Shown: positions 1 through 61,807 of the stretch, piece after piece
Layout: the number at the start of each line of letters is the position of its first letter
Numbering within the stretch: position 1 is the first letter of the stretch
The notes under the pieces: generated by a model
Told to the model about the DNA's origin: nothing
What the model saw: only the letters and a program-made list of their open reading frames with translations
The model's database searches: none
Assembly (NCBI GenBank): GCA_019637105.1
Contig: JAHBWF010000027.1
Location: forward strand, 1-61,807
Direction: 5' to 3'
From: Labilithrix sp.
GTDB taxonomy: Bacteria > Myxococcota_A > Polyangia > Polyangiales > Polyangiaceae
Length of the DNA stretch: 61,807 nucleotides
Position numbers and translations under genes: made by a program

Positions 1-1
1 C

Positions 2-1411
2 TCGGGGGAGGCGCTCGCGTTCGACATGCTCTCCGCGTCGATGTCGGTCGCGTGCGGCGCGCTCGTCGTCGTCGTCGCGATCGTCCTGCCGCGGCGGGAG
101 CTCGCGGCGGGCCCGGTGGCGGGGCTGTTCGCCACGGAGGCGCTCGTCTTCGCGACCTTCGCGACGACGCGCGCCGTCCCGCTCGTGATCGTGTGGACCG
201 CCGTCTCCGTCCCCGCGCTCGTCGTCGCGCGGCGAGACCGCGCCGTCCCGCGCGTCGTCGCGCGCACCGCGGGGCCGCTCTTGCTCGGCACGGCGCTCCC
301 GCTCGTCGTCGCCGTCCTCCTCCGGCGCGGGCCGGCGGACGGCGTCGTCTTCGGCGCGCTCTTCGTCGCCGTCCTCGGGCGGATGGGCCTCGTGCCGTTC
401 CACTCGTGGCTCGCGCCGATGCTGGCCGAGGCGCCGAGCTCGGTGGCGCTGCCGCTCGTCGGCTCGTGCACCGGCCCGTACCTGCTCGCGCGGTTCGCCG
501 CGCCGATCGCGTCCTGGTCGCCGCGCGGCCTGGCGCTGCTCGGCGCGCTCGCCGTGGTCGGGGCGCTCCACGCCGCGCTGCTCGCGCTCGGCGAGCGCCG
601 GATGCGCTACGCGGTCGCGTACGTCCTCATGAGCGAGGGCGCGCTCGTGTTCGCCGGCCTCTCGACGGCCGAGCCGTACGCGATGCGCGGCGCGCTGCTC
701 TTCTCGATCGGCGAGGCCTTCGCCGCGACGGGCCTGGTCGTCGCGACCGGCGCGCTGGAGGCCCGGGTCGGCGCGATCGACGTGTCGCGCCATCACGGCT
801 TGTACCGAGCGATGCCGCGGATCGCCTCGGTCTACCTCTTGTGCGCGCTCGCCGCGGTGGGCTTCCCCGGGTTCGCCTGCTACGTCGGCGAGGACCTCCT
901 GCTCGAGGGCGAGCTGCACCGGCAGCTCGCGTTCGGCGTCGCGCTCGCGGTCGTGGCGGCGCTGAACGGCGTCACCGCGCTCCGGGCGTTCGCGCGCGCG
1001 TTCCTCGGCCCCGCGTCGCCCGCCGCCGCGACCGCGCCCGGCGACCTGCTCCCGCGCAAGCGCGTCGTCTTCGTCGCGCTCGTCGCGGCGCAGCTCGCCT
1101 TCGGGCTCCTGCCGATGACGATCCTCCGGCGCCTGCCGGTCGAGTCGTCGTGGACGGCGCTCCGAGTCGGGCCGGATCAGCGCTCGACGCGCCGGCCCAG
1201 CCGAGCGCGCCGAGGCCGGACGCGAGGTCGGCGCGCCGCCGTGGCGCCTGGCGCCGTCGCGCTAACGCCGTCGCGCCTGGCGCCGTCGCCCCGCTCGGTG
1301 AAGCTCACGCGAGCGGGCGCGCCTCGAGCGCGCGGGGGAGCCCGCCGGCCTACGGCTTCGGCGCGGGCGCCTCGGCGGGCTTCGCCGCGGCGTCGCGCTC
1401 GAGGATGGTGA
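2..1411 (+). CDS. NuoM/Mrp-type proton-translocating membrane subunit, 5' partial
   Basis: This is a polytopic membrane protein of the complex I / Mrp antiporter proton-channel family (NuoL/M/N). The frame is open to the left edge, so the N-terminus lies outside the window. Many hydrophobic segments are visible. The run GRMGLVPFHSWLAPMLAEAP aligns with the NuoM signature around the TM7 lysine and the HTWLPDAHVEAP motif. A later FPGFACYVGED matches the conserved GE-containing helix. The usual channel lysine just before the signature is replaced by arginine (codon 380-382). The family couples NADH:quinone or hydrogenase electron transfer to proton pumping. After about 1170 the frame turns into an Arg/Pro/Ala-rich stretch unlike a membrane protein and runs 62 nt into the convergent ompA-like gene. 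The true C-terminus may therefore be earlier or frameshifted. It could equally be a hydrogenase-4-type subunit. Confidence 0.7.
   Translation, partial: SGEALAFDMLSASMSVACGALVVVVAIVLPRRELAAGPVAGLFATEALVFATFATTRAVPLVIVWTAVSVPALVVARRDRAVPRVVARTAGPLLLGTALPLVVAVLLRRGPADGVVFGALFVAVLGRMGLVPFHSWLAPMLAEAPSSVALPLVGSCTGPYLLARFAAPIASWSPRGLALLGALAVVGALHAALLALGERRMRYAVAYVLMSEGALVFAGLSTAEPYAMRGALLFSIGEAFAATGLVVATGALEARVGAIDVSRHHGLYRAMPRIASVYLLCALAAVGFPGFACYVGEDLLLEGELHRQLAFGVALAVVAALNGVTALRAFARAFLGPASPAAATAPGDLLPRKRVVFVALVAAQLAFGLLPMTILRRLPVESSWTALRVGPDQRSTRRPSRARRGRTRGRRAAVAPGAVALTPSRLAPSPRSVKLTRAGAPRARGGARRPTASARAPRRASPRRRARGW
1244..1289. repeat. 17-bp direct repeat at a gene end
   Basis: GCGCCTGGCGCCGTCGC occurs at 1244-1260 and again at 1273-1289. 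It lies in the low-complexity 3' part of the NuoM-like frame, just before the convergent ompA-like stop. Each copy contains the self-complementary GGCGCC core, so it may fold as a terminator-like element. No function is proven. Confidence 0.55.
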
Positions 1412-3224
1412 ACGCGACGCGGCGGTTGTTCGCCCGGCCTTGATCGGTCTCGTTGCTGTCGAGCGGCTGCTCCTGGCCGTAGCCCTGCGAGACGAGGCGC
1501 TTCTTGTCGACGCCCTTGTCCGTGAGCCACTTCACGACCGCGGCGGCTCGCTTCTGGCTGAGCGCCTTGTTGTACGCGGCCTTGCCCACGTTGTCGGTGT
1601 GGCCCTCGACGCGCACCTTCTTGATCTCGGGGTGCGCCACGAGCACCTGCTTCACGGCGTCGAGGATCGCGTCCGACTCGGGCAAGATCACGGCGCTGTC
1701 GAACTTGAACTTCACCTCCTGGTTGATGCGGATCTCCTTCTCGGTGACGACGACCAGCGGGCAGCCGTTCTTCTTCGGATCGGGGTCGCGCGGGCCCGGG
1801 ACGTCGGGGCAGGCGTCCTCGGCGTCGGCGATGCCGTCGCCGTCGCGGTCGGGCGGGCACCCGTTCTTCGTCGGGTCCGCGTCCCTCACGCCCGGGACGT
1901 CGGGGCAGGCGTCCTCGGCGTCGGCGATGCCGTCGCCGTCGCGGTCGGGCGGGCACCCGTTCTTCCTCGGATCGGCGTCCTGGACGCCGGGGACGTCCGG
2001 ACACGCGTCGAGCCTGTCGACGACGCCGTCGCGGTCGCGATCGGGGCAGCCGTTGGTGCGCGGATCGTTCGTGCGCGGGCCGGGCTCGGCGGGGCAGGCG
2101 TCCTCGGCGTCGGTGATCCCGTCGCCGTCCGCGTCGGCGGGCGCGATCGCCGCCGGGCAGCCGTTCTTCTTCGGATCGGGATCGCGCACGCCCGCGACGT
2201 CGGGGCAGGCGTCCTCGTCGTCGTAGACGCCGTCCTTGTCGCGGTCGGGGCGCTCGTAGGCCGGCACGTACTCGAGCGAGAGCAGCGCGCGGAGCTGCGG
2301 AGCGCCGTAGCCGCGGGTGAGCCCGCCGCCGACGCCGCCGCCGATCCGGACGTCTCCGACGTCGTAGTGCGCGCCGAAGAGCCACTCGGCGGGCGTGCCG
2401 CGCGTCTTCAAGAACGAGCTCGCGTCGGTGAACACGCTCGTCGCGAAGACCTCGGGCCCGATGACGAGCTTGCCGTCGAGCGCCTTCAGCCCCGCGCCGG
2501 CGGCGCCGAGCAGCTCGCTCCCGAGCGGGCTCCCGGCGTAGGCGTCGTCGCGCGCGCGGTAGACGAGCGCGAGGCGCGCGGCGTAGGTGATGGCGCCGAG
2601 GTCGCCGGCGGCCATGACCTGCGGCGCGAGCCGCGTGGAGCCGTCGCCCGTGAACTGCGAGCGCTGGCCCGTGGGGAGCCACGCCCGGACGCCGCCCGCG
2701 AGGGTGAACGCGTCGCCGTACTCGCCGAGGACACGGACGTCCGCGGCGAGCCGCAGATCGCCGATCGCCGCCTTGTCGGCCGCCTTGAAGCGATCGCCGT
2801 TGACGATCGTGCTCTCGCCGTCCTGGTAGACGGCGACCGGCAGGTTCAGGCCGAAGCGGACGCGGTCGCCGAGCACGAGCGCGCCGCCGACGTGGGTGAA
2901 CACCTGGTGGCGCACGAGCGCGCTCCGCTCGTTGCCGGCGGTGTCGTAGACGACGAGCGGCTTGTAGCCGTAGTCGAGGGTGGCGCCGGCGGCGGGCCGG
3001 AAGTCGCCGCGGAAATCGAGCGTGTCGTTCACGAAGAACTGACTGCCTCGCTCGGCGGGCTCGAAGCGGTTGATCGCGAACCCGGTCTGCGACTGCGCGC
3101 TCGCCGGAGCCGAGAGGGCGAGGAGGAGCGCGGCGGAGAGCGCGCCGAGCGCGCGCCCTCCGAGCGAGGCGCGGGCGGTCGAGGGCCTCTGCCCCGCGGG
3201 GGAGACGGTGCTTGCCGTTTTCAT
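1350..3224 (-). CDS. Outer-membrane OmpA-family protein with thrombospondin type 3 repeats
   Basis: Predicted 624-residue outer-membrane protein. The start at 3224 is preferred over the ATG six bases earlier because AGGA sits five bases upstream of it. A signal peptide ends near the ASAQ cleavage site. Residues about 45-325 look like a beta-barrel domain. Residues about 330-495 hold five roughly 32-residue Ca-binding thrombospondin type 3 repeats of the form DRDGDGIADAEDACPD, nearly identical in DNA at two copies (period 96 bp at 1801 and 1897). Residues about 500-615 are an OmpA peptidoglycan-binding domain with GHTDNVG and the later NNRRV motif. Its start lies 13 nt after the stop of the MYXO-CTERM gene, so both are probably one transcript. 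The architecture resembles TraB of Myxococcus outer-membrane exchange, though many myxobacterial OmpA proteins share it. Confidence 0.85.
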   Translation of the reverse strand: MKTASTVSPAGQRPSTARASLGGRALGALSAALLLALSAPASAQSQTGFAINRFEPAERGSQFFVNDTLDFRGDFRPAAGATLDYGYKPLVVYDTAGNERSALVRHQVFTHVGGALVLGDRVRFGLNLPVAVYQDGESTIVNGDRFKAADKAAIGDLRLAADVRVLGEYGDAFTLAGGVRAWLPTGQRSQFTGDGSTRLAPQVMAAGDLGAITYAARLALVYRARDDAYAGSPLGSELLGAAGAGLKALDGKLVIGPEVFATSVFTDASSFLKTRGTPAEWLFGAHYDVGDVRIGGGVGGGLTRGYGAPQLRALLSLEYVPAYERPDRDKDGVYDDEDACPDVAGVRDPDPKKNGCPAAIAPADADGDGITDAEDACPAEPGPRTNDPRTNGCPDRDRDGVVDRLDACPDVPGVQDADPRKNGCPPDRDGDGIADAEDACPDVPGVRDADPTKNGCPPDRDGDGIADAEDACPDVPGPRDPDPKKNGCPLVVVTEKEIRINQEVKFKFDSAVILPESDAILDAVKQVLVAHPEIKKVRVEGHTDNVGKAAYNKALSQKRAAAVVKWLTDKGVDKKRLVSQGYGQEQPLDSNETDQGRANNRRVAFTILERDAAAKPAEAPAPKP

Positions 3225-3237
3225 GGTCATCCTGGGA

Positions 3238-5853
3238 TCAGCGTGAGGACGAGGGGCTCGAGGGATCGCGCGGCTCCGCGCGGGACGCGTCGTCCGCGCG
3301 CCGCTTCCTGCGCCGCGCGACGAGGAGGCCGCTCAGCGCCGCTCCGAGGAGCGCGAACGGCGAGGCCGCCGAAGACAGCGTGGCGTTGCACGAGCAGCCG
3401 CCGCCCTCGATGATGCCCGACGTGTCGCCCGCGTCGGCGTCGCCGCCGTCGCCGAGGCCGCCGTACCCCGCGTCGGCCGACGGCCGACACTGGCCGATCG
3501 GCCCGCCGTCGTCGGCGACGCAGTCCTGTCCGTCGGGGCACGCGCCGTGGACCTGCCCGCCGTCGGAGGGGCCGAGCGCGCCCGGGCGGCAGCCGGGGAC
3601 GCACTCGCCGTTCGCGGCGTCGCAGACCTGCCCGAGCTTGCAGTCGGTGTCGTCGTCGCAGCCTCGGCAGGCGCCGTCCTCGCACCGCTCGCTCCGGCAC
3701 TGGCCGTCGCCGCCGCAAGGCTCGCCGTTGGGGAGCCCGCACAGATCGTCCTGGTCGAAGCAGATGTTCGAGCGGCACTCGGTGGTGCCGGCGCACGGCG
3801 ATCCGTTCTTCAGGCCGCAGAGATCGTCGTCCTCCTCGCACACGGCGGAGAGGCAGACGCGCAGCCCCTTCTCCTTCGTGCACTCGCCGTCGATCGGCGG
3901 GATGGCGGGCAGAGGCTGGCCGTTCGGCGTCTTCGGCGTGCAGACGTTCGTCCCGTCGGCGGCCTGCGGCGCGCACCACTCGCTCGCCGCGCAGTCCTCG
4001 TCCTTCGTGCAGGTCTTGCCGCAGTTGCCGGCGACGACGTTGCAGATCGGGCCGGGGTGACCGGCGCCCGCGCAGTCCGCGTTCGTCGCGCACTTGCCGC
4101 ACGAGCCCTCGACGGCGGCGCCGCCGGTCGTGAAGCAGTAGGGGCTCGCGGTGAGCTGGCAGGTCTGCGTCGCGCCGGAGCCGAAGTCGCCGTTGCACGG
4201 CTGGCAGGAGCCGTCGGCCATGCAGACGGGCTCGACGCTGACCTTGCACGCGAGCGGCGAGCCGCCTCCGAACGGGCCCGAGCACCGCTTGCACTCGCCG
4301 GTGGTCGTGTCGCAGACCGGCGTCGGATCCGCGCACGGGTTCGGGCTGTTCGGCTCGGGATCGAAGCAGAAGCCGCCGGTCGGAGGAGGCTGCGTCTCGC
4401 CCGGGGCGCCGGGCTGCGATCCGCCCTGGCCGTTGTTGCCGGGGTTGCCCGGCGTCACGATGACGTCGCAGTCGGCGGACTTGCTCGCCGCCTGGAACAG
4501 GACGCGGCCGCCGCCGCCGCCGCCGCCGGCGCCGAAGATCCCGACCCCGAGGACCTGCGCGTTGCCGCCGTTTCCGCCGGGGCTGCCGATGCTGTCGCAG
4601 TCCAGCGCGCCGGTGAGGCGGACGACGACCGTCCCGCCCGCGCCGCCGCCGCCCGAGCCCTCGCTCGCGACGCCGGTGGGCAGGCCGACGATGCCGGAGT
4701 CCTCTCCGTCGCCGCCGTTCGCCTGGAGCCGCCCGTCTCCGCTCATCGAGCCGCCGCGGACGTAGACGACGCCGCCGCCGAACCCGCCGAAGCTCACCTG
4801 GCTCGCGACGCCGACGACGTGCCGCCCGGCGCCGCCGCCGCCGCCCATCGTGAGGCGCTCGTTGAGGTCGTAGTCGATCCCCACGCCCCCGAAGCCGCCG
4901 CGCCCGAGGTTCAGCGCCGAGTTGCTGCCGTTGCCGCCGTTGCCCCGGTTCGCGCCGCCGCCGCCGCCGCCTTCGAGGCAGTTGCCGCCGCCGCCGGCCA
5001 TGGAGACGTTCCCCTTGCCGCCGACGTCGCGCGTGTAGCGAAGATGAACGACGCCTTGTCCCTTCGGCGCGAACGAGCTCGTGCGCGGGTTGCCGTCGAG
5101 CGCGTCGTTGTTGCAGACCACGCCCAAGGTGTTGATCGCGCGCGCCTCGGGCAAGCCCCCGTGGAAGCCGCGGCCGTTCGCGTGGATCGTCCCCGCGTTG
5201 GCGATCTCGCCGGTGGCCATGAAGATGACGATGCCGCCCGCCCACGGGTTCGCGGGGTTGGGGTTCGAGGGCGCGCCGCCGACCTCTTGCCACGCGGCGG
5301 CGGCGAGGGTCGCGCCGGCGGGCACCGTCACAGTGGTGTACTCGGGGACCCGCACGACCTGCGAGACGTGCCTCGTGAAGGCCCGCAGGAGGGGCTTCGT
5401 CAGCGTGAGCGTCTGGCTGCCGGCGGCGCCGGCGACCGACTGGACGCGCGCGAACTCGAATTGCCCGACGAGCCCGGCCTGGTTCGCCGCGCTCGACGTG
5501 GTCGCGAGCGCGTTCGCCAGGTCGAGGCGCTTCATCGTGTCGCCGGAGGGCGCCTCGGCGGCGGCCACGCCGGTCGCGCGCCAGACGAGGACGAGATCGC
5601 CCGCCGCGAAGCCCGCGGCGTCACCGATCACGGTCCCGATGGAGATCGTGCTGGAGCCCGCGGCCGCGTCTGCCGTGATCGACGCGTAGGAGTTGATCGT
5701 CTCGGTGCCCACGACGACCTTCGCGCCGTCGTGTCCGTCACCGACGCCGAACGTGTCGGCCTCGGCGCGCGCGGCGCGCGGCGCGGCGAGCGCCCCCGCC
5801 AGCGCCGACGCGGCCAATCCCAGACGAAGCAGCGTGCTCGCTCGAAGCCTCAT
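3238..5853 (-). CDS. Secreted Gly-rich/Cys-rich surface protein with MYXO-CTERM-like tail
   Basis: 871-residue exported protein. The start has a GGAGG Shine-Dalgarno. A Sec signal peptide ends after about residue 30 (ARAEA). Residues about 40-470 form a glycine-rich domain with many GGGG runs, probably a beta-helix or adhesin-like fold. Residues about 490-800 are a cysteine-rich series with C-x(n)-C modules resembling Dickkopf/EGF-like or TraA-type repeats. The C-terminus has a GCSC cluster, a hydrophobic helix (SPFALLGAALSGLLVA) and an RRRKRR block. This is the MYXO-CTERM sorting layout, thought to give surface anchoring after removal of the tail. It is co-oriented with the OmpA gene immediately downstream. 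Automatic pipelines often call such proteins AgmC-like; direct evidence for a motility role is absent here. A surface adhesin or kin-recognition receptor is the best inference. Confidence 0.75.
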   Translation of the reverse strand: MRLRASTLLRLGLAASALAGALAAPRAARAEADTFGVGDGHDGAKVVVGTETINSYASITADAAAGSSTISIGTVIGDAAGFAAGDLVLVWRATGVAAAEAPSGDTMKRLDLANALATTSSAANQAGLVGQFEFARVQSVAGAAGSQTLTLTKPLLRAFTRHVSQVVRVPEYTTVTVPAGATLAAAAWQEVGGAPSNPNPANPWAGGIVIFMATGEIANAGTIHANGRGFHGGLPEARAINTLGVVCNNDALDGNPRTSSFAPKGQGVVHLRYTRDVGGKGNVSMAGGGGNCLEGGGGGGANRGNGGNGSNSALNLGRGGFGGVGIDYDLNERLTMGGGGGAGRHVVGVASQVSFGGFGGGVVYVRGGSMSGDGRLQANGGDGEDSGIVGLPTGVASEGSGGGGAGGTVVVRLTGALDCDSIGSPGGNGGNAQVLGVGIFGAGGGGGGGRVLFQAASKSADCDVIVTPGNPGNNGQGGSQPGAPGETQPPPTGGFCFDPEPNSPNPCADPTPVCDTTTGECKRCSGPFGGGSPLACKVSVEPVCMADGSCQPCNGDFGSGATQTCQLTASPYCFTTGGAAVEGSCGKCATNADCAGAGHPGPICNVVAGNCGKTCTKDEDCAASEWCAPQAADGTNVCTPKTPNGQPLPAIPPIDGECTKEKGLRVCLSAVCEEDDDLCGLKNGSPCAGTTECRSNICFDQDDLCGLPNGEPCGGDGQCRSERCEDGACRGCDDDTDCKLGQVCDAANGECVPGCRPGALGPSDGGQVHGACPDGQDCVADDGGPIGQCRPSADAGYGGLGDGGDADAGDTSGIIEGGGCSCNATLSSAASPFALLGAALSGLLVARRRKRRADDASRAEPRDPSSPSSSR

Positions 5854-6193
5854 GGAGTCCTCCCTGTCTCAGCCCGACGTTTCCCCTGGCGGCGCCCGCG
5901 CGCGGCACGGGTAATCATCTCAAACGGGATACCATCGAAGCTCGAGCGGTGTAAACAAGAGCCGCGACAAACGGCACAGTTGACAGCAAAATCCAGTGGT
6001 TGGCGCTTCGTCGCCACGGCTGCGGTGGGCCGTCGCTGCGCCCGCCGTACCGCTCGAGCGCGCGGCGCGAAGGCGCGCGCGCCGTCGGGGGGCTCGCCGC
6101 GTCGCTGCGGGCGCGCGCGTCGGCGCGCGAGCGGCGATCCACCTCCGCCCGTTTCCGACCCGAAGGGTCCGTGGTAAGCCCCCGACACACCGC
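5854..6193. other. Divergent intergenic region
   Basis: 340 bases between the divergently transcribed surface-protein operon and ffh. The first half is noticeably less GC-rich than its surroundings, as expected for promoters. A reasonable minus-strand promoter is annotated separately. On the plus strand TTGACA occurs at 5980-5985 but no convincing -10 follows at the right distance. No RNA gene was recognised. Confidence 0.6.
5927..5955 (-). promoter_or_regulatory. Candidate promoter of the surface-protein/OmpA operon
   Basis: Read on the minus strand, TTTACA (5950-5955) is followed after 17 nt by TATCCC (5927-5932). This would place a transcription start near 5920 and a leader of about 65 nt before the GGAGG-preceded ATG at 5853. 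The match to the sigma-70 consensus is moderate. Confidence 0.35.
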
Positions 6194-7828
6194 ATGTTCG
6201 ACGCGATCGCGAAGGGTTTCCGGCAGGCCAAGAACCGCCTCGCCGGGTTGACGGAGCTCACCGAGCAGAACATCGACGCCGCGCTGCGCGAGGTGCGGCT
6301 CAGCCTCCTCGAGGCCGACGTCGAGCTCGGCGTCGTGAAGGCGTTCCTCGCGCGCGTGAAGGACAAGGCGCTCGGCGAGGTCGTCCGCGTCAAGGCGAAG
6401 GCCAAGGACGGCGAGGCGATCCGGGTCTCGGCGGGCGATCAGTTCACCAAGATCTGCCACGACGAGCTCGTCGCGTTCATGACGGCCGAGGGCGACGCGC
6501 TGACGTTCGCCGACAAGGGCCCGACCGGCATCATGATGGTCGGCCTCCAGGGCTCGGGCAAGACGACGACCTGCGCGAAGCTCGCGCGCTACCTCCAGAA
6601 GGAGAAGCGCAAGCCGCTGCTCGTCGCGGCGGACATGCAGCGCCCCGCCGCGGTCGAGCAGCTCCAGGTGCTCGGCAAGAGCATCGACGTGCCCGTGTGG
6701 AGCATCCCGGGCGCGTCGCCCGTCGAGATCTGCGCCCAGGCCGAGGCCGAGGCGAAGCGGCTCGGCTGCGACGTCGTCATCTACGACACCGCGGGCCGCC
6801 TCGCGATCGACGAGAAGCTCATGCAGGAGCTCGCGGAGATCAAGGAGCGCGCCGAGCCCGAGAACATCCTGCTCGTGGTCGACGCGATGATCGGGCAGGA
6901 CGCGGTGAAGGTCTCGAAGGGGTTCCACGACCGCCTCGGCCTCACGGGCGTGGTCCTCACGAAGCTCGACGGCGACGCCCGCGGCGGCGCGGCGCTCAGC
7001 GTGAAGGAGGTCACCGGCGCGCCGGTCCGCTTCGCCGGCGTCGGCGAGGGCACGGACAAGTTCGAGGAGTTCCGCCCCGACGGCATGGCGAGCCGCGTGC
7101 TCGGCATGGGCGACGTCGTCGGCCTGATGAAGGATTTCCAGGACGTCGTCGACGAGGAGAAGGCCGCCGCCGACGCGATGAAGATGCTCCAGGGCGATTT
7201 CTCCCTGGACGACTTCCTCGCGCAGATCCGCATGATCCAGAAGATGGGGAGCCTCAAGGACATCGTCGGGAAGATCCCGGGGATGGATCAGCTCCCGAGC
7301 GACGTGAACCTCGACGATCGCGAGCTCGTGAAGATCGAGGCGATGATCTCCAGCTTCACGTCGTTCGAGAAGAAGGACCCCTACGCGCTCATCCGCGAGC
7401 CGAGCCGCGTCGCGCGCATCGCGAAGGGCTCGGGCACGCCCGAGCCGGCGGTCAGCGAGCTCGTCCAGCGCTTCCTCTTCATGAAGCAGATGATGTCGAA
7501 CATGGGCGGCATGGGCGGCCTGCTCGGCAACATCCCGGGCATGAAGCAGCTCGGCGCGATGCGCAACATGAAGAAGGCCGCCGCGCAGATGGGCGGCATG
7601 GGCGGCTTCCCCGGCGTGGGTGGCTTCCCGGGGATGCCGGGCATGGGCGGCTTCCCCGGCATGGGCGGCTTCCCGGGGATGCCGGGCATGGGCGGTTTCC
7701 CGGGGATGGGCGGCGGCGCGCCGGCCGAGAGCATGACCAAGATGAAGGCGCTCTCGGACAAGGAGAAGAACGCGAAGAAGGCTCAGCGCAAGCGCGAGAA
7801 GGACGCGCGCAAGAAGAGCCGGCGTTGA
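6194..7828 (+). CDS. ffh: Signal recognition particle protein Ffh (SRP54)
   Basis: GTPase that binds the 4.5S RNA and signal sequences on ribosomes and delivers nascent membrane proteins to FtsY. The ATG at 6194 gives 544 residues and the canonical start MFDAIAKGFRQAKNRL. The N domain has a FRQAKNRLAGLTELTEQNI helix. The G domain has the P-loop GLQGSGKTTT (about 117-126), DTAGR (198-202) and TKLDGDARGG (256-265). A methionine-rich M domain spans about 300-440. Family members are usually about 450 residues. The extra length here is a Gly-Met-Pro-Phe repeat tail (GGFPGMPGMGGFPGM type, about 465-510) followed by a lysine/arginine-rich end. The gene stands alone, convergent with the next gene. 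Confidence 0.97.
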   Translation: MFDAIAKGFRQAKNRLAGLTELTEQNIDAALREVRLSLLEADVELGVVKAFLARVKDKALGEVVRVKAKAKDGEAIRVSAGDQFTKICHDELVAFMTAEGDALTFADKGPTGIMMVGLQGSGKTTTCAKLARYLQKEKRKPLLVAADMQRPAAVEQLQVLGKSIDVPVWSIPGASPVEICAQAEAEAKRLGCDVVIYDTAGRLAIDEKLMQELAEIKERAEPENILLVVDAMIGQDAVKVSKGFHDRLGLTGVVLTKLDGDARGGAALSVKEVTGAPVRFAGVGEGTDKFEEFRPDGMASRVLGMGDVVGLMKDFQDVVDEEKAAADAMKMLQGDFSLDDFLAQIRMIQKMGSLKDIVGKIPGMDQLPSDVNLDDRELVKIEAMISSFTSFEKKDPYALIREPSRVARIAKGSGTPEPAVSELVQRFLFMKQMMSNMGGMGGLLGNIPGMKQLGAMRNMKKAAAQMGGMGGFPGVGGFPGMPGMGGFPGMGGFPGMPGMGGFPGMGGGAPAESMTKMKALSDKEKNAKKAQRKREKDARKKSRR

Positions 7829-7864
7829 TCGGCGCGGCCCTCGCGCGCCGCGGCTCGGGGGCCG

Positions 7865-9142
7865 TCAGTCGGACGCGGGGACCATCCGCAGCACGCGGCC
7901 GGCGGCGTACTGCGCGACGAGGATCTCGCCGTCCTCGTCGAGCCGGATCGAGACCGCGCGAACGCGCGGCTCCGAGTGGATGCGGATCGGCGTCGGGGTC
8001 GGCGAGTCCATCGACGCCGCCCAGAAGAAGCCGGAGCCGGCGTCGCAGTAGACGTACTTGCCCGTCAAGCTGGGGATCTTCGTCCCGCGGTAGACGACGC
8101 CGCCGACGATGGCGTTCGCCTCGGTGTGGTCGTGGACGATGAGGGGATCGATGAACGTCCCGTCGCAGCCGGGACCGCCGTCGAAGCACTCGAAGCCCTC
8201 GCGCGCCGCCCAGCCGTAGTTCCCGCCCGGGAAGATCTCGTTGATCTCCTCCCAGGAGAGCTGCCCGACGTCGCCCGCGAACAGGCGGCCGGACGGGACG
8301 TCGAAGTCGAAGCGCCACACGTTCCGCAGGCCGTACGCGTAGATCTCCGGGAGCCCGCCGCCGTCGACGAACGGGTTCGACGCCGGGATGGCGTAGGGAT
8401 CGCCGTTGTCGACGTCGATGCGGAGGATGGTGCCGAGGAGGTTGTCGTTGTTCTGCGCGTTCCCGTAGGTGAGGTCCAGCTGGCTGCCGCCCTCGCCGGA
8501 CGCGACGTAGAGGAAGCCGTCCGGCCCGAAGACCAGGCTGTTGTTGTTGTGGTTCACCCCCGGCTGGTCCCACACGAGGAGGCGCTCCTCCGTCTCCGCG
8601 TCGAACGTGAGCCCGCCGTCGAGCGACTCGTACCGCGCGACGACGGACTGCATCACGACGTCGTCGGGGGGCGGATCGTCCGGATGAGCCGCCGTGTACG
8701 TGACGTAGAGGTAGGGCGTGGCGGGGAAGCCCGGATGGAACGTGAAGCCGAGGATCCCTTGATCGTAGCCTTGGGTGACGCGCGAGCCGATGTCGAGGGC
8801 GACGGCGTCGGTCGAGCCGTCCGCGCCGAGGATGCGGATCCTGCCGGGCTGCTCGGCGACGTAGACGCGGCCGGCGCGCGCGGAGATCTCGATCGGCCTC
8901 GTCAGCGGCCCCGTCGAGATCGGGACGAAGTCGACGACGCGCGCCCCCGCGTCGATCGACGCGTCGTCGTCGATCGGGGTGAACGGATCCTCGAACGGCC
9001 CGGCGTCGGGGGTCGCCGTCGTCGTCGTGGGAGGCGTGCCGGTGAGCTCGAGCGGCTTCTTCTCCGTGCACGCCGCGGCGACGGCGGCGGCCGAGAGCGA
9101 CACGAGAGCGACGAGTCCGAGAGGGCGAGGGTCGCGCGGCAC
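7865..9142 (-). CDS. PQQ-type glucose/sorbosone dehydrogenase-family lipoprotein
   Basis: 425-residue secreted beta-propeller protein of the glucose/sorbosone dehydrogenase (GSDH) family, whose characterised members oxidise sugars with PQQ. A GTG start at 9142 is chosen because AGGA lies five bases upstream and the next residues form a lipoprotein signal peptide ending SLSAAAVAAAC. A Thr/Pro/Asp-rich linker follows. Propeller motifs include RVYVAEQPGRIRIL, GILGFTFHPGF, FGPDGFLYVASGEGG, LRNVWRFDFD and GDVGQLSWEEIN, typical of the Hhip-like subgroup. Whether PQQ is bound cannot be told from sequence alone. The gene is convergent with ffh and divergent from the CBM9-like lipoprotein gene. Confidence 0.85.
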   Translation of the reverse strand: MPRDPRPLGLVALVSLSAAAVAAACTEKKPLELTGTPPTTTTATPDAGPFEDPFTPIDDDASIDAGARVVDFVPISTGPLTRPIEISARAGRVYVAEQPGRIRILGADGSTDAVALDIGSRVTQGYDQGILGFTFHPGFPATPYLYVTYTAAHPDDPPPDDVVMQSVVARYESLDGGLTFDAETEERLLVWDQPGVNHNNNSLVFGPDGFLYVASGEGGSQLDLTYGNAQNNDNLLGTILRIDVDNGDPYAIPASNPFVDGGGLPEIYAYGLRNVWRFDFDVPSGRLFAGDVGQLSWEEINEIFPGGNYGWAAREGFECFDGGPGCDGTFIDPLIVHDHTEANAIVGGVVYRGTKIPSLTGKYVYCDAGSGFFWAASMDSPTPTPIRIHSEPRVRAVSIRLDEDGEILVAQYAAGRVLRMVPASD

Positions 9143-9408
9143 GCTCTTCCTGTGGACGCCCGCCTCCCGAATGCGCGTCAAATGCGGACGACAGGCCTGA
9201 GTTTTACGACGAGCCGTGCGACATCCTGTCGTGCCTCGGGGCCTCCCGCCGCGGCGCGGGGAACCGGAGGAGCTCGCTTCGGCGGCGATCGGTCGGAAAT
9301 CACTTTGAAAGCGGAGAGTTCCGGGTGACCTGGCCGCCACGCGCCTGCCGTGACGAGCCTTGCGTTCTTCGCCTGCGACGTCTTAGATGCGGCGACCAAG
9401 GAGGCCTC

Positions 9409-10914
9409 GTGCGAAATCTCGTTCTCATCGCCGCCCTCGGCATGCTGCCCTTCGCTCCGGCTTGCGTCGGGGGCAAGACGCAGATCAGCGCGGAGGACAA
9501 GGAGCGGCTCAAGGCCCACATCCTCGATGCCGTCCCCGCCGACGCGAAGAAGACGGACGTGAACTTCGAGAACAAGGTCCACCTGGTCGGCTACAAGCTC
9601 GAGCCCGAGCAGGCGGGACCGGGGACCCCCGTCAAGGTCACCTACTACTGGCGCTGCGACGAGCCGGTCGAGGAAGGCTGGAAGCTCTTCACGCACGTCC
9701 AGCACGAGGGGTTCGATCGCCACGAGGGCATGGACGGCGTCGGGCCGCTCCGCGAGGCCCGCGGGCAGAGCCAGGTGCTGGGGCCCGACAAGTGGGAGCG
9801 CGGGAAGATCTACGCCGACGAGCAGTCGTTCACGATGCCCGTCGAGCTCCGCGGGCCCGACACCATCCTCTACGTCGGCATCTACAAGGGCGACGCCCGT
9901 CTCCGGACGCTCAGCGGGCCGAACGACGGCGACAACCGCGCGATCGTCGCGAAGATCAAGACGGGCGTCTTGCCCAAGCCGGCGGAGCCCGGCAAGCGCG
10001 GGGCGCTCGATCTCCCCCAGCTCGAGGTCGGGAAGCTCGCCGCCGGCGAGAAGATCGTGATCGACGGCAAGGGCGACGACAAGGCATGGGGAGGCGCAGC
10101 GAGCACCGGCCCTTTCGTCGACGTGGGAACGGGTAAGCCGAACACCTCGTTCCCGGTCAACGGCGCGGCGAAGCTCCTCTGGGACGACGAGCACATGTAC
10201 GTGCTCATCGAGGTCAAGGACCCGGACGTCGTCGGCCACTTCACGAGCAAGGAGGCGCAGCCGAAGGAGTGGACCGCCACCGGCCAGCCGATGACGTGGA
10301 CGCGTCACACGTCGGAGATCATGGTCGATCCCGACGGCGACGGCGACAACGTCAACTACTACGAGATCCAGATCAACCCGCAGAACAAGGTCTTCAAGTC
10401 CCAGTTCGACGGGTACAACCGGCCGAAGGTCGAGCCGCAGGGCCCGTTCGGTCACGAGGACTGGGACCCGAAGATGCGGACGGCCGTTGTCGTGAAGGGC
10501 ACGATCGACGACAGCTCGGACAACGACGAAGGGTACGTGGTCGAGGCCGCGATCCCGTGGAAGGCGTTCGAGAAGGGGGCCAAGCAGCTCCCGCCCAAGC
10601 CGGGCGACACGTGGCGGATGAACTTCTACGCCATGGCGAACAACGGCGGCACGGCGTGGTCGCCGATCCTCGGCCAGGGCAACTTCCACAAGGCGAGCCG
10701 CTTCGGCAAGGTGACGTGGGCGACGAAGGAGTGGCTCGCGGCGCGCGAGGCGGAGACGCAGGACGGCGGCGCCCGGGCCGACGTCGGGGCGGCGCGCGAC
10801 GGCGGAGCCGCGCAGCGAGACGCCGCCGCCCCGAGCGACGCGGGCGCGCGTCCGCGTGTCCTCTTGAACCTCGGGATCGACGCGGGCGCTCCGCGTCGTG
10901 AAGTCGTTCCGTAA
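9409..10914 (+). CDS. Putative lipoprotein with CBM9-like (DOMON/carbohydrate-binding) domain
   Basis: 501 residues from a GTG at 9409 preceded by a strong AAGGAGG. A hydrophobic leader ends FAPAC, a loose lipobox. The first half (about 30-200) contains a beta-rich module (VHLVGYKLEPEQ, GTPVKVTYYWRC, WKLFTHVQ) of the type found in cell-surface polysaccharide proteins. The second half (about 225-440) matches the carbohydrate-binding family 9-like layout: IDGKGDDKAWGGA, then LLWDDEHMYVLIEVKDPDV, then YYEIQINPQNKVFKSQF and VEAAIPWKAF. The C-terminal 60 residues are an Asp/Ala/Gly-rich linker. The family often binds sugars or haem; no enzyme residues are recognised. It is likely an outer-membrane or periplasmic binding protein. 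Confidence 0.75.
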   Translation: MRNLVLIAALGMLPFAPACVGGKTQISAEDKERLKAHILDAVPADAKKTDVNFENKVHLVGYKLEPEQAGPGTPVKVTYYWRCDEPVEEGWKLFTHVQHEGFDRHEGMDGVGPLREARGQSQVLGPDKWERGKIYADEQSFTMPVELRGPDTILYVGIYKGDARLRTLSGPNDGDNRAIVAKIKTGVLPKPAEPGKRGALDLPQLEVGKLAAGEKIVIDGKGDDKAWGGAASTGPFVDVGTGKPNTSFPVNGAAKLLWDDEHMYVLIEVKDPDVVGHFTSKEAQPKEWTATGQPMTWTRHTSEIMVDPDGDGDNVNYYEIQINPQNKVFKSQFDGYNRPKVEPQGPFGHEDWDPKMRTAVVVKGTIDDSSDNDEGYVVEAAIPWKAFEKGAKQLPPKPGDTWRMNFYAMANNGGTAWSPILGQGNFHKASRFGKVTWATKEWLAAREAETQDGGARADVGAARDGGAAQRDAAAPSDAGARPRVLLNLGIDAGAPRREVVP

Positions 10915-10963
10915 GCGCGGGGACGGGCGTCGAGGCCTCCTCCGCGCCGAGGCAGCCCGAATT

Positions 10964-10993
10964 TTGTCGCGGATCGTCGCGCTCGCGTACGCT
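10964..10993 (+). promoter_or_regulatory. Candidate promoter with very short leader
   Basis: TTGTCG at 10964-10969 is followed after 18 nt by TACGCT at 10988-10993. The ATG of the next gene begins seven bases later and has no Shine-Dalgarno, implying a leaderless or nearly leaderless transcript. Confidence 0.5.
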
Positions 10994-11000
10994 CCCGCCC

Positions 11001-12119
11001 ATGCGTCGAGTTCGTGTCGGCCTCCTTGCGTCGTCGTGCCTTGCCGGTGTGCTCAGCGTGGCGCTCCCCGCGAGCGCTCAACCGAAGGGCGCGCCGCCCG
11101 GCTCGTCGTCGTCGAGCGGTCGGATCAACCTGCGGCGCGGCGACGCCGGCGAGGCCGACGCGCAGGCGGCGCGCGGGCGCGCGCGCGGAGGGGACTGCGC
11201 CGGCGCGTTGGCCTCGTTCGACGCCGCCATCCGCCGCACGGTCGACCCTACGCTCCGCCGCGATCGCGGCCTCTGCCACGAGACCCTCGGGCATCCGTTC
11301 CCGGCGATCGACGACTACCGCGCGTACCTCGAGGCGCAGCCCGACGCGCCCGACTCCGATCGGATCCGCGAGCGCCTCGGCGCGCTCGAGGAGCAGACCG
11401 GCACCGGCGGCCCGTCGGCGCGGTCGGTGAGAGAGCGCGATCGCGAAGGCCCGAAGGACGGCGCCGAGGCGCGCGCGAGCGTCTCGTTCGGGAGCGGCGG
11501 GGCGAGCGCGTCGGCGTCGTCTTCGGCCGACTCCGCCGAGGACGGGAGGTCGGCGGCCCCCGCGCGCTCGTACGACTACTACGCCGAGCAGGAGAAGCTC
11601 GCCGACGCGGCCGAGAGCTCCCCGCTCCGCTACGGCTCGGGCATCGTGCTCGGCCCGTTCGTCCACCTGCCGCGCTTCTTCTTCGGCGAGGGCGCGACCG
11701 GGACGGACGCTCTGGGGTACGGCGTCGGCGCCGCGCTCCGCTACTCGACCGGCCCGACGGTCAGCATCATCAGCGAGCTCGGCTACGCCGGCATCGGCAC
11801 CTCGGGCGCGTCGACGTCGCGCGCCGGCCCGCTCGTGATGGCGGGGGTCGAGCTCAGGCTGCCCGTCTCGCGCTTCGCGAGCGACCACATCCTTCTCCGC
11901 GGCGGCCTCGGCTACGAGCGCCAGATGGTCTCGGGGACGCGCTACGTCCTCGACAACGTGCTCGGGCGTTTCGGCGTGGGCTTCCGCCACGTCTTCGGTC
12001 CGTCGCTCGGGCTCGAGCTCCTCGTCGACGGCGGCCCGGCGTACGTCATCCCCGAGGACACGGACGGGCGCCTCCACGTGCTCGTCGGCGCGTCGCTCGC
12101 CTTCGTCGTGGGGTTCTGA
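11001..12119 (+). CDS. Exported TPR-like/outer-membrane beta-barrel protein, function unknown
   Basis: 372 residues, with a signal peptide ending at PASAQ. Residues about 50-135 resemble TPR-like helices (ADAQAARGRARGGDCAGALASF and RDRGLCHETLGH). A low-complexity Ser/Ala/Asp section follows. The last 190 residues alternate hydrophobic and polar residues and end in phenylalanine, as in an outer-membrane barrel (YGVGAALRYSTGP, LRGGLGYERQMVSG, LELLVDGGPAYV). A TACGCT hexamer lies seven bases before the ATG. Genes of this layout, a TPR followed by a barrel, are common in Polyangiales but have no assigned role. It may be functionally tied to the following polysaccharide gene, 38 nt downstream. Confidence 0.7.
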   Translation: MRRVRVGLLASSCLAGVLSVALPASAQPKGAPPGSSSSSGRINLRRGDAGEADAQAARGRARGGDCAGALASFDAAIRRTVDPTLRRDRGLCHETLGHPFPAIDDYRAYLEAQPDAPDSDRIRERLGALEEQTGTGGPSARSVRERDREGPKDGAEARASVSFGSGGASASASSSADSAEDGRSAAPARSYDYYAEQEKLADAAESSPLRYGSGIVLGPFVHLPRFFFGEGATGTDALGYGVGAALRYSTGPTVSIISELGYAGIGTSGASTSRAGPLVMAGVELRLPVSRFASDHILLRGGLGYERQMVSGTRYVLDNVLGRFGVGFRHVFGPSLGLELLVDGGPAYVIPEDTDGRLHVLVGASLAFVVGF

Positions 12120-12157
12120 CCTCCCGCGGGAGCGTCAGGTAGTAAGCTTCCGGCCGC

Positions 12158-14737
12158 ATGGCTCGGAGGCGCGGATGGGCTTCGTCGGAGGGCGTTCGTT
12201 TCCTCCTCGAGGGCGGGCGGGCGGGCCGCTGGCTCATCGCCGCGGCCGTCCTCCTGAGCGGCCTCGGACTCGGCGCGCTGCACACGCCGGTGCTGGCGGC
12301 GGTCGCCGCGCTCGCCGCGATCGGGACGGGGCTCGTGTGGTTCGACGCCGAGCCGCTCGAGCCGAGGCCCGCCGCCACCATCCTCGTCGCCGTCGCGGCG
12401 GTCCTCGTCTCGTGGACCGCTGTGCAGAGCGTGCCGCTCCCGCGCGGCTTGCTCGCGGCGCTCGCGAGCGCGAACGCGGACGTCTGGGCGCGCTGCTTGA
12501 GCCCGCTCCGCGAGGACGGCCCGGCGTTCGCGAGCGTCTCGCTCGATCCGGCGGCGTCGCGCGTTCAGCTCCTCCGCGGCGTCACGTACCTCGTCGTCTT
12601 CGTCGGCGCGCTCCGGATCGCGCGGCGTCACGACGGGGTCGTCTTCCTCGAGCGCACGCTGCTCGTCTCCGCCGTCGCGATCGCGGGCGCGGCGCTCGTC
12701 CACCCGGTCCTCGGCGCGCGCAAGGTCTTCGGCCTCTACGAGCCCGGGGAGGGCTACGCCTACCTCGCGAACCACGTCGCGCCGCTGCTCAACACGAACC
12801 ACCTCGCCGCGTACGTCAACGTCGGCGCGCTCCTCGCGTTCGCCTCCGTCGTCGAGCGGAGGGAGGAGCTGCCGCGTCCGCTCGCGCTGGTGATCGCGCT
12901 CTTGCTGGGCGCGACCACGGTCTGGACGTACTCGCGCGGCGGGACCGCGACCATGCTCCTGGGGACGCTCGTCGTCGCGGTGCTCGCGTTTGGCGCGCGG
13001 AGGGCGAAGCGCGCCCGGGTGGCCGCGCCGCTGGTCGTCGTGGCGGTCGCCGTCGGCGGCGCCGCCGTGCTCCTGATGTCGGCGTTCGACGACACGCGCG
13101 CGAAGTTCGCGAACAACGATCTCTCGAAGATCGACACCATCGTGAACGCGTTCGACCTCGTCCGCGGCTCCCCGCTCCTCGGGATCGGCCGCGGCGCGTT
13201 CGAGGCGACCTTCCCGAGCGTCCGGACGGGCACCGGCTACTGGGTCTTCACCCACCCCGAGAACGTGATCGCGCAGTGGACCACCGAGTGGGGCGTCCCG
13301 GTGGCCGTCGGCGCGATGGCGGCGATCGCGTGGGCGCTCCGCCCGCGCACGGCGCTCGCGCGCTCGCGCGTGCCCGTCGGACCGTGGGCGGCGCTCGTCG
13401 CGGTCGCGGTCCACAACCTCGTCGACTTCAACAGCGAGGTCCCGGGCGTCATGATCGCGCTGGCCGTCTGCGCCGCGATGGTCGCGGGGGGCACCGGCGG
13501 GGGGAGGTCGGCGCCGCATCGCGGCAGCGGCTGGGCGCGGCGACCGAACGCGCTCGCCGTCGGGCTCGGCCTCGCGACCTCGATCGCCGTCGCGTGCACG
13601 CTCCCGTTCAGCGCGCACGAGCTCTACAACGAGCAGCGCGCGTTCCGCGATCTCGGCCTCGACGGCGCGATCACGCGGGCGGACTTCCACGACCGCGCGC
13701 GCGAGGTGATGCTCCGTCACCCCGCCGATCCGTACTTCCCCTTCGTCGGAGCGGTCCGCGCGACCGTGGCGCGCGACGAGAGCGTGATCCCCTGGGCGGC
13801 GCGCGCGCTCGAGCGGAGCCCGGTCTACGGGCGCGTCCACCTGCTCCTCGCGCGCTCGCTCTTCGCGAAGAACCCGTCGCAGGCGCGGCTCGAGTACCGA
13901 ACGGCGTGCGTCCAGGACGACGGGCTCTGCAGCGTCGACGAGGCGCTCCGCCTCGTCCGGAGCTTCGACGACGCGATGGAGCTCGTCCCGGACGGCGAGC
14001 CCGGCCTGCCCGTCTTGAACCACCTGGCGAGCCGCCTCGAAGCGCGGCTGCCCTCGACGGTGGTGCGCCTCGACCGCGAGATCGCGGCGCGGGACCCGCG
14101 GTCCCTCGCGCCGGTGAACCGCGCGGCGGCCCGGGCGCTCGGCGATCTGCGGGGCGCGGAGGCGTGGTGCGTCGGGCCGTCCGCCGGGAGCTGCGTCTCC
14201 GAGGGGCTCGCGGCCGCGGAGCGGCTCCGCGCGGCGGCGCCCGAGAGGTGTGACGGGCACGCGCTGACGGCCGAGCTGCGCGTCGCGACCGGGGACGTCG
14301 AGGCGGGGTTCGCCGTCCTCGATCGGTCGCTCGAGGAGGTCGCGGAGCGCTCCCCGTGCGCGCGCCGCCTCGTCAGCCTCGCGCTCGAGACGAAGAGCGC
14401 GCCCCGCGTCGACGCCGCGCTCGAGCGGCTCCTGAAGCTGGGGTGCGAGGCCCCCGCGGCGTGCGTCGAGAACCTCACCTTCGCGGCGAGCGTCGAGGCC
14501 GGGCGCGGCGGGCAACGCCGGGCGCTCGCGCTCTTGCAGAAGGCCTGGGAGCGCGCGCCCGAGCGCGACGATCTGCTCGAGGAGATCGGCGCGAAGGCGG
14601 CGGCGCAGGGGCTCCACGGCGAGGCCCTCGAGGCGTACACCAAGCTCGCGGATCGGCACCCCGGCGATCCGCGCTGGGCCGAGGCCGTCACCCGCGAGCG
14701 GCAGGCCGCGACGCGCCGCGTGTTCGAGCGGCGCTGA
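12158..14737 (+). CDS. O-antigen ligase/polymerase (Wzy/WaaL-like) with TPR-like C-terminal half
   Basis: 859-residue inner-membrane protein. About a dozen hydrophobic segments fill residues 25-480. The conserved O-antigen ligase region lies around TNHLAAYVNVGALLAF and TTVWTYSRGGTATMLLG, followed by a large periplasmic loop with RGSPLLGIGRGAFEATFPS and HNLVDFNSEVPGVMIAL. Residues about 490-859 are soluble and helical, with TPR-like features (LLARSLFAKNPSQARLEYR, ALALLQKAWERAPERDDLL). The family polymerises or ligates lipid-linked polysaccharide repeats. TAAGCT lies nine bases before the ATG with no Shine-Dalgarno. Only 28 nt separate its stop from that of the convergent Wzc-like kinase, supporting a shared polysaccharide pathway. 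Whether it is a polymerase or a ligase is not decided by sequence. Confidence 0.8.
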   Translation: MARRRGWASSEGVRFLLEGGRAGRWLIAAAVLLSGLGLGALHTPVLAAVAALAAIGTGLVWFDAEPLEPRPAATILVAVAAVLVSWTAVQSVPLPRGLLAALASANADVWARCLSPLREDGPAFASVSLDPAASRVQLLRGVTYLVVFVGALRIARRHDGVVFLERTLLVSAVAIAGAALVHPVLGARKVFGLYEPGEGYAYLANHVAPLLNTNHLAAYVNVGALLAFASVVERREELPRPLALVIALLLGATTVWTYSRGGTATMLLGTLVVAVLAFGARRAKRARVAAPLVVVAVAVGGAAVLLMSAFDDTRAKFANNDLSKIDTIVNAFDLVRGSPLLGIGRGAFEATFPSVRTGTGYWVFTHPENVIAQWTTEWGVPVAVGAMAAIAWALRPRTALARSRVPVGPWAALVAVAVHNLVDFNSEVPGVMIALAVCAAMVAGGTGGGRSAPHRGSGWARRPNALAVGLGLATSIAVACTLPFSAHELYNEQRAFRDLGLDGAITRADFHDRAREVMLRHPADPYFPFVGAVRATVARDESVIPWAARALERSPVYGRVHLLLARSLFAKNPSQARLEYRTACVQDDGLCSVDEALRLVRSFDDAMELVPDGEPGLPVLNHLASRLEARLPSTVVRLDREIAARDPRSLAPVNRAAARALGDLRGAEAWCVGPSAGSCVSEGLAAAERLRAAAPERCDGHALTAELRVATGDVEAGFAVLDRSLEEVAERSPCARRLVSLALETKSAPRVDAALERLLKLGCEAPAACVENLTFAASVEAGRGGQRRALALLQKAWERAPERDDLLEEIGAKAAAQGLHGEALEAYTKLADRHPGDPRWAEAVTRERQAATRRVFERR

Positions 14738-14765
14738 GCCTGGAGCCGCGCGCGAGCGGCGCGGT

Positions 14766-17015
14766 TCAGTTCGGCGGCGGCGGCGGCGCTTCGTCGCTCG
14801 GGCGATCGAGATCGCTCTGCGGGATCGGCGCGTAGCCCTCGCGCCGGTAGTAGTAGTACCGCTGGTAGTAGTACTCGTGCCGGTCGAGGTTGACCGCGTT
14901 GAGCACGGCGCCGGCGATCGGGGCGTCGACGTCGCGCAGCGTGCGGAGGCCCGAGCGCGCGAGGCCGAACGTGGTCTTGAAGGCGCGCACGACGAGGATG
15001 ACGCCGTCCACGAGCGTCGAGAGGATCGCCGAGTCGGTGACGGCGACGACCGGCGGGCTGTCGAGGACGATGCGGTCGAAGCGCTCGCCGAGCTCGTCGA
15101 GGAGGTGCTTGAAGCGCTCGGAGGCGACGACGTCGGCCGAGTTCGGCGGGATCGGGCCGCAGGGGATGCACGACAGGTTCGGGACGACGGTGGGCTTCGC
15201 GACCTCCTCGATCGTCGCCTCGCCGACGATGGCGTTCATCAGCCCGACGTCGCCGGCGCGGCCGAAGATGCGGTGGAGGCGCGGGCGGCGGAGATCGCAG
15301 TCGATGATGCACACGCGCTGCCCGCCCTGCGCGAGCGAGATGGCGATGCTGACGGCCACCGTCGTCTTGCCCTCCGCGGGCGCGGCGCTCGTCACGAGGA
15401 GGCGGCGGTAGGGCCGATCCGGGTTCATGAACATCAGGTTGGTGCGCAGCGAGCGCGCGGCCTCGGCCGTGCCCGACGCCGGCCGCTCGTGCACGAGGAG
15501 CTCCGGCGCGAGCTCCGTCTTGATCCGGCGCGCGCGCTTGCGGCGCTTCGCGCGCTTGCCGTCGATGTCCTCGTCGTCCATCTCCGGGAGGAGGCCGAGG
15601 AAGGTGACGTCGAGCCGCTTCTCGAGGTCGTCCGGCGTCTTCAGCGTGTTGTCGAGCATCTCGCGGAGGAGGGCGAGCGCGATGCCGAGGATGAGCCCGG
15701 CGAGGAACCCAATGCCGACGTTCGTGCTGACGCGCGGGGCGATCGGCGCCTTGGGCTCGACCGGCGTGTCGATCAAGCGGATGTTGTTGGTGTTCATCAT
15801 CCGCCGCAGGTCGGCCTCCTTGAGCTGCTCGAGGAGGACGGCGTAGAGCTTCTCGTTCTGCGCGCGGAGGCGGTCGAGCCGGTGGAACTCGAGCTCCTTC
15901 AGGTTGAGCTCGACGGCCTTCTTGCGGGACGCCTCGTAGAGCGCGGCCTCGCCGGCCTCTTGCTGCTGGATGATCGCGAGGTCGCGGGCGACGGCGCCCT
16001 GGATCGTGCGGATCTCGTTGACGAGGGCCTTCCTCGAGAGGGCGAGCTTCTCGTCGGCCTTCTTCACCTCGGGGTGGTTCTCGCCCTTGCCGCCGGCGAG
16101 CAGCTCGGCGCGCTCGCGCGCCGCCTCCTGGTACTGCTTGCGGAGCTGCCCCAAGAACGCGTTCGAGAGCAGCTCCGAGGCGGGGATCTGGTCCGGGTTC
16201 TCGGTGGAGACCTTCGACAGCTCGTTGTGGCGCGCGGCGAGCTCCTGGCGGCGCAGGCGCGTGCGGGTGAGCGCGCCGTCGTACTCCTGCATCTCCATCC
16301 GGATCATCTTCGACAGGTCGTCGATGTTCGTGGACGGCAGGTCATTTTGCTTCTTGAACTCGTGCAGCGAGTCTTCCGTCTGCTCGAGCTCGTGCTTGAA
16401 GTGATCGAGCTGCCCCGAGAGCCAGACGACCGTGTCGCCCGTCGCGCTCACCATCTTCTCGAGGTTGTGGTCGATGTACGCCTTCGCGACGGCCTCCGAG
16501 AGGCGGCGGGCCTGCGCCGGCCTCGTGTCCTGGATCTTCAGGTAGACGAGGCGGCTGCCCTTGGCGGGCTCGACGGTGAGGCGGCCGCGGAGGGACGCGA
16601 CCGCGCTCTCCATCGGCACGGGCGCGGTCGGCTTGTAGCCGAGGAAGTCGGGATCGTTCTGCAGGCCGAGGTTGCGGACGACGGCGGAGAGGACGCGGTC
16701 GCTCTGGATGATCCGGTACTGGGTCTCGTAGTACTCCTTGGTGTCCCAGAGCGCGCTCCAGCCGACCATGGGATCGGTCTTGTTGCCGAGCGGCTTGATG
16801 ACGTCGGGATCGAACTCGATCAGCGTCGACGCCTCGTAGATCTTCGGGAGGCTCTTCGAGTAGGCGAGCGAGACCCCCGACGTGAGGAGGACCGCGGCGA
16901 GGATGAGCGCCCAGTGCTTGAGGATCGCGCGGAGCGCCCAGCCGATCGCCTCGAAGGTGTTGCCCTCGCCGCCCCCGCCGTGCGACTCGCTCTGACCTGT
17001 CTCCTCGTCCGCCAC
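14766..17015 (-). CDS. Wzc/BY-kinase-type polysaccharide co-polymerase with tyrosine kinase domain
   Basis: About 749 residues from a GTG at 17015; an upstream GTG at 17090 would add 25 residues, and neither has a good Shine-Dalgarno. The N-terminal Wzz chain-length domain starts with a transmembrane helix (HWALILAAVLLTSGVSLAYS). A long coiled coil spans about 190-430. A second helix lies near GIGFLAGLILGIALALL. The cytoplasmic BY-kinase domain has Walker A AAPAEGKTT (K about 550), Walker A' IIDCDLRRP and Walker B RIVLDSPPV. The C-terminus carries the autophosphorylated tyrosine cluster (HEYYYQRYYYYRREGY). Such proteins control export and length of capsule or exopolysaccharide through cyclic tyrosine phosphorylation. 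Kinase and Wzz are fused, as in Proteobacteria. Confidence 0.93.
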   Translation of the reverse strand: MADEETGQSESHGGGGEGNTFEAIGWALRAILKHWALILAAVLLTSGVSLAYSKSLPKIYEASTLIEFDPDVIKPLGNKTDPMVGWSALWDTKEYYETQYRIIQSDRVLSAVVRNLGLQNDPDFLGYKPTAPVPMESAVASLRGRLTVEPAKGSRLVYLKIQDTRPAQARRLSEAVAKAYIDHNLEKMVSATGDTVVWLSGQLDHFKHELEQTEDSLHEFKKQNDLPSTNIDDLSKMIRMEMQEYDGALTRTRLRRQELAARHNELSKVSTENPDQIPASELLSNAFLGQLRKQYQEAARERAELLAGGKGENHPEVKKADEKLALSRKALVNEIRTIQGAVARDLAIIQQQEAGEAALYEASRKKAVELNLKELEFHRLDRLRAQNEKLYAVLLEQLKEADLRRMMNTNNIRLIDTPVEPKAPIAPRVSTNVGIGFLAGLILGIALALLREMLDNTLKTPDDLEKRLDVTFLGLLPEMDDEDIDGKRAKRRKRARRIKTELAPELLVHERPASGTAEAARSLRTNLMFMNPDRPYRRLLVTSAAPAEGKTTVAVSIAISLAQGGQRVCIIDCDLRRPRLHRIFGRAGDVGLMNAIVGEATIEEVAKPTVVPNLSCIPCGPIPPNSADVVASERFKHLLDELGERFDRIVLDSPPVVAVTDSAILSTLVDGVILVVRAFKTTFGLARSGLRTLRDVDAPIAGAVLNAVNLDRHEYYYQRYYYYRREGYAPIPQSDLDRPSDEAPPPPPN

Positions 17016-17141
17016 GTGTGCCAATCTTTCGAGTCGGGCTGCGCCGCGCGGGCGCGCCGGTACGCATAGCGCGGAGACACCCGTCCCCACCAGCGATTGC
17101 CACTTGGTTGCCGCGGAGGCAAGCGGTGTTCGTTCTGGTGT

Positions 17142-17158
17142 AGGTAAAAGTCTTACCT
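17142..17158. promoter_or_regulatory. Inverted repeat in a divergent promoter region
   Basis: AGGTAA (17142-17147) and TTACCT (17153-17158) form a perfect six-base inverted repeat with a five-base spacer, in an AT-rich island between the divergent Wzc-like kinase and S46 peptidase genes. It could be an operator for either gene; no regulator is identified. Confidence 0.4.
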
Positions 17159-17251
17159 GTGGATTCCTCAGCCGTTTCAGGGCTCTCCCGAGCGCGCCTC
17201 GAACCCGCTTCCGTCCTCACGCGCCGCGCGAGCGGTGCTAGGACCGGCCGC

Positions 17252-19663
17252 ATGCGCCTCGGCCCTCGTCGCCTCGCTCCGCTGTTCCTCCTCGCCGTTC
17301 CGTCGCTGCTCGCGTGCGGGGGCGATCCCGCGCCGGCGAGGGCCCCCGCCGCGGAGGGGGCCGCACCCTCGGCGCGCGCGCCGGGCGGGCCGGCCGAGGC
17401 GCCGCCGCGGTTCGAGAACCCGGGCGGGATGTGGATGCCTCACCAGGTGAAGGACCACGCCGCGAAGCTCAAGGAGCTCGGCCTCGCGATCGATCCCGCC
17501 GAGCTCGCGGATCCGACGTCCGGCGTGCTGTCGGCCGTGGTCAGCCTCGGCGGGTGCTCGGCGTCGTTCATCTCCCCCGAGGGGCTCATCGCGACGAACC
17601 ACCACTGCGCGACGGGCGCGCTGCAGCACAACAGCACCCCGACGGCGAACCTCCTCAAGGACGGCTACCTGGCGAAGACCCGCGCGGACGAGAAGAACAA
17701 CGGCCCGCAGGCGCGCGTCTTCGTCACGCGCGCCGTCACCGACGTCACCGCCAAGATGACCGACGGGCTCGCCGAGATCACGGACGACCTCGCGCGGTAC
17801 GAGGAGATCGAGAAGCGGCAGAAGGACCTCGTCGCCGCGTGCGAGCGCGGGGCGAGCGCGCCCGCGGCGGGCGGCAAGGCGGGGCAGGGGGGCCGCTCCT
17901 CGGGCACGCGCTGCTCGGCGTCGCCGTTCTACGAGGGCGCGCAGTGGTTCCTCGTCGAGCAGCTCGAGATCCGCGACGTCCGGCTCGTGTGGGCGCCGCC
18001 CGCCGGCGTCGGCAACTTCGGCGGCGAGATCGACAACTGGCGCTGGCCGAGGCACACCGGCGACGTCTCGTTCTTCCGCGCGTACGTCGGCAAGGACGGC
18101 GCGCCGGCGGACTACTCGCCGGACAACGTGCCGTACAAGCCGCCGCACCACCTCAAGGTGGCGTCGTCGCCGCTCCGCGCGGGGGATCTCGTCTTCGTCG
18201 CCGGCTACCCGGGGCGGACCCACACGCTCAAGACGAAGGCCGAGGTCGACGAGGCGGTGTCGTGGGCGTACCCGCGTCGCCAGAAGCTCTACGAGGAGTA
18301 CCTCGCGCGCCTCGCGGAGGTGACGAAGGACGACAAGGAGGCGCAGATCCGCGCGACGTCGTACGTGCGCCGCTTCGGCAACGTGCTGACGAACACCAAG
18401 GGCCAGCTCGACGGGCTCGTGAAGGGCGGCCTCGCGGCCGACAAGGAGCGCTCCGAGCAGGCGCTCCGCGCGTTCGTCGCCGCCGAGCCGGACCGGAAGG
18501 CGAAGTGGCTGGCGCCGCTCGACGCGATCGCGGCGGAGATCGCCGCGCGCGCCGCCCACCGCGAGACCGACGCAGAGCTCGAGGAGATCGCGATGCCGCG
18601 GCTCGTCGGCGCCGCGCTGACGATCGTGCGGATGGCGGAGGAGCGCGCGAAGCCCGACGCCGCCCGCGATCCCGACTTCCAGGAGCGGAACTGGTCGCGC
18701 ATCGAGCAGGGCCTCCGCGGCCTCTCCACCAACTACCATCGAAGGGTCGACGATGCCGTGCTGGGGCTCGCGCTCGAGCGCGCCGCCCGCGCGCCGGCGG
18801 CGGAGCGGACCCCGGCCCTCGGGTACGTGCTCCACGGGCCGCCGACGCCCGAGCAGCTCGAGAAGCGTGAGCAGGCGCTCCAGGACGCGCGAAAGGCCGG
18901 CGTCATCGCGCTCGCCAGGTCGCCGAGCCCGCCGCCGACGGCCGACGAGATCGCGAAGGCGGTGGCGGCCCTCTACCGGACGACGAAGCTCGGCGACGAG
19001 AAGGCCCGGGTCGAGCTGCTCAAGAAGGGCACGACGGCCTCGCTCCGCCAGAGCAAGGACCCGCTCGTCAAGCTCGCGCTCGCGCTCCGGCCGCTGCAGC
19101 GCGCGATCGAGGAGCGCGAGGAGCGCTTCGCCGGGAAGATGGCGCTCTTGAAGCCGAAGTACGTCGAGGCGCTCCGGGCGTTCCGCGAGGGGCCGTTCGC
19201 GCCCGACGCGAACAGCACGCTGCGGATCACGTACGGCACCGTGCGGGGCTACCGGCCCGCGCCCGGAGCCCCCGCGTACCAGCCGTTCACCGTGCTGCCG
19301 GAGGTCGTGGCCAAGCACAAGGGCCAGGAGCCGTTCGACGTCCCGGCCGAGGTGCTCGAGGCCGTCGAGGCGAAGAAGGGCGGGCCGTACGTCGACGAGA
19401 AGCTCGGCGAGGTGCCGGTCGACTTCCTCGCCGATCTCCACATCACCGGCGGCAACTCCGGCTCGGCGACGCTCGACGCCAAGGGCGAGCTCGTCGGCCT
19501 CGCCTTCGACGGCAACTACGAGGCGATGGCCTCCGATTGGGTGTTCACGCCGTCGATCACGCGCAGCATCCACGTCGACATGCGCTACGTGCTCTGGCTG
19601 CTCGACGGTCCGCTCGGCGGCGACCACCTCCTCCAGGAGATGGGCGTGGCGCCGAAGCTCTGA
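17252..19663 (+). CDS. S46-family dipeptidyl-peptidase (DPP7-type), lipoprotein
   Basis: 803 residues from an ATG at 17252, with TAGGAC seven bases upstream. The lipobox LLAC follows a hydrophobic leader, then an Ala/Pro linker. The S46 catalytic signatures are present: the TNHHC histidine motif (about 116-119), the FGGEIDNWRWPRHTGD segment with the catalytic aspartate, and GGNSGS with Ser736. S46 enzymes remove dipeptides from oligopeptide N-termini and are bound in the periplasm or envelope. Eighteen residues after the serine the sequence is FDGN. A glycine there is the DPP7 signature (hydrophobic P1), whereas DPP11 enzymes (acidic P1) have arginine. The specificity is inferred from that single residue. 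The enzyme likely supports peptide scavenging in a predatory or proteolytic lifestyle. Confidence 0.92.
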   Translation: MRLGPRRLAPLFLLAVPSLLACGGDPAPARAPAAEGAAPSARAPGGPAEAPPRFENPGGMWMPHQVKDHAAKLKELGLAIDPAELADPTSGVLSAVVSLGGCSASFISPEGLIATNHHCATGALQHNSTPTANLLKDGYLAKTRADEKNNGPQARVFVTRAVTDVTAKMTDGLAEITDDLARYEEIEKRQKDLVAACERGASAPAAGGKAGQGGRSSGTRCSASPFYEGAQWFLVEQLEIRDVRLVWAPPAGVGNFGGEIDNWRWPRHTGDVSFFRAYVGKDGAPADYSPDNVPYKPPHHLKVASSPLRAGDLVFVAGYPGRTHTLKTKAEVDEAVSWAYPRRQKLYEEYLARLAEVTKDDKEAQIRATSYVRRFGNVLTNTKGQLDGLVKGGLAADKERSEQALRAFVAAEPDRKAKWLAPLDAIAAEIAARAAHRETDAELEEIAMPRLVGAALTIVRMAEERAKPDAARDPDFQERNWSRIEQGLRGLSTNYHRRVDDAVLGLALERAARAPAAERTPALGYVLHGPPTPEQLEKREQALQDARKAGVIALARSPSPPPTADEIAKAVAALYRTTKLGDEKARVELLKKGTTASLRQSKDPLVKLALALRPLQRAIEEREERFAGKMALLKPKYVEALRAFREGPFAPDANSTLRITYGTVRGYRPAPGAPAYQPFTVLPEVVAKHKGQEPFDVPAEVLEAVEAKKGGPYVDEKLGEVPVDFLADLHITGGNSGSATLDAKGELVGLAFDGNYEAMASDWVFTPSITRSIHVDMRYVLWLLDGPLGGDHLLQEMGVAPKL

Positions 19664-19680
19664 TCGCGCCCGCGGCGGAT

Positions 19681-19701
19681 CGGCGCCGTCGCGTGGCGCC
19701 G
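19681..19701. terminator. Candidate bidirectional hairpin terminator
   Basis: CGGCGCC (19681-19687) pairs perfectly with GGCGCCG (19695-19701) across a seven-base loop, between two converging stop codons (19663 and 19706). There is no U-tract, as is common for hairpins in very GC-rich genomes. Confidence 0.45.
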
Positions 19702-19705
19702 GGCG

Positions 19706-19966
19706 TCAGCGGGGGCGGCAGCCCTTGAGGCTCGTGTTGGCGACGCCGTTGCACTCTTCGCCGCCGCCGCAGTCGGCCTGCGTGTGGCACTGCTTCAAGC
19801 AGATCAGGTCCCCGGTGCCGTCGCTCTTCGCCTTGCCGCAGACGAGGCCCTCGTCGCACTCCCCCGCGACCTTACCCTCCTCGTCGCAGGAGTCGCCTTG
19901 GCCGCCTCCGCACGCGACGACGAGGACGAACGAGCTGACGAAGAACACGACCAAGGCCTTGCGCAT
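19706..19966 (-). CDS. Small cysteine-rich lipoprotein
   Basis: 86 residues. The N-terminal leader MRKALVVFFVSSFVLVVAC has a clear lipobox. The mature part contains nine further cysteines in the pattern GDSCDEEG, ECDEGLVCG, CLKQCHTQADCGGGEECNG and CRPR. This resembles a Dickkopf-type Cys-rich module typical of myxobacterial surface lipoproteins. TAGGAT lies eight bases before the ATG. Function unknown; probably an outer-membrane-anchored structural or binding protein. Confidence 0.75.
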   Translation of the reverse strand: MRKALVVFFVSSFVLVVACGGGQGDSCDEEGKVAGECDEGLVCGKAKSDGTGDLICLKQCHTQADCGGGEECNGVANTSLKGCRPR

Positions 19967-20046
19967 GGCGAGGCATCCTAGCCGATTTTTCGCCCCCGCA
20001 TGCGCTTCGGGCGCTCGTCGAATCGGCGCTCGGGGCGTCCGCCGCG

Positions 20047-21954
20047 TCACTCGTCGTCGAACAGCCGTAGCTGCTTCGGCGCGCCGGCGTCTCCGCCCCT
20101 CGCGGCGCGCCCGCGCGCGCCTTCGCTCGCCGGGCGTCTCCGCCCCGTTCGGTCCGCGGCGACGCGGTCCTCGCGGTGACCGCTCGCGATCTGCGCGTCC
20201 CAGAGCGACCGCGCGGCGTCCAGCGTGTCGGCGTCCTCCGGCCGTTTGTCGTCGCGGATGCGCGCGATGCGAGCGAAGCGGAGGGCGAAGCCGCTCGAGT
20301 GGCGGCTCGACCGCTGGAGGCCGTCGAACGCGACCTCGAGGACGATCTCCGGTCGGATCGGGATCCACCCGCGCCGCTGCCCGCGCCGGGCGGCCTCGAT
20401 CGACGGGTCGCGGTAGAGCTCGTCGGTCGGGGCGATCGCGAGGCCGAGGAGGCGCGTCGTCATCGTCGCGATCTCCGCGTCCGTCAGGCCGGTGTACGCC
20501 TTGCCGATGGTCCGGAGCTCGCCGCCCGCGCGCACCGCGAACGTGTAGTCGCTGAGGACGCCGGCCCGCTTGCCGTGACCGTACTCGGCGCCGACCACGA
20601 CGACGTCGAGCGTCGCCAGCGCCCTCTTCACCTTGAGCCAGGCGAAGCCGCGCACGCCGGCGGCGTAGGTCGCGTCGAGGCGCTTCAGCACCAGCCCCTC
20701 GAACCCGTGGGAGCGCGCGCGCTCGTACTCGGCGTCGAGCGCGGCGTCGGTCGCGCGCTTCGCCGCGTCGCCGCCGCCCTCGGCGGGGACCGGCGGGACG
20801 ACGAGCGGCCGGGACGCGTGGACGACGAGCGGCGCCGGCGCGCGCGTCGCCCACGCGACGAGGCGCGCGCGCCGCTCGGCGAAGGGCAGGGCGAGCAGGC
20901 TCTCGCCGTCCTCGAAGAGGAGATCGTAGGCGAGGTAGCGGACCGGATGGTCGCGCACGAGCGCGGCGTCGGGCGCCGTCTTCTTGAGGCGCGGCTGGAT
21001 CGCCGAGAACGGGCGCGGGCGGCCGTCCGGCGTGACGACGACGATCTCCCCGTCGAGGACGGCGGAGGCGAGGTCGCCCGCGCGCGCGGCGTCCGCGAGC
21101 GGCCCGGCCACGTCGGGGAACGCGGCCGTGACCGAGCCGGTGCCGCGCGCGAAGAGCCGGACGGCGTCTCTCGAGACGTGGGCCTGCGCGCGGATGCCGT
21201 CGATCTTGTCCTCGACGGCGTGCGGCGCGCCGAGGTCGGCGCCGCGCGCGGTCTCGAGCGGCGTCGCCAGCATGAAGCCGACGGGCCGCCCGAGGACGAT
21301 CCGCGCCTCGCCCAGCCGGTCCTCGTGCGCGAGTCGGGCGAGCTCGCCGATGTCGCTGACGAGGCCGGCGGCGCCCCGCACGGCCGCGAGCGGCCGGCCG
21401 AAGGCCTTCGCGATCGCGTCCTCGAGGACGCCCTCGCGCGCGCCGACGCGCATCTCGCCGAGGACCGCGCGCACCAGGTAGCGCGCCTCGAGCGGCGAGG
21501 CGGGCTCGAGCGCGGCCACGAGCGCGCGGAGCTTGTCGGCGCGCGCGCTCTTGTCGAGGAGCGCGCGGATCGCGCGCTCCGCGTCCGCGAGGTCGAGGCC
21601 CGGACCCGGGCTCGCGCCGGGCTCCGCGCCGCGCGCCGCCAGGGCCTCGCCGACGGCGCTGCCGAGGTCTCCGGCGCGGCGCGCCGCCGCCCCGAGCTGC
21701 GACGGCGTCGCGCCCGTCACGAGGCACGCGGCCTCGAAGACGAGCGCGCCGCCGACGCCGAGGACGCGCTCGTCGCCCGCCGCGTCCGCCCACGCGGGCG
21801 GAGCCGGCGCGCCGCTCATGAAGCGCGCGGCGAAGGGCAGCGCGGCGGGGGCGCTGGCGGCGACGTCGGCGAGCGCCGCCGCCAGCGCCGCGACCTTCGC
21901 GGTCCGCGCCCGCGTCCCCTCGGCGGCGAAGAGCGCTTCGGCGACGGTCTTCAT
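20047..21954 (-). CDS. ATP-dependent DNA ligase with C-terminal clamp-binding-like motif
   Basis: 635-residue archaeal/eukaryal-type ligase. The N-terminal DNA-binding domain spans about 1-210 (GEMRVGAREGVLEDAIAKAF). The adenylation domain has motif I EDKIDGIRAQ with nucleophile K250, then VLDGEIVVV, LAYDLLFEDGESL, HGFEGLVLKRLDATY and FAWLKVKR. The OB-fold domain includes PEIVLEVAFDGLQRS and LRFARIARIRDDK. The extreme C-terminus is QLRLFDDE after an Arg-rich linker. QLRLF fits the bacterial sliding-clamp consensus QLxLF. The enzyme seals nicks using ATP, in addition to the NAD-dependent LigA expected elsewhere. It follows a VWA lipoprotein gene by 21 nt in the same direction, an odd partner. 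Confidence 0.92.
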   Translation of the reverse strand: MKTVAEALFAAEGTRARTAKVAALAAALADVAASAPAALPFAARFMSGAPAPPAWADAAGDERVLGVGGALVFEAACLVTGATPSQLGAAARRAGDLGSAVGEALAARGAEPGASPGPGLDLADAERAIRALLDKSARADKLRALVAALEPASPLEARYLVRAVLGEMRVGAREGVLEDAIAKAFGRPLAAVRGAAGLVSDIGELARLAHEDRLGEARIVLGRPVGFMLATPLETARGADLGAPHAVEDKIDGIRAQAHVSRDAVRLFARGTGSVTAAFPDVAGPLADAARAGDLASAVLDGEIVVVTPDGRPRPFSAIQPRLKKTAPDAALVRDHPVRYLAYDLLFEDGESLLALPFAERRARLVAWATRAPAPLVVHASRPLVVPPVPAEGGGDAAKRATDAALDAEYERARSHGFEGLVLKRLDATYAAGVRGFAWLKVKRALATLDVVVVGAEYGHGKRAGVLSDYTFAVRAGGELRTIGKAYTGLTDAEIATMTTRLLGLAIAPTDELYRDPSIEAARRGQRRGWIPIRPEIVLEVAFDGLQRSSRHSSGFALRFARIARIRDDKRPEDADTLDAARSLWDAQIASGHREDRVAADRTGRRRPASEGARGRAARGGDAGAPKQLRLFDDE

Positions 21955-21975
21955 GGGCGGCGTCGGGGGAGCGCG

Positions 21976-23163
21976 TCAGTCGTCGCACGTGACGACGCCG
22001 CTGACGGCCGCGGGCAGGCCGCCCGCGCCCTGCGCCTTTTCGCACGCCTCGCCGAAGAACGCGAGCTCGCCGTAGCTCCGATCGACCCAGTCCCAGCCGT
22101 TCGTCTTGGTCTGATCGCGCGGGATCAGGACGCCGTCGATCTCGACGGTGATGTTGTCCGGATCGTTCGGCGCCGACGGCGTGAGGTAGGTGCATTTGGC
22201 GACGGCGTCGCGGATGGTCGTGAGCGCGTCGGTGAGATCGTTCTCGGACTGCACGTTGTAGTGGCGGGGGGCCGTGGCGCGCGGGCGGCCGCCGGCGACG
22301 GCCATCTGGTCGAGCACGTCGAGGAACTCCGGCCGCTCCGTGCTGCCGATGCCGATGACGTAGACCGGGATCTTCTGGTTTTCGGCGGTGTCGCGGATCG
22401 ACGCGAGGGTGCGCGCGTCGTCGAGGCAGCTGTAGTTCCCCTCGATCGCGCTCGCGCAGTTGCCCGTCGAGGTGCACGTGCACGTCTGCCGGTCGAGGTC
22501 GCCGTTGCAGTTCGGCGCGCCGTCGGTCGCGAGCACCATCGTCCGCGCCGCGCTGCGCCGCTGCGTGAGAAACTGCGCGGCCAGGCGGACGGCCTCGGAG
22601 GTGGGCGTGCCGCCGAGCGGCTCCGCCGTGTCGAACGCGCCGACGATCGCCTGCGCGTTGCCGCGGGCGGGCGCGATCCCGACGCCGGTGTCCGTCTGGC
22701 ACGCGCGCTCGGCGCTGACGGAGTTGTTCCAGAGGACCTCGGGGAAGAACTTGGCGCCCATCGCGATCTCGTCGTCGAACGTCGTGATGGTCCGGCGGAG
22801 CGCGCTCTGCAGGATCGTCCAGCGCCAGCGGCTCCGCGGCACGTCCGTGGCGCCGCCGAGCGAGAAGCGCATCGAGCCCGAGCGGTCGATGACGAACATC
22901 AGCTGCGTGAGCGCGAGCTCGAAGCCGAACCGGCCGGGGACGCACTGGATCGGACCGTCGTCGGGCGCGTCGGCGACGCCCGCGTCGGTGGTCGCGTCGC
23001 CGCTGAAGAAGTCCGAGTCGGGCCCGAACAGGCCGGTGCGCGACCCGCAGCTCAACGCCGCGACGGTGACGCCCGAGGCGATCAACGCCGAGGCGGCGCG
23101 CCGGCGCGCGCGGACGAGGACCTGTCCGAACCGAGCGCGCAGCGAAGACAGGCGATCCGGCAT
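21976..23163 (-). CDS. VWA-domain lipoprotein
   Basis: 395 residues. The ATG at 23163 is preferred over a GTG five codons earlier because TAGGAT abuts that GTG and would leave no room for a transcript start. The leader ends at ALSC with the SCGSRTGL motif frequent in Polyangiales lipoproteins, followed by an Asp/Ala-rich linker. The von Willebrand factor A domain carries a complete MIDAS: FVIDRSGSM, then GGTPTSEAV, then LATDGAPNC. A disulfide-rich insertion (CNGDLDRQTCTCTSTGNC) follows. Such proteins bind divalent metal and protein ligands at the cell surface. The product is exported, so its apparent operon with a cytoplasmic DNA ligase may be only positional. Confidence 0.85.
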   Translation of the reverse strand: MPDRLSSLRARFGQVLVRARRRAASALIASGVTVAALSCGSRTGLFGPDSDFFSGDATTDAGVADAPDDGPIQCVPGRFGFELALTQLMFVIDRSGSMRFSLGGATDVPRSRWRWTILQSALRRTITTFDDEIAMGAKFFPEVLWNNSVSAERACQTDTGVGIAPARGNAQAIVGAFDTAEPLGGTPTSEAVRLAAQFLTQRRSAARTMVLATDGAPNCNGDLDRQTCTCTSTGNCASAIEGNYSCLDDARTLASIRDTAENQKIPVYVIGIGSTERPEFLDVLDQMAVAGGRPRATAPRHYNVQSENDLTDALTTIRDAVAKCTYLTPSAPNDPDNITVEIDGVLIPRDQTKTNGWDWVDRSYGELAFFGEACEKAQGAGGLPAAVSGVVTCDD

Positions 23164-23279
23164 GGCGAGCTGCGGCACATCCTAGCGGAGCGCCCGGCGA
23201 ACGCTACCCGGGGCGGCCGGTGCGATCGCCCGACGTGAGCGCGCGGAGGCGGCGCTCGGCGGCGGCGCCTCCCGGGGCG

Positions 23280-23813
23280 TCAGCCGCCGAACTGCAGCGA
23301 CGGGCCGATGGCGAGCACCTCGAGCTCCGTGCCGGTGATCCGCTGGTAGGTCACCTCGGCGCCGATCGCGAGGATGCGTCCGAAATGGATCATGAGGCCG
23401 CCGCCGCCGAGGTAGGCGAGGCCGGTCTCGCTCGGGTTCGACAGCCCGCCGATGCCGACGCCGCCGACGGCGTAAGGCGCGAGCGGGCCGATCGGGAGCG
23501 TGACGCGGAACGTCGGCATCGCGGTACCGACGAATCGGCTCGAGATGACGTAGCCGCCGAGGCGTCCGCCCGGGGCGAGCACCGTGGGCCCGGCGCGCAA
23601 GCCGTAGCGTCCGTCGAGGACGACGCCGCCTCCCATCGGTCCGTTGTCCATCGGGAGCAAGAGCTCGGGCCCGAACCCGATGCGCAGACCCTTGTTGGCT
23701 TGCATCGCGCTGCTCTCGCGCTGCTCCTGGGCGGAGGCGGGCGAGGCGGCGAGCGACACGAGAGCGGCGAAGGCCCCAGCGAGGGCCGTGACAGCGAAGC
23801 GCGAGCGACTCAT
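23280..23813 (-). CDS. Small outer-membrane beta-barrel protein
   Basis: 177 residues with a signal peptide ending ASPASAQEQ. The mature protein is mostly short alternating strands with many glycines (LRIGFGPELLLP, GRLGGYVISSRFVG, GLAYLGGGGLMIHFGR, LEVLAIGPSLQFGG), compatible with an eight-stranded barrel. No enzyme motif is visible. It lies upstream of and in the same direction as the VWA gene, but a TAGGAT promoter element between them suggests separate transcription. Confidence 0.7.
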   Translation of the reverse strand: MSRSRFAVTALAGAFAALVSLAASPASAQEQRESSAMQANKGLRIGFGPELLLPMDNGPMGGGVVLDGRYGLRAGPTVLAPGGRLGGYVISSRFVGTAMPTFRVTLPIGPLAPYAVGGVGIGGLSNPSETGLAYLGGGGLMIHFGRILAIGAEVTYQRITGTELEVLAIGPSLQFGG

Positions 23814-23933
23814 GACGGCAAGGTTCGTCGCCGCGCGGCATCGTCAACGCGGGACGCGATCGCATCCGATCGTCGTGGCGAGATGCCACGCGCGCTCACG
23901 ACGCTGCGGAACGCCCGTTGCAGCCGGGCGGAC

Positions 23934-25295
<1,362 letters not shown>

Positions 25296-25332
25296 GCGCG
25301 GCCCGCGCCGGCGAGCGGGCTCGAGACGCCGC

Positions 25333-26013
25333 TCAGGCGAGCTTCATCTCGGCGAGGTCCGAGGGGACCTTCAGCGTCGGCTCGGTGCGCGCCTGCACCT
25401 CGCGGGCGCTCACGCCCGGCGCGACCTCCCGGAGGACGAGGCCGTCGGGGGTGACGTCGATGCAGGCGAGGTCGGTGATGATGCGGTGAACGACCCGGCG
25501 CCCGGTGAGCGGGAGGTTGCACTCCCGCAGGATCTTCGGCGCGCCGTCCTTCGCGGCGTGGTCCATGATGACGACCACGCGCTTCGCGCTCGCGACGAGG
25601 TCCATCGCGCCGCCCATCCCCTTGACCATCTTGCCGGGGATCATCCAGTTCGCGAGGTCGCCGCGCTCGGAGACCTGCATCGCGCCGAGGATCGCGAGGT
25701 CGATGTGACCGCCGCGGATCATCTCGAAGCTCACGGCGCTCGAGAACGTCGACGAGCCTTTGAGCATCGTCACGGTCTCCTTGCCCGCGTTGATGAGGTC
25801 GGCGTCGATCTCCGCCTCGGTGGGGTAGGGGCCGATGCCGAGCAGTCCGTTCTCGCTCTGGAGCACGACCTCGACGCCGGCGGGGATGTAGTTGGCCACG
25901 AGGGTCGGCATGCCGATCCCGAGGTTGACGTAGAAGCCGTCGCGCAGCTCCGCCGCCGCGCGGCGCGCGATCTGCTCGCGCCCGAGTCCGCTCACCTTCG
26001 CCGCCGTGCTCAT
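25333..26013 (-). CDS. scoB: 3-oxoacid CoA-transferase subunit B
   Basis: 226 residues. Family I CoA-transferase beta subunit. The catalytic glutamate lies in QSENGLLG (about residue 54); it forms the glutamyl-CoA thioester during transfer of CoA from succinyl-CoA to acetoacetate or a similar 3-oxoacid. [29 protein letters not shown] and GMGGAMDLV are family signatures. The ATG overlaps the subunit A stop by four bases (ATGA), the usual translational coupling for stoichiometric subunits. The two form a heterotetramer in the cytoplasm. Confidence 0.95.
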
Positions 26014-26771
26014 TTTCCACCGCCGTTCGCCGAGACCGTCCGGCGCTCGATCCGCTTCTCGAACCGTTCGCCCCGGAAGATCCGCTTCACGAAGATCCCG
26101 GGCGTGTGGATGTGATCGGGGTCGAGCTCGCCGACCTCGACGATCTCCTCGACCTCGGCGATCGTCACCTTGCCGGCCGCGGCGCACATCGGGTTGAAGT
26201 TCATCGCGGTGTGCCGGTAGACGAGGTTGCCGAAGCGGTCGCCCTTCCACGCCTTCACGATGGCGAAGTCGCCGGTGATCGCCTCCTCGAGCACGTAGCT
26301 CCGGCCGCCGAACTCGCGCGTCTCCTTCTTCGGGCTCGCCTTGGCGACGCTGCCGTCCGCGGCGTACCGGAGCGGGAGGCCGCCGTCGCTGACCGCCGTG
26401 CCGGCGCCGGTGGGCGTGTAGAACGCGGGGATGCCGGCGCCGCCCGCGCGCAGCCGCTCGGCGAGCGTCCCCTGCGGGCAGAGCTCCACCTCGAGCTCGC
26501 CGGAGAGGTACTGACGCTCGAACTCCTTGTTCTCGCCGACGTAGCTCGAGACCATCTTCTTGATCTGCTTGTTACGGAGCAGGATCCCGAGGCCGAAGTC
26601 GTCGACTCCGCAGTTGTTCGACACGAACGTGAGGTCCTTCACGCCCAGCTCGGCGATCGCCCGGATCGCGTTCTCCGGGATGCCGCAGAGGCCGAAACCC
26701 CCGGCGAGGATCGTCGCGCCGCTCGGGATGTCAAAGGTCGCCTCGCGGGCGCTCTTCATCACCTTGTCCAT
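26010..26771 (-). CDS. scoA: 3-oxoacid CoA-transferase subunit A
   Basis: 253 residues. The alpha subunit is identified by [13 protein letters not shown] (the oxyanion/CoA-binding GGFG-x-GIP motif), [15 protein letters not shown] and [16 protein letters not shown]. Its last two-thirds match bacterial ScoA/AtoD proteins over their full length. TAGCGT lies nine bases before the ATG and no Shine-Dalgarno is evident, suggesting a near-leaderless mRNA for the A-B operon. The pathway is ketone-body or branched-chain/acetoacetate catabolism. The exact acid is not determined. Confidence 0.95.
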
Positions 26772-27059
26772 GGCCGCGGCACGCTAGTCGGAACGCGCGC
26801 GCTCCTCAAGGAGCGTCGGGGGCGGGGAGCCGCCCGGCGCGACGCGGCGCGCAACGCGGCGCGGCGGCGGCTTCGGCCGGCGGAGCTCCGAGCGGAAGCG
26901 TCTCATCGCACCTCGCGTGTGGCCAAGCGCCACGGGGCCCAGGCGCGCAACGCCGCGTCATTCCGTACGTCTCGCCGCGGCCCGCTTCTCGCTCCTCCGC
27001 AGGTCGACCGTGCGACGCGCGCGCGCCGGTCACCGCGTTCATCCGAGGTCGACGGCGAC

Positions 27060-28538
27060 GTGAGCATCCTGACGGCAGAAACCACGTGGCGGGTCCACGA
27101 GAGGAACGAGACCGCGCTCCTGATCGACGGGCGTGACTACTACCGCGCGTTCTTCGCGGCCGCCTCGAAGGCGAAGAAGAGCATCCTGCTCCTCGGGTGG
27201 CAGTTCGACAGCGACGTCCAGCTCGTCCGCGGCGACGACCTGCCGGCCGGCGTCGAGCCGCGCGAGGCCGAGCTGTTGGCGCTCCTCGACCGGCTCTGCC
27301 GCGAGCGTCCGGACCTCCAGATCCGCGTCCTCGCCTGGGACCACAGCGTGCTCTTCGCGCTCGAGCGCGAGCTGCTCCAGAAGCTCTACTTCGACGCCAT
27401 CTCGTGCGAGCGGTTCGACTTCCGCTGGGACAACACGGTGCCGCTCGGCGGCTCGCACCACCAGAAGGTGGCGATCGTCGACGGGCGCGTCGCCTTCCTC
27501 GGCAGCCAGGACATCTGCCAGGCGCGCTGGGACGACTCGGCTCACCGGCCCGACAACGAGCACCGGACGTCGCGCGGCGCGGCGCACCAGCCGTACCACG
27601 AGGTGCAGCTCGCGGTGACGGGCCACGCGGCGCGGTCGATGGTCGACCTGTTCGTGTGGCGCTGGTACGGGGCGACCGGCGAGCGCCTCGACCCCGGCGA
27701 TCTCGTCGCGCGCGACGAGGCGGACAACAAGCTCACGCGGCCGAGCCTCGACTTCCCGGTGACCTTGCCGATGCCCGCCGCGCGCCTCGGCCTCGCGCGG
27801 ACGATCCCCGAGGTCAGCGGCCGCGCGCAGGTCAGCGAGGTCGCGGCGCTCTACGTCAAGGCGATCGAGAGCGCCGAGCGCCTCGTCTACATCGAGTCGC
27901 AGTACCTGACGTCCTGCGCGGTGCGCGACGCGCTGCTCGCCCGCATGGCCGACGCCTCGCGCCCGAAGCTCGACGTCGTCATCATCCTCCCGCGCAAGCC
28001 GGAGAGGCTCAAAGAGGAGATGACGATCGGCGGCCCCCAGGCCGTCCTGCTCCAGCTGCTCGATCAGGCGGCGCGCGAGCACGGTCACGCGCTCGGCATC
28101 TACGACGTCGCCGCGGGCGTCGGCGAGGACGGAGAGCCGCTCTACGTCTACATCCACTCGAAGCTGATGATCGTCGACGATCGCCGGTTCATCGTCGGCT
28201 CGGCCAACCTGACGAACCGGAGCATGACGATCGACTCGGAGATCGTCGCCGCCTACGAGGCGCTCCCCGGAGACCGCGCCGTCCGGAACGCCGTCCGGCG
28301 CGCGCGCGTGCGCCTCATGCTCGAGCACGTCGGGGAGCGCGCCGTCCTCCGCGCCCTGGTCCGCCCGGAGGGCCTGGTCGCGCGGCTCGACGCCATGATC
28401 GACGCCGGCGAGGTGCGCCTCCGGCGGCACGACCTCCGGAAGGACGAGCCCGGCCTGGTCGCGAAGGCCGTGCACGAGCTCACGCTGGAGTTCCTCGACC
28501 CGTGGGAGAGCACGAACGAGAAGTGTCCGGCGGCTTGA
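27060..28538 (+). CDS. Phospholipase D-family protein
   Basis: 492 residues from a GTG at 27060. It has two HKD catalytic motifs: HQKVAIVD (H134, K136, D141) and HSKLMIVD (H366, K368, D373) followed by GSANLTNRSM. The flanking sequences (SILLLGWQFDSDVQL, YIESQYLTSCAVRDALL) match bacterial phospholipase D rather than the membrane-bound cardiolipin synthase ClsA, and no N-terminal transmembrane helices are present. The reaction is hydrolysis or transphosphatidylation of phosphodiesters through a phosphohistidine. The N-terminus has no signal peptide, so it is likely cytosolic or peripherally membrane-bound. The 288-nt gap upstream holds nothing else recognised. Confidence 0.9.
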   Translation: MSILTAETTWRVHERNETALLIDGRDYYRAFFAAASKAKKSILLLGWQFDSDVQLVRGDDLPAGVEPREAELLALLDRLCRERPDLQIRVLAWDHSVLFALERELLQKLYFDAISCERFDFRWDNTVPLGGSHHQKVAIVDGRVAFLGSQDICQARWDDSAHRPDNEHRTSRGAAHQPYHEVQLAVTGHAARSMVDLFVWRWYGATGERLDPGDLVARDEADNKLTRPSLDFPVTLPMPAARLGLARTIPEVSGRAQVSEVAALYVKAIESAERLVYIESQYLTSCAVRDALLARMADASRPKLDVVIILPRKPERLKEEMTIGGPQAVLLQLLDQAAREHGHALGIYDVAAGVGEDGEPLYVYIHSKLMIVDDRRFIVGSANLTNRSMTIDSEIVAAYEALPGDRAVRNAVRRARVRLMLEHVGERAVLRALVRPEGLVARLDAMIDAGEVRLRRHDLRKDEPGLVAKAVHELTLEFLDPWESTNEKCPAA

Positions 28539-28656
28539 GCGGCGGGGCGGGCGCGGCACGCCTGTTGCGTGGAATCTGCACTGAACGCGCCCGCGGCCCG
28601 TCGAACCCCGCGCGAAGTTGGCCCACGCGGCCTCCTCGTGATGGGGTCGATCCATC

Positions 28657-29774
28657 GTGCCGCGCTTCACCTTCCGCCTGGTCGCCCTCGCCGCTCTCTT
28701 GGTCGCGCCCGCCGCCGTCGCCGGCCCGCCGGCCAAGAAGCCGGCGCAGCACGGCGGGCGGACCGCGAAGCGGGAGCTGCCCGCGCGCCGGAACCCGCCC
28801 GGCCGGAGCATCGGATCGCCGACCGACGGCCACCTCGTCGGCGGCGCGCACCTCAACGAGTCGCCGTACCTCCGCATCGTGCCCTTCTACGCCCCGGGGG
28901 ACGCGCGCTGGGGGCTCGAGCCGCTCGTCTCGATGATCGACAACGCGGCGCGCGCCGTGCGCAAGCAGTTCCCCGACGCGGTGCTCTCGGTCGGGCACCT
29001 CTCTCGCCCGGGCGGCGGCGAGATCGATCGCCACGCCTCGCACGAGAGCGGACGGGACGCGGACATCGGCTTCTACGTGAAGAACCACAAGGGCAAGCCC
29101 ATCTACGCGGATCACTTCGTCCCGTTCAGGGGCGACGGCACCGCCGCCACGTGGCCCGGCGCGCAGTTCGACGACGCGAGGAACTGGGCCCTCGTGGCCT
29201 CGATCGCCGGCAACGCGCAGGCCCGCGTCACGTACATCTTCATCGCCTCGCCGCTGCGCGCGCGGCTCCTCCAGTACGCCGCGAAGATCGGCGCGCCCGC
29301 GGCGATCCGCGCGCGCGCGGCGGAGCTGATGGCGCAGCCGCGAGGCTCGCTGCCCCACGACGACCACTTCCACGTCCGGATCGCCTGCCCGCCGGGGATG
29401 GACAAGTGCGTCGAGCGGCCGGTCGCGCGAAAGCGACCGCCCGCCGCGAGCGACAGGCCGCGGTGGCGAGCGCCCGCGCCGCCGCCCGCGGGCAAGTCCG
29501 CGCCGGCGCGCGCCGAGCCGCCCCCGCGCCGTCGAAGCCCGCCTCGCCCCCGCCTCCGCCGCGGCCCGAGCCGCGCGCGGAGGAGCCGGAGTCGAGCAAG
29601 AGCGACGGCCTCGTGCCGAGCCTCGCGCCGATCGTCCCGGGGCTCGACTCCGTCGTCATCCCCGCGCCGCTCGCCGGCGCGCGGCCGTCGTCCCCGGAGG
29701 AGAAGGTCCCGCCGCCGGAGCCGCCGCCCGCGCCGATCGACGACCCCGACGGCGTGCTCGAGGACGCTCGCTGA
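28657..29774 (+). pseudogene. Penicillin-insensitive murein endopeptidase (MepA/M74), frameshifted near the 3' end
   Basis: The reading frame from a GTG at 28657 encodes a signal peptide (cleavage after AAVAG) and a complete M74 metallopeptidase domain: DGHLVGGAHLNESPYLRIV, the zinc ligands in RHASHESGRDADIGFY and the HDDHFHVRI motif. These enzymes cut D-Ala-mDAP cross-links in the periplasm. After about residue 287 the frame becomes Arg-rich nonsense and would stop at 29823. The adjacent frame, from the C5 run at 29521-29525, continues a natural Pro/Ser-rich tail (SKPASPPPPPRPEP, PSLAPIVPGLDSVVIPAP) to a stop at 29774. One additional C would join them into a protein of about 373 residues. 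The catalytic domain is intact either way, so activity may remain; an assembly indel is possible. Confidence 0.7.
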
Positions 29775-29784
29775 GGCGGGCCCG

Positions 29785-29813
29785 CTGACGCGCGCTCGGC
29801 GCTCGGGTACGCT
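29785..29813 (+). promoter_or_regulatory. Candidate promoter with very short leader
   Basis: CTGACG (29785-29790) is followed after exactly 17 nt by TACGCT (29808-29813). The next ATG begins six bases later with no Shine-Dalgarno. Confidence 0.5.
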
Positions 29814-29819
29814 CGTCCC

Positions 29820-30263
29820 ATGAGGTCCAGGGGAGGTGGGATCGGGCTCTTGCTCGCCGTCGCCGCGTGCACGGGCGGCGGCGTCTTCGGCGCTTCGCAG
29901 AGCTCGTCGAGCGGCAGCGTGGGCGCCTCGGGGAGCGGGCCGATCACCGGGCTCCCCGAGCCTCCGTCCGACGCGACGGCGGAGGTGCCGATGCCCTTCG
30001 TCGCCTGCTCTCCGACCGACGCGGGAGGCGACGCCGGCGACGAGCTCGCCGACGCCGACGTCCCGCCGGCCCCCGAGGACGGCGGCGTGGACGCCTCGCC
30101 TTGCGACACGCCGCCGCCCGTCGACTGCGCGAGCCCCACCGTCATGGTCGTCTGGAGCGCGGGCGTGTGCGACGGCGAGCGGTGCGTCTTCGACGCCACG
30201 TCGGTGCCGTGTCCCGGCGGCTGTTTTCGTCAAATGGACGGCGGAGATCGCTGCCTCGAGTGA
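29820..30263 (+). CDS. Small cysteine-containing lipoprotein, unknown function
   Basis: 147 residues. A lipobox is visible at LLLAVAAC after an Arg-containing start. An Asp/Ala/Gly/Pro-rich linker (DATAEVPMP, DAGGDAGDELADAD) leads to a C-terminal Cys-rich section with about eight cysteines (ASPCDTPPPVDCAS, GVCDGERCVFDA, PCPGGCFRQ). No known domain is recognised. The start is supported by the promoter-like TACGCT six bases upstream. Likely surface-anchored. Confidence 0.65.
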   Translation: MRSRGGGIGLLLAVAACTGGGVFGASQSSSSGSVGASGSGPITGLPEPPSDATAEVPMPFVACSPTDAGGDAGDELADADVPPAPEDGGVDASPCDTPPPVDCASPTVMVVWSAGVCDGERCVFDATSVPCPGGCFRQMDGGDRCLE

Positions 30264-30386
30264 GCTCTGGCCGCGACGGCCGCGGCGTCCGGCCCGAGCA
30301 GGTGTTTCGCGCTCGCCGCCCGGCCGCCTATGCTAGAAGCCGCGCCGCGCGGCGCCCCCGCATCGGGGCGCGGCGCCCTGTCCCAA

Positions 30387-33146
30387 ATGGTCGAGAGCCT
30401 GAGCTTAGCCCCCGCGGGTTTCGGTACGATCGAGCGTCGAGCCGTGCTCGTCGGGCGGACGGCGGAGCTCCGCGAGCTCGACGTCGCGCTGAAGTCCGTC
30501 CGCGAGCAAGGCCGCTCGCGCGCCGTCACGATCATCGGCGCCGCCGGCGTCGGCAAGACGCGGCTCGTGCGCGACTTCCTCTCGAAGCAGCGCGCGAGCG
30601 AGAGCGGCGCGCCGCGCGTGTTCCGCGGATCGGCGCGGGAAGGGGGCTCGGCGTACGACGTCTTCGCGCGCGTCCTCCGCGCGCGCTTCGGGATCGTCGA
30701 GGGCATGGACCCCGAGGCGGCGAAGGCGCAGATCCGCGCGCAGGTCGCCGCCGTGCTCGAGGACCGCAAGGTCGGCGACGTCTGCTTCTTCCTCGGGCAG
30801 CTGCTCGAGCTCGAGTTCTTGGACTCGCCGCTCATCCAGGCCGTGCGCGGCGACGCGAACCAGATGCGGATGCTCCGTCGCGCCGTCATCAAGCGCTTCC
30901 TCGAGGCCGACGCCTGGCACCTGCCGCAGAGCGCGCGCGACACCGCCCCGGACGTCCGCGACGCGAAGCCGAAGGCGCCGCCCGCGGAGCGCCGCGGCCC
31001 GAGCGTCCTCGTGTTCGACGACCTGCACCACGCGCACGACGAGTCGCTGGACCTCCTCGGTCACCTCACCGACACGCTCGACGCGCCGGTGCTCGTGCTC
31101 TGCCTCGCGCGGCCGGAGATGGTCGCGCGGCGCGACGACTGGGTGAAGCACGGCGCGACCCGCCACGAGCTGCTCGAGCTGTCGCCGCTCTCGGAGACCG
31201 ACGCCTCGCGCGTGATGGAAGAGCTGCTCGTGCCGTGCGGCGAGGCCGAGGGCGTCGAGGAGCTCGTCGAGGCCGCGTGCACGCTCGCGGGCGGCAACCC
31301 CGCGCTCCTCGAGCGCATGGTCACGATCTTCCACGACATGGGCGTCATCGAGGTGAAGGACGAGTTCGCCGAGGTGGAGCGGTGGGCCGTCCACGTCGAC
31401 CGCCTGTCCGAGGTGAAGCTCCCGCTCACGGTCGAGGACGCCATCCAGGCGCGCATCGGCGCGCTCGCCGTGCACGAGCGTGACCTGCTCGAGCGCGCGT
31501 CGATGATGGGCAGCGTCTTCTGGCTCGGCGGCCTCCTCGCGATGGCGCGGCTCGACGTGAACGGGCCCGACGTCTGGTCGCGCGACGCCGTCACCGACGT
31601 CGCCCGGATCAAGGACACCCTCAAGGACCTCAAGGAGCGCGACTACATCCTCACGCTGCCGGACAGCACGTTCCCGGACGACGAGGAGTACGTCTTCAAG
31701 CACAACCTCGAGCGCGAGACCCTCCTCAAGCTGCTCCCGCGCGCGCAGGCGCGACGGTTCCACAAGTCGATCGCCGACTGGCTCTCCTTCAAGCCCCACG
31801 TGCGCACCCACGAGGAGTACATGGGGATGCTCGCGCGCCATCAGGAGGAGGCGGGGCTCGTCGTCCAGGCGGCGGCGACCTACCTCGACGCCGCGCACCT
31901 CGCGCGCGAGCGCTACGCGAACGCGAAGGCGTCCGAGTACTACGTGAAGGGCCTCGGCCTGCTCCGCGACGGCGCCGAGGGCTCGACGGAGCAGCAGCTC
32001 CGGGCGCTCCACCACTTCGGCGACGTCCTCCAGGTGCTCGGGCGGAACGACGAGGCGCTCGACTGCTTCAACGAGATGCTCGCGCGCGCCTACCGCCTGA
32101 ACCTCCGCGCCAAGGGCGGCGCCGCGCACGGGCGCATCGGGCGCCTCTTCCGCGACACCGGGCGCCTCGACGAGGCGGAGGTCCACCTCGAGGCGGCGCT
32201 GGGGCTCTTCGAGGACGCGGGCGACGAGCGCGGGATCGCGAGCACCGTCGACGACATCGGCAAGCTCCACTGGCTCCGCGGCGACTACCAGAAGGCGCTC
32301 GCCTCGACGCAGCGCGCGCTCGTCCTCCGCCGCAAGCTCGGCGACCGCCGCTCGATCGCGCTCTCGCTCAACAACCTCGGGCTCGTCTACCAGGACTCGG
32401 GCCAGTTCAAGCTGGCGCTCGACGCCTTCGAGCAGGCGCTCCGCATCCGCCGCGAGATCGGCGATCTCGTCGGCGTCTCGATCTCGCTGAACAACCTCGG
32501 CACCGTCGCCCAGGATCAGCGCGACGAGGACCGCGCGCTCCAGCTCTTCCTCGAGGCCTACGAGGTCGCGAAGGAGACGGGCGATCGCAACCGCATCGCG
32601 CTCGTCCTCACGAACCTCGGCGAGACGTACAACCGCCTCGGCGATCCCGCGAAGGCCATCTACTACCTCAAGCAGGCCGAGGAGATCGCCGACGAGCTCG
32701 GCGACAAGATGGGCCTCGCGGAGGCGGTCCGCGGGCTCGGCAAGGCGTACCTCGCGCAGCGCGAGTACACGAAGGCGCGCGAGTGCACGGCGCGCGCGGT
32801 CGACATCTTCCGCGAGATCCACAGCAAGGTGCAGCTCGGGGTCGCGCTCCGGTCGCTCGGCGAGGTCATGGCCGCCGGGAGCGCCGGGGGCGAGGGCCTC
32901 TTGACGGCGCGCGCGCACCTGCTCCAGTCCATCTGGATCTTCGAGGAGATCGGGAACGACGTCGAGCTCGCGCGGAGCTGCCGGGTGTACGCCGCGCTCC
33001 TCCGCGCCTCGCCGGATTTCCAGACGGACGAAGTCGCCGTGACCGAGGCGGAGCAGTTCTCGCGCCGGGCCGAGGAGATCTTCGCGAAGCTGAAAATGAG
33101 CTCGCACGGGCTCGACACCGACGGCATCTTCGGCGCGCCGCGCTGA
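30387..33146 (+). CDS. AAA-type predicted ATPase with tandem TPRs (signalling)
   Basis: 919 residues from the ATG at 30387. An upstream ATG at 30330 is unlikely because it lies inside a TATGCT -10-like hexamer. The N-terminal NTPase domain has GREAEL-like VLVGRTAELRELD, P-loop IIGAAGVGKTRL (K57) and Walker B VLVFDDLHHAHDESLD. A winged-helix-like middle region follows (about 340-480). At least seven TPRs fill about 500-850, with repeated NNLG motifs (ALSLNNLGLVYQDSGQFKLALDAF, SISLNNLGTVAQDQRDED). The architecture matches STAND-type signalling ATPases and the ATPase-TPR half of PknK-like kinases. No output domain is present, so it may act as a partner of a kinase such as the one at 35-39 kb. 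Confidence 0.85.
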   Translation: MVESLSLAPAGFGTIERRAVLVGRTAELRELDVALKSVREQGRSRAVTIIGAAGVGKTRLVRDFLSKQRASESGAPRVFRGSAREGGSAYDVFARVLRARFGIVEGMDPEAAKAQIRAQVAAVLEDRKVGDVCFFLGQLLELEFLDSPLIQAVRGDANQMRMLRRAVIKRFLEADAWHLPQSARDTAPDVRDAKPKAPPAERRGPSVLVFDDLHHAHDESLDLLGHLTDTLDAPVLVLCLARPEMVARRDDWVKHGATRHELLELSPLSETDASRVMEELLVPCGEAEGVEELVEAACTLAGGNPALLERMVTIFHDMGVIEVKDEFAEVERWAVHVDRLSEVKLPLTVEDAIQARIGALAVHERDLLERASMMGSVFWLGGLLAMARLDVNGPDVWSRDAVTDVARIKDTLKDLKERDYILTLPDSTFPDDEEYVFKHNLERETLLKLLPRAQARRFHKSIADWLSFKPHVRTHEEYMGMLARHQEEAGLVVQAAATYLDAAHLARERYANAKASEYYVKGLGLLRDGAEGSTEQQLRALHHFGDVLQVLGRNDEALDCFNEMLARAYRLNLRAKGGAAHGRIGRLFRDTGRLDEAEVHLEAALGLFEDAGDERGIASTVDDIGKLHWLRGDYQKALASTQRALVLRRKLGDRRSIALSLNNLGLVYQDSGQFKLALDAFEQALRIRREIGDLVGVSISLNNLGTVAQDQRDEDRALQLFLEAYEVAKETGDRNRIALVLTNLGETYNRLGDPAKAIYYLKQAEEIADELGDKMGLAEAVRGLGKAYLAQREYTKARECTARAVDIFREIHSKVQLGVALRSLGEVMAAGSAGGEGLLTARAHLLQSIWIFEEIGNDVELARSCRVYAALLRASPDFQTDEVAVTEAEQFSRRAEEIFAKLKMSSHGLDTDGIFGAPR

Positions 33147-33163
33147 GGCTGCTACGCTCACGC

Positions 33164-33892
33164 GTGGTGGGTGCGGGTCGGTTCGTCGCTCCGTTGGCGC
33201 TGTTCGCCGTCGCGTGCAACGCGATCACGGGCGTCGCGGACCTGCGCGCGGACGACGAGGCGACGGACGGCGGCGAGGCCGTGTTCGTCGTCGACGGCGG
33301 TCGCGAGGAGCCCGCGCCGCCGGAGGACGAGGACGCCGGGCGGGACGCGGCGTCGACGGACGACGCGAGCGCGATCGCGGACGCGGACGCGGACGCGTCG
33401 GACGCGCCGGAGACGTCGACGACGCCGACGGCGAAGCGCGTCTTCGTCTCGTCGACGGTGTACGACGGCGACCTCGGCGGGCTCGCGGGCGCCGACGCGA
33501 AGTGCAACGCGCTGGCGCAGGCCGCCGGCCTCAAAGGGACGTTCGTGGCCTGGCTCTCCGTGGCGGGCGCGAACGCCAGAGACCGCGTGAGCGGCGCGGG
33601 CCCGTGGCTCCTGGTCGGCACGAGCTCCGTCGCCGTCACGCGCGCGCAGCTCACCGATCCGCCGATCGAGCGGCCGATCAGCCGGACCGAGGCGGGGGAC
33701 ACGGCGACGGGCCTCGTGTGGACCGGAACGTCGCCGAACGGCGTCCACGCCGGCGACACCTGCGACGCCTGGCGTCGTCGCGCCCTCGGCGGGGGCGCGA
33801 CGGGAGACGCGAGGACGGCGAGCGCCGCGTGGACCGCGGCGACCACCTCGGCGTGCGCCAGCTCCCGGCGGCTCTACTGCTTCCAGCTCTGA
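33164..33892 (+). CDS. Lipoprotein with endostatin-like/DUF1554-type C-terminal domain
   Basis: 242 residues from a GTG at 33164 (or 33167), with TACGCT five to eight bases upstream. The lipobox is LFAVAC. A long Asp/Ala/Glu linker precedes a compact domain beginning RVFVSSTVYDGDLGGLAGADAKCNALA, continuing WLSVAGANARDRVSGAGPW and ending with CDAWRRRA and SSRRLYCFQL. The same arrangement occurs in the gene at 53509-54327, so the two are paralogues. The fold probably resembles the collagen XV/XVIII endostatin-like DUF1554 family, known from Leptospira surface lipoproteins. The function is unknown. Confidence 0.65.
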   Translation: MVGAGRFVAPLALFAVACNAITGVADLRADDEATDGGEAVFVVDGGREEPAPPEDEDAGRDAASTDDASAIADADADASDAPETSTTPTAKRVFVSSTVYDGDLGGLAGADAKCNALAQAAGLKGTFVAWLSVAGANARDRVSGAGPWLLVGTSSVAVTRAQLTDPPIERPISRTEAGDTATGLVWTGTSPNGVHAGDTCDAWRRRALGGGATGDARTASAAWTAATTSACASSRRLYCFQL

Positions 33893-34046
33893 TGCTTCCA
33901 GCTCAGCGGCGTTTGCGGCGCTTCGGGAGCGCCTCGGCGTGTGCGTCCGCGGACGACGTTCGCCTGCATCGCGAGCCCTTCTCGAGGGTTGCAATCTTCC
34001 GCTCGACGTAGAACTGCGTTGGTTCGGCGTTTGCTTCGAGGAGGGC

Positions 34047-35049
34047 ATGCGCCTGCCGTCCTCCCCCGATGCGCTGGAAAACAAGGCCGCGACGAGCGAC
34101 TCGGTGAAGCGTGATCCGTCCTACCCGGATCGTGCACGCATCGACAGCGATGTGCGCGCTTTCCTCCGTCCGGTGTCGACCCCCTGGATCGTCTTCGACC
34201 GGGACAGCCGGATCGACGACTTCGCGAAGTCGGCGCTGCGCGTGGGGGCGGTCTTCGCGAGCGCCCCGAGCTTCCGCCCGGAGCTCGTCGAGGCCGCGGA
34301 GGAGCTCTCGGCCGAAGCGCCCGTCGCCGAGGCTCCCGTCGCCGCGCCCCCGGCGCCGGCGGTCGTCGAGGCGCCCTCGGCGCGGCCGGCGATGTTCCCG
34401 CCGACCGTCGGCGCGCCGGAGAGCGTCGTCGAGCCGAGCAACCTCATCGTCGCGTCCGACGTGATGCCCGACTCGTCGTCGGCGATCGCGCTCGGCGCGG
34501 AGCGCGCGCCCTTCGAGTCGGCGGCCTCGCTCGCGCCGAGCTTCATCGCGCCGCGCGGTCGCCTGGCGGCGATCGCCGTGCGTGGCGTCGTCGACCGCCG
34601 CGCAGGTGAATCCCAGCGGTGGCATACGTCCTGCGGCGCAGCGGCGCGGCGCGACGCGGCCGCCGAGACGCCGGCGGGCAGCTCTCCGGCCGCGGCGGCC
34701 CGCGGCGGCTCGCGTCGAAACCGCGCCGGCCCCCGAGGAGGCCGCGGCGCCTGGTGTCGAGGCCGCGGTGACCCCCGAGGAGGCCGCGCCGGCGGCGAGC
34801 GCGGCGGAGCCCGCGAAGGCGCCGGTCGCCGCGAAGGCGCCGATCGATCCGAAGAAGCGCTTCGGCAAGCTGACGATCAAGGCCGACGCGAAGCGCAAGA
34901 ACGTCTGGTTCGACGGCAAGCGGATGCTCGGCTCCGGCCAGCGGAGCTTCCTCGTGTTCTGCGGGATGCACACGATCGCCGTCGCCGACAAGACCGAGAC
35001 GCGGGACGTCGAGGTCCCGTGCAACGGCGAGTACGTCGTCTCGAAGTAG
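34047..35049 (+). pseudogene. Frame-disrupted PEGA-like-domain protein gene
   Basis: Coding-like sequence starts at 34047 (MRLPSSPDALENK) and runs in one frame through an Ala/Pro/Glu-rich region to about 34578 (SFIAPRGRLAAIAV). Protein-like sequence then appears in the next frame (VASSTAAQVNPSGG), seems to return to the first frame (DAAAETPAGSSPAAAA), and finally uses the second frame to the stop at 35049 (TAPAPEEAAAPGVEA, PIDPKKRFGKLTIK). The C-terminal 70 residues look like a PEGA-type beta domain, common at the end of myxobacterial kinases and membrane proteins. A transmembrane segment was probably located in the disrupted part. Three frame changes within about 130 bases indicate either gene decay or a poorly resolved GC-rich stretch. 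Confidence 0.5.
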
Positions 35050-35065
35050 CCGCCGAGCTCGCGCC

Positions 35066-38000
35066 TCAGCTCACGCGCCAGGCGCGCGCGAGCTCGAGGG
35101 TCCGCGCGTTCTCGCGGACGCGCTCGATGAAGGTGTCCTTCCACTGCGCGTCCTGGATCATCGCTGTGCGCTCGAGGATCCGGACGCGCGCGGTGGCGAT
35201 GGCTTCGCGCGCGCTGTCGTGATCGCCGAGCGCGTCGAGCGACTCCGCGTAGGTGAGCCGGATGAAGGCCTCGCCCTCCTCGACGCCGCCGAGCGCCTCG
35301 AGCAGCTGGAGCGACTCGCGCGCGGGCGCCTCGGCGCGGTCGGCGCGCCCGCTCCTCAGGTGCACGCCCGCGAGCACCGCCAGCCCGTAGGCGCGGAGGG
35401 GAGGGGTGGTGCCGGCCTGCTCGAGCGCGAAGGCGACGTCGCGCTCCGCGCGCTCGAGGTCGTCGGCCGCCGAGAGGAACAGCCCGCGGTAGAGCCGCGC
35501 GGCCGCCTCCATCCGCCGATCGCCCTGCGCGACGAACGCCTCGATCGCCCCGTCGGCGCGCGCCAGCGCGGAGCGCGGATCGCCCAGGCGCGCGAGCAGC
35601 ATCCCCTGGTGGTGCCAGACGCTGGCGCTCACGCCCGAGAGGCCCATGTGCTGGGCGGAGGCGAGCGCGTCGTTCAGCGCGCGCTCGGCCTCGGCGTACG
35701 AGCCGAGCTCGATGCACGCGCCGGCGGCGCTCACGAGGTGACGGCAGGCGGCGCGCATGTCGCCGGCGGCCTCGAAGTGCGAGATCGCGACGTTGTACAT
35801 CGACAGCGCCGAGCCGGTGTCGCCGGAGACGAGCGCGCGGTAGGCGCGCGTCCGGTAGACGTGGGCCGCGGCCAGCGGATCCTCCTCCTCGCGACGGGCG
35901 TGCTCGTAGGCGGCGTCGATCGTCCGGAGCAGCTCGTCGGACGACACGTAGTTGCCGGCGGCCATCAGCACGCAGGCCGCGCGCGTGAGCGCGACGAGGT
36001 GCGGAGCCGAGAGCTGCCCCGCGGAGCTCACGTCGCAGAGATCGTCGACGGCGCTGTGGAGCTCGCTGTCGTCGCCGAGGCGCGCGCACGCCTCGACCGC
36101 CTCTCCCGCGGCGAGGAACCAGCGCCGGCCCGAGCGCGGTAGGAGCTTGAGCGCCGCCTGCGCGCAGTCCTTGCCCTTCTGGTTCTCGCCGCGCCAGCGG
36201 TGCGCCTCCGACTTGCGCAGCAAGAGGCGCCCCAGCACCTCGCCCTCCGCGCCGCACGCGATCCCGCGATCGGCCCGGGCGAGGCACGCCTCGAGGTCGT
36301 TGCCCTCCAGGGCCTGCGCGGCCGCGCGCCGGTAGAACGTGATCGCGCGCTTCGGCTCGCCGCCTCGCTCGAGGTGCTCCGCGAGGACGACCGCCTCGCT
36401 CTCGCCCATCTTCTCGAGCCACTGCGCGGCGAGCTTGTGGCCGACGGTGCGGTCCTTGTCCGTCAGCATGCTGTAGGCCGCCTCGGCGACGAAGGAGTGG
36501 CGGAAGACGTACTCGACCTCGCTGCGGAACTTCGGCTGATCGCGCCGGGTCACGATCTCGCGCACCGCGAGCTCGTCGAGCCACGCGGCCACCTGGGCGC
36601 TGTCGTTCTCGCCCGCGCTCGGGCGCATGCCCGGCGGGACCTCGTTCGCGCGCGCCCCGTTCAAGAGCGCGACCACGCCGCCGCGCCAGAAGGTCTGCCC
36701 GAACACGCTCGCCGCGCGCAGGACGCGCCGCGCCTCCGGCTCGAGCGCCTCGAGGCGCGCTTGCACCATCGTGAGCACGGTCTCGGGGAGGACGACCGGC
36801 ATCATCGACCGGCGGCCCGCCGCGGCCGACGGGGGAGGCGCGTCGCTGCTCCGCGGGCGTCCCCCGGCGGAGGCCGAGGTCGAGCGGATCAGCTCCTCGA
36901 GGTAGAACGCGTTGCCGCCGGCGGTCTGCACGATCTGCGCGACGAGGTCGTCGCCGAGCTGCTCGCCGAGGACCTGACGCACGAGCCGCTCGCTCGCCTT
37001 CTTCGACAGCTCCTTCAGGCGCAGCTCCTGGACGCCGCGCTCGGCGAAGAGATCGGGGAAGAGGTCCTTGACCTCGGGCCGCGCGAGCGCGAGCACCATG
37101 AGCGGCCGATCGTGGAGCGCGCGCAGCGCGGAGTCGACGAACTTCACGCTCGGGAGGTCGCCCCAGTGGAGGTCCTCGAACACGAGCACGACCGGCTGCT
37201 CGCGGCACTCGGCCGCGAGCCAGTCCTCGAAGGCGCGCCGCATCTGGTCGCCCATGAGGATGGGGTCGTGGCGGGCGGCGCGGAGCTGGACGTCGTCCTC
37301 CTCCGGCATCGACACGCCCAGCGTCTCGGCGAGGAACTGCGTGACGCGGACGATGTCGCGCTGCGGGACGGTGCGGCTCACGCGCGCGCGGATCTTCTCC
37401 CGCTGCACGCGCGGCGGCTCGCCGTCCTGCGCGTCGGCGGCGGCGCGGATGATCTGCGAGAGCATGCCGAACGGCGAGCCGGCGCGCATCGGGTCGCCGC
37501 GGCTCGTCCAGACCTCGTGCCGATCGCCGCGGTGACGGAGCGTGCGGAGGACCTCGTAGCGGAGGCGCGATTTGCCCACGCCGGCCGGCGCCGTGACGAG
37601 GACGGCGCGCGCGACGTCGTCGGCGACGCACTCGGCGAAGACGCCCTCGAGCATGACGATCTCGCGCTCGCGCCCGACGCACGGCGTGGGCTTGCCGAGG
37701 AGCATGCGGCCCGCGTCGGCCGAGGCCTGCTCGCCGACGAGGTCGAGCCCGCCGCCGTCGCTCTTGACGATGAAGCGCGAGTCGAGGAGCCCGGCCGTCA
37801 CCTCGTCGACGTGGATCGGCTGCTTCTTGCCGGCGGCGACCAGCGAGACGTCGTCGTCCTGGTGCTGCTGGAGCATGCGGATCGCCCGGTCGACCGCGTC
37901 GCCGATCGGCACGCGGTCCTCGAGGACCGCGCGGCCCGTGGCGAGGACCATCGGGACGTTCGGCGCGGCCGCGCGCATCGCGAGCACGCAGCGGGCGGCG

Positions 38001-39106
38001 CGCGTCGCCTGGTCGGTCGCGCTGTGGCGGCCGGGGAGCGTGACGACGATCATCCCGCTGGCGAGCGACTCGAGGTGGGCGCCGAACGGCTGGATCGCGG
38101 CGCGGAGGCCGCGCGAGAGCGACTTCATGCCCTGCCACGTGCCGTCGACGATCGTGGACTCCTCGCCCTCGAGGTGCGTGTGCGACGCCACGGCGACGAC
38201 GCTGACGAGGCGCTGCTCGCCGCGCGTGATGACGTCGCCGTGGGCGCTCGCCTCTCGGGGGGCGTGGACGCCGACGCCGTCGAGCGGCCCGAGCGCCGCG
38301 AGCTCGGCGGCGACGACGCCGCCGTCGGCGGGCCGCTGGAGCGGATCGCGCGAGAGCATCCGCGCGAGGAGCTCGTCGAGCGCGGGGGGCACGTCCTTCC
38401 GGAGCTCGCGGACGCGCGGCGGAGCCTCGAAGAGCATCTTCGCGAGGATGGCGATCTCGTCGTCGCCGGCGAACGCGGGCAAGCCGGTGAGGCACTTGAA
38501 GAGGACCGCGCCCAGCGCGAACACGTCGGCGCGCGCGTCGAGCTGCTTGGTGCCGCGGGCCTGCTCGGGCGCCATGTAGCCGAGCGTCCCGAGCATGACG
38601 CCGGTGTTGGTGATCGAGCTCGCGCCGAGGCCCATGCGCGCGATCCCGAAATCGATGAGCGTCGGGTCCTCGACGTTGCCGTCGCGCAGGATGAGGTTCC
38701 CCGGCTTGATGTCGCGGTGGATCACGCCCTTGGCGTGGGCGACGGCGAGCGTCTCGGCGACGCGGGTCACCATCCGCACGCTCTCCCCCATCGTGAGGCC
38801 GGTCCGCGAGAGCCGCTTCCCGAGCGTCTCTCCCGTGATCCACTCCATCGCGAGGTACGGCTTGTCCATCGACGTCTCGCCGTGCGCGACGTAGCGGACG
38901 ATCCCGGGGTGGCTCAGCTTCTCGAGCACCCGCGCCTCGCGGTAGAGCCGCTCGCGGTGCTCCCCCTCGTCGCGCCCGTAGAGGATCTTCACGGCGACGA
39001 CGCCGCCGAGGCGCCGGTCCGTCGCACGGAACACGGCGGACATCCCGCCAGCGCTGACGCGCCGCTCTATCTCGAAGCGCTCCGCGAGGACGGTGCCCGG
39101 CTCCAC
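35066..39106 (-). CDS. Ser/Thr protein kinase with cyclase-like, AAA ATPase and TPR domains
   Basis: 1346-residue cytoplasmic signalling protein from a GTG at 39106, with TATCAT nine bases upstream. The Hanks-type kinase domain is complete: ATP-binding lysine K40 (VAVKIL), HRDIKPGN (130-137), DFG (152-154) and GYMAPEQARG. Residues about 290-460 resemble a class III nucleotidyl-cyclase fold (RLVSVVAVAS, GAHLESLASGMIVVTLPG, DQATRAARCVLAMR, VPIGDAVDRA, DEVTAGLL) but lack the metal-binding aspartates expected in active cyclases. An AAA/STAND domain follows with P-loop TAPAGVGKSRL (K512) and VLVFEDLHWGD. The C-terminal 500 residues are TPRs. This is the PknK-like multidomain layout typical of myxobacteria. 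Its targets are unknown. Confidence 0.92.
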   Translation of the reverse strand: MEPGTVLAERFEIERRVSAGGMSAVFRATDRRLGGVVAVKILYGRDEGEHRERLYREARVLEKLSHPGIVRYVAHGETSMDKPYLAMEWITGETLGKRLSRTGLTMGESVRMVTRVAETLAVAHAKGVIHRDIKPGNLILRDGNVEDPTLIDFGIARMGLGASSITNTGVMLGTLGYMAPEQARGTKQLDARADVFALGAVLFKCLTGLPAFAGDDEIAILAKMLFEAPPRVRELRKDVPPALDELLARMLSRDPLQRPADGGVVAAELAALGPLDGVGVHAPREASAHGDVITRGEQRLVSVVAVASHTHLEGEESTIVDGTWQGMKSLSRGLRAAIQPFGAHLESLASGMIVVTLPGRHSATDQATRAARCVLAMRAAAPNVPMVLATGRAVLEDRVPIGDAVDRAIRMLQQHQDDDVSLVAAGKKQPIHVDEVTAGLLDSRFIVKSDGGGLDLVGEQASADAGRMLLGKPTPCVGREREIVMLEGVFAECVADDVARAVLVTAPAGVGKSRLRYEVLRTLRHRGDRHEVWTSRGDPMRAGSPFGMLSQIIRAAADAQDGEPPRVQREKIRARVSRTVPQRDIVRVTQFLAETLGVSMPEEDDVQLRAARHDPILMGDQMRRAFEDWLAAECREQPVVLVFEDLHWGDLPSVKFVDSALRALHDRPLMVLALARPEVKDLFPDLFAERGVQELRLKELSKKASERLVRQVLGEQLGDDLVAQIVQTAGGNAFYLEELIRSTSASAGGRPRSSDAPPPSAAAGRRSMMPVVLPETVLTMVQARLEALEPEARRVLRAASVFGQTFWRGGVVALLNGARANEVPPGMRPSAGENDSAQVAAWLDELAVREIVTRRDQPKFRSEVEYVFRHSFVAEAAYSMLTDKDRTVGHKLAAQWLEKMGESEAVVLAEHLERGGEPKRAITFYRRAAAQALEGNDLEACLARADRGIACGAEGEVLGRLLLRKSEAHRWRGENQKGKDCAQAALKLLPRSGRRWFLAAGEAVEACARLGDDSELHSAVDDLCDVSSAGQLSAPHLVALTRAACVLMAAGNYVSSDELLRTIDAAYEHARREEEDPLAAAHVYRTRAYRALVSGDTGSALSMYNVAISHFEAAGDMRAACRHLVSAAGACIELGSYAEAERALNDALASAQHMGLSGVSASVWHHQGMLLARLGDPRSALARADGAIEAFVAQGDRRMEAAARLYRGLFLSAADDLERAERDVAFALEQAGTTPPLRAYGLAVLAGVHLRSGRADRAEAPARESLQLLEALGGVEEGEAFIRLTYAESLDALGDHDSAREAIATARVRILERTAMIQDAQWKDTFIERVRENARTLELARAWRVS

Positions 39107-39205
39107 CCGCCGTCGATGATAGCGGGAATACCGGCAGAGGGCGCGTTATCGCGCACGCATCGGGGGCTGGGCGCGGACGCGCCGCGGCCCCGGGGCCCGA
39201 CGCGA

Positions 39206-39239
39206 CGAGCCCCGGCCGCCCGAGGGTGACCGGGGCTCG
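39206..39239. terminator. Strong GC hairpin downstream of the peroxiredoxin gene
   Basis: CGAGCCCCGG (39206-39215) pairs perfectly with CCGGGGCTCG (39230-39239) across a 14-base loop. It lies 33 nt beyond the minus-strand peroxiredoxin stop and upstream of the kinase start. No U-tract follows. Confidence 0.5.
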
Positions 39240-39271
39240 ACGCGCCCGCTCCGCCCGCGCGCCCGGCGCGT

Positions 39272-39931
39272 CTACCGCGGCTGCTTGACGAGGCGGAGGT
39301 ACGGCTTCGGGGCCTTGAAGCCTTCGGGATAGAGCTTCTTCGCCTCGTCGTCGCTGACCGAGCCGGCGATGATGACGTCGTCGCCGTTCTTCCAGTTCAC
39401 CGGCGTCGCGACCTTGTGCTTCGACGTGAGCTGGATCGAGTCGAGCACGCGGAGGATCTCGTCGAAGTTCCGGCCCGTGGTCATCGGGTACGTGAGCGTC
39501 AGCTTGATCTTCTTGTCGGGCCCGATGACGAACACCGAGCGCACGGTCGCGTTCGTGGCGGCGGTGCGGCCCTCGGAGGTGCCGGGCTCGTCCGCGGGGA
39601 GCATGTTGTAGAGCTTCGCGACGGCGAGATCGGTGTCGCCGATCAACGGGTACTTCACCGCGGCGCCCTGCGTCTCCTCGATGTCCTTGGCCCACTTCTC
39701 GTGGTTGTCGACGGGGTCCACCGACAGACCGATGAGCTTGGTGTTCCGCTTGGTGAACTCGGGCTCGATCTTCGCCATGTAGCCGAGCTCGGTCGTGCAC
39801 ACGGGCGTGAAGTCCTTCGGGTGCGAGAACAGGATCGCCCACCCGTCGCCGATCCACTGGTGGAAGTCGATCGTGCCCTGCGTGGTCTTGGCGGTGAAAT
39901 TGGGGGCCGTGTCGTTGATCCGCAATGACAT
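39272..39931 (-). CDS. 1-Cys peroxiredoxin (Prx6/AhpC-TSA family)
   Basis: 219 residues, full length for the Prx6 group. The peroxidatic cysteine is C45 in PKDFTPVCTTELG. The sequence KYPLIGDTDLAVAKLYNML and the C-terminal extension with TPVNWKNGDDVII are diagnostic of the 1-Cys subfamily; no resolving cysteine is present. The enzyme reduces hydrogen peroxide and organic peroxides in the cytoplasm. GGAG lies five bases before the ATG, one of the few clear Shine-Dalgarno sites here. An inverted repeat 22-47 nt upstream may be an operator for a redox regulator. Confidence 0.96.
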   Translation of the reverse strand: MSLRINDTAPNFTAKTTQGTIDFHQWIGDGWAILFSHPKDFTPVCTTELGYMAKIEPEFTKRNTKLIGLSVDPVDNHEKWAKDIEETQGAAVKYPLIGDTDLAVAKLYNMLPADEPGTSEGRTAATNATVRSVFVIGPDKKIKLTLTYPMTTGRNFDEILRVLDSIQLTSKHKVATPVNWKNGDDVIIAGSVSDDEAKKLYPEGFKAPKPYLRLVKQPR

Positions 39932-39952
39932 GTTCGCTCCTTGGCTCCGATG

Positions 39953-39978
39953 CGATAGTGGATGCTCGTCTACTATCG
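39953..39978. promoter_or_regulatory. Inverted repeat upstream of peroxiredoxin
   Basis: CGATAGT (39953-39959) and ACTATCG (39972-39978) are perfect seven-base arms separated by 12 bases, 22-47 nt before the peroxiredoxin ATG. The ATAG/CTAT half-sites recall OxyR-type contacts, but the spacing differs from the OxyR consensus, so the regulator is unknown. Confidence 0.45.
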
Positions 39979-40057
39979 TGGATGGATGACGTCAACGCAC
40001 GGGCGGTTGCGCGTCCTCCTCGGCGACGTCGGGCGCGCTCGCGCGGCGGCCGCGGCG

Positions 40058-40762
40058 CTACAGGACCTCCGACGGCGCCCCGTCGGCGACCACCCGGCCT
40101 TCGCGCAGGCAGATCGCGCGGTCGGCGATCTCACGGACGACCGCCGACTCGTGGGTCACGAGGAGCATCGTCACGCCCGCCCCGGCGAGGTCGGCGAGCA
40201 CGCGCGTCACCTCGGCCTTTCGATCCGGGTCGAGCGCGCTCGTCGGCTCGTCGAGGAGGAGCGCCTCCGGATCCATCGCGAGCGCGCGCGCGATCGCCAC
40301 GCGCTGGTGCTCGCCCCCGGACAGCTCGCGCGGAAACGCGTCGCGGCGGTGCGACAGGCCGACCCGAGCGAGCAGCTGGGCGGCGCGCTCCCGAGCCTCC
40401 GCCCGCGGGACGCCTCGCACGTGGATCGGCGCTTCCATGACGTTCTCGAGCGCGCTCATGTGCGCGAACAGACCGTAGTGCTGGAAGACCATCCCGGCCT
40501 TCAGGCGGATCGCGCGGAGGGTCGCCCGCTCGGCCTCGCCGGGCCGCGCGCTCGCCGAGCTCGGTCCGAGGACGAGGCCGTCGACCTCGACGCGTCCGGA
40601 GTCGAAGCGCTCGAGCCCGTTGATGCAGCGGAGGAGCGTCGACTTGCCGCCGCCCGACGGACCGATCAGCGCGCACACCCGCCCGCGCTCGAAGCGGACG
40701 CTCACCCCGTCGAGGACGACGCGTGACGCGAACGCCTTCCTGACGCCGTCGACCTCGATCAC
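40058..40762 (-). CDS. Polar amino-acid ABC transporter ATP-binding protein (GlnQ/HisP type)
   Basis: 234 residues from a GTG that overlaps the stop of the permease gene by four bases (GTGA). All ABC ATPase motifs are present: Walker A GPSGGGKST, Q-loop VFQHYGLF, signature LSGGEHQR, Walker B ALLLDEPTSALD and the switch histidine in LLVTHES. The LSGGEHQR signature replaces the usual LSGGQQQR. Homology is closest to GlnQ/ArtP/HisP-type importers. It powers uptake through the fused binding-protein/permease encoded immediately upstream. Confidence 0.94.
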   Translation of the reverse strand: MIEVDGVRKAFASRVVLDGVSVRFERGRVCALIGPSGGGKSTLLRCINGLERFDSGRVEVDGLVLGPSSASARPGEAERATLRAIRLKAGMVFQHYGLFAHMSALENVMEAPIHVRGVPRAEARERAAQLLARVGLSHRRDAFPRELSGGEHQRVAIARALAMDPEALLLDEPTSALDPDRKAEVTRVLADLAGAGVTMLLVTHESAVVREIADRAICLREGRVVADGAPSEVL

Positions 40763-42261
40763 GCCGCGGCCTCCGCCTCGCGCTCTCCCTCGAGCTTCCT
40801 CTCCAGGCGACGTGCCATCACGCCGAGCGGGTAGCTCATCGCGAAGTAGAGCGCCGCGCAGGCGATCCCCGGCCCGATCCAGCTCCGGACGTCGACGGCG
40901 GTGATCGACATCTGCTTCGTCAGCTCCACGACCGTGATCACGCTCACCAGCGAGCTGTCCTTGAGGAGCGCGATGAAGTCGTTCGTCACGTTGGGGAGCG
41001 CGTGGCGGAGCGCCTGCGGGAGCACGACGCGCCGGAGCGCGAGCCGCGTCGTCATGCCGAGCGCCAGGGCCGACTCCAGCTGGGCCCTCGGCACGGCCTG
41101 GATCCCGGCCCGGTAGACCTCCGCCTCGTAGGCGGCGTAGTTCATCCCGAGCCCGATCACGGCGGCCGGGAGCGCGTCGAGCCTCAGCACCGGCGCGAGG
41201 CCGTAGTAGAGGAGGTAGAGCTGGAGCAGCACCGGAGTGCCGCGATAGAGCTCGACGTACGCGCCGGCGAGGCGCCCGAGGAGCGGACCCCCGTAGAGCC
41301 GCCCGAGCGCGAGCCCGAGCCCGAGCGGCATCGCGAGCGCCATCGCCAGCACAGAGACGAGGAGCGTGACGCCGGCGCCGCGCAAGAAGAGCGCGGCGTG
41401 CCCCCGCCCCATCGGGGAGGGCGACGGCGGCGCGCCGATCATCCCGCGCTGATCGGCCGCCGACCAGCCGGCGAGCCTGTCCTGGCGCGCGTTCCACAGC
41501 CGGCTCCGCTCGAGGATGCGGCGCAGCTCGCCCGACGCCGTGATGGTGGCGAGCGCGCCGTCGACCGCCGCGGCGAGGTCGGGCTCCGACGGTCGCACCG
41601 CGAGCGCGTAGTAGCCCTCGCCGAGATCGCCGACGACGCGGAGCTCCGCGCGCGGCGCGCCGTAGCGGGCGGCGATGACGTCGTCGAGGAGTACGGCGTC
41701 GGTGCGCCCGGCCACGAGATCGGCGTACGGCTCCTCGACGCCCTCGTACACCACGGGCTCCGAGGCGTCGCGGAGCATCTCGAAGGCGAGGCTGTTCGCG
41801 AGCGTGCCGACCTTCTTGCCGCGGAGCGCGGGGAGGCTCGGCGCGATCGACGCGTCGTCGGCGCGCGCCATCAGGCGCTCGGCGAACACGTAGTAGGGGC
41901 GCGTGAACAGGACGCGCCCGCGCCGCGCGTCGGTCACCTCGAGGCCGTTCATCGCCACGTCGAACGTGCCGCGCTCGAGCGACGGGACGAGGTTCGACCA
42001 GTCGTTTTGCACGAGCTCGGCGCGCACCCCGAGCTCCCGCGCGATCGCCTCCGCGATCTCGACCTCGAACCCGACGAGCCGCTCGGGGTCGCCGGGAGCG
42101 CCGTAGACGAAGGGCTCGCCGCCCTGGACGTCGGCGCCCCAGCGGAGGACGCCGGCCGCGCGGACGCGCTCGAGCGCGCTCGACGGCGCCGCGCGCCCGC
42201 ACGCGGCGAGCCCGACGATCGCCGCGACGACGGCGAGGAGGACGGCGCGACTCCGAGCCAC
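40759..42261 (-). CDS. Fused amino-acid substrate-binding lipoprotein and ABC permease
   Basis: 500 residues from a GTG at 42261, with TAGGAT six bases upstream. A lipobox-like GLAAC follows a hydrophobic leader. Residues about 25-265 are a family 3 solute-binding domain (GVLRWGADVQGGEPFVYG, GFEVEIAEAIARELGV, GTFDVAMNGLEVT, GKKVGTLANSLAFE). Residues about 285-490 are a HisMQ-type permease with five or so helices (YVELYRGTPVLLQLYLLYYG, then the EAA loop around AQLESALALGMTTRLALRRVVLPQAL). The fusion resembles GlnP of Gram-positive GlnPQ. In a Gram-negative cell it would tether the binder at the inner-membrane outer face. The substrate is probably a polar amino acid. Confidence 0.92.
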   Translation of the reverse strand: MARSRAVLLAVVAAIVGLAACGRAAPSSALERVRAAGVLRWGADVQGGEPFVYGAPGDPERLVGFEVEIAEAIARELGVRAELVQNDWSNLVPSLERGTFDVAMNGLEVTDARRGRVLFTRPYYVFAERLMARADDASIAPSLPALRGKKVGTLANSLAFEMLRDASEPVVYEGVEEPYADLVAGRTDAVLLDDVIAARYGAPRAELRVVGDLGEGYYALAVRPSEPDLAAAVDGALATITASGELRRILERSRLWNARQDRLAGWSAADQRGMIGAPPSPSPMGRGHAALFLRGAGVTLLVSVLAMALAMPLGLGLALGRLYGGPLLGRLAGAYVELYRGTPVLLQLYLLYYGLAPVLRLDALPAAVIGLGMNYAAYEAEVYRAGIQAVPRAQLESALALGMTTRLALRRVVLPQALRHALPNVTNDFIALLKDSSLVSVITVVELTKQMSITAVDVRSWIGPGIACAALYFAMSYPLGVMARRLERKLEGEREAEAAA

Positions 42262-42387
42262 GCCGCGATCCTACGTGGAGAATCCGGCGGCCGGTCCGGC
42301 GATTCCCGGCCCGAGCGCCCCGCCGGCGGGGGCTCTGGACACCGAGGGCCCTTGTGGTAGGCCTCTCGCCTACATGGAGCGGGGCGC

Positions 42388-43041
42388 GTGAAATACGTCA
42401 TGGCCTTCAGCGGCAGCCGTCGCGGCCCCGCGAGGCTCGCGGAGGGAGCGACGCGCGCGTCGGTGGCGGCCGAGTGCCGTGAGGCCGCCCTCGAGCTCAT
42501 GGCCGGCATCGCGGAGGGCTGGGACAAGGGCGACCTCGCGCGGTGGCTCGCCGGACCGTACGCGCGCGCCACGCGCCACTGCCGCCACGGCGAGCGCACC
42601 GTGGCCGAGCGCGCGGACGCCGGCGCGGCGGGCGGCTCGGTCTCGGCCGCGGCGATCCAGGCGCTCCTCACGAGCACGCGCGGGCGCTTGCTCGCCGCGC
42701 TCGAGAAGGCGGCGCTCGCCGGCGGCGCGCTCGCGTTCGCCGGCGAGATCGTCGAGCGCGGCTTCGTCCGGCGCGCGGTCGACGCGGACGGTGAAGACGC
42801 CTGGCTCCCGGTCGACGCGCCGCGCATGGGCCTCCGCGACCGGGTGAGCGCGCTCTTCGTCGCCGACTACCTCAACGCTCCGGAGGCGTACGCCGCGCTC
42901 TACGTCTGCCACCGCTGCGAGGAGGTGGTCTTCGACGACGACGCGCGGCAGCTCGGGATGTGCTGGCGGCACCGCCGCGCGTCCGGCATCGAGGTCCGCG
43001 CCGGCGAACGAGACGCGACCCGCGCGGCCGGCGACGGCTGA
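42388..43041 (+). CDS. Hypothetical protein with C-terminal CxxC...CxxH zinc-binding-like motif
   Basis: 217 residues from a GTG at 42388, with GGAGCGGGG a few bases upstream. There is no signal peptide. The Ala/Arg-rich body contains ECREAALELMAGIAEGWDKG and a helical core. Near the C-terminus, YVCHRCEEVVFDDDARQLG followed by CWRH provides CxxC and CxxH pairs about 15 residues apart, consistent with a small zinc ribbon. I do not recognise the family. It is divergent from the amino-acid transporter operon. Confidence 0.6.
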   Translation: MKYVMAFSGSRRGPARLAEGATRASVAAECREAALELMAGIAEGWDKGDLARWLAGPYARATRHCRHGERTVAERADAGAAGGSVSAAAIQALLTSTRGRLLAALEKAALAGGALAFAGEIVERGFVRRAVDADGEDAWLPVDAPRMGLRDRVSALFVADYLNAPEAYAALYVCHRCEEVVFDDDARQLGMCWRHRRASGIEVRAGERDATRAAGDG

Positions 43042-43127
43042 GATCGCCGCGGAGGCGCGCGCGACCGCGCCGTCGCGCGCGGAGCCGCCGTCTCGGCGGT
43101 CGCCGTGTGAACCGGCTCGCGACCGTC

Positions 43128-43144
43128 CGTTGCAACTAGCAACG
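43128..43144. promoter_or_regulatory. Inverted repeat upstream of the ATP-grasp operon
   Basis: CGTTGC (43128-43133) and GCAACG (43139-43144) are perfect six-base arms with the spacer AACTA. The site lies about 50 bases before a TACCCT -10-like hexamer (43194-43199) that precedes the first gene of the four-gene operon by nine bases. It is a candidate operator. Confidence 0.4.
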
Positions 43145-43208
43145 ATCGCGCGCGGGACGCGTGTTTCCGCGAGCGCCGCGTCGCGCCCCGCACTACCCTC
43201 GGGTCGAG

Positions 43209-43910
43209 TTGCGCAACGGAGGCACGACGCGGAGAGCGACGCCCGGCGCGCGGTGGGTCGTACGGACCGCCGGCGCCTCGCTCGTCGTCGCCGCGAGCGT
43301 CACGGCGAGCGACGCGCGCGCCGACTTCGACTTCCAGGTCGCGACGACGGTGAGCGGCGCGTGGCTCCGGGAGACGCCGGACTTCGACGCGAAGGGCGTG
43401 ACGACGAGCGCGCGCGACATCCGCGCGGGGCGCGTGCGGACGAGCGGGGGCCTCGCGATGATCGGCTTCGGCGGCGACGTCGATCTCACGATCGACGATC
43501 GCTGGAAGGTGCCGCTCTTCGGCGGGGCCTTCTTCTGGTCGGTCGGCGCCTACGACTCCACGATCACGAGCTTCGACGGCTCGATCGCGCGGCTGCGGCC
43601 CTGGTCCACCATGCGCGGCGACTTCCTCCTGCCGGGCGTCGGGCGCCGCTGGAAGCACCGGCGCAACATGTGGGCCGCCGCCGTCCGCACGGGGTTCTCG
43701 ATCGCGGCGATGGGCGGCAGCGTCGCGGCCGGGGCGGAGACCGCGCCGCTCGAGATGTCGGCCGTGACGTTCCTCCTGCAGCTCGAGCTCGAGGCGTGCC
43801 GTCGCCTCGACCCCTCGACGCGCGCGTGCCTCCAGGTGGTCCCGCGCCTCTACGAGCACCAGCTCTTGAACGGCTTGACCTTCGGCCTTCGCATGGAGTG
43901 GGGACGATGA
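43209..43910 (+). CDS. Exported outer-membrane-type protein, first gene of ATP-grasp operon
   Basis: 233 residues from a TTG at 43209. This start is chosen because TACCCT lies nine bases upstream, as in other genes here, and it gives a normal signal peptide (VVRTAGASLVVAASVTASDARAD). A GTG at 43161 would add 16 residues. The mature part is rich in alternating strands (GGLAMIGFGGDVDLTIDDRWKV, GAFFWSVGAYDSTI, FLLQLELEACRR, LLNGLTFGLRMEWGR) and ends like an outer-membrane barrel. No homologue is recognised. Its stop overlaps the next start (ATGA), so it is translationally coupled to the lipoprotein gene. Confidence 0.65.
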   Translation: MRNGGTTRRATPGARWVVRTAGASLVVAASVTASDARADFDFQVATTVSGAWLRETPDFDAKGVTTSARDIRAGRVRTSGGLAMIGFGGDVDLTIDDRWKVPLFGGAFFWSVGAYDSTITSFDGSIARLRPWSTMRGDFLLPGVGRRWKHRRNMWAAAVRTGFSIAAMGGSVAAGAETAPLEMSAVTFLLQLELEACRRLDPSTRACLQVVPRLYEHQLLNGLTFGLRMEWGR

Positions 43911-45004
43911 CGACGAAGCGGCTCCTGGCACTCGGGGCGAGCGTCGCGCTCGCGCTCGGCTCCCTCGCGGGGTGCGGCTCGGACGGCGGCGGCCAGCGAG
44001 AGGAGATCGGCCTCGGCGCGGATCCGGCGCTCCCGCCGCGGACGGCCTCGGTGGTGGTGGACGGGTGCGTGCTCGACACCTGGAGCCGCGCGACCCTGGC
44101 GGGCGCCGGCGCGAAGCGTGTCCTCCGCGGCGGCGAGGTCATCCTGCTGTGCCTCGTCCCGCGCGAGGACGGGACGGTGGGCCCGCGCGATCCGAGCGCG
44201 CGTACGGCGCTCTCGGCGCTCGCGCAGGACCTCAAGCGCGACGGCTACCGCGTCCACCTCGGCGTGGCGTTCACCGACGAGAGCGGGCAGCGCTACGACG
44301 GCCAGCAGACCCGGGCCTTCCTCCAGAGCCCGGAGTGGCGTCGGCGCCTGGCGGAGACGCTCCCGCTCGTGATCGAGCCGGCGGACGGCGTGGAGCTCGA
44401 TCTCCAGCGCCTCCCCGACGACGCCCGCCCGTTCGTCACGGCGCTCGTCGCCGAGCTCGCCGCGGTCGTCCGCCCGGCGCGGCGCCTCAACGTCTTCGTC
44501 CCGCCGTCGGTGGCGGCGCCGAGCGACCTTCCGGGCGGCGAGGCGTTCGCGCGCCGGGAGCTCGCGCCCCACGTCGACCGCATGCGCATCATGACGCTCG
44601 ACTTCTCGGAGCGCGAGCCCGGGCCGACGATCGATCCGGGCTGGGCGGTCGACGCGGTCCGCCTCGCCAAGGGCGATTTCCCCCGCGTGGACGTCTCGTA
44701 TCCGCTCTACGGGACGGACTTCGGACCGCGCGGCCGGCGGCCCGTCCTCTACCACGACGCGATCGCCATCGCGACGCTCGCGCGCGCGCCGATCGAGCGC
44801 GGACCGACCGGCGCGCCGTTCCTCCGCTACGTCGCCTTCGGCGACGAGCCGCACCAGCTCTGGTTCGACGACGCGGAGTCGACCGCGCGCGCGCTCGGCG
44901 CGTGGAGCGCCGACGTGCTCCCGCTCGACGTCGGCGTCCTCTTCTACGGCCTCGGCGCCGAGGACCCCGCGTTGTTCGAGCGCCTCGGCGCGAGGATGCT
45001 TTGA
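43907..45004 (+). CDS. Lipoprotein with degenerate GH18-like TIM-barrel domain
   Basis: 365 residues. The leader ends at SLAGC, a good lipobox. The body resembles a family 18 glycoside hydrolase or YaaH-like barrel: LKRDGYRVHLGVAF, then DGVELDLQRLP (about 160-170), then RRLNVFVPPSV, VDRMRIMTLDFSE and PRVDVSYPLYGTDFG. In active GH18 enzymes the strand-4 motif is DGxDxDxE. Here the second aspartate is Glu and the catalytic Glu is Gln, so hydrolysis is doubtful and a binding or remodelled activity is more likely. It starts within the stop of the barrel gene and ends within the start of the ATP-grasp gene. Confidence 0.65.
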   Translation: MTTKRLLALGASVALALGSLAGCGSDGGGQREEIGLGADPALPPRTASVVVDGCVLDTWSRATLAGAGAKRVLRGGEVILLCLVPREDGTVGPRDPSARTALSALAQDLKRDGYRVHLGVAFTDESGQRYDGQQTRAFLQSPEWRRRLAETLPLVIEPADGVELDLQRLPDDARPFVTALVAELAAVVRPARRLNVFVPPSVAAPSDLPGGEAFARRELAPHVDRMRIMTLDFSEREPGPTIDPGWAVDAVRLAKGDFPRVDVSYPLYGTDFGPRGRRPVLYHDAIAIATLARAPIERGPTGAPFLRYVAFGDEPHQLWFDDAESTARALGAWSADVLPLDVGVLFYGLGAEDPALFERLGARML

Positions 45005-46374
45005 CCGCCCCCCTCGCGCGCGTGGAGGCGCTGCCGGTGGCCGAGCCGCTCCGCCTGCCGTCGCTCGAGCGCGAGCTCGTGCACCGCTGGCTCGTCTGGG
45101 ACGCGTGGGTCGGCGGGAAGCGCCGCGTCGATCTGCACCCGCTGGTCCTCTCGGCGGCGGCGCACCGGGACGCCGTCCGCGTCGCCGAGCGGGCCTGGGC
45201 GCTCGTCTCGGCGGCCGCCGACCGCGCGGCCTCCGATCCGGAAGAGCGCGCGCGCTACCGGCTGCACCCGGACGTCGAGCGCCTCGCCGCCGCGTCGCGC
45301 GCGGGCGGCGACGCAGGCTCGGTCGCGCGGGTCGATCTGCTCCTCCGCGAGGACGGCCGCTTCGTCGCGTGCGAGGTGAACGCCGACTGTCCGGGCGGCT
45401 ACAACGAGACGCTCGCCCTGCCGCGGCTGGCGCGCGCCGCGGGCCTCGCGCGCGGACTCGCGGGCCCGCTCCGCGATCCCACGTTCGTCGCCGGCCGCCT
45501 CGCCGATCGGCTGGTGGAGCGATCGGGCGGGCCGGGCTCTCCGCGCGGCGTCGTCGCGCTCGCGTACGCGACGGCCTACGCGGAGGACCTCCAGGTGTGC
45601 GCGCTGCTCGAGCGCCTGGTCCGCGAACGCGGAGGTCGCGCGGTCCGCGTGAGCCCCACCGCGCTCGTCGAGGCGGCCGGCGGCGGCGTGGCCGTCCGCG
45701 GGGAGCGGGTCGCCGCGCTCTACCGCTTCTACCCGGTCGAGTGGATGGCCGGGCAGGGGAACGTCGCCGCGCTCGCGCGGGCGACGGCCGCGGGCGCCCT
45801 CGCGTCGTTGTCGAGCTTCGCGTGCATCCACGCGCAGTCGAAGCTGGCGATGGCGCGGGCGTTCGCGCACGACCGCGCGGCCGCCGCCGAGGTCTTCCCG
45901 GAGACCGTCGCCTTCTCCGACCTCGAGCGGGGCGAGCTCGAGCGCGCGCGCGCGTCGTGGGTCGTGAAGCGCGATCTCTCGCGCGTCGGCGACCACGTCT
46001 TCGTCGGCGCGCTCACGAGCCCGGAGGAGTTCCGCGAGATCCTCGCGGCGGTCGCCGACGTCGAGCGCTGCTCCGGCGAGGCCGCCGCCCGCGCGCACGC
46101 GGTCGCGCCCGCGCCCGCCGGGCCGAGCCTCGGCGCGAACGACGCGGGGCAGGCGTGGATCGCGCAGCGGTTCGTCCCGCAGGCGCCGCTGGCGACGCCG
46201 TGGGGGACGCGCCTGGTCACGCTCGGCGTCTACCTGATGGACGGCGCCTTCGCGGGGTACTTCGCGCGCCTCTCGCCGACGTCGCACTGCTCGCACGACG
46301 CCCTCGCGCTGCCGGTCTTCGTCGAGGACGCGTCGGCGGTCGCCGCCCGCGCTCCGCTGGAGGCCGCGCCGTGA
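45001..46374 (+). CDS. Glutathionylspermidine-synthase-like ATP-grasp ligase
   Basis: 457 residues from a TTG at 45001 that overlaps the previous stop (TTGA); a GTG at 45022 is an alternative. The central motif RVDLLLREDGRFVACEVNADCPGG (split here by eye as RVDLL and EVNAD, E125 and N127) matches the R-x-D and E-x-N-x-D metal/ATP site of glutathionylspermidine synthase-like ligases. SWVVKRDLSRVGDHVFVG (K323) matches the ATP-binding loop. The C-terminal WIAQRFVP, TLGVYLMDGAFAGYFARLS fits the family end. Such enzymes join a carboxylate to an amine with ATP hydrolysis. No amidase domain is present. The acceptor is unknown; the exported neighbours suggest a modification of an envelope component or a secreted small molecule. 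Confidence 0.8.
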   Translation: MTAPLARVEALPVAEPLRLPSLERELVHRWLVWDAWVGGKRRVDLHPLVLSAAAHRDAVRVAERAWALVSAAADRAASDPEERARYRLHPDVERLAAASRAGGDAGSVARVDLLLREDGRFVACEVNADCPGGYNETLALPRLARAAGLARGLAGPLRDPTFVAGRLADRLVERSGGPGSPRGVVALAYATAYAEDLQVCALLERLVRERGGRAVRVSPTALVEAAGGGVAVRGERVAALYRFYPVEWMAGQGNVAALARATAAGALASLSSFACIHAQSKLAMARAFAHDRAAAAEVFPETVAFSDLERGELERARASWVVKRDLSRVGDHVFVGALTSPEEFREILAAVADVERCSGEAAARAHAVAPAPAGPSLGANDAGQAWIAQRFVPQAPLATPWGTRLVTLGVYLMDGAFAGYFARLSPTSHCSHDALALPVFVEDASAVAARAPLEAAP

Positions 46375-47405
46375 GGGCGCGCCTGGGCATCCTCCCCGTC
46401 GCGCTCGTCGGCGTGACCGGCTGCGGCCTCCGCCCGTGGACGCCCTCGGTCAGCGTGGCGTTCTGGTCGGAGGACGTCCCCGCGCTGCGCGAGTACGAGG
46501 TCCCGTCGTCGTCGAGCCTCGCGGCCCGCTGGCAGCTCGCGCCGGAGAGCCCGTGGGCGCGCTACTACAAGGGCACGCTCGTCTCGGCGGCCGATCCGAT
46601 GGCGGGTCACGCCGCGCTGCCCGACGTGCAGCGCCTCGAGGTCGCGCGCGAAGCGGCCGCGGCCGCGGCGCACGTCGCGGCGGTCGGGCTCCCGGCGGAC
46701 ACGCTCTGGATCGTCGATCTCCGCGGCGCGGCGTCCGCCGCGTTCGCGGCGCGCCTGAGCCGCGACGCGCGCGAGCCGATCGCGCCCGTCGTGACGTTCA
46801 ACAACTGGCCCGCGCACGACGGCCTCGTCCCGGCCGACGAGACGCTCGCCGGCTTGATCGCGTTCTCGCCGCGCCTCCCTCCGCCCGAGGCGAACGCGCT
46901 CGAGCGGGCGCACCCCGTGTTCCTGCTCGACTCGTGGCGCCTCGCGTATCGCTTCGACGATCCCGGCGACGAGACGTTCGACAACCGCTACATGCTGACG
47001 CCGACCGATCTCCCGGACGCGGAGACGTTGCGCGCGCGCGCCGTCACGCGCGTCGTCTACGTCGTCGAGGACCTCGACGACGCCGAGGTCGAAGAGGACG
47101 ACCTCCACGCGAGCTTCCGCGCGTGGCAGGCGGCGGGCATCGGCATCGCCGTCGTCGACCTCGCGTTCCTCAAGACCGTCCCGGCGCCGGTGAACGGCTC
47201 GTGGCCGGTCGACTGGGCCGCGCGCCTCGCCCCTCGCGGCTACTGGGCCCGCGAGCGCTACACGCTCGTCGACGATCCGTATTTCTACGCCCGCGCGCGC
47301 GCGGGCTTCGGCCTCGCCTTCGGCCGTCCGTTCATCCACCCCGGCTACCGCTGGGGCCCCGGCCGGCCGGGGGGCGGGGGCGGCGGCCACGGCGGCGGCG
47401 GCTGA
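46371..47405 (+). CDS. Lipoprotein with Gly/His-rich tail, unknown family
   Basis: 344 residues from a GTG that overlaps the ATP-grasp stop (GTGA). The leader ends LVGVTGC. The body contains VSVAFWSEDVPALREYEVPSSS, DTLWIVDLRGAASAAFAARLS, PVVTFNNWPAHDGLVP, PVFLLDSWRLAYRFDDPGDETFDNRY (part) and a strongly acidic VVEDLDDAEVEEDDLH. It ends FIHPGYRWGPGRPGG and then a run of glycines with one histidine. No catalytic signature is recognised. The pattern of alternating strands and helices could be another alpha/beta barrel. It is the last gene of the coupled four-gene set. Confidence 0.6.
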   Translation: MRARLGILPVALVGVTGCGLRPWTPSVSVAFWSEDVPALREYEVPSSSSLAARWQLAPESPWARYYKGTLVSAADPMAGHAALPDVQRLEVAREAAAAAAHVAAVGLPADTLWIVDLRGAASAAFAARLSRDAREPIAPVVTFNNWPAHDGLVPADETLAGLIAFSPRLPPPEANALERAHPVFLLDSWRLAYRFDDPGDETFDNRYMLTPTDLPDAETLRARAVTRVVYVVEDLDDAEVEEDDLHASFRAWQAAGIGIAVVDLAFLKTVPAPVNGSWPVDWAARLAPRGYWARERYTLVDDPYFYARARAGFGLAFGRPFIHPGYRWGPGRPGGGGGGHGGGG

Positions 47406-47468
47406 GCCGCCGGCAGAGCGCCCGGAACCGGTCTATGCTCTCGGGCGTACCGAAGCGAGCGATCTCCC

Positions 47469-47858
47469 ATGACGAAGAAGACCGACAGCGAATACAAGGC
47501 CGAGCTCACGCCCGAGCAGTACGAGATCACGCGCCGGAAGGGGACGGAGCGCGCGTTCACCGGGAAGTACTGGGACTGCCACGACGCGGGGACGTACCGG
47601 TGCGTCTGCTGCGGCGCCGAGCTCTTCCGCTCCGAGGACAAGTTCGATTCGGGCAGCGGGTGGCCGAGCTTCACGCAACCCGCGCACGAGGGGAACGTCG
47701 CCACGGAGGAGGACCGCTCGCACTTCATGGTCCGCACCGAGGTCACGTGCTCGCAGTGCGGCGCGCACCTCGGCCACGTCTTCCCCGACGGCCCGCCGGA
47801 TCGCGGGGGGCTGCGCTACTGCATCAACTCGGCGTCCCTCGACCTCAAGAAGGCGTGA
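47469..47858 (+). CDS. msrB: Peptide methionine-R-sulfoxide reductase MsrB
   Basis: 129 residues, the standard length for a single-domain MsrB. It repairs methionine-R-sulfoxide in proteins using thioredoxin. Catalytic Cys118 lies in RYCINSASL. Two CxxC pairs (CVCC and CSQC) form the structural zinc site. [10 protein letters not shown] and [10 protein letters not shown] are signature motifs. TATGCT at 47434-47439 could be its -10, with a leader of about 25 nt and no clear Shine-Dalgarno. There is no signal peptide, so it acts in the cytoplasm. MsrA is not fused. Confidence 0.97.
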
Positions 47859-47920
47859 CGCCACGGCGCCGCGCCCGGCGCCGCGACGCACGACGAAGGC
47901 GTGACGCCACGGCGCCGCGC
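47849..47920. repeat. 26-bp direct repeat including the msrB stop codon
   Basis: A 26-bp sequence starting GAAGGCGTGACGCC occurs at 47849-47874, spanning the msrB stop, and again perfectly at 47895-47920. Each copy contains the small hairpin GGCGT-G-ACGCC and a GGCGCC palindrome. It could arise by tandem duplication and may serve as a paired terminator for msrB and the converging pepQ-like gene. Confidence 0.6.
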
Positions 47921-47967
47921 TGCCGACGCGGCTCGGCGGCTCGCGCTCCGTCGCTCGGCGGCCGCGT

Positions 47968-49290
47968 TCAGCCGAGGGGGCCGCCGCCGAGGGGCAAGAC
48001 CTCGCGCGAGAAGTTCCGCGCGCCCGACGCGGTGACGAGCACGTCGTCCTCGATGCGGATCCCGCCGAGGGGGGAGAGCGCCTCGACGAGGTTCCAGTCG
48101 ACGAGCTTGCCCTCGGGCGTGCTCCGCAGCGGCGCGAGGAGCGAGTCGACGAAATAGAGCCCGGGCTCGATCGTGAACACCTGACCTTCGGCGATGCGCG
48201 ACGTGTTGCGGAGGAACGGGTTCTCCGGTTTCGGCTTGACGACCGCGCAGCCGACGTCGTGCGTCTGGAGCCCGAGCGAGTGGCCGAGGCCGTGCGGGTA
48301 GAACACGCGGCTGATCCCCTTGGCGTCGATCTCGTCGGCCGACGCCTTGACGACGCCGGCTTCCTTCAGGATGGCGCTGACCTGGCGGTGCGACTCGTCG
48401 TGCAGGTCCTCGTAGGGGGCGCCGGCGGTGACGCGCGCGACCAGGCGCTTCTGCATCGCCTCCATGCCCTCGAGGATCGCGATGAACGCGGCGCTCGCCG
48501 CGCCGCCCGTCTTCACCCACGTGCGCGTGATGTCCGAGCAGTACCCGAGGCAGGTCGCGCCCGCGTCGAGGAGCAGCGACTCCGCGCGGGTGGCGTCGCG
48601 CCCGTAGCTGACGTGGTGGAGGATCGAGGCGTTCCGTCCCGTCGCGACGATGTTCTTGTACGGCGTCTCGGGATCGTCCTGGCGTGTGGTCTGGAGGTAG
48701 AGGAGGTGGAGGTCGAGCTCGGAGCGGTCGCTCTCGGCGAAGGCCCGGCGCACCGCCTCGTGCCCGAGCGCGGCGCGCCGGTTGGCCTCGACGAGGCACG
48801 CGATCTCGTACGGCGTCTTCGTCGTGCGGAGGCGGTCGAGCGCGGCGAGCAGCTCCGCGGGGTTCTGGTCCGCGCTCGCGATCCCGAGCGCGGCCGCGCG
48901 GGCGGTGTCGTCGCCGAGCCACGCCACGCGCTTTCCCGCGGGCAGTTCGGGCGCAGCGACGCGGCGGACGTCGAGCACGTCGAAGAACGCCGTCGACTCC
49001 GGCGGCGGAGGGCGCTCCCAGAAGTCCTTGCACTCCGGCCAGTAGAGCCGCGTCTTCGCCCCGGCCTCGACCACGAGGAAGCAGCCCGGCTCGTAGAGCG
49101 CGACCCAGTGGTGGAAGAACGGCGTCGGGCGGAGCGGCCAGTACTGGTCGTCGTAGGACGTCTTCTTCTGCGGCGTGCCCGAGTGGACGACGACGGCGTC
49201 GAAGCCCGCTTCGCGGAGCGCCTGGGCGTAGAGGCGCTCCTGCTGCGCGACGTGATCGGGATAGAGCGCTTCGATGACGGCGAGGTCCAC
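47968..49290 (-). CDS. pepQ: Xaa-Pro dipeptidase (M24B, PepQ-like)
   Basis: 440 residues from a GTG at 49290, with TAGGGT six bases upstream. The creatinase-like N-terminal domain (about 1-165) precedes the pita-bread metallopeptidase domain. Metal ligands are in LLLDAGA, YCSDITRTW, PHGLGHSLGLQTHDVG, FTIEPGLYF and GIRIEDDVLV, i.e. the full D-D-H-E-E set for two Mn/Co ions. SYDDQYWPLRPTPFFHHW near the start is typical of PepQ. The enzyme hydrolyses dipeptides with C-terminal proline in the cytoplasm. With the S46 peptidase it fits a peptide-degrading lifestyle. Confidence 0.94.
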   Translation of the reverse strand: MDLAVIEALYPDHVAQQERLYAQALREAGFDAVVVHSGTPQKKTSYDDQYWPLRPTPFFHHWVALYEPGCFLVVEAGAKTRLYWPECKDFWERPPPPESTAFFDVLDVRRVAAPELPAGKRVAWLGDDTARAAALGIASADQNPAELLAALDRLRTTKTPYEIACLVEANRRAALGHEAVRRAFAESDRSELDLHLLYLQTTRQDDPETPYKNIVATGRNASILHHVSYGRDATRAESLLLDAGATCLGYCSDITRTWVKTGGAASAAFIAILEGMEAMQKRLVARVTAGAPYEDLHDESHRQVSAILKEAGVVKASADEIDAKGISRVFYPHGLGHSLGLQTHDVGCAVVKPKPENPFLRNTSRIAEGQVFTIEPGLYFVDSLLAPLRSTPEGKLVDWNLVEALSPLGGIRIEDDVLVTASGARNFSREVLPLGGGPLG

Positions 49291-49422
49291 GACGCTACCC
49301 TAGCAAAGATCGCCGGCCCGTCGGAGGCGTGCGGGCCGGCGCCGCGGCCCGGCCCGATCGCGCGGACGCCCCGCCTCCGCGTGGGAGGCAGGGCGCCTGC
49401 GCCGTCCGGTCGTGGCCGCGCG

Positions 49423-52400
49423 CTACTTCAGCGCGAGCTTCTGCACGCCCCAGTAGCCGGTGGAGAGGTAGAGATCGCCGCCCTGGCGCGAGATGGCGCT
49501 CGGCCACCACCCGCGCGTGCGCGCGAACTGCGAGTACACCGGCGCCTGGTTCGGCGTGAGCTTGTAGATGTCGAGGCCGACCTGGCCCCAGCCCGACGTG
49601 ATGATGGCGCGGTCGCCCTCGACGTCGACGAGCCAGCCCCAGCCGTCCTTCGCCGCCGACGCGCGGTCCACCGGCTTCTTCGGGTCGGTGAGGTCGAGCT
49701 CGTGGAGCTTCACGCTGCTCGAGCCGTTCGGGTTCGCCTGGTTCGGCTGCGTGTACTCCTGCGCGCTCATGTACGCTTTGTCGCCGCGCACGAACACGTT
49801 GCCGACCCAGCCGTCGATGAGCGTGCTCGACTGGAGGTAGGCCTTGCCGTCCTTGATCCGGGCGACGGCGATCTCGTCCTTCGGCGCGTTGGAGTAGCCG
49901 TCGTACCAGCGGTAGTCGACGAAGTAGAGGAGCGACGGATCGGTCTCGCTCGCGCCGACGAGCAGGCCCGGGACGTTGATGCGCTTGCCGACCTTCGGGT
50001 TCGCGCGATCGGAGAGATCGATCTGGTCGAGGTAGTAGCGGACCCAGTACGTCTGCTGCGGGCCGTTCGGATCGGGGTTCGCGATCGGCTTCGACTTCCA
50101 CTCGTAGTGCGTCGTGTACAGCGTGTCGCCGACGACCTTCATGTTGCCCCACCACGAGTCGGTGTCGGGCGTGATGGTGGTCGAGGTGAGCTTCGGCGCG
50201 TTCGGGTCCGAGATGTCGACGACGTAGAGCTTCTGGTCGAACTCGTAGTCGCCGGTGTTCGGGTTGTACGAGCCGCGCGTGCGGCGGAAGGCGAGGGCGT
50301 CGCCCCCGACCTGAACGGCGTTCGAGCCGTCGTACCAGTCCCAGTAGTAGCAGCCGCCCCACCACGACCAGTACGAGCCGTTGGTCTCCTGCGGCAGCTC
50401 GATCGAGCCCAGCGGCGTCGCGCCGCCGTTCGCCAGATCGACGACCTGGACGCGCGGCGTCGCGTACCAGGGGCCGGAGCTCCCGGGCTTCGGGTAGAGC
50501 GTCGTCACGACGTACGCGAGGTCGCCGTTGCGGAAGACGCGGGCGTCGGAGCCGTCGATCGCGAGCGACGGCGCGCCGGTCGCCGCGACGTTCTCCTCGG
50601 CGTTCGCGATCGGCAGGACGCGGAGCTCGCTCTTCCGGTTGTCGTAGCCCCACCAGTCGGTGGAGAGCTGGGCGATCGTCGCGCCGTTGGGCTCGGCCGA
50701 GACGACGTTCCGCGCCAGGGTGAGCTCCTTGACGACCTTCGGGCTGTTGCGGTTCGAGTAGTCGATGACGCTGAGCGCCTGATCCGAGAGCGAGACCAGG
50801 CGATTCTTCACGAAGACGCCGCGCTCGACCCAGCCCTTCGACTTGGCCGCGCCCTTCGTCGTGATCGCGCCGGTGTCGTACTCGATCAGCTGGACGCCGT
50901 TCATGTACTCGTACGTCGACGAGCTCCACCCGCTGAAGGGGAGGACGACGAGCTTCTTCTCGTCGTCGCGGGTGAACGCCTTGAAGGTGCCGGCCGCGGG
51001 CGTCCACGCCCAGCCGTCGCCGAACGTCGAGGTGCCGATGACCGACGGCTGCGTCGGGTCGGAGACGTCGAGCAGGCGGAGCGCGACCTTGCTCGAGGAG
51101 TAGCCGCTGCCGTACTCGTTGCCGAGGGCGAAGAGGCGATCGGCGCCCATCGGCATGAAGAGCCAGACGGCGCCGTTGATGTTCGTCGAGCCCGCGAGCG
51201 CCGGCGCCGCCGGGTTCGAGAGGTCGTAGATCTGGACGGGCGTGGGCGCCTGCTGCCCGCTCTCCGACCACGCGCCTTCGCGCGGCGAGAGGTACATGCG
51301 CTTGTGGGCGAAGCGCGCGGTGGCGGCCCAGCCCTGCGACGCGATGTCGAGCGTGGCGAGCTTCACCGGCGCGGCGGGGTTCGTGAAGTCGACGGTCGTG
51401 AGCTTGTAGCCCCCCTGGCCGTTGCAGTAGCCGTAGTCGGCCCCGGCGCAGGTGATCACCGAGGCCGTGTCGCCGTCGAGGTCGATGTTCCACCGCCCGT
51501 TGTCGGCGCTCCAGCCGTTGAGGAGGCCGTCGACCTCGAACGAGCCCGTCGGGATGATGCTCCCGTCGAGATCCGAGAACACGAAGTAGTCGATCGCGCT
51601 CTTGCCGGTCGGCTGCTTCTGCCCCGACCCGTTGTCGGCGAGGACGTCGTGCGCCATCAGGATCGAGCTCGGCGTCACGTTGAAGGCGCCGGAGTAGCCG
51701 TCGAACTCCTTGGTGTCGGCGAGGACGGGCGCGGACTTGCCGAACGTGACGCTCGAGATGACGACCTTGCTCGCGCCGCCGTAGTACCCCATGCCCGGGT
51801 AGGCGGCGTCGGACGTCGCGCCGCCGTAGTAGCCGCCGTACCAGCCGCCGTAGCTCCAGCCGTAGTCCTCGCTCACGATGAAGAGGTTCTTGCCGACGAC
51901 GCGCATGTCGCGCGCCCAGCCCTTGACCTGGACCTCGCCCACGGCCTTCATGTTCGCGGGATCGCGCGCGTCGACGGTGCGGACCACCGAGCCGTGGAAC
52001 GGCGAGCCGTCGGGCGCGTTGCCGTACCAGTCCCCGACCACCATCGTGGCGACGCCGTCGCGGACGAACATCTCGACCGGCGTGCCGAAGACGGGCGCCC
52101 GGCCGAGCAGCTTGGGATCGTCGGCGTTCGTGATGTCGAACACCATGAGCCCTCGGTAGCTGTTGAGGAAGTAGAGGCGATCGCCGTCGACGCGGTAGAT
52201 GTCCGTCTCCTCCGGCTTCGCCAGCGCGATCGCGGCCGGGCTCCCGCCCGACGGCGCCGCGCTGTCGTTGCCCGACTCGGCGCTGCCGCGTCCGCCGCTG
52301 AAGGAGCCGCCGGCGTGGCCGACGGGGGGCGCCGATTCGAACTCGGTCTGGCCCTCCTCGCGCCCTTGGCTCGCGGGGGTGCCGTCGTCGCTGCATCCGG

Positions 52401-52470
52401 CGACGGACGGGGCGAGCGCGGCGAGGAGGGTGAGGCTGCTGACGGCGAGGAGGCGGGTCTTCGCGAACAT
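49423..52470 (-). CDS. Secreted beta-propeller lipoprotein (large)
   Basis: 1015 residues from an ATG at 52470; upstream in-frame ATGs at 52524 and 52578 would lengthen the leader unnaturally. The signal peptide ends at PSVAGC, a lipobox. Repeating blade motifs such as DITNADDPKLLGR, DLSNPAAPALAGST, DVSDPTQPSVIGTS, DLTDPKKPVD and DISDPNAPKLTS, about 45-60 residues apart, indicate two beta-propeller-like domains of the LVIVD/Beta_propel type. Tyr/Gly/Trp-rich loops (YGWSYGGWYGGYYGG) stand out. No catalytic residues are visible. It is probably a surface-exposed scaffold. It shares style with the second propeller gene at 54385-56298. Confidence 0.75.
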   Translation of the reverse strand: MFAKTRLLAVSSLTLLAALAPSVAGCSDDGTPASQGREEGQTEFESAPPVGHAGGSFSGGRGSAESGNDSAAPSGGSPAAIALAKPEETDIYRVDGDRLYFLNSYRGLMVFDITNADDPKLLGRAPVFGTPVEMFVRDGVATMVVGDWYGNAPDGSPFHGSVVRTVDARDPANMKAVGEVQVKGWARDMRVVGKNLFIVSEDYGWSYGGWYGGYYGGATSDAAYPGMGYYGGASKVVISSVTFGKSAPVLADTKEFDGYSGAFNVTPSSILMAHDVLADNGSGQKQPTGKSAIDYFVFSDLDGSIIPTGSFEVDGLLNGWSADNGRWNIDLDGDTASVITCAGADYGYCNGQGGYKLTTVDFTNPAAPVKLATLDIASQGWAATARFAHKRMYLSPREGAWSESGQQAPTPVQIYDLSNPAAPALAGSTNINGAVWLFMPMGADRLFALGNEYGSGYSSSKVALRLLDVSDPTQPSVIGTSTFGDGWAWTPAAGTFKAFTRDDEKKLVVLPFSGWSSSTYEYMNGVQLIEYDTGAITTKGAAKSKGWVERGVFVKNRLVSLSDQALSVIDYSNRNSPKVVKELTLARNVVSAEPNGATIAQLSTDWWGYDNRKSELRVLPIANAEENVAATGAPSLAIDGSDARVFRNGDLAYVVTTLYPKPGSSGPWYATPRVQVVDLANGGATPLGSIELPQETNGSYWSWWGGCYYWDWYDGSNAVQVGGDALAFRRTRGSYNPNTGDYEFDQKLYVVDISDPNAPKLTSTTITPDTDSWWGNMKVVGDTLYTTHYEWKSKPIANPDPNGPQQTYWVRYYLDQIDLSDRANPKVGKRINVPGLLVGASETDPSLLYFVDYRWYDGYSNAPKDEIAVARIKDGKAYLQSSTLIDGWVGNVFVRGDKAYMSAQEYTQPNQANPNGSSSVKLHELDLTDPKKPVDRASAAKDGWGWLVDVEGDRAIITSGWGQVGLDIYKLTPNQAPVYSQFARTRGWWPSAISRQGGDLYLSTGYWGVQKLALK

Positions 52471-52654
52471 GCCGCCCACATGAGCACGGAGCGTGCCGCG
52501 GCACGGGCGGGTAAAATGGGACATGGTTTCATTGACTTGAGATCCAAGTGGCGCAGTCGAGATGTGTGCCACTGGCACAGGCCCTCGGGCGCGTGGACCA
52601 GGCGCGCGGCGAGCGCGCCGCGGCGGAAGGCGGCTAAAGTAGAGTCGGCCTGGG

Positions 52655-53527
52655 ATGCGCGCGTTCGACGTGATCGTCTGGACGTTCCTCGTCGCGGCCT
52701 CCGGGCTCGCCGCGGCGATCGTCGTCTACGCGCTCGGCTCCTTCTTCCTCATGCGCCGTCACACGTCGGCGCGCGGCGTCGGGATCTCCCTCCGCGAGCT
52801 CGCGCGCGAGGCGATCCTCGCCGCGCTGACGCAGCCGCTCTTGCCGTTCTTCTATCTGTACGGCTACCGGATGGAGCCCTTCGGCGGGCGTCGCGCGCGC
52901 GCGCCCTCGGGGGTGCCCGTCGTCTTCGTCCACGGCTACATGCAGAACCGCGTGGGCTTCGTCGGGCTCGGGCGAGCGCTCGCGCAACGAGGCATCGGAC
53001 CGCTCTACGGCTTCAACTACCCGTGGTTTCTGTCGATCGAGTCGAACGCGCGCCGCCTCGATCGCTTCGTGACGCGCGTCTGCCGCGAGACGGGCAGCGC
53101 CGCGGTCGATCTCGTGTGCCACTCGATGGGCGGCCTCGTCGCGATGGAGATGCTGCGCGTCGAGGCGCGGAAGGTCCGGCGCTGCGTCACGATCGCCACG
53201 CCGCACGCCGGCGTCGCGTGGCGCGGGCCCATCGTCGGGCTCGGCGCGACGAGCCTCCGCCGCGGCTCGAAGCTCCTCGCGGCGCACGCCGGCTACGCGC
53301 TGACGCTCCCGACCTTGTCGGTGTTCTCGTCCCACGACAACGTCGTCTACCCGAAGGAGACGTCGTATCTCGTGGAGCGCGGCGGGCGGGACGTCGAGGT
53401 CGAGGGGCCGGCGCACCTCGCCATCCTCTTCTCGCCCGTCGTGGCCGAGCGCGTCGCGTCGTTCCTGCTCGAGCCGGGCCCCGCCGCGGCGGAGGCCGTC
53501 GAGACGCGTCAGTTCGCGAAGCAGTAG
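52655..53527 (+). CDS. Membrane-anchored alpha/beta-hydrolase (lipase-like)
   Basis: 290 residues. An N-terminal transmembrane helix (VIVWTFLVAASGLAAAIVVYAL) anchors the protein. The lipase core has VVFVHGYMQNRVGF (oxyanion HG), the nucleophile elbow CHSMGG with S157, and a C-terminal GPAHLAI containing the likely catalytic H254. Homology is to triacylglycerol lipases and PGAP1-like hydrolases. TAGAGT lies nine bases before the ATG and there is no Shine-Dalgarno. The 3' end overlaps the convergent neighbour by 19 nt. Confidence 0.88.
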   Translation: MRAFDVIVWTFLVAASGLAAAIVVYALGSFFLMRRHTSARGVGISLRELAREAILAALTQPLLPFFYLYGYRMEPFGGRRARAPSGVPVVFVHGYMQNRVGFVGLGRALAQRGIGPLYGFNYPWFLSIESNARRLDRFVTRVCRETGSAAVDLVCHSMGGLVAMEMLRVEARKVRRCVTIATPHAGVAWRGPIVGLGATSLRRGSKLLAAHAGYALTLPTLSVFSSHDNVVYPKETSYLVERGGRDVEVEGPAHLAILFSPVVAERVASFLLEPGPAAAEAVETRQFAKQ

Positions 53528-54327
53528 ATCGAGCCGCGTCCGCCGCCGCGCCGGACGCTGTTCTCGCCCGCCTCGGCGCAGCCGAACGAGGCGTGCGACG
53601 CGTTCCACGAGGTCGGCGCCGAGCCGCCGCCGTTGCGGTTGCTGTGGCCGACCTGACCCTTCACGTCGGTCGCGCTGCTCGTCCAGTTCGCGCAGGTGTC
53701 CGCCGCCGAGCCGCCGGACGCGGTGGCGCCGGTCAGGATGTCGTGCTCGTTCGGGCCCGAGATCGGCACGGGCTCGCCGTTCTCGTCGAGGTTGGTGTCG
53801 AGGCTGAGCAGGTTGGGAGCGCCCTCGTCGTGGAGGTGCGCGGTGTCGTTCGCGATGACGACGCCCTTCGCGTTGACCCAGGGGCCGGGGCCGATGCGGC
53901 TGCGCGCGGTCACGGTCGACGTGCTGAGGTAGGCGCGCCACGTCTTCGCGCCGAGGACGGGCGAGACGGCCTCCGCCAGCGACTTGCAGAACGCGTCGGC
54001 GCCCGCGAGGCCGTCGGCGTCGCTCGGGTCCGCGCGGAAGTCGCCGCCGTTGCCCTTTCCTTTGCTCGTCACGAAGAAGTTCATCGCCCCGGAGATCCCC
54101 CCGTCGGGGCCGACCCACCCGGCGTCGGGCACGACGACGGGCGCGTCGAGGCCGGCGTCCGCGGGGCCGTCCGCGTCCGTCGCCGCCTCGTCGCCGCCGT
54201 CCTCCGCCGGCGAGCTCGCGTCCGGCGGGGTGACGTCCGAGTCGTCGGAGCCGCACGCCGCGAAGGTCACGACGGCGGCGGAGGCCGCGGCGAGCAAGGC
54301 GAACGAGACGAGCGAGCGAGCAGCCAT
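53509..54327 (-). CDS. Lipoprotein with endostatin-like/DUF1554-type domain (paralogue)
   Basis: 272 residues from an ATG with GGGAGAGG just upstream. The lipobox is VTFAAC. An Asp/Ala/Gly linker leads to a domain starting FFVTSKGKGNGGDFRADPS, then DGLAGADAFCKSLAEAV, WRAYLSTSTVTARSRIGPGPW, CANWTSS and a final GGGRGSIYCFAN. The order LAGADAxC, RxRxGxGPW, CxxW and YCF is shared with the protein at 33164-33892. DUF1554/endostatin-like lipoproteins are surface proteins of unknown function. The cysteines probably form disulfides. Confidence 0.7.
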   Translation of the reverse strand: MAARSLVSFALLAAASAAVVTFAACGSDDSDVTPPDASSPAEDGGDEAATDADGPADAGLDAPVVVPDAGWVGPDGGISGAMNFFVTSKGKGNGGDFRADPSDADGLAGADAFCKSLAEAVSPVLGAKTWRAYLSTSTVTARSRIGPGPWVNAKGVVIANDTAHLHDEGAPNLLSLDTNLDENGEPVPISGPNEHDILTGATASGGSAADTCANWTSSATDVKGQVGHSNRNGGGSAPTSWNASHASFGCAEAGENSVRRGGGRGSIYCFAN

Positions 54328-54384
54328 GACCTCTCCCTTCGACGAGGGCGCCATTGTGCCACGCTCGCGCGCCGGGTGCGGAGC

Positions 54385-56298
54385 TTACTGCTGGCCGGTC
54401 GGCGCCTCGTCGGAGGCGAGGATCACCGCGTCGCCGAGGCGCTTGGCGGTGGGCCGGAGGGCGACCTCGACGAGCTCGCTCCCCATCAGCGCGAACGCGC
54501 GGTCACGCAGGAAGATGGGGCGCGTGTTGCCGTACCAGTCGACGCACGACGTCTCGCACGTGCCCTCGACGTCGCCGGCCGAGACGATCCCGAGGGCCGA
54601 CATCGTGCCGGTCTTGGTGACGTCGAAGAAGCCGAGGTTCGAGATGCCGTTGCCCCATCCGTAGCCGGCGCCGTATTCCGGCGGCGACACGACGGCGTAG
54701 CCGATCGTGCCGCCGCCGCTGGCGTCGGGCTTGAAGAAGAAGCCGTGGCTCCGACCTTCGCCCTGCGCCGCGCCGTCGAGGGTGACGCGCGAGAGCGGCA
54801 GCCCGGGCGCGTCGACCAGGAGCGACGTCAGCGTGATGCCGGCGCCGTCGTCGCTCGCGGTCACGACGAGGGCGCGGCGCTCGCCGAGCGGCTCGATGCG
54901 CGCGACCGAGCGCGTCGGCGCGCGCTGGATCGCGCCGGTCGCCGCGTCGAGCGTCACGAGCTCGGACTGGGCCGCATCCTGGCCGTACGGATGGCCGTCG
55001 CTGACCGCCGCGACGAGCACGTCGCCGACGAAGCGGTTCTTCGCGAGGAAGCCCTTCTCCCGGAGCGGCGTCGAGGAGGCGGTCTGGTCCCCTCTCTTGT
55101 CGAACGCGGCGAGCGGGAGCGAGAGCAGCGCCGCGCCGGGGCCCTGAGCGTCGCTCGAGTACGGGCTGGTCGCGTCCACCGCGACGAGCAGCTTGTCCGC
55201 CGACTCGCGGAACGAGAACTGATCGAGCGGATGCCCTCCGGCGGCGTGCGACGTGACCTCGAGCGACTTGAAGTCGAAGCGGTACACGTGCGAGCTCGCC
55301 CAGAGGTAGGCCGCGTTCGGGGAGACGTAGTTCTCGCGCCAGCCGCTGCCGATCACGCTGCGCCCGTGGCACGCGAGATCGCCCGTGTCCGGCAGGTCGC
55401 ACTGGACCACCGTGTGGAAGGTCGGATAGTGCGGCTTCGTGAGCGACGTCGAGACGTCGAGCGCGCCGAAGATCGGTCCGACCACGCTGAACTTGCCCGC
55501 GTCGTCCGCCGTGAGCACGCGCGGGTACGCGAGCTTGTCGTCGGCGCGCCGGCCGAGGTAATGCGGCATGTAGAAGACGAGCTTCCCGTCGACCATGCGG
55601 CTCGCGTAGTTGTGTCCCGAGTAGTAGTCGTTCGACTCGAGGAACATCGATCCGAGGCGCGTGAGCTTGCCGTCGGTCAACCGGAACGTGTCGATCTCCG
55701 TCGCCCCGCGGACGCTCTCCTGCCCGTCCGCGACCGAGATGCCGTAGCGGAAGCCGACGACGTAGACGAGGTCGCCTTTGACGAGCATCTCGTCGTACCA
55801 CACGTTCGCGTTGAGCCCGTCGACGCGCGCGACGCGCATCGAGTCGCCGAGCGAGGGCGCCTTTCCGTCGGCGACGTTCGCCACGTAGAGGCGACCCTTG
55901 CGCAGCACGACGAGGTGATCGCCGACGTTCTTGACGATGCCGCCCTCGTCGACGCCGGCCTCCTGGTTGTTGGTGATCTCCTCGTTCGCCGACGGCGCGG
56001 CGCCGGCGCTCTCGCTGTCGTCCGCGCTCGCGTTGGGCGCGCCGAGCGCCTCGTCGCCGCGGCACCGGCCGGACGAGCCGCCTCCGGCCGATCGGCTCTT
56101 CGCCTCGATCGCGGCGATGTACGCGTCGAGCTCGCTCTCCGAGGCGAAGCCGTGGATCCCGCCCGGCTCCTTCTCCTCCTCGCCGAGCGCGGCGCTCTGC
56201 GAGCAAGGATCGTCGCCGTGGAACAGCGAGCCGACGGCGGAGCACCCGGTGAACAACGGAGCGGCGGCGAGGAGCGGGAAGAGGAAGCGAACGCGCAT
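54385..56298 (-). CDS. Beta-propeller lipoprotein (pfam09826-like)
   Basis: 637 residues from the ATG at 56298. The leader ends PLFTGC. After an acidic linker, ITNNQEAGVDEGGIVKNVGDHLVVL matches the start of the secreted beta-propeller family also found in archaea and Firmicutes (consensus NxQxxGVDExDIVK). Downstream strands include RLYVANVADGKAPSLG, VRGATEIDTFRL, LGSMFLESNDYYSGHNYASRM and VVQCDLPDTGDLACHG, ending with an aromatic, strand-rich region. No enzymatic motif is seen. It lies 57 nt upstream of and co-oriented with the DUF1554-like lipoprotein gene, so both may be co-transcribed and surface-displayed. Confidence 0.78.
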   Translation of the reverse strand: MRVRFLFPLLAAAPLFTGCSAVGSLFHGDDPCSQSAALGEEEKEPGGIHGFASESELDAYIAAIEAKSRSAGGGSSGRCRGDEALGAPNASADDSESAGAAPSANEEITNNQEAGVDEGGIVKNVGDHLVVLRKGRLYVANVADGKAPSLGDSMRVARVDGLNANVWYDEMLVKGDLVYVVGFRYGISVADGQESVRGATEIDTFRLTDGKLTRLGSMFLESNDYYSGHNYASRMVDGKLVFYMPHYLGRRADDKLAYPRVLTADDAGKFSVVGPIFGALDVSTSLTKPHYPTFHTVVQCDLPDTGDLACHGRSVIGSGWRENYVSPNAAYLWASSHVYRFDFKSLEVTSHAAGGHPLDQFSFRESADKLLVAVDATSPYSSDAQGPGAALLSLPLAAFDKRGDQTASSTPLREKGFLAKNRFVGDVLVAAVSDGHPYGQDAAQSELVTLDAATGAIQRAPTRSVARIEPLGERRALVVTASDDGAGITLTSLLVDAPGLPLSRVTLDGAAQGEGRSHGFFFKPDASGGGTIGYAVVSPPEYGAGYGWGNGISNLGFFDVTKTGTMSALGIVSAGDVEGTCETSCVDWYGNTRPIFLRDRAFALMGSELVEVALRPTAKRLGDAVILASDEAPTGQQ

Positions 56299-56619
56299 GG
56301 CCGAGCCGCTCCGCAACGGCCGTACCAGCGGAGCAAGGGCGAGGGCGCGTGCGTTTCTCGGGGATCCTCGTGCCGGACTGTGCCAGCCGCGCCGACTCCG
56401 CGAACGCGCTGTCTCGACGGTCCGCGGCGGAGCGCGGACGGGGCACGCCGACGGCTCGGCGAGGCCGAGCGGCGACCGAGGAACCCGAGCCGCGCCGGCG
56501 GGCGAGGGCCGAGGGCTCGGCGCGGCGGCCGAAATCCCGAGCTCGGGCGCCCGCGGCGCTCGGCGGCGCATATCCGAGAGGCGCGGTCAGGGTCACGCGG
56601 TATAGTCGCGGCCCCGCTC
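56299..56619. other. Divergent intergenic region
   Basis: 321 bases between the propeller lipoprotein and aldehyde dehydrogenase genes. Toward the dehydrogenase, TATAGT at 56601-56606 is a good -10 candidate 13 bases before the ATG. No -35, RNA gene or repeat was recognised in the rest, which is GC-rich. Confidence 0.55.
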
Positions 56620-58221
56620 ATGAACCTCGAACCGCAATCTGCGCAGTCGGACAGCTCGGCCATGGTGTTCGCGACGAAGAGCCCCGCGACGGGCAAGGAG
56701 CTCGGCGCCGTCGAGGCGACCCCGCTCGAGGACGTCGCCGGCGTGGTTCGCCGCGCGCGCGCCGCTCAGGAGAAGTGGGCGGAGGTCCCGATCGCGAAGC
56801 GCATCAAGGCCGTCAGCAAGGTCAAGAAGCGAATCCTCGAGCGCGCCGAAGAGATCGCGCAGCTCGTCCACGACGAGACGGGCAAGCCCGACGTCGAGGC
56901 GCTGCTCGGCGAGGTGCTCGCGAGCGCCGACGTCGTCAGCTACTGGGCCGAGCTCGTCACCGAGGAGCTCGAGCCGTTCGAGGCCGAGATCGACGCGCTC
57001 TCCTACCCGAAGAAGCGCGGCTGGGTGCACCGCGACCCGCGCGGGACGATCGCGCTCATCATGCCGTGGAACTTCCCCTTCGCGCTCCCGCTCCGGACGA
57101 TCGTCCCGGCGCTCCTCGCCGGCAACGCGATCGTCTTCAAGCCGAGCGAGATCACGCCGCGCACCGGCGAGCTCGTGGCGCAGCTCTTCGACGGCGTCCT
57201 GCCCGACGGCCTGCTCGGCGTGGTCCAGGGCGGGGGAGACGTGGGCGCGCGCCTCGTCGACGCCGACGTCGATCTCGTGGTCTTCACGGGCAGCACCGCG
57301 ACGGGGCGCAAGGTGGCGCACGCCTGCGCGGAGCGCCTGATCCCGTGCTCCGTCGAGCTCGGCGGGAAGGACGCGGCGATCGTCCTCGCCGACGCCGATC
57401 TCGACCGCGCCGCGAACGGCGTCGTGTGGGGCGCGATGATGAACGCGGGCCAGAACTGCGGCGCCGTCGAGCGCGTGTACGTCGACAAGAGCGTCGCCGA
57501 CGTCTTCACGGCGAAGGTCGTCGCCGCGACCAAGGCGCTCCGATTCGGCCAGGACGTCGGGCCGCTCACCACCGAGGCGCAGCGGCGCGTCGTCGAGCGC
57601 CACGTCGCCGCGGCCCGCGCGGCGGGCGCGGAGGTCCTCGAGGGCGGCGAGGGGATCGAGTCGGAGGCGACGGCGCTCGGCTACCGGCCGACGGTCGTGA
57701 AGATCGACGCCGACGACAACGCGCTCATCGCCGACGAGACCTTCGGCCCGGTCGTGCCGATCACGGCCGTCGCCGACGTGGAGGAGGCGGTCCGGCGCGC
57801 GAACGCGTCGCGCTACGGGCTCACGGCGAGCGTGTGGACGGCGGACGTCCGCCTCGGCGAACGGCTCGCGCGGCGCCTCCGCGCGGGCGTCGTGACGATC
57901 AACAACCACTCCTTCACGGGGGCGATCGCGTCGGTGCCGTGGGGCGGCGTCGGGGAGAGCGGCTGGGGGATCACCGGCTCGCCGCTCGCGCTCGAGCACC
58001 TCACGCGCCCGCGGCTCCTCGTCGTGGACCGCAACCGCGCGCCGCGCGAGACCTGGTGGTACCCGTACTCGCCGACGCTCCGGAAGCTCGCGCTCGCCTT
58101 CGCCGCCGTCCGCGGCGGCGCCGCGTCCCTCGGCGCGCGCATCGGCGCGATCATCGCCGTCGTCGGCCTCTTGCCGAAGCGCATGGGCGAGCTGAAGACC
58201 GGCAAGCCGCGCGAGTCCTGA
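56620..58221 (+). CDS. NAD(P)-dependent aldehyde dehydrogenase
   Basis: 533 residues from the ATG at 56620. The ALDH superfamily core is complete: MPWNFPFALPLRTIVPALLAG, FTGSTATGR for NAD binding, VELGGKD with general-base E246, and GQNC with catalytic C280. The final 50 residues (PYSPTLRKLALAF, GARIGAIIAVVGLLP) are a mildly hydrophobic extension unlike soluble ALDHs and may associate with membrane. The enzyme oxidises an aldehyde to the acid; the substrate is unclear. It could process lipid-derived or alkane-derived aldehydes, as membrane-tail ALDHs often do. Confidence 0.93.
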   Translation: MNLEPQSAQSDSSAMVFATKSPATGKELGAVEATPLEDVAGVVRRARAAQEKWAEVPIAKRIKAVSKVKKRILERAEEIAQLVHDETGKPDVEALLGEVLASADVVSYWAELVTEELEPFEAEIDALSYPKKRGWVHRDPRGTIALIMPWNFPFALPLRTIVPALLAGNAIVFKPSEITPRTGELVAQLFDGVLPDGLLGVVQGGGDVGARLVDADVDLVVFTGSTATGRKVAHACAERLIPCSVELGGKDAAIVLADADLDRAANGVVWGAMMNAGQNCGAVERVYVDKSVADVFTAKVVAATKALRFGQDVGPLTTEAQRRVVERHVAAARAAGAEVLEGGEGIESEATALGYRPTVVKIDADDNALIADETFGPVVPITAVADVEEAVRRANASRYGLTASVWTADVRLGERLARRLRAGVVTINNHSFTGAIASVPWGGVGESGWGITGSPLALEHLTRPRLLVVDRNRAPRETWWYPYSPTLRKLALAFAAVRGGAASLGARIGAIIAVVGLLPKRMGELKTGKPRES

Positions 58222-58228
58222 CGCCGGA

Positions 58229-58247
58229 GGCGGGCTGGAACCCCGCC
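58229..58247 (+). terminator. Candidate hairpin after the aldehyde dehydrogenase gene
   Basis: GGCGGG (58229-58234) pairs with CCCGCC (58242-58247) across a seven-base loop, starting seven bases after the stop codon. No U-tract. Confidence 0.4.
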
Positions 58248-58382
58248 CGGCTCGCTCCCCTCGTCGTGGACCCGCCCGAGTGTGCTCGTCGTCGAGTCCG
58301 TGACGGACGAGACACGAGGGATGACGTTCGACAGAGTCCGAGGGTCGGTCCGACGCGTTTCCGATCTCGGGGTGAGGATGGC

Positions 58383-58620
58383 CCTCTCCGCCGAGCTCCG
58401 TCGCGCCGCTTCGTTGGCTCTTCCTCCCATGGATCGACGGCTGTGACCGAGGCGAAGGCCGTGGATGGTCGAAGGCCGCGTCGTCCTCTCCGCCGCGCTC
58501 CGTCGCGCGGCTTCGTTGGCTCTTCCTCCCATGGATCGACGGCTGTGACCGAGGCGAAGGCCGCGTCGTCCTCTCCGCCGCGCTCCGTCGCGCCGCTTCG
58601 TTGGCCCTCCTCCCGTAGGT
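58383..58620. repeat. Degenerate direct repeats, about 78 bp, two and a half copies
   Basis: Near-identical units lie at 58383-58460 and 58485-58562 (period 102). A third partial copy starts at 58570 and decays after about 50 bp. Each begins CCTCTCCGCC and includes CTTCCTCCCATGGATCGACG. The region between the aldehyde dehydrogenase stop and the tetR-like start (58222-58735) holds no credible gene; apparent frames through the repeats encode repeated Arg/Ala-rich peptides on either strand. The repeats may be a non-autonomous intergenic element or local tandem duplication. Confidence 0.7.
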
Positions 58621-58720
58621 CCCCGTAGGTCCCGTGGGGCGACGGTCGTGAAGGGGCCGACGTCGTCCTCGTCCTCCTCGGAGCGCTCGAAATACTCGGT
58701 CCGCAGACCGTTCGGCGGTC

Positions 58721-58746
58721 TAGAATCCTGACTGCTTGGTCAGGAT
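58721..58746. promoter_or_regulatory. -10 element and palindromic operator over the tetR-like start
   Basis: TAGAAT (58721-58726) is a good -10 hexamer nine bases before the TTG start. It overlaps a perfect palindrome with arms ATCCTGAC (58725-58732) and GTCAGGAT (58739-58746), six-base spacer, centred on the start codon. A TetR dimer bound here would block its own transcription and translation. Confidence 0.65.
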
Positions 58747-59353
58747 CGGTCGGAGGAGCGGCTACAAGAAGAGCGAGGCGAGCCGCGCGCAGGTGCTCGA
58801 CGCGGCGATCCGCGTGCTCGCGAAGCAGGGGATCGCGAACACCAGCGTGCAGGACATCGCCGACGCCGCGGGCCTCAGCAAGGGCGCGGTCCACTACCAC
58901 TTCGACAGCAAGGAGGAGCTCCTCGAGCGCGTCCTCGATCGGTGCTGCGAGGTCGTCGAGGCTCGCATCCGCGCGGTCTTCGCGCAGGACGGCCCGCCGC
59001 TCGAGCGGATCCACCGCGCGCTCACGGAGATGTGGGCGGTGCGGCGCGACGGCGTCCGTGAGATGCGCGTCCTGACGGAGCTTCACGTCCTGTCGCGGCA
59101 GAACGGGCGGATCCGGAAGGCGTGCGGCGAGGCGCTCCAGCGCGCGTGCCGGCAGATGATCGACGCCGGGCTCGAGCACCTGGTCGCGATGGGCCTCAAG
59201 CCGAAGGTCTCCGTCGAGGTGATCCCGCGCCTGATCCTCGCGACGCTCGACGGGCTGGCGCTCCAGCAGGAGATCGATCCGGTCTCGCGCGAGGTCGAGG
59301 CCGAGACGCTGCGCGCCCTCGAGGCGACGACGATGAGCCTGTTCGAGCTCTGA
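58736..59353 (+). CDS. TetR/AcrR-family transcriptional regulator
   Basis: 205 residues from a TTG at 58736, the only start consistent with the adjacent -10 and operator. The N-terminal helix-turn-helix is clear: ASRAQVLDAAIRVLAKQG, then TSVQDIADAAGLSKGAVHYHF, then DSKEELLERVL. The C-terminal ligand/dimer domain is helical with two early cysteines (DRCCEVVEARI). The palindrome at its own start indicates autorepression. A second promoter 67 bases downstream of its stop, with two CTGGCC/GGCCAG palindromes, may be another target. The ligand is unknown; the aldehyde dehydrogenase upstream is a plausible regulated gene. Confidence 0.92.
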   Translation: MVRIGRRSGYKKSEASRAQVLDAAIRVLAKQGIANTSVQDIADAAGLSKGAVHYHFDSKEELLERVLDRCCEVVEARIRAVFAQDGPPLERIHRALTEMWAVRRDGVREMRVLTELHVLSRQNGRIRKACGEALQRACRQMIDAGLEHLVAMGLKPKVSVEVIPRLILATLDGLALQQEIDPVSREVEAETLRALEATTMSLFEL

Positions 59354-59419
59354 CGGTCGCCACCGGGCCCTCGCGCGCCGCGTCGACGAGGCGACGGACA
59401 CAAAGCGCGACCGCACACC

Positions 59420-59461
59420 TTGACAAACTGGCCACCCGGCCAGAACATCCTGGCCGGCCAG
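59420..59461 (+). promoter_or_regulatory. Promoter with twin palindromic operators before a small gene
   Basis: TTGACA (59420-59425) is a perfect -35. Two palindromes follow: CTGGCC-ACCC-GGCCAG (59428-59443) and CTGGCCGGCCAG (59450-59461), with centres exactly 20 bases apart. The -10 would fall between them (GAACAT, 59443-59448, after a 17-base spacer; a weak match). CAGTCAG at 59459-59465 repeats a half-site of the tetR operator (CTGACTG reversed). Confidence 0.5.
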
Positions 59462-59491
59462 TCAGAATTGGTCGTTCAAGGTAGGTGCACG

Positions 59492-59641
59492 ATGCTGCTC
59501 GACAACCTCTTCACGATGCTAGGTGGCCTGGGAACTTCAGCGGTTTTGTTCGGAATTCTCGCCATCGCCGGAGCCCCGGCCGTCGGCTCCGTGGCCTGTC
59601 CCGCGAACGCCCTCCGCCGCCTCCAACCCCGAGGCCGCTGA
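59492..59641 (+). CDS. Small hydrophobic peptide (49 aa), unknown
   Basis: MLLDNLFTMLGG begins 49 residues that include one hydrophobic helix (GTSAVLFGILAIAGAPAVG) and a basic tail ending LQPRGR. AAGGTAGGT lies a few bases upstream as a Shine-Dalgarno. The first half uses codons rare in this genome (CTA, GGT, GGA, ACT, TCA, GTT, TTG, ATT), so its composition differs from all neighbours. With the perfect -35 and palindromes upstream, a real regulated small membrane protein is likely. The alternative is the 5' remnant of a longer, recombined gene. Confidence 0.5.
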   Translation: MLLDNLFTMLGGLGTSAVLFGILAIAGAPAVGSVACPANALRRLQPRGR

Positions 59642-59698
59642 CCGCACGCCCTCCCTCCGCGCGAGGGCGCCGAGCCGTGCCCCCCCTCGGCGGATTCG

Positions 59699-60625
59699 TC
59701 AGCGCGAGCGGGAGGCGTGGGCCTCGAGCTCGGCGAGCCGGCGCTCGAGCTCGCGAAGGCGCGCCTCGGCGTCGCGCCGCGCGTCGGCTTCGCGTAGGCG
59801 TTCGGTCTCGGCGAGCTTGCGGGCGCGAGCCTCTTCCTCCCGCGCGTTGGCTTCGCGTAGGCGCTCGGCCTCGGCGTGTGCGCGCGCGGCGGCCTCCGCC
59901 TCCCGCGCGTTGGCTTCGCGTAGACGTTCGGTCTCGGCGAGCTTGCGGGCGCGAGCCTCTTCCTCCCGCGCGTTGGCTTCGCGTAGGCGCGCGGCCTCGG
60001 CGAGGCGCGTGGCCTCCTGGGCGGTGGGGACGAGCTCGCGGCCGTCGGCGTCGCGGGCGAGGCGGACGCCGGTGTCGAGCTCGTCGACCGGAGCGACGAG
60101 GAGGAAGGCGTCGAGCGTGAGGCAGGGGGTCCGCTCGTCGACGACGACGCGCTCGACGAGATCGTCGTCGATGCGGTCCCAGACGCGGAGGCGGCGCCCC
60201 GGCTCGCCGTCGGTGTGGAAGACCACGAGCTCCGAGACGCCGAGGGCGCGGTAGCGCCGGAGCTTCTCGTCGAAGGTCCAGCGCTCGGGCGCGTCGCTCG
60301 GGGAGAGGATCTCGAACGCGAGCTCGGGCGTCCCGCGCTCCCACGTCTTCCAGGAGTCGAAGAGGTGCTGCGGGACGCCGAGCTTGACGGCGCCGTCGGG
60401 CGCCAGCTTGCGATCGGGGTTCGCGGCGTCGAAGTAGACGAAGGCGTCGCACGAGACGGTGCCGTCGTCGCCGACGGCCGCGCGGAGGATCTCGTAGAGG
60501 GCCTTGCAAAGCAGATAGTGGCGCGCGCCCTGACCCATGCGCTCGTGCTCCGGCTCGCTCGAGGGGAAGTCGAGCGGCACGACGGGCCGGACATGCTGGA
60601 GCGAGCGAGCACGCAGCGAGGTCAC
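59699..60625 (-). CDS. Uma2-family putative endonuclease with repeat coiled-coil tail
   Basis: 308 residues from a GTG at 60625, supported by TAAGCT seven bases upstream. Residues about 20-185 are an Uma2/DUF820 PD-(D/E)xK fold: YVYF-like FVYFDAANPDRKLAPDGAVKLG, ELAFEILSPSDAPERWTFDEK and YRALGVSELVVF carry the acidic and lysine residues of the active site. The C-terminal 110 residues are a charged coiled coil of 21-residue repeats (ERLREANAREEEARARKLAET), about four copies, mirrored by 63-bp DNA repeats. Uma2 proteins are widely multiplied in filamentous cyanobacteria and myxobacteria; their role is unresolved. Confidence 0.88.
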   Translation of the reverse strand: MTSLRARSLQHVRPVVPLDFPSSEPEHERMGQGARHYLLCKALYEILRAAVGDDGTVSCDAFVYFDAANPDRKLAPDGAVKLGVPQHLFDSWKTWERGTPELAFEILSPSDAPERWTFDEKLRRYRALGVSELVVFHTDGEPGRRLRVWDRIDDDLVERVVVDERTPCLTLDAFLLVAPVDELDTGVRLARDADGRELVPTAQEATRLAEAARLREANAREEEARARKLAETERLREANAREAEAAARAHAEAERLREANAREEEARARKLAETERLREADARRDAEARLRELERRLAELEAHASRSR

Positions 60626-60817
60626 GGAGAGAAGCTTAGCGCGGGACGGCCGTGCCACCACGCGCCGCATCGAGCACGGCCCGTGCCTCGATCGCAGGCG
60701 TGTGATTTCGGCGGTCTGCATCCCCGCCGGCGTGGCCCGTGCCGCGCCGGGCCGGCGAGCGGGCCAGCGGGGAGGGACCGGACGTCGCGGACGGGGGCGC
60801 GGGTCGAGGCGATCCGA

Positions 60818-61678
60818 TCACCGCGCGGCGAGGGCGGCGATCTCGCTGTCGTTGAGCCAGCGGTTGTAGATGCGCACCTCGTCGATCCCGCCGCGCCAGG
60901 TCGACGGCGTCCCGGGCAGGTGGCCGAGGCGCACGCTCGTCGGCTCGGTCGGCGGCGCCACGCTCGCCGGAGGAAGCGGTCCGCCGTCGACGGCGGTGAG
61001 GCGCGAGACGCTCTGGCCGTCGACGAAGAGCTCGAGCCGGAAGCCCGGCTCGTAGACGAAGGCCACGTGCGTCCACCTGCCGGGCGTGAGGGCCGGGAAG
61101 GTCGCGTCGAGGGACTCGCCGAGCGCGAGCCCGAGCGTGACGTGGAGCGCGCCGCCGCCGTCGAGCGCGAGCTCCCAGCCGAGATCCGGGCGATGCCAGA
61201 CGACGCCGACCTCGGCGCTCGGCGCGACGTCGCTCCGGACGAAGGCCGCCACGCTGAACGCGCCCGTGAGCTCCAGCTCGGCGCGCGGCCCGATCGAGAC
61301 GAACCCCTCGCCGGGCGCCAACTCGAGCGCGCCGCCGCCGTCGCGCGTGCCGCGCGTCGCGCTCGCGTCGGCCGCCTCGAGCGTGCCGTCGAGCCCGAGC
61401 GGACCGCAGTCGCGCACGAGCGCTCCCGCGAGCTCGTCGAACGCGTACGCGGCGACCAGCCCGACGTCGTCGCAGCGCGACGCGTCCGCCCCGGCGTCGT
61501 CGACGGTCGCCGCCGTCGCGTCGCCGTCGGCCGCGGGGCCGTCGTCGAGGCGCGTCGCGTCGCCGCCGTCCGGAGGTGCGCCGCCCGCCGGCGGATCGCC
61601 CTCGCTGCACGCCGCGATCGGCGCCACGCCGGAGGCGACCGCCACGGCGACCGCGAGCCATCTCTTCGACCATCGCAC
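60818..61678 (-). CDS. LamG/concanavalin-like lectin-domain lipoprotein
   Basis: 286 residues from a GTG at 61678, with TAGACT six bases upstream. The lipobox is APIAAC. An Asp/Ala/Gly linker (GDATRLDDGPAADGDAT) precedes a LamG domain: VAAYAFDE, LGLDGTLEAADA, GAFSVAAFVRSD, WTHVAFVYEPGFRLELFVDGQ and GGIDEVRIYNRWLNDSEIAAL are classic LamG strands. Such domains bind glycans or act as surface adhesins. Nothing recognisable follows in the last 129 bases of the window. Confidence 0.85.
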   Translation of the reverse strand: MRWSKRWLAVAVAVASGVAPIAACSEGDPPAGGAPPDGGDATRLDDGPAADGDATAATVDDAGADASRCDDVGLVAAYAFDELAGALVRDCGPLGLDGTLEAADASATRGTRDGGGALELAPGEGFVSIGPRAELELTGAFSVAAFVRSDVAPSAEVGVVWHRPDLGWELALDGGGALHVTLGLALGESLDATFPALTPGRWTHVAFVYEPGFRLELFVDGQSVSRLTAVDGGPLPPASVAPPTEPTSVRLGHLPGTPSTWRGGIDEVRIYNRWLNDSEIAALAAR

Positions 61679-61807
61679 GCTCCCAGTCTACGCCAGCGCC
61701 GGCCGCGCGCCCGCGTCGATCGTCCGCCGGAAGGGACGCGGCGCGCGACGGCGGCGCTCGGGCTCGGTCGCGCTGCGGCTCCTCGCGGCGCTCGCGGCCG
61801 CCGGCGC

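Follow-up and report, generated by a model that had tools for sequence, protein, structure and literature searches.

A myxobacterial variant of the YgiB-YgiC gene pair and the C-terminal tail of its lipoprotein as the probable ligase substrate

The four genes described here, A, B, C and D of a Labilithrix genome, are a well-conserved variant of the YgiB-YgiC kind of gene set. We place them there because they share its tail motif, because the lipoprotein D appears to sit in the place of DUF1190, and because a DUF350 gene accompanies the ligase in two distant loci. By its sequence, C is a divergent ATP-grasp ligase of the YgiC/glutathionylspermidine synthetase type. It is probably a peptide-amine ligase of the YgiC/YjfC and GspS kind whose substrate is the C-terminal tail of D, and the role of that tail is well supported but unproven. 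A sequence-only reading of this DNA had guessed that an amide-linked conjugate is made somewhere in the pathway; most likely, it would be made on D itself. Ligase and tail are both retained in the Myxococcota cassette, although the lipoprotein has a different core, so that the tail emerges as what does not change. The cassette isolates it as the probable substrate and makes a hypothesis testable, namely that polyamines are attached to the C termini of bacterial envelope lipoproteins. If that is true, phages would carry the protein modification too, and it would account for many of the genes that annotation currently calls glutathionylspermidine synthase.

Layout and conservation of the gene set

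The source is Labilithrix sp. (Polyangiaceae; assembly GCA_019637105.1), and the window is the whole stretch of DNA that was analyzed, positions 1–61,807 of contig JAHBWF010000027.1. The set consists of four plus-strand open reading frames tied together by three 4-nt stop/start overlaps, as the sequence-only reading had described them: ATGA between A and B (43907–43910), TTGA between B and C (45001–45004) and GTGA between C and D (46371–46374). Gene A (43209..43910) starts with TTG, a GTG at 43161 being also possible; its product has a signal-peptide-like stretch by eye and is probably exported. Gene B (43907..45004) starts with ATG and gene D (46371..47405) with GTG. Both products had been called lipoproteins, and their translations do begin with lipobox-like segments by eye, LAGC in B (43964..43975) and VTGC in D (46413..46424), the cysteines of which (Cys23 of B and Cys18 of D) are invariant in alignments of 20 and 22 sequences, respectively. 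Gene C (45001..46374, TTG start) is a single copy in the genome at E ≤ 0.001 and has neither kind of N terminus by eye. The picture of a ligase that lacks an export signal and is tied to exported partners holds.

One scan of bacterial genomes gave 24 loci with C, titled as myxobacteria or Deltaproteobacteria. By tblastn with the window proteins (E ≤ 1e-4), 23 of them have D, 21 have B and 15 have A; the complete set of four occurs in 14. The position of A is concealed by contig ends in two loci (L017 and L019), and in four where B was found and A was not (L013, L014, L016 and L023), another open reading frame ends just upstream of B. In L015, L022 and L025, tblastn detected neither A nor B; L015 belongs to Minicystis rosea DSM 24000, which has C and D. 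The junction between C and D is a 4-nt or 1-nt overlap in 19 of the 23 measured. C and D are the core of the set, B is nearly constant, and A is variable. The gene order recurs far beyond chance, and the earlier proposal that the four products form one unit is borne out by this conservation. The recurrence also reaches beyond close relatives: all four genes are present in L009 at 36–54% identity, and the contig of L009 matches a genome (G307) from another family within the same taxonomic order.

A profile search of 377 Myxococcota genomes tells the same story at a wider range. The ligase is found in 60 genomes and D in 46; 42 have both, 4 have D only, and 18 have the ligase only. In 17 of these 18, the ligase match is weaker than E 1e-20. 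Of the ligase places, 51 reach E ≤ 1e-20, and at 44 of these D lies within 6 kb. At five of the remaining seven, D sits on another contig (G011, G247, G288, G336 and G342), and one (G049 C78) looks like a piece of a split gene. The last, in G210, has no D match anywhere in the genome by the profile search. Counted by genome, D is present in 40 of the 41 with a ligase match at E ≤ 1e-20.

The sequence-only reading had taken A for a barrel protein, and an outer-membrane barrel is a candidate fold for it. Pfam matches of the 15 A sequences reach E 0.26 at best, and their alignment shows a conserved CRRLDPxxRxC segment. B had been called GH18-like. Its AlphaFold2 model (mean pLDDT 87.6) is a TIM barrel, and Foldseek matches the model to GH18 proteins, the best being SleL (4s3j, E 4.5e-23); the Pfam GH18 model matches B itself at E 0.029. 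The catalytic motif of GH18 enzymes is DxxDxDxE, in which the Glu is the acid. At the corresponding position 167, the window's B has Gln, and only 5 of the 20 B sequences have Glu. The label is right for the fold, which B has in common with SleL and other GH18-fold proteins; the catalytic motif is eroded, and its Glu is not conserved. B would probably bind glycans and not cleave them.

The ligase

Nearly all of the C sequences (22 of 23) match PF03738 (GSP_synth) at E ≤ 1e-3, the best at 2e-15. The window's C alone matches at 3.7e-6 and 26.8 bits, which is below the 29.3-bit cut-off, and a PF03738 search of the window's own genome returned nothing at E ≤ 1e-3. By hhalign, the C profile aligns with E. 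coli YgiC over 304 columns at E 6.1e-8, and its best match in the PDB is YgiC 7uk8 (E 0.013). The PF03738 and hhalign matches are the basis for predicting that C is an ATP-grasp amide ligase of the YgiC/GspS type. The PF03738 ATP-grasp family is what C has in common with the GspS domain of GspSA. No amidase domain was found in C, and the likeness to GspS was drawn at the level of the PF03738 profile.

The catalytic residues are well preserved. EVNAD and K323 had been picked out as ATP-grasp motifs, and E125, N127, D129 and K323 indeed do not vary across the 23 sequences in the C alignment, the window's included. The first three fall in an RxD...ExNAD segment (45328..45387) together with R110 and D112, which are invariant as well; the five residues correspond to YgiC R100, D102, E115, N117 and D119, and K323 (45967..45969) aligns with YgiC K302. 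Thus, an ATP-grasp site is present with its catalytic residues intact in the alignment. We also aligned 67 ligases: 23 of the window type, 33 others from Myxococcota and 11 from outside. The columns of YgiC R100, D102, E115, N117, D119, K267, K302, Q336 and R366 are kept in all 23 of the first group, all 33 of the second and 10 or 11 of the third; for K302, the column is Lys in 23/23, 33/33 and 10/11. The window-type ligases form one clade (support 1.0). Excluded from the tree were seven ligase-profile matches without D (L116, L118, L119, L120, L125, L126 and L127); L118, the only one of the seven that was scanned, is CP_ATPgrasp_2.

YgiC has TPTSLYE where C has CPGGxNE. A second difference may bear on the choice of amine: neither E367 nor D368 of YgiC is retained in any of the 23 window-type ligases, and the substrate amine may thus be something other than spermidine. 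This replaced pair, together with a B whose closest match by fold is SleL, an enzyme that cleaves peptidoglycan, could be taken to mean that C joins the tail of D to an amine on a macromolecule or lipid, such as a protein lysine, a peptidoglycan precursor or an aminolipid. D would then be covalently anchored, and no free polyamine would be involved. However, with no export signal seen on C by eye, only an acceptor accessible from the cytosol would do, and the nearest characterized relatives carry spermidine-ligase names. We regard this explanation as rather improbable.

The tail of D and of other ligase partners

The core of D gives little away. Among the 22 members, Pfam matches reach E 0.21 at best and PF06693 gives none at E ≤ 0.5, and hhalign produced no alignment of D with YgiB (probability 0.3%). 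The AlphaFold2 model has a confident alpha/beta core, to which neither Foldseek nor VIA-align assigned a fold, and a disordered, Gly-rich C-terminal tail. The tail was counted in 22 sequences, the window's included; L020 (the frame ends early near a contig end), L025 (the frame runs off the contig) and L024 (none found) were left out of the alignment.

All 22 sequences end in Gly, and 21 end in Gly-Gly, which in the window lies at 47397..47402. The motif RxG[FY]G occurs within the last 65 residues of 18 sequences, including the window's, where it reads RAGFG (residues 310–314, 47298..47312); the other 4 have HGGFG or LGGFG. GFG is found in the last 40 residues of 21. When the 40-residue tails were shuffled, a mean of 7.2 had GFG and 2.7 had the GG end, as against 21 and 21 observed, and none of 2000 shuffles reached either; because the D sequences are related, this result is not to be read as a probability. 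Among controls, strict RxG[FY]G is absent from 39 other coding sequences of the plasmid and E. coli loci, from 23 C and from 20 B sequences, and occurs in 1 of 15 A sequences, while GG ends are absent from all four groups.

The window's tail is rich in Gly and His. Ravi et al. 2024 (PMC11237479) describe GSP-related ATP-grasp proteins with DUF350 and DUF1190 in PspA contexts and term DUF1190 a metal-chelating lipoprotein. Both points would suit a tail whose Gly/His stretch chelates metal or mediates adhesion, with C modifying something else. Yet the His residues vary in number and place among the D sequences, and those of L006 and L019 have none in their last 20 residues, whereas GFG and the terminal Gly are kept. 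It is very unlikely that metal binding or adhesion accounts for the tail.

Similar tails are found on the partners of related ligases. In E. coli, the DUF1190 proteins YgiB and YjfM share RGG[FY]G...GG ends, that of YjfM being RGGYGRSSSARGHWGG. From 158 plasmid records with YgiC relatives, 13 were picked for diversity. A gene near the ligase has an RxG[FY]G tail in 9 of these 13 loci (L144–L150, L155 and L156), ending in Ser in L156 and in Gly in the other 8. Weaker Gly/Ser-rich ends are all that is seen in Trichormus (L152) and Bacillus (L153), and there is no tailed neighbor in Azospirillum (L151) or in L154, where the ligase is truncated. From 136 phage records, 6 were likewise picked for diversity, and 5 of them (59 coding sequences) were examined; L162 was left out, having the same gene layout as L153. 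In each of the five phages, one small protein near the ligase bears an end of this sort. Three of these have the strict tail, one has KGGFG, and one (HRDY3, L161) has a weaker Gly/Ser-rich end; no other coding sequence among the 59 has strict RxG[FY]G. Two of the tailed partners, those of L148 (Arthrobacter) and L150 (Acinetobacter), have no Pfam match, DUF1190 included. Judged across these loci, the tail tracks the ligase more than the protein that bears it.

A rule that every GSP_synth locus has a tailed neighbor fails. Besides L151 and L154, the exceptions are three Myxococcota GSP_synth loci (L133, L134 and L135) with neither a tailed neighbor nor D, of which L134 spans only 4780 bases and L135 has a stop within its ligase frame. 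Ligases of this sort without a tailed neighbor, and the relationship of C to GSP_synth itself, would fit a C that makes a soluble conjugate (for example, glutathione- or peptide-polyamine) that D, B and A sense or use, the tail being merely flexible. Gly-rich flexible tails are common, which counts on the same side. A merely flexible tail sits poorly, however, with a Gly-Gly end that is exact in 21 of the 22 D proteins even as the tail changes in length. Nor does it suit the recurrence of the motif near such ligases across several phyla and phages, on proteins that have no DUF1190 match. We consider the soluble conjugate unlikely and favor the tail of D as the substrate.

Proposed reaction and relation to known systems

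GspS couples the Gly carboxylate of glutathione to spermidine. In the reaction we propose for the window, C would bind the RxGFG...Gly-Gly tail of D in the cytosol, use ATP to activate the carboxylate of the last Gly and attach an amine there, making the C-terminal Gly-Gly the putative amidation site. The amine would most likely be a polyamine, and ligation would presumably precede the export of D. After export and lipidation at Cys18, D would be on display in the envelope, its C-terminal tail now bearing positive charge, and there it may work with the GH18-fold lipoprotein B and the exported A. A polyamine is the default because the RefSeq names of YgiC and YjfC are peptide--spermidine ligases, because of the title of Pederick et al. 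2023 as given in reference lists, and because the window's genome has four spermidine-synthase-family matches above cut-off. Counting against the mechanism are the loci whose ligase has no tailed neighbor, the 18 genomes with a ligase match and no D, and the distant D-like tails that depart from the motif. Two further considerations do so as well. A change at the C terminus before Sec export requires that export be post-translational, and a Gly-rich tail could serve some other purpose.

A broader reading is that bacterial and phage GSP-type ligases are a general system for tagging protein C termini, in which a portable RGGFG...Gly-Gly tail receives a polyamine or some other amine through an amide bond. 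The tail would be borne by unrelated scaffolds (DUF1190, D and others), and the chemistry would be a ubiquitin-like use of Gly-Gly without a ubiquitin fold or E1/E2. We hold this to be a serious possibility that falls somewhat short of probable. In the open-access papers searched, we found neither this cassette described nor the tail proposed as what a ligase acts on, though an earlier account for YgiC may exist, and no paper found there names a protein substrate of YgiC or YjfC. PMC12506659 reports YgiC to be without glutathionylspermidine synthase activity. PMC12270671 describes the attachment of spermidine to SUMO at its C-terminal Gly, with a mass gain of about 127.15 Da; it serves here as an analogy only.

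The sequence-only reading had set these genes apart from ygiC/DUF1190 loci, and that separation did not survive, for D has the RxGFG...GG tail just as YgiB and YjfM do. Like a YgiB-YgiC type pair, the window has a ligase adjoining a lipoprotein with an RxG[FY]G...GG tail; E. coli ygiB-ygiC and yjfL-yjfM-yjfC likewise have a GSP-type ligase beside an RGG[FY]G...GG protein, with the same catalytic residues. The window set differs from them in that D is not DUF1190, the ligase is only distantly related and precedes the tailed protein, and A and B are extra. The DUF350 gene of the yjf set also has no counterpart, as no PF03994 match was found in the window's genome (~91.5% complete). DUF1190 itself is found in none of the 377 Myxococcota genomes by a search that is positive in E. 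coli and Caulobacter, and D appears to take its place in Myxococcota.

Distant Myxococcota loci (among L088–L123), which have homologous C and D, also speak against the idea of an unrelated system. In the two tested (L088 and L110), a DUF350 gene is kept beside the ligase, upstream of it, so that the gene kinds are those of yjfL-yjfM-yjfC in a different order. The L088 ligase clears the GSP_synth cut-off, and of the two families to which these DUF350 genes belong, one is present in 3 and the other in 13 of the 40 loci retrieved. The A and B profiles have no match in the distant loci. The tails there differ from the window's, being mostly RxG[ST][FWL]xR or [GTV]FG. Among 30 D-like proteins, 19 have RxG[ST][FWL]xR or RxG[FY]G, 9 have [GTV]FG without the Arg, in most cases followed by P.PS, and 2 have neither; 24 end in Gly and 6 in Ser or Ala. 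These proteins also look cytosolic or membrane-anchored by a crude hydropathy scan, in which most of the [GTV]FG group have no N-terminal signal or anchor and the majority of the rest show a hydrophobic stretch ahead of the core. If so, localization would change among the D-like proteins while a tail stays.

Genes flanking A–D

Upstream of A lies a 217-aa protein with Cys pairs (window 42388-43041), which has no Pfam family and is present, by tblastn, in 6 of the 24 Myxococcota loci carrying relatives of ligase C. Directly downstream of D is MsrB, with a SelR domain (window 47469-47858), found in five of the 24 loci (L002-L005 and L011). Further on, the minus strand holds an ORF of 1051 aa (window 49423-52578) with a lipoprotein-like stretch close to its N terminus.

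Other Myxococcota loci

In the distant loci L091-L123, extra conserved families adjoin the ligase, DUF350 and the D-like protein. One (L095:12318-13100) shows weak matches, under the cut-off, to 2OG-Fe(II) oxygenases; another (L112:8251-9147) has no meaningful match in Pfam. Within the stretches read, a tailed neighbour is absent beside three Myxococcota GSP_synth ligases (L133, L134 and L135).

Plasmid and phage records

The 168-aa RGGFG-tailed protein of the Arthrobacter plasmid locus (L148:2368-2874) is named tRNA-dihydrouridine synthase in RefSeq. That name looks wrong, because the protein has no match in either Pfam or NCBIfam. At each of four phage loci with a YgiC-type ligase, a single small protein close to the ligase resembles a lipoprotein and carries a [RK]GGFG tail (L157:2614-2997, L158:1890-2498, L159:2055-2591 and L160:2447-2998), and therefore the same ligase–tail pair seems to be carried by phages too. 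The gene layout around the ligase is identical in a Bacillus amyloliquefaciens plasmid record (L153) and Bacillus phage vB_BsuS_PJN02 (L162), so the plasmid record may itself be a phage.
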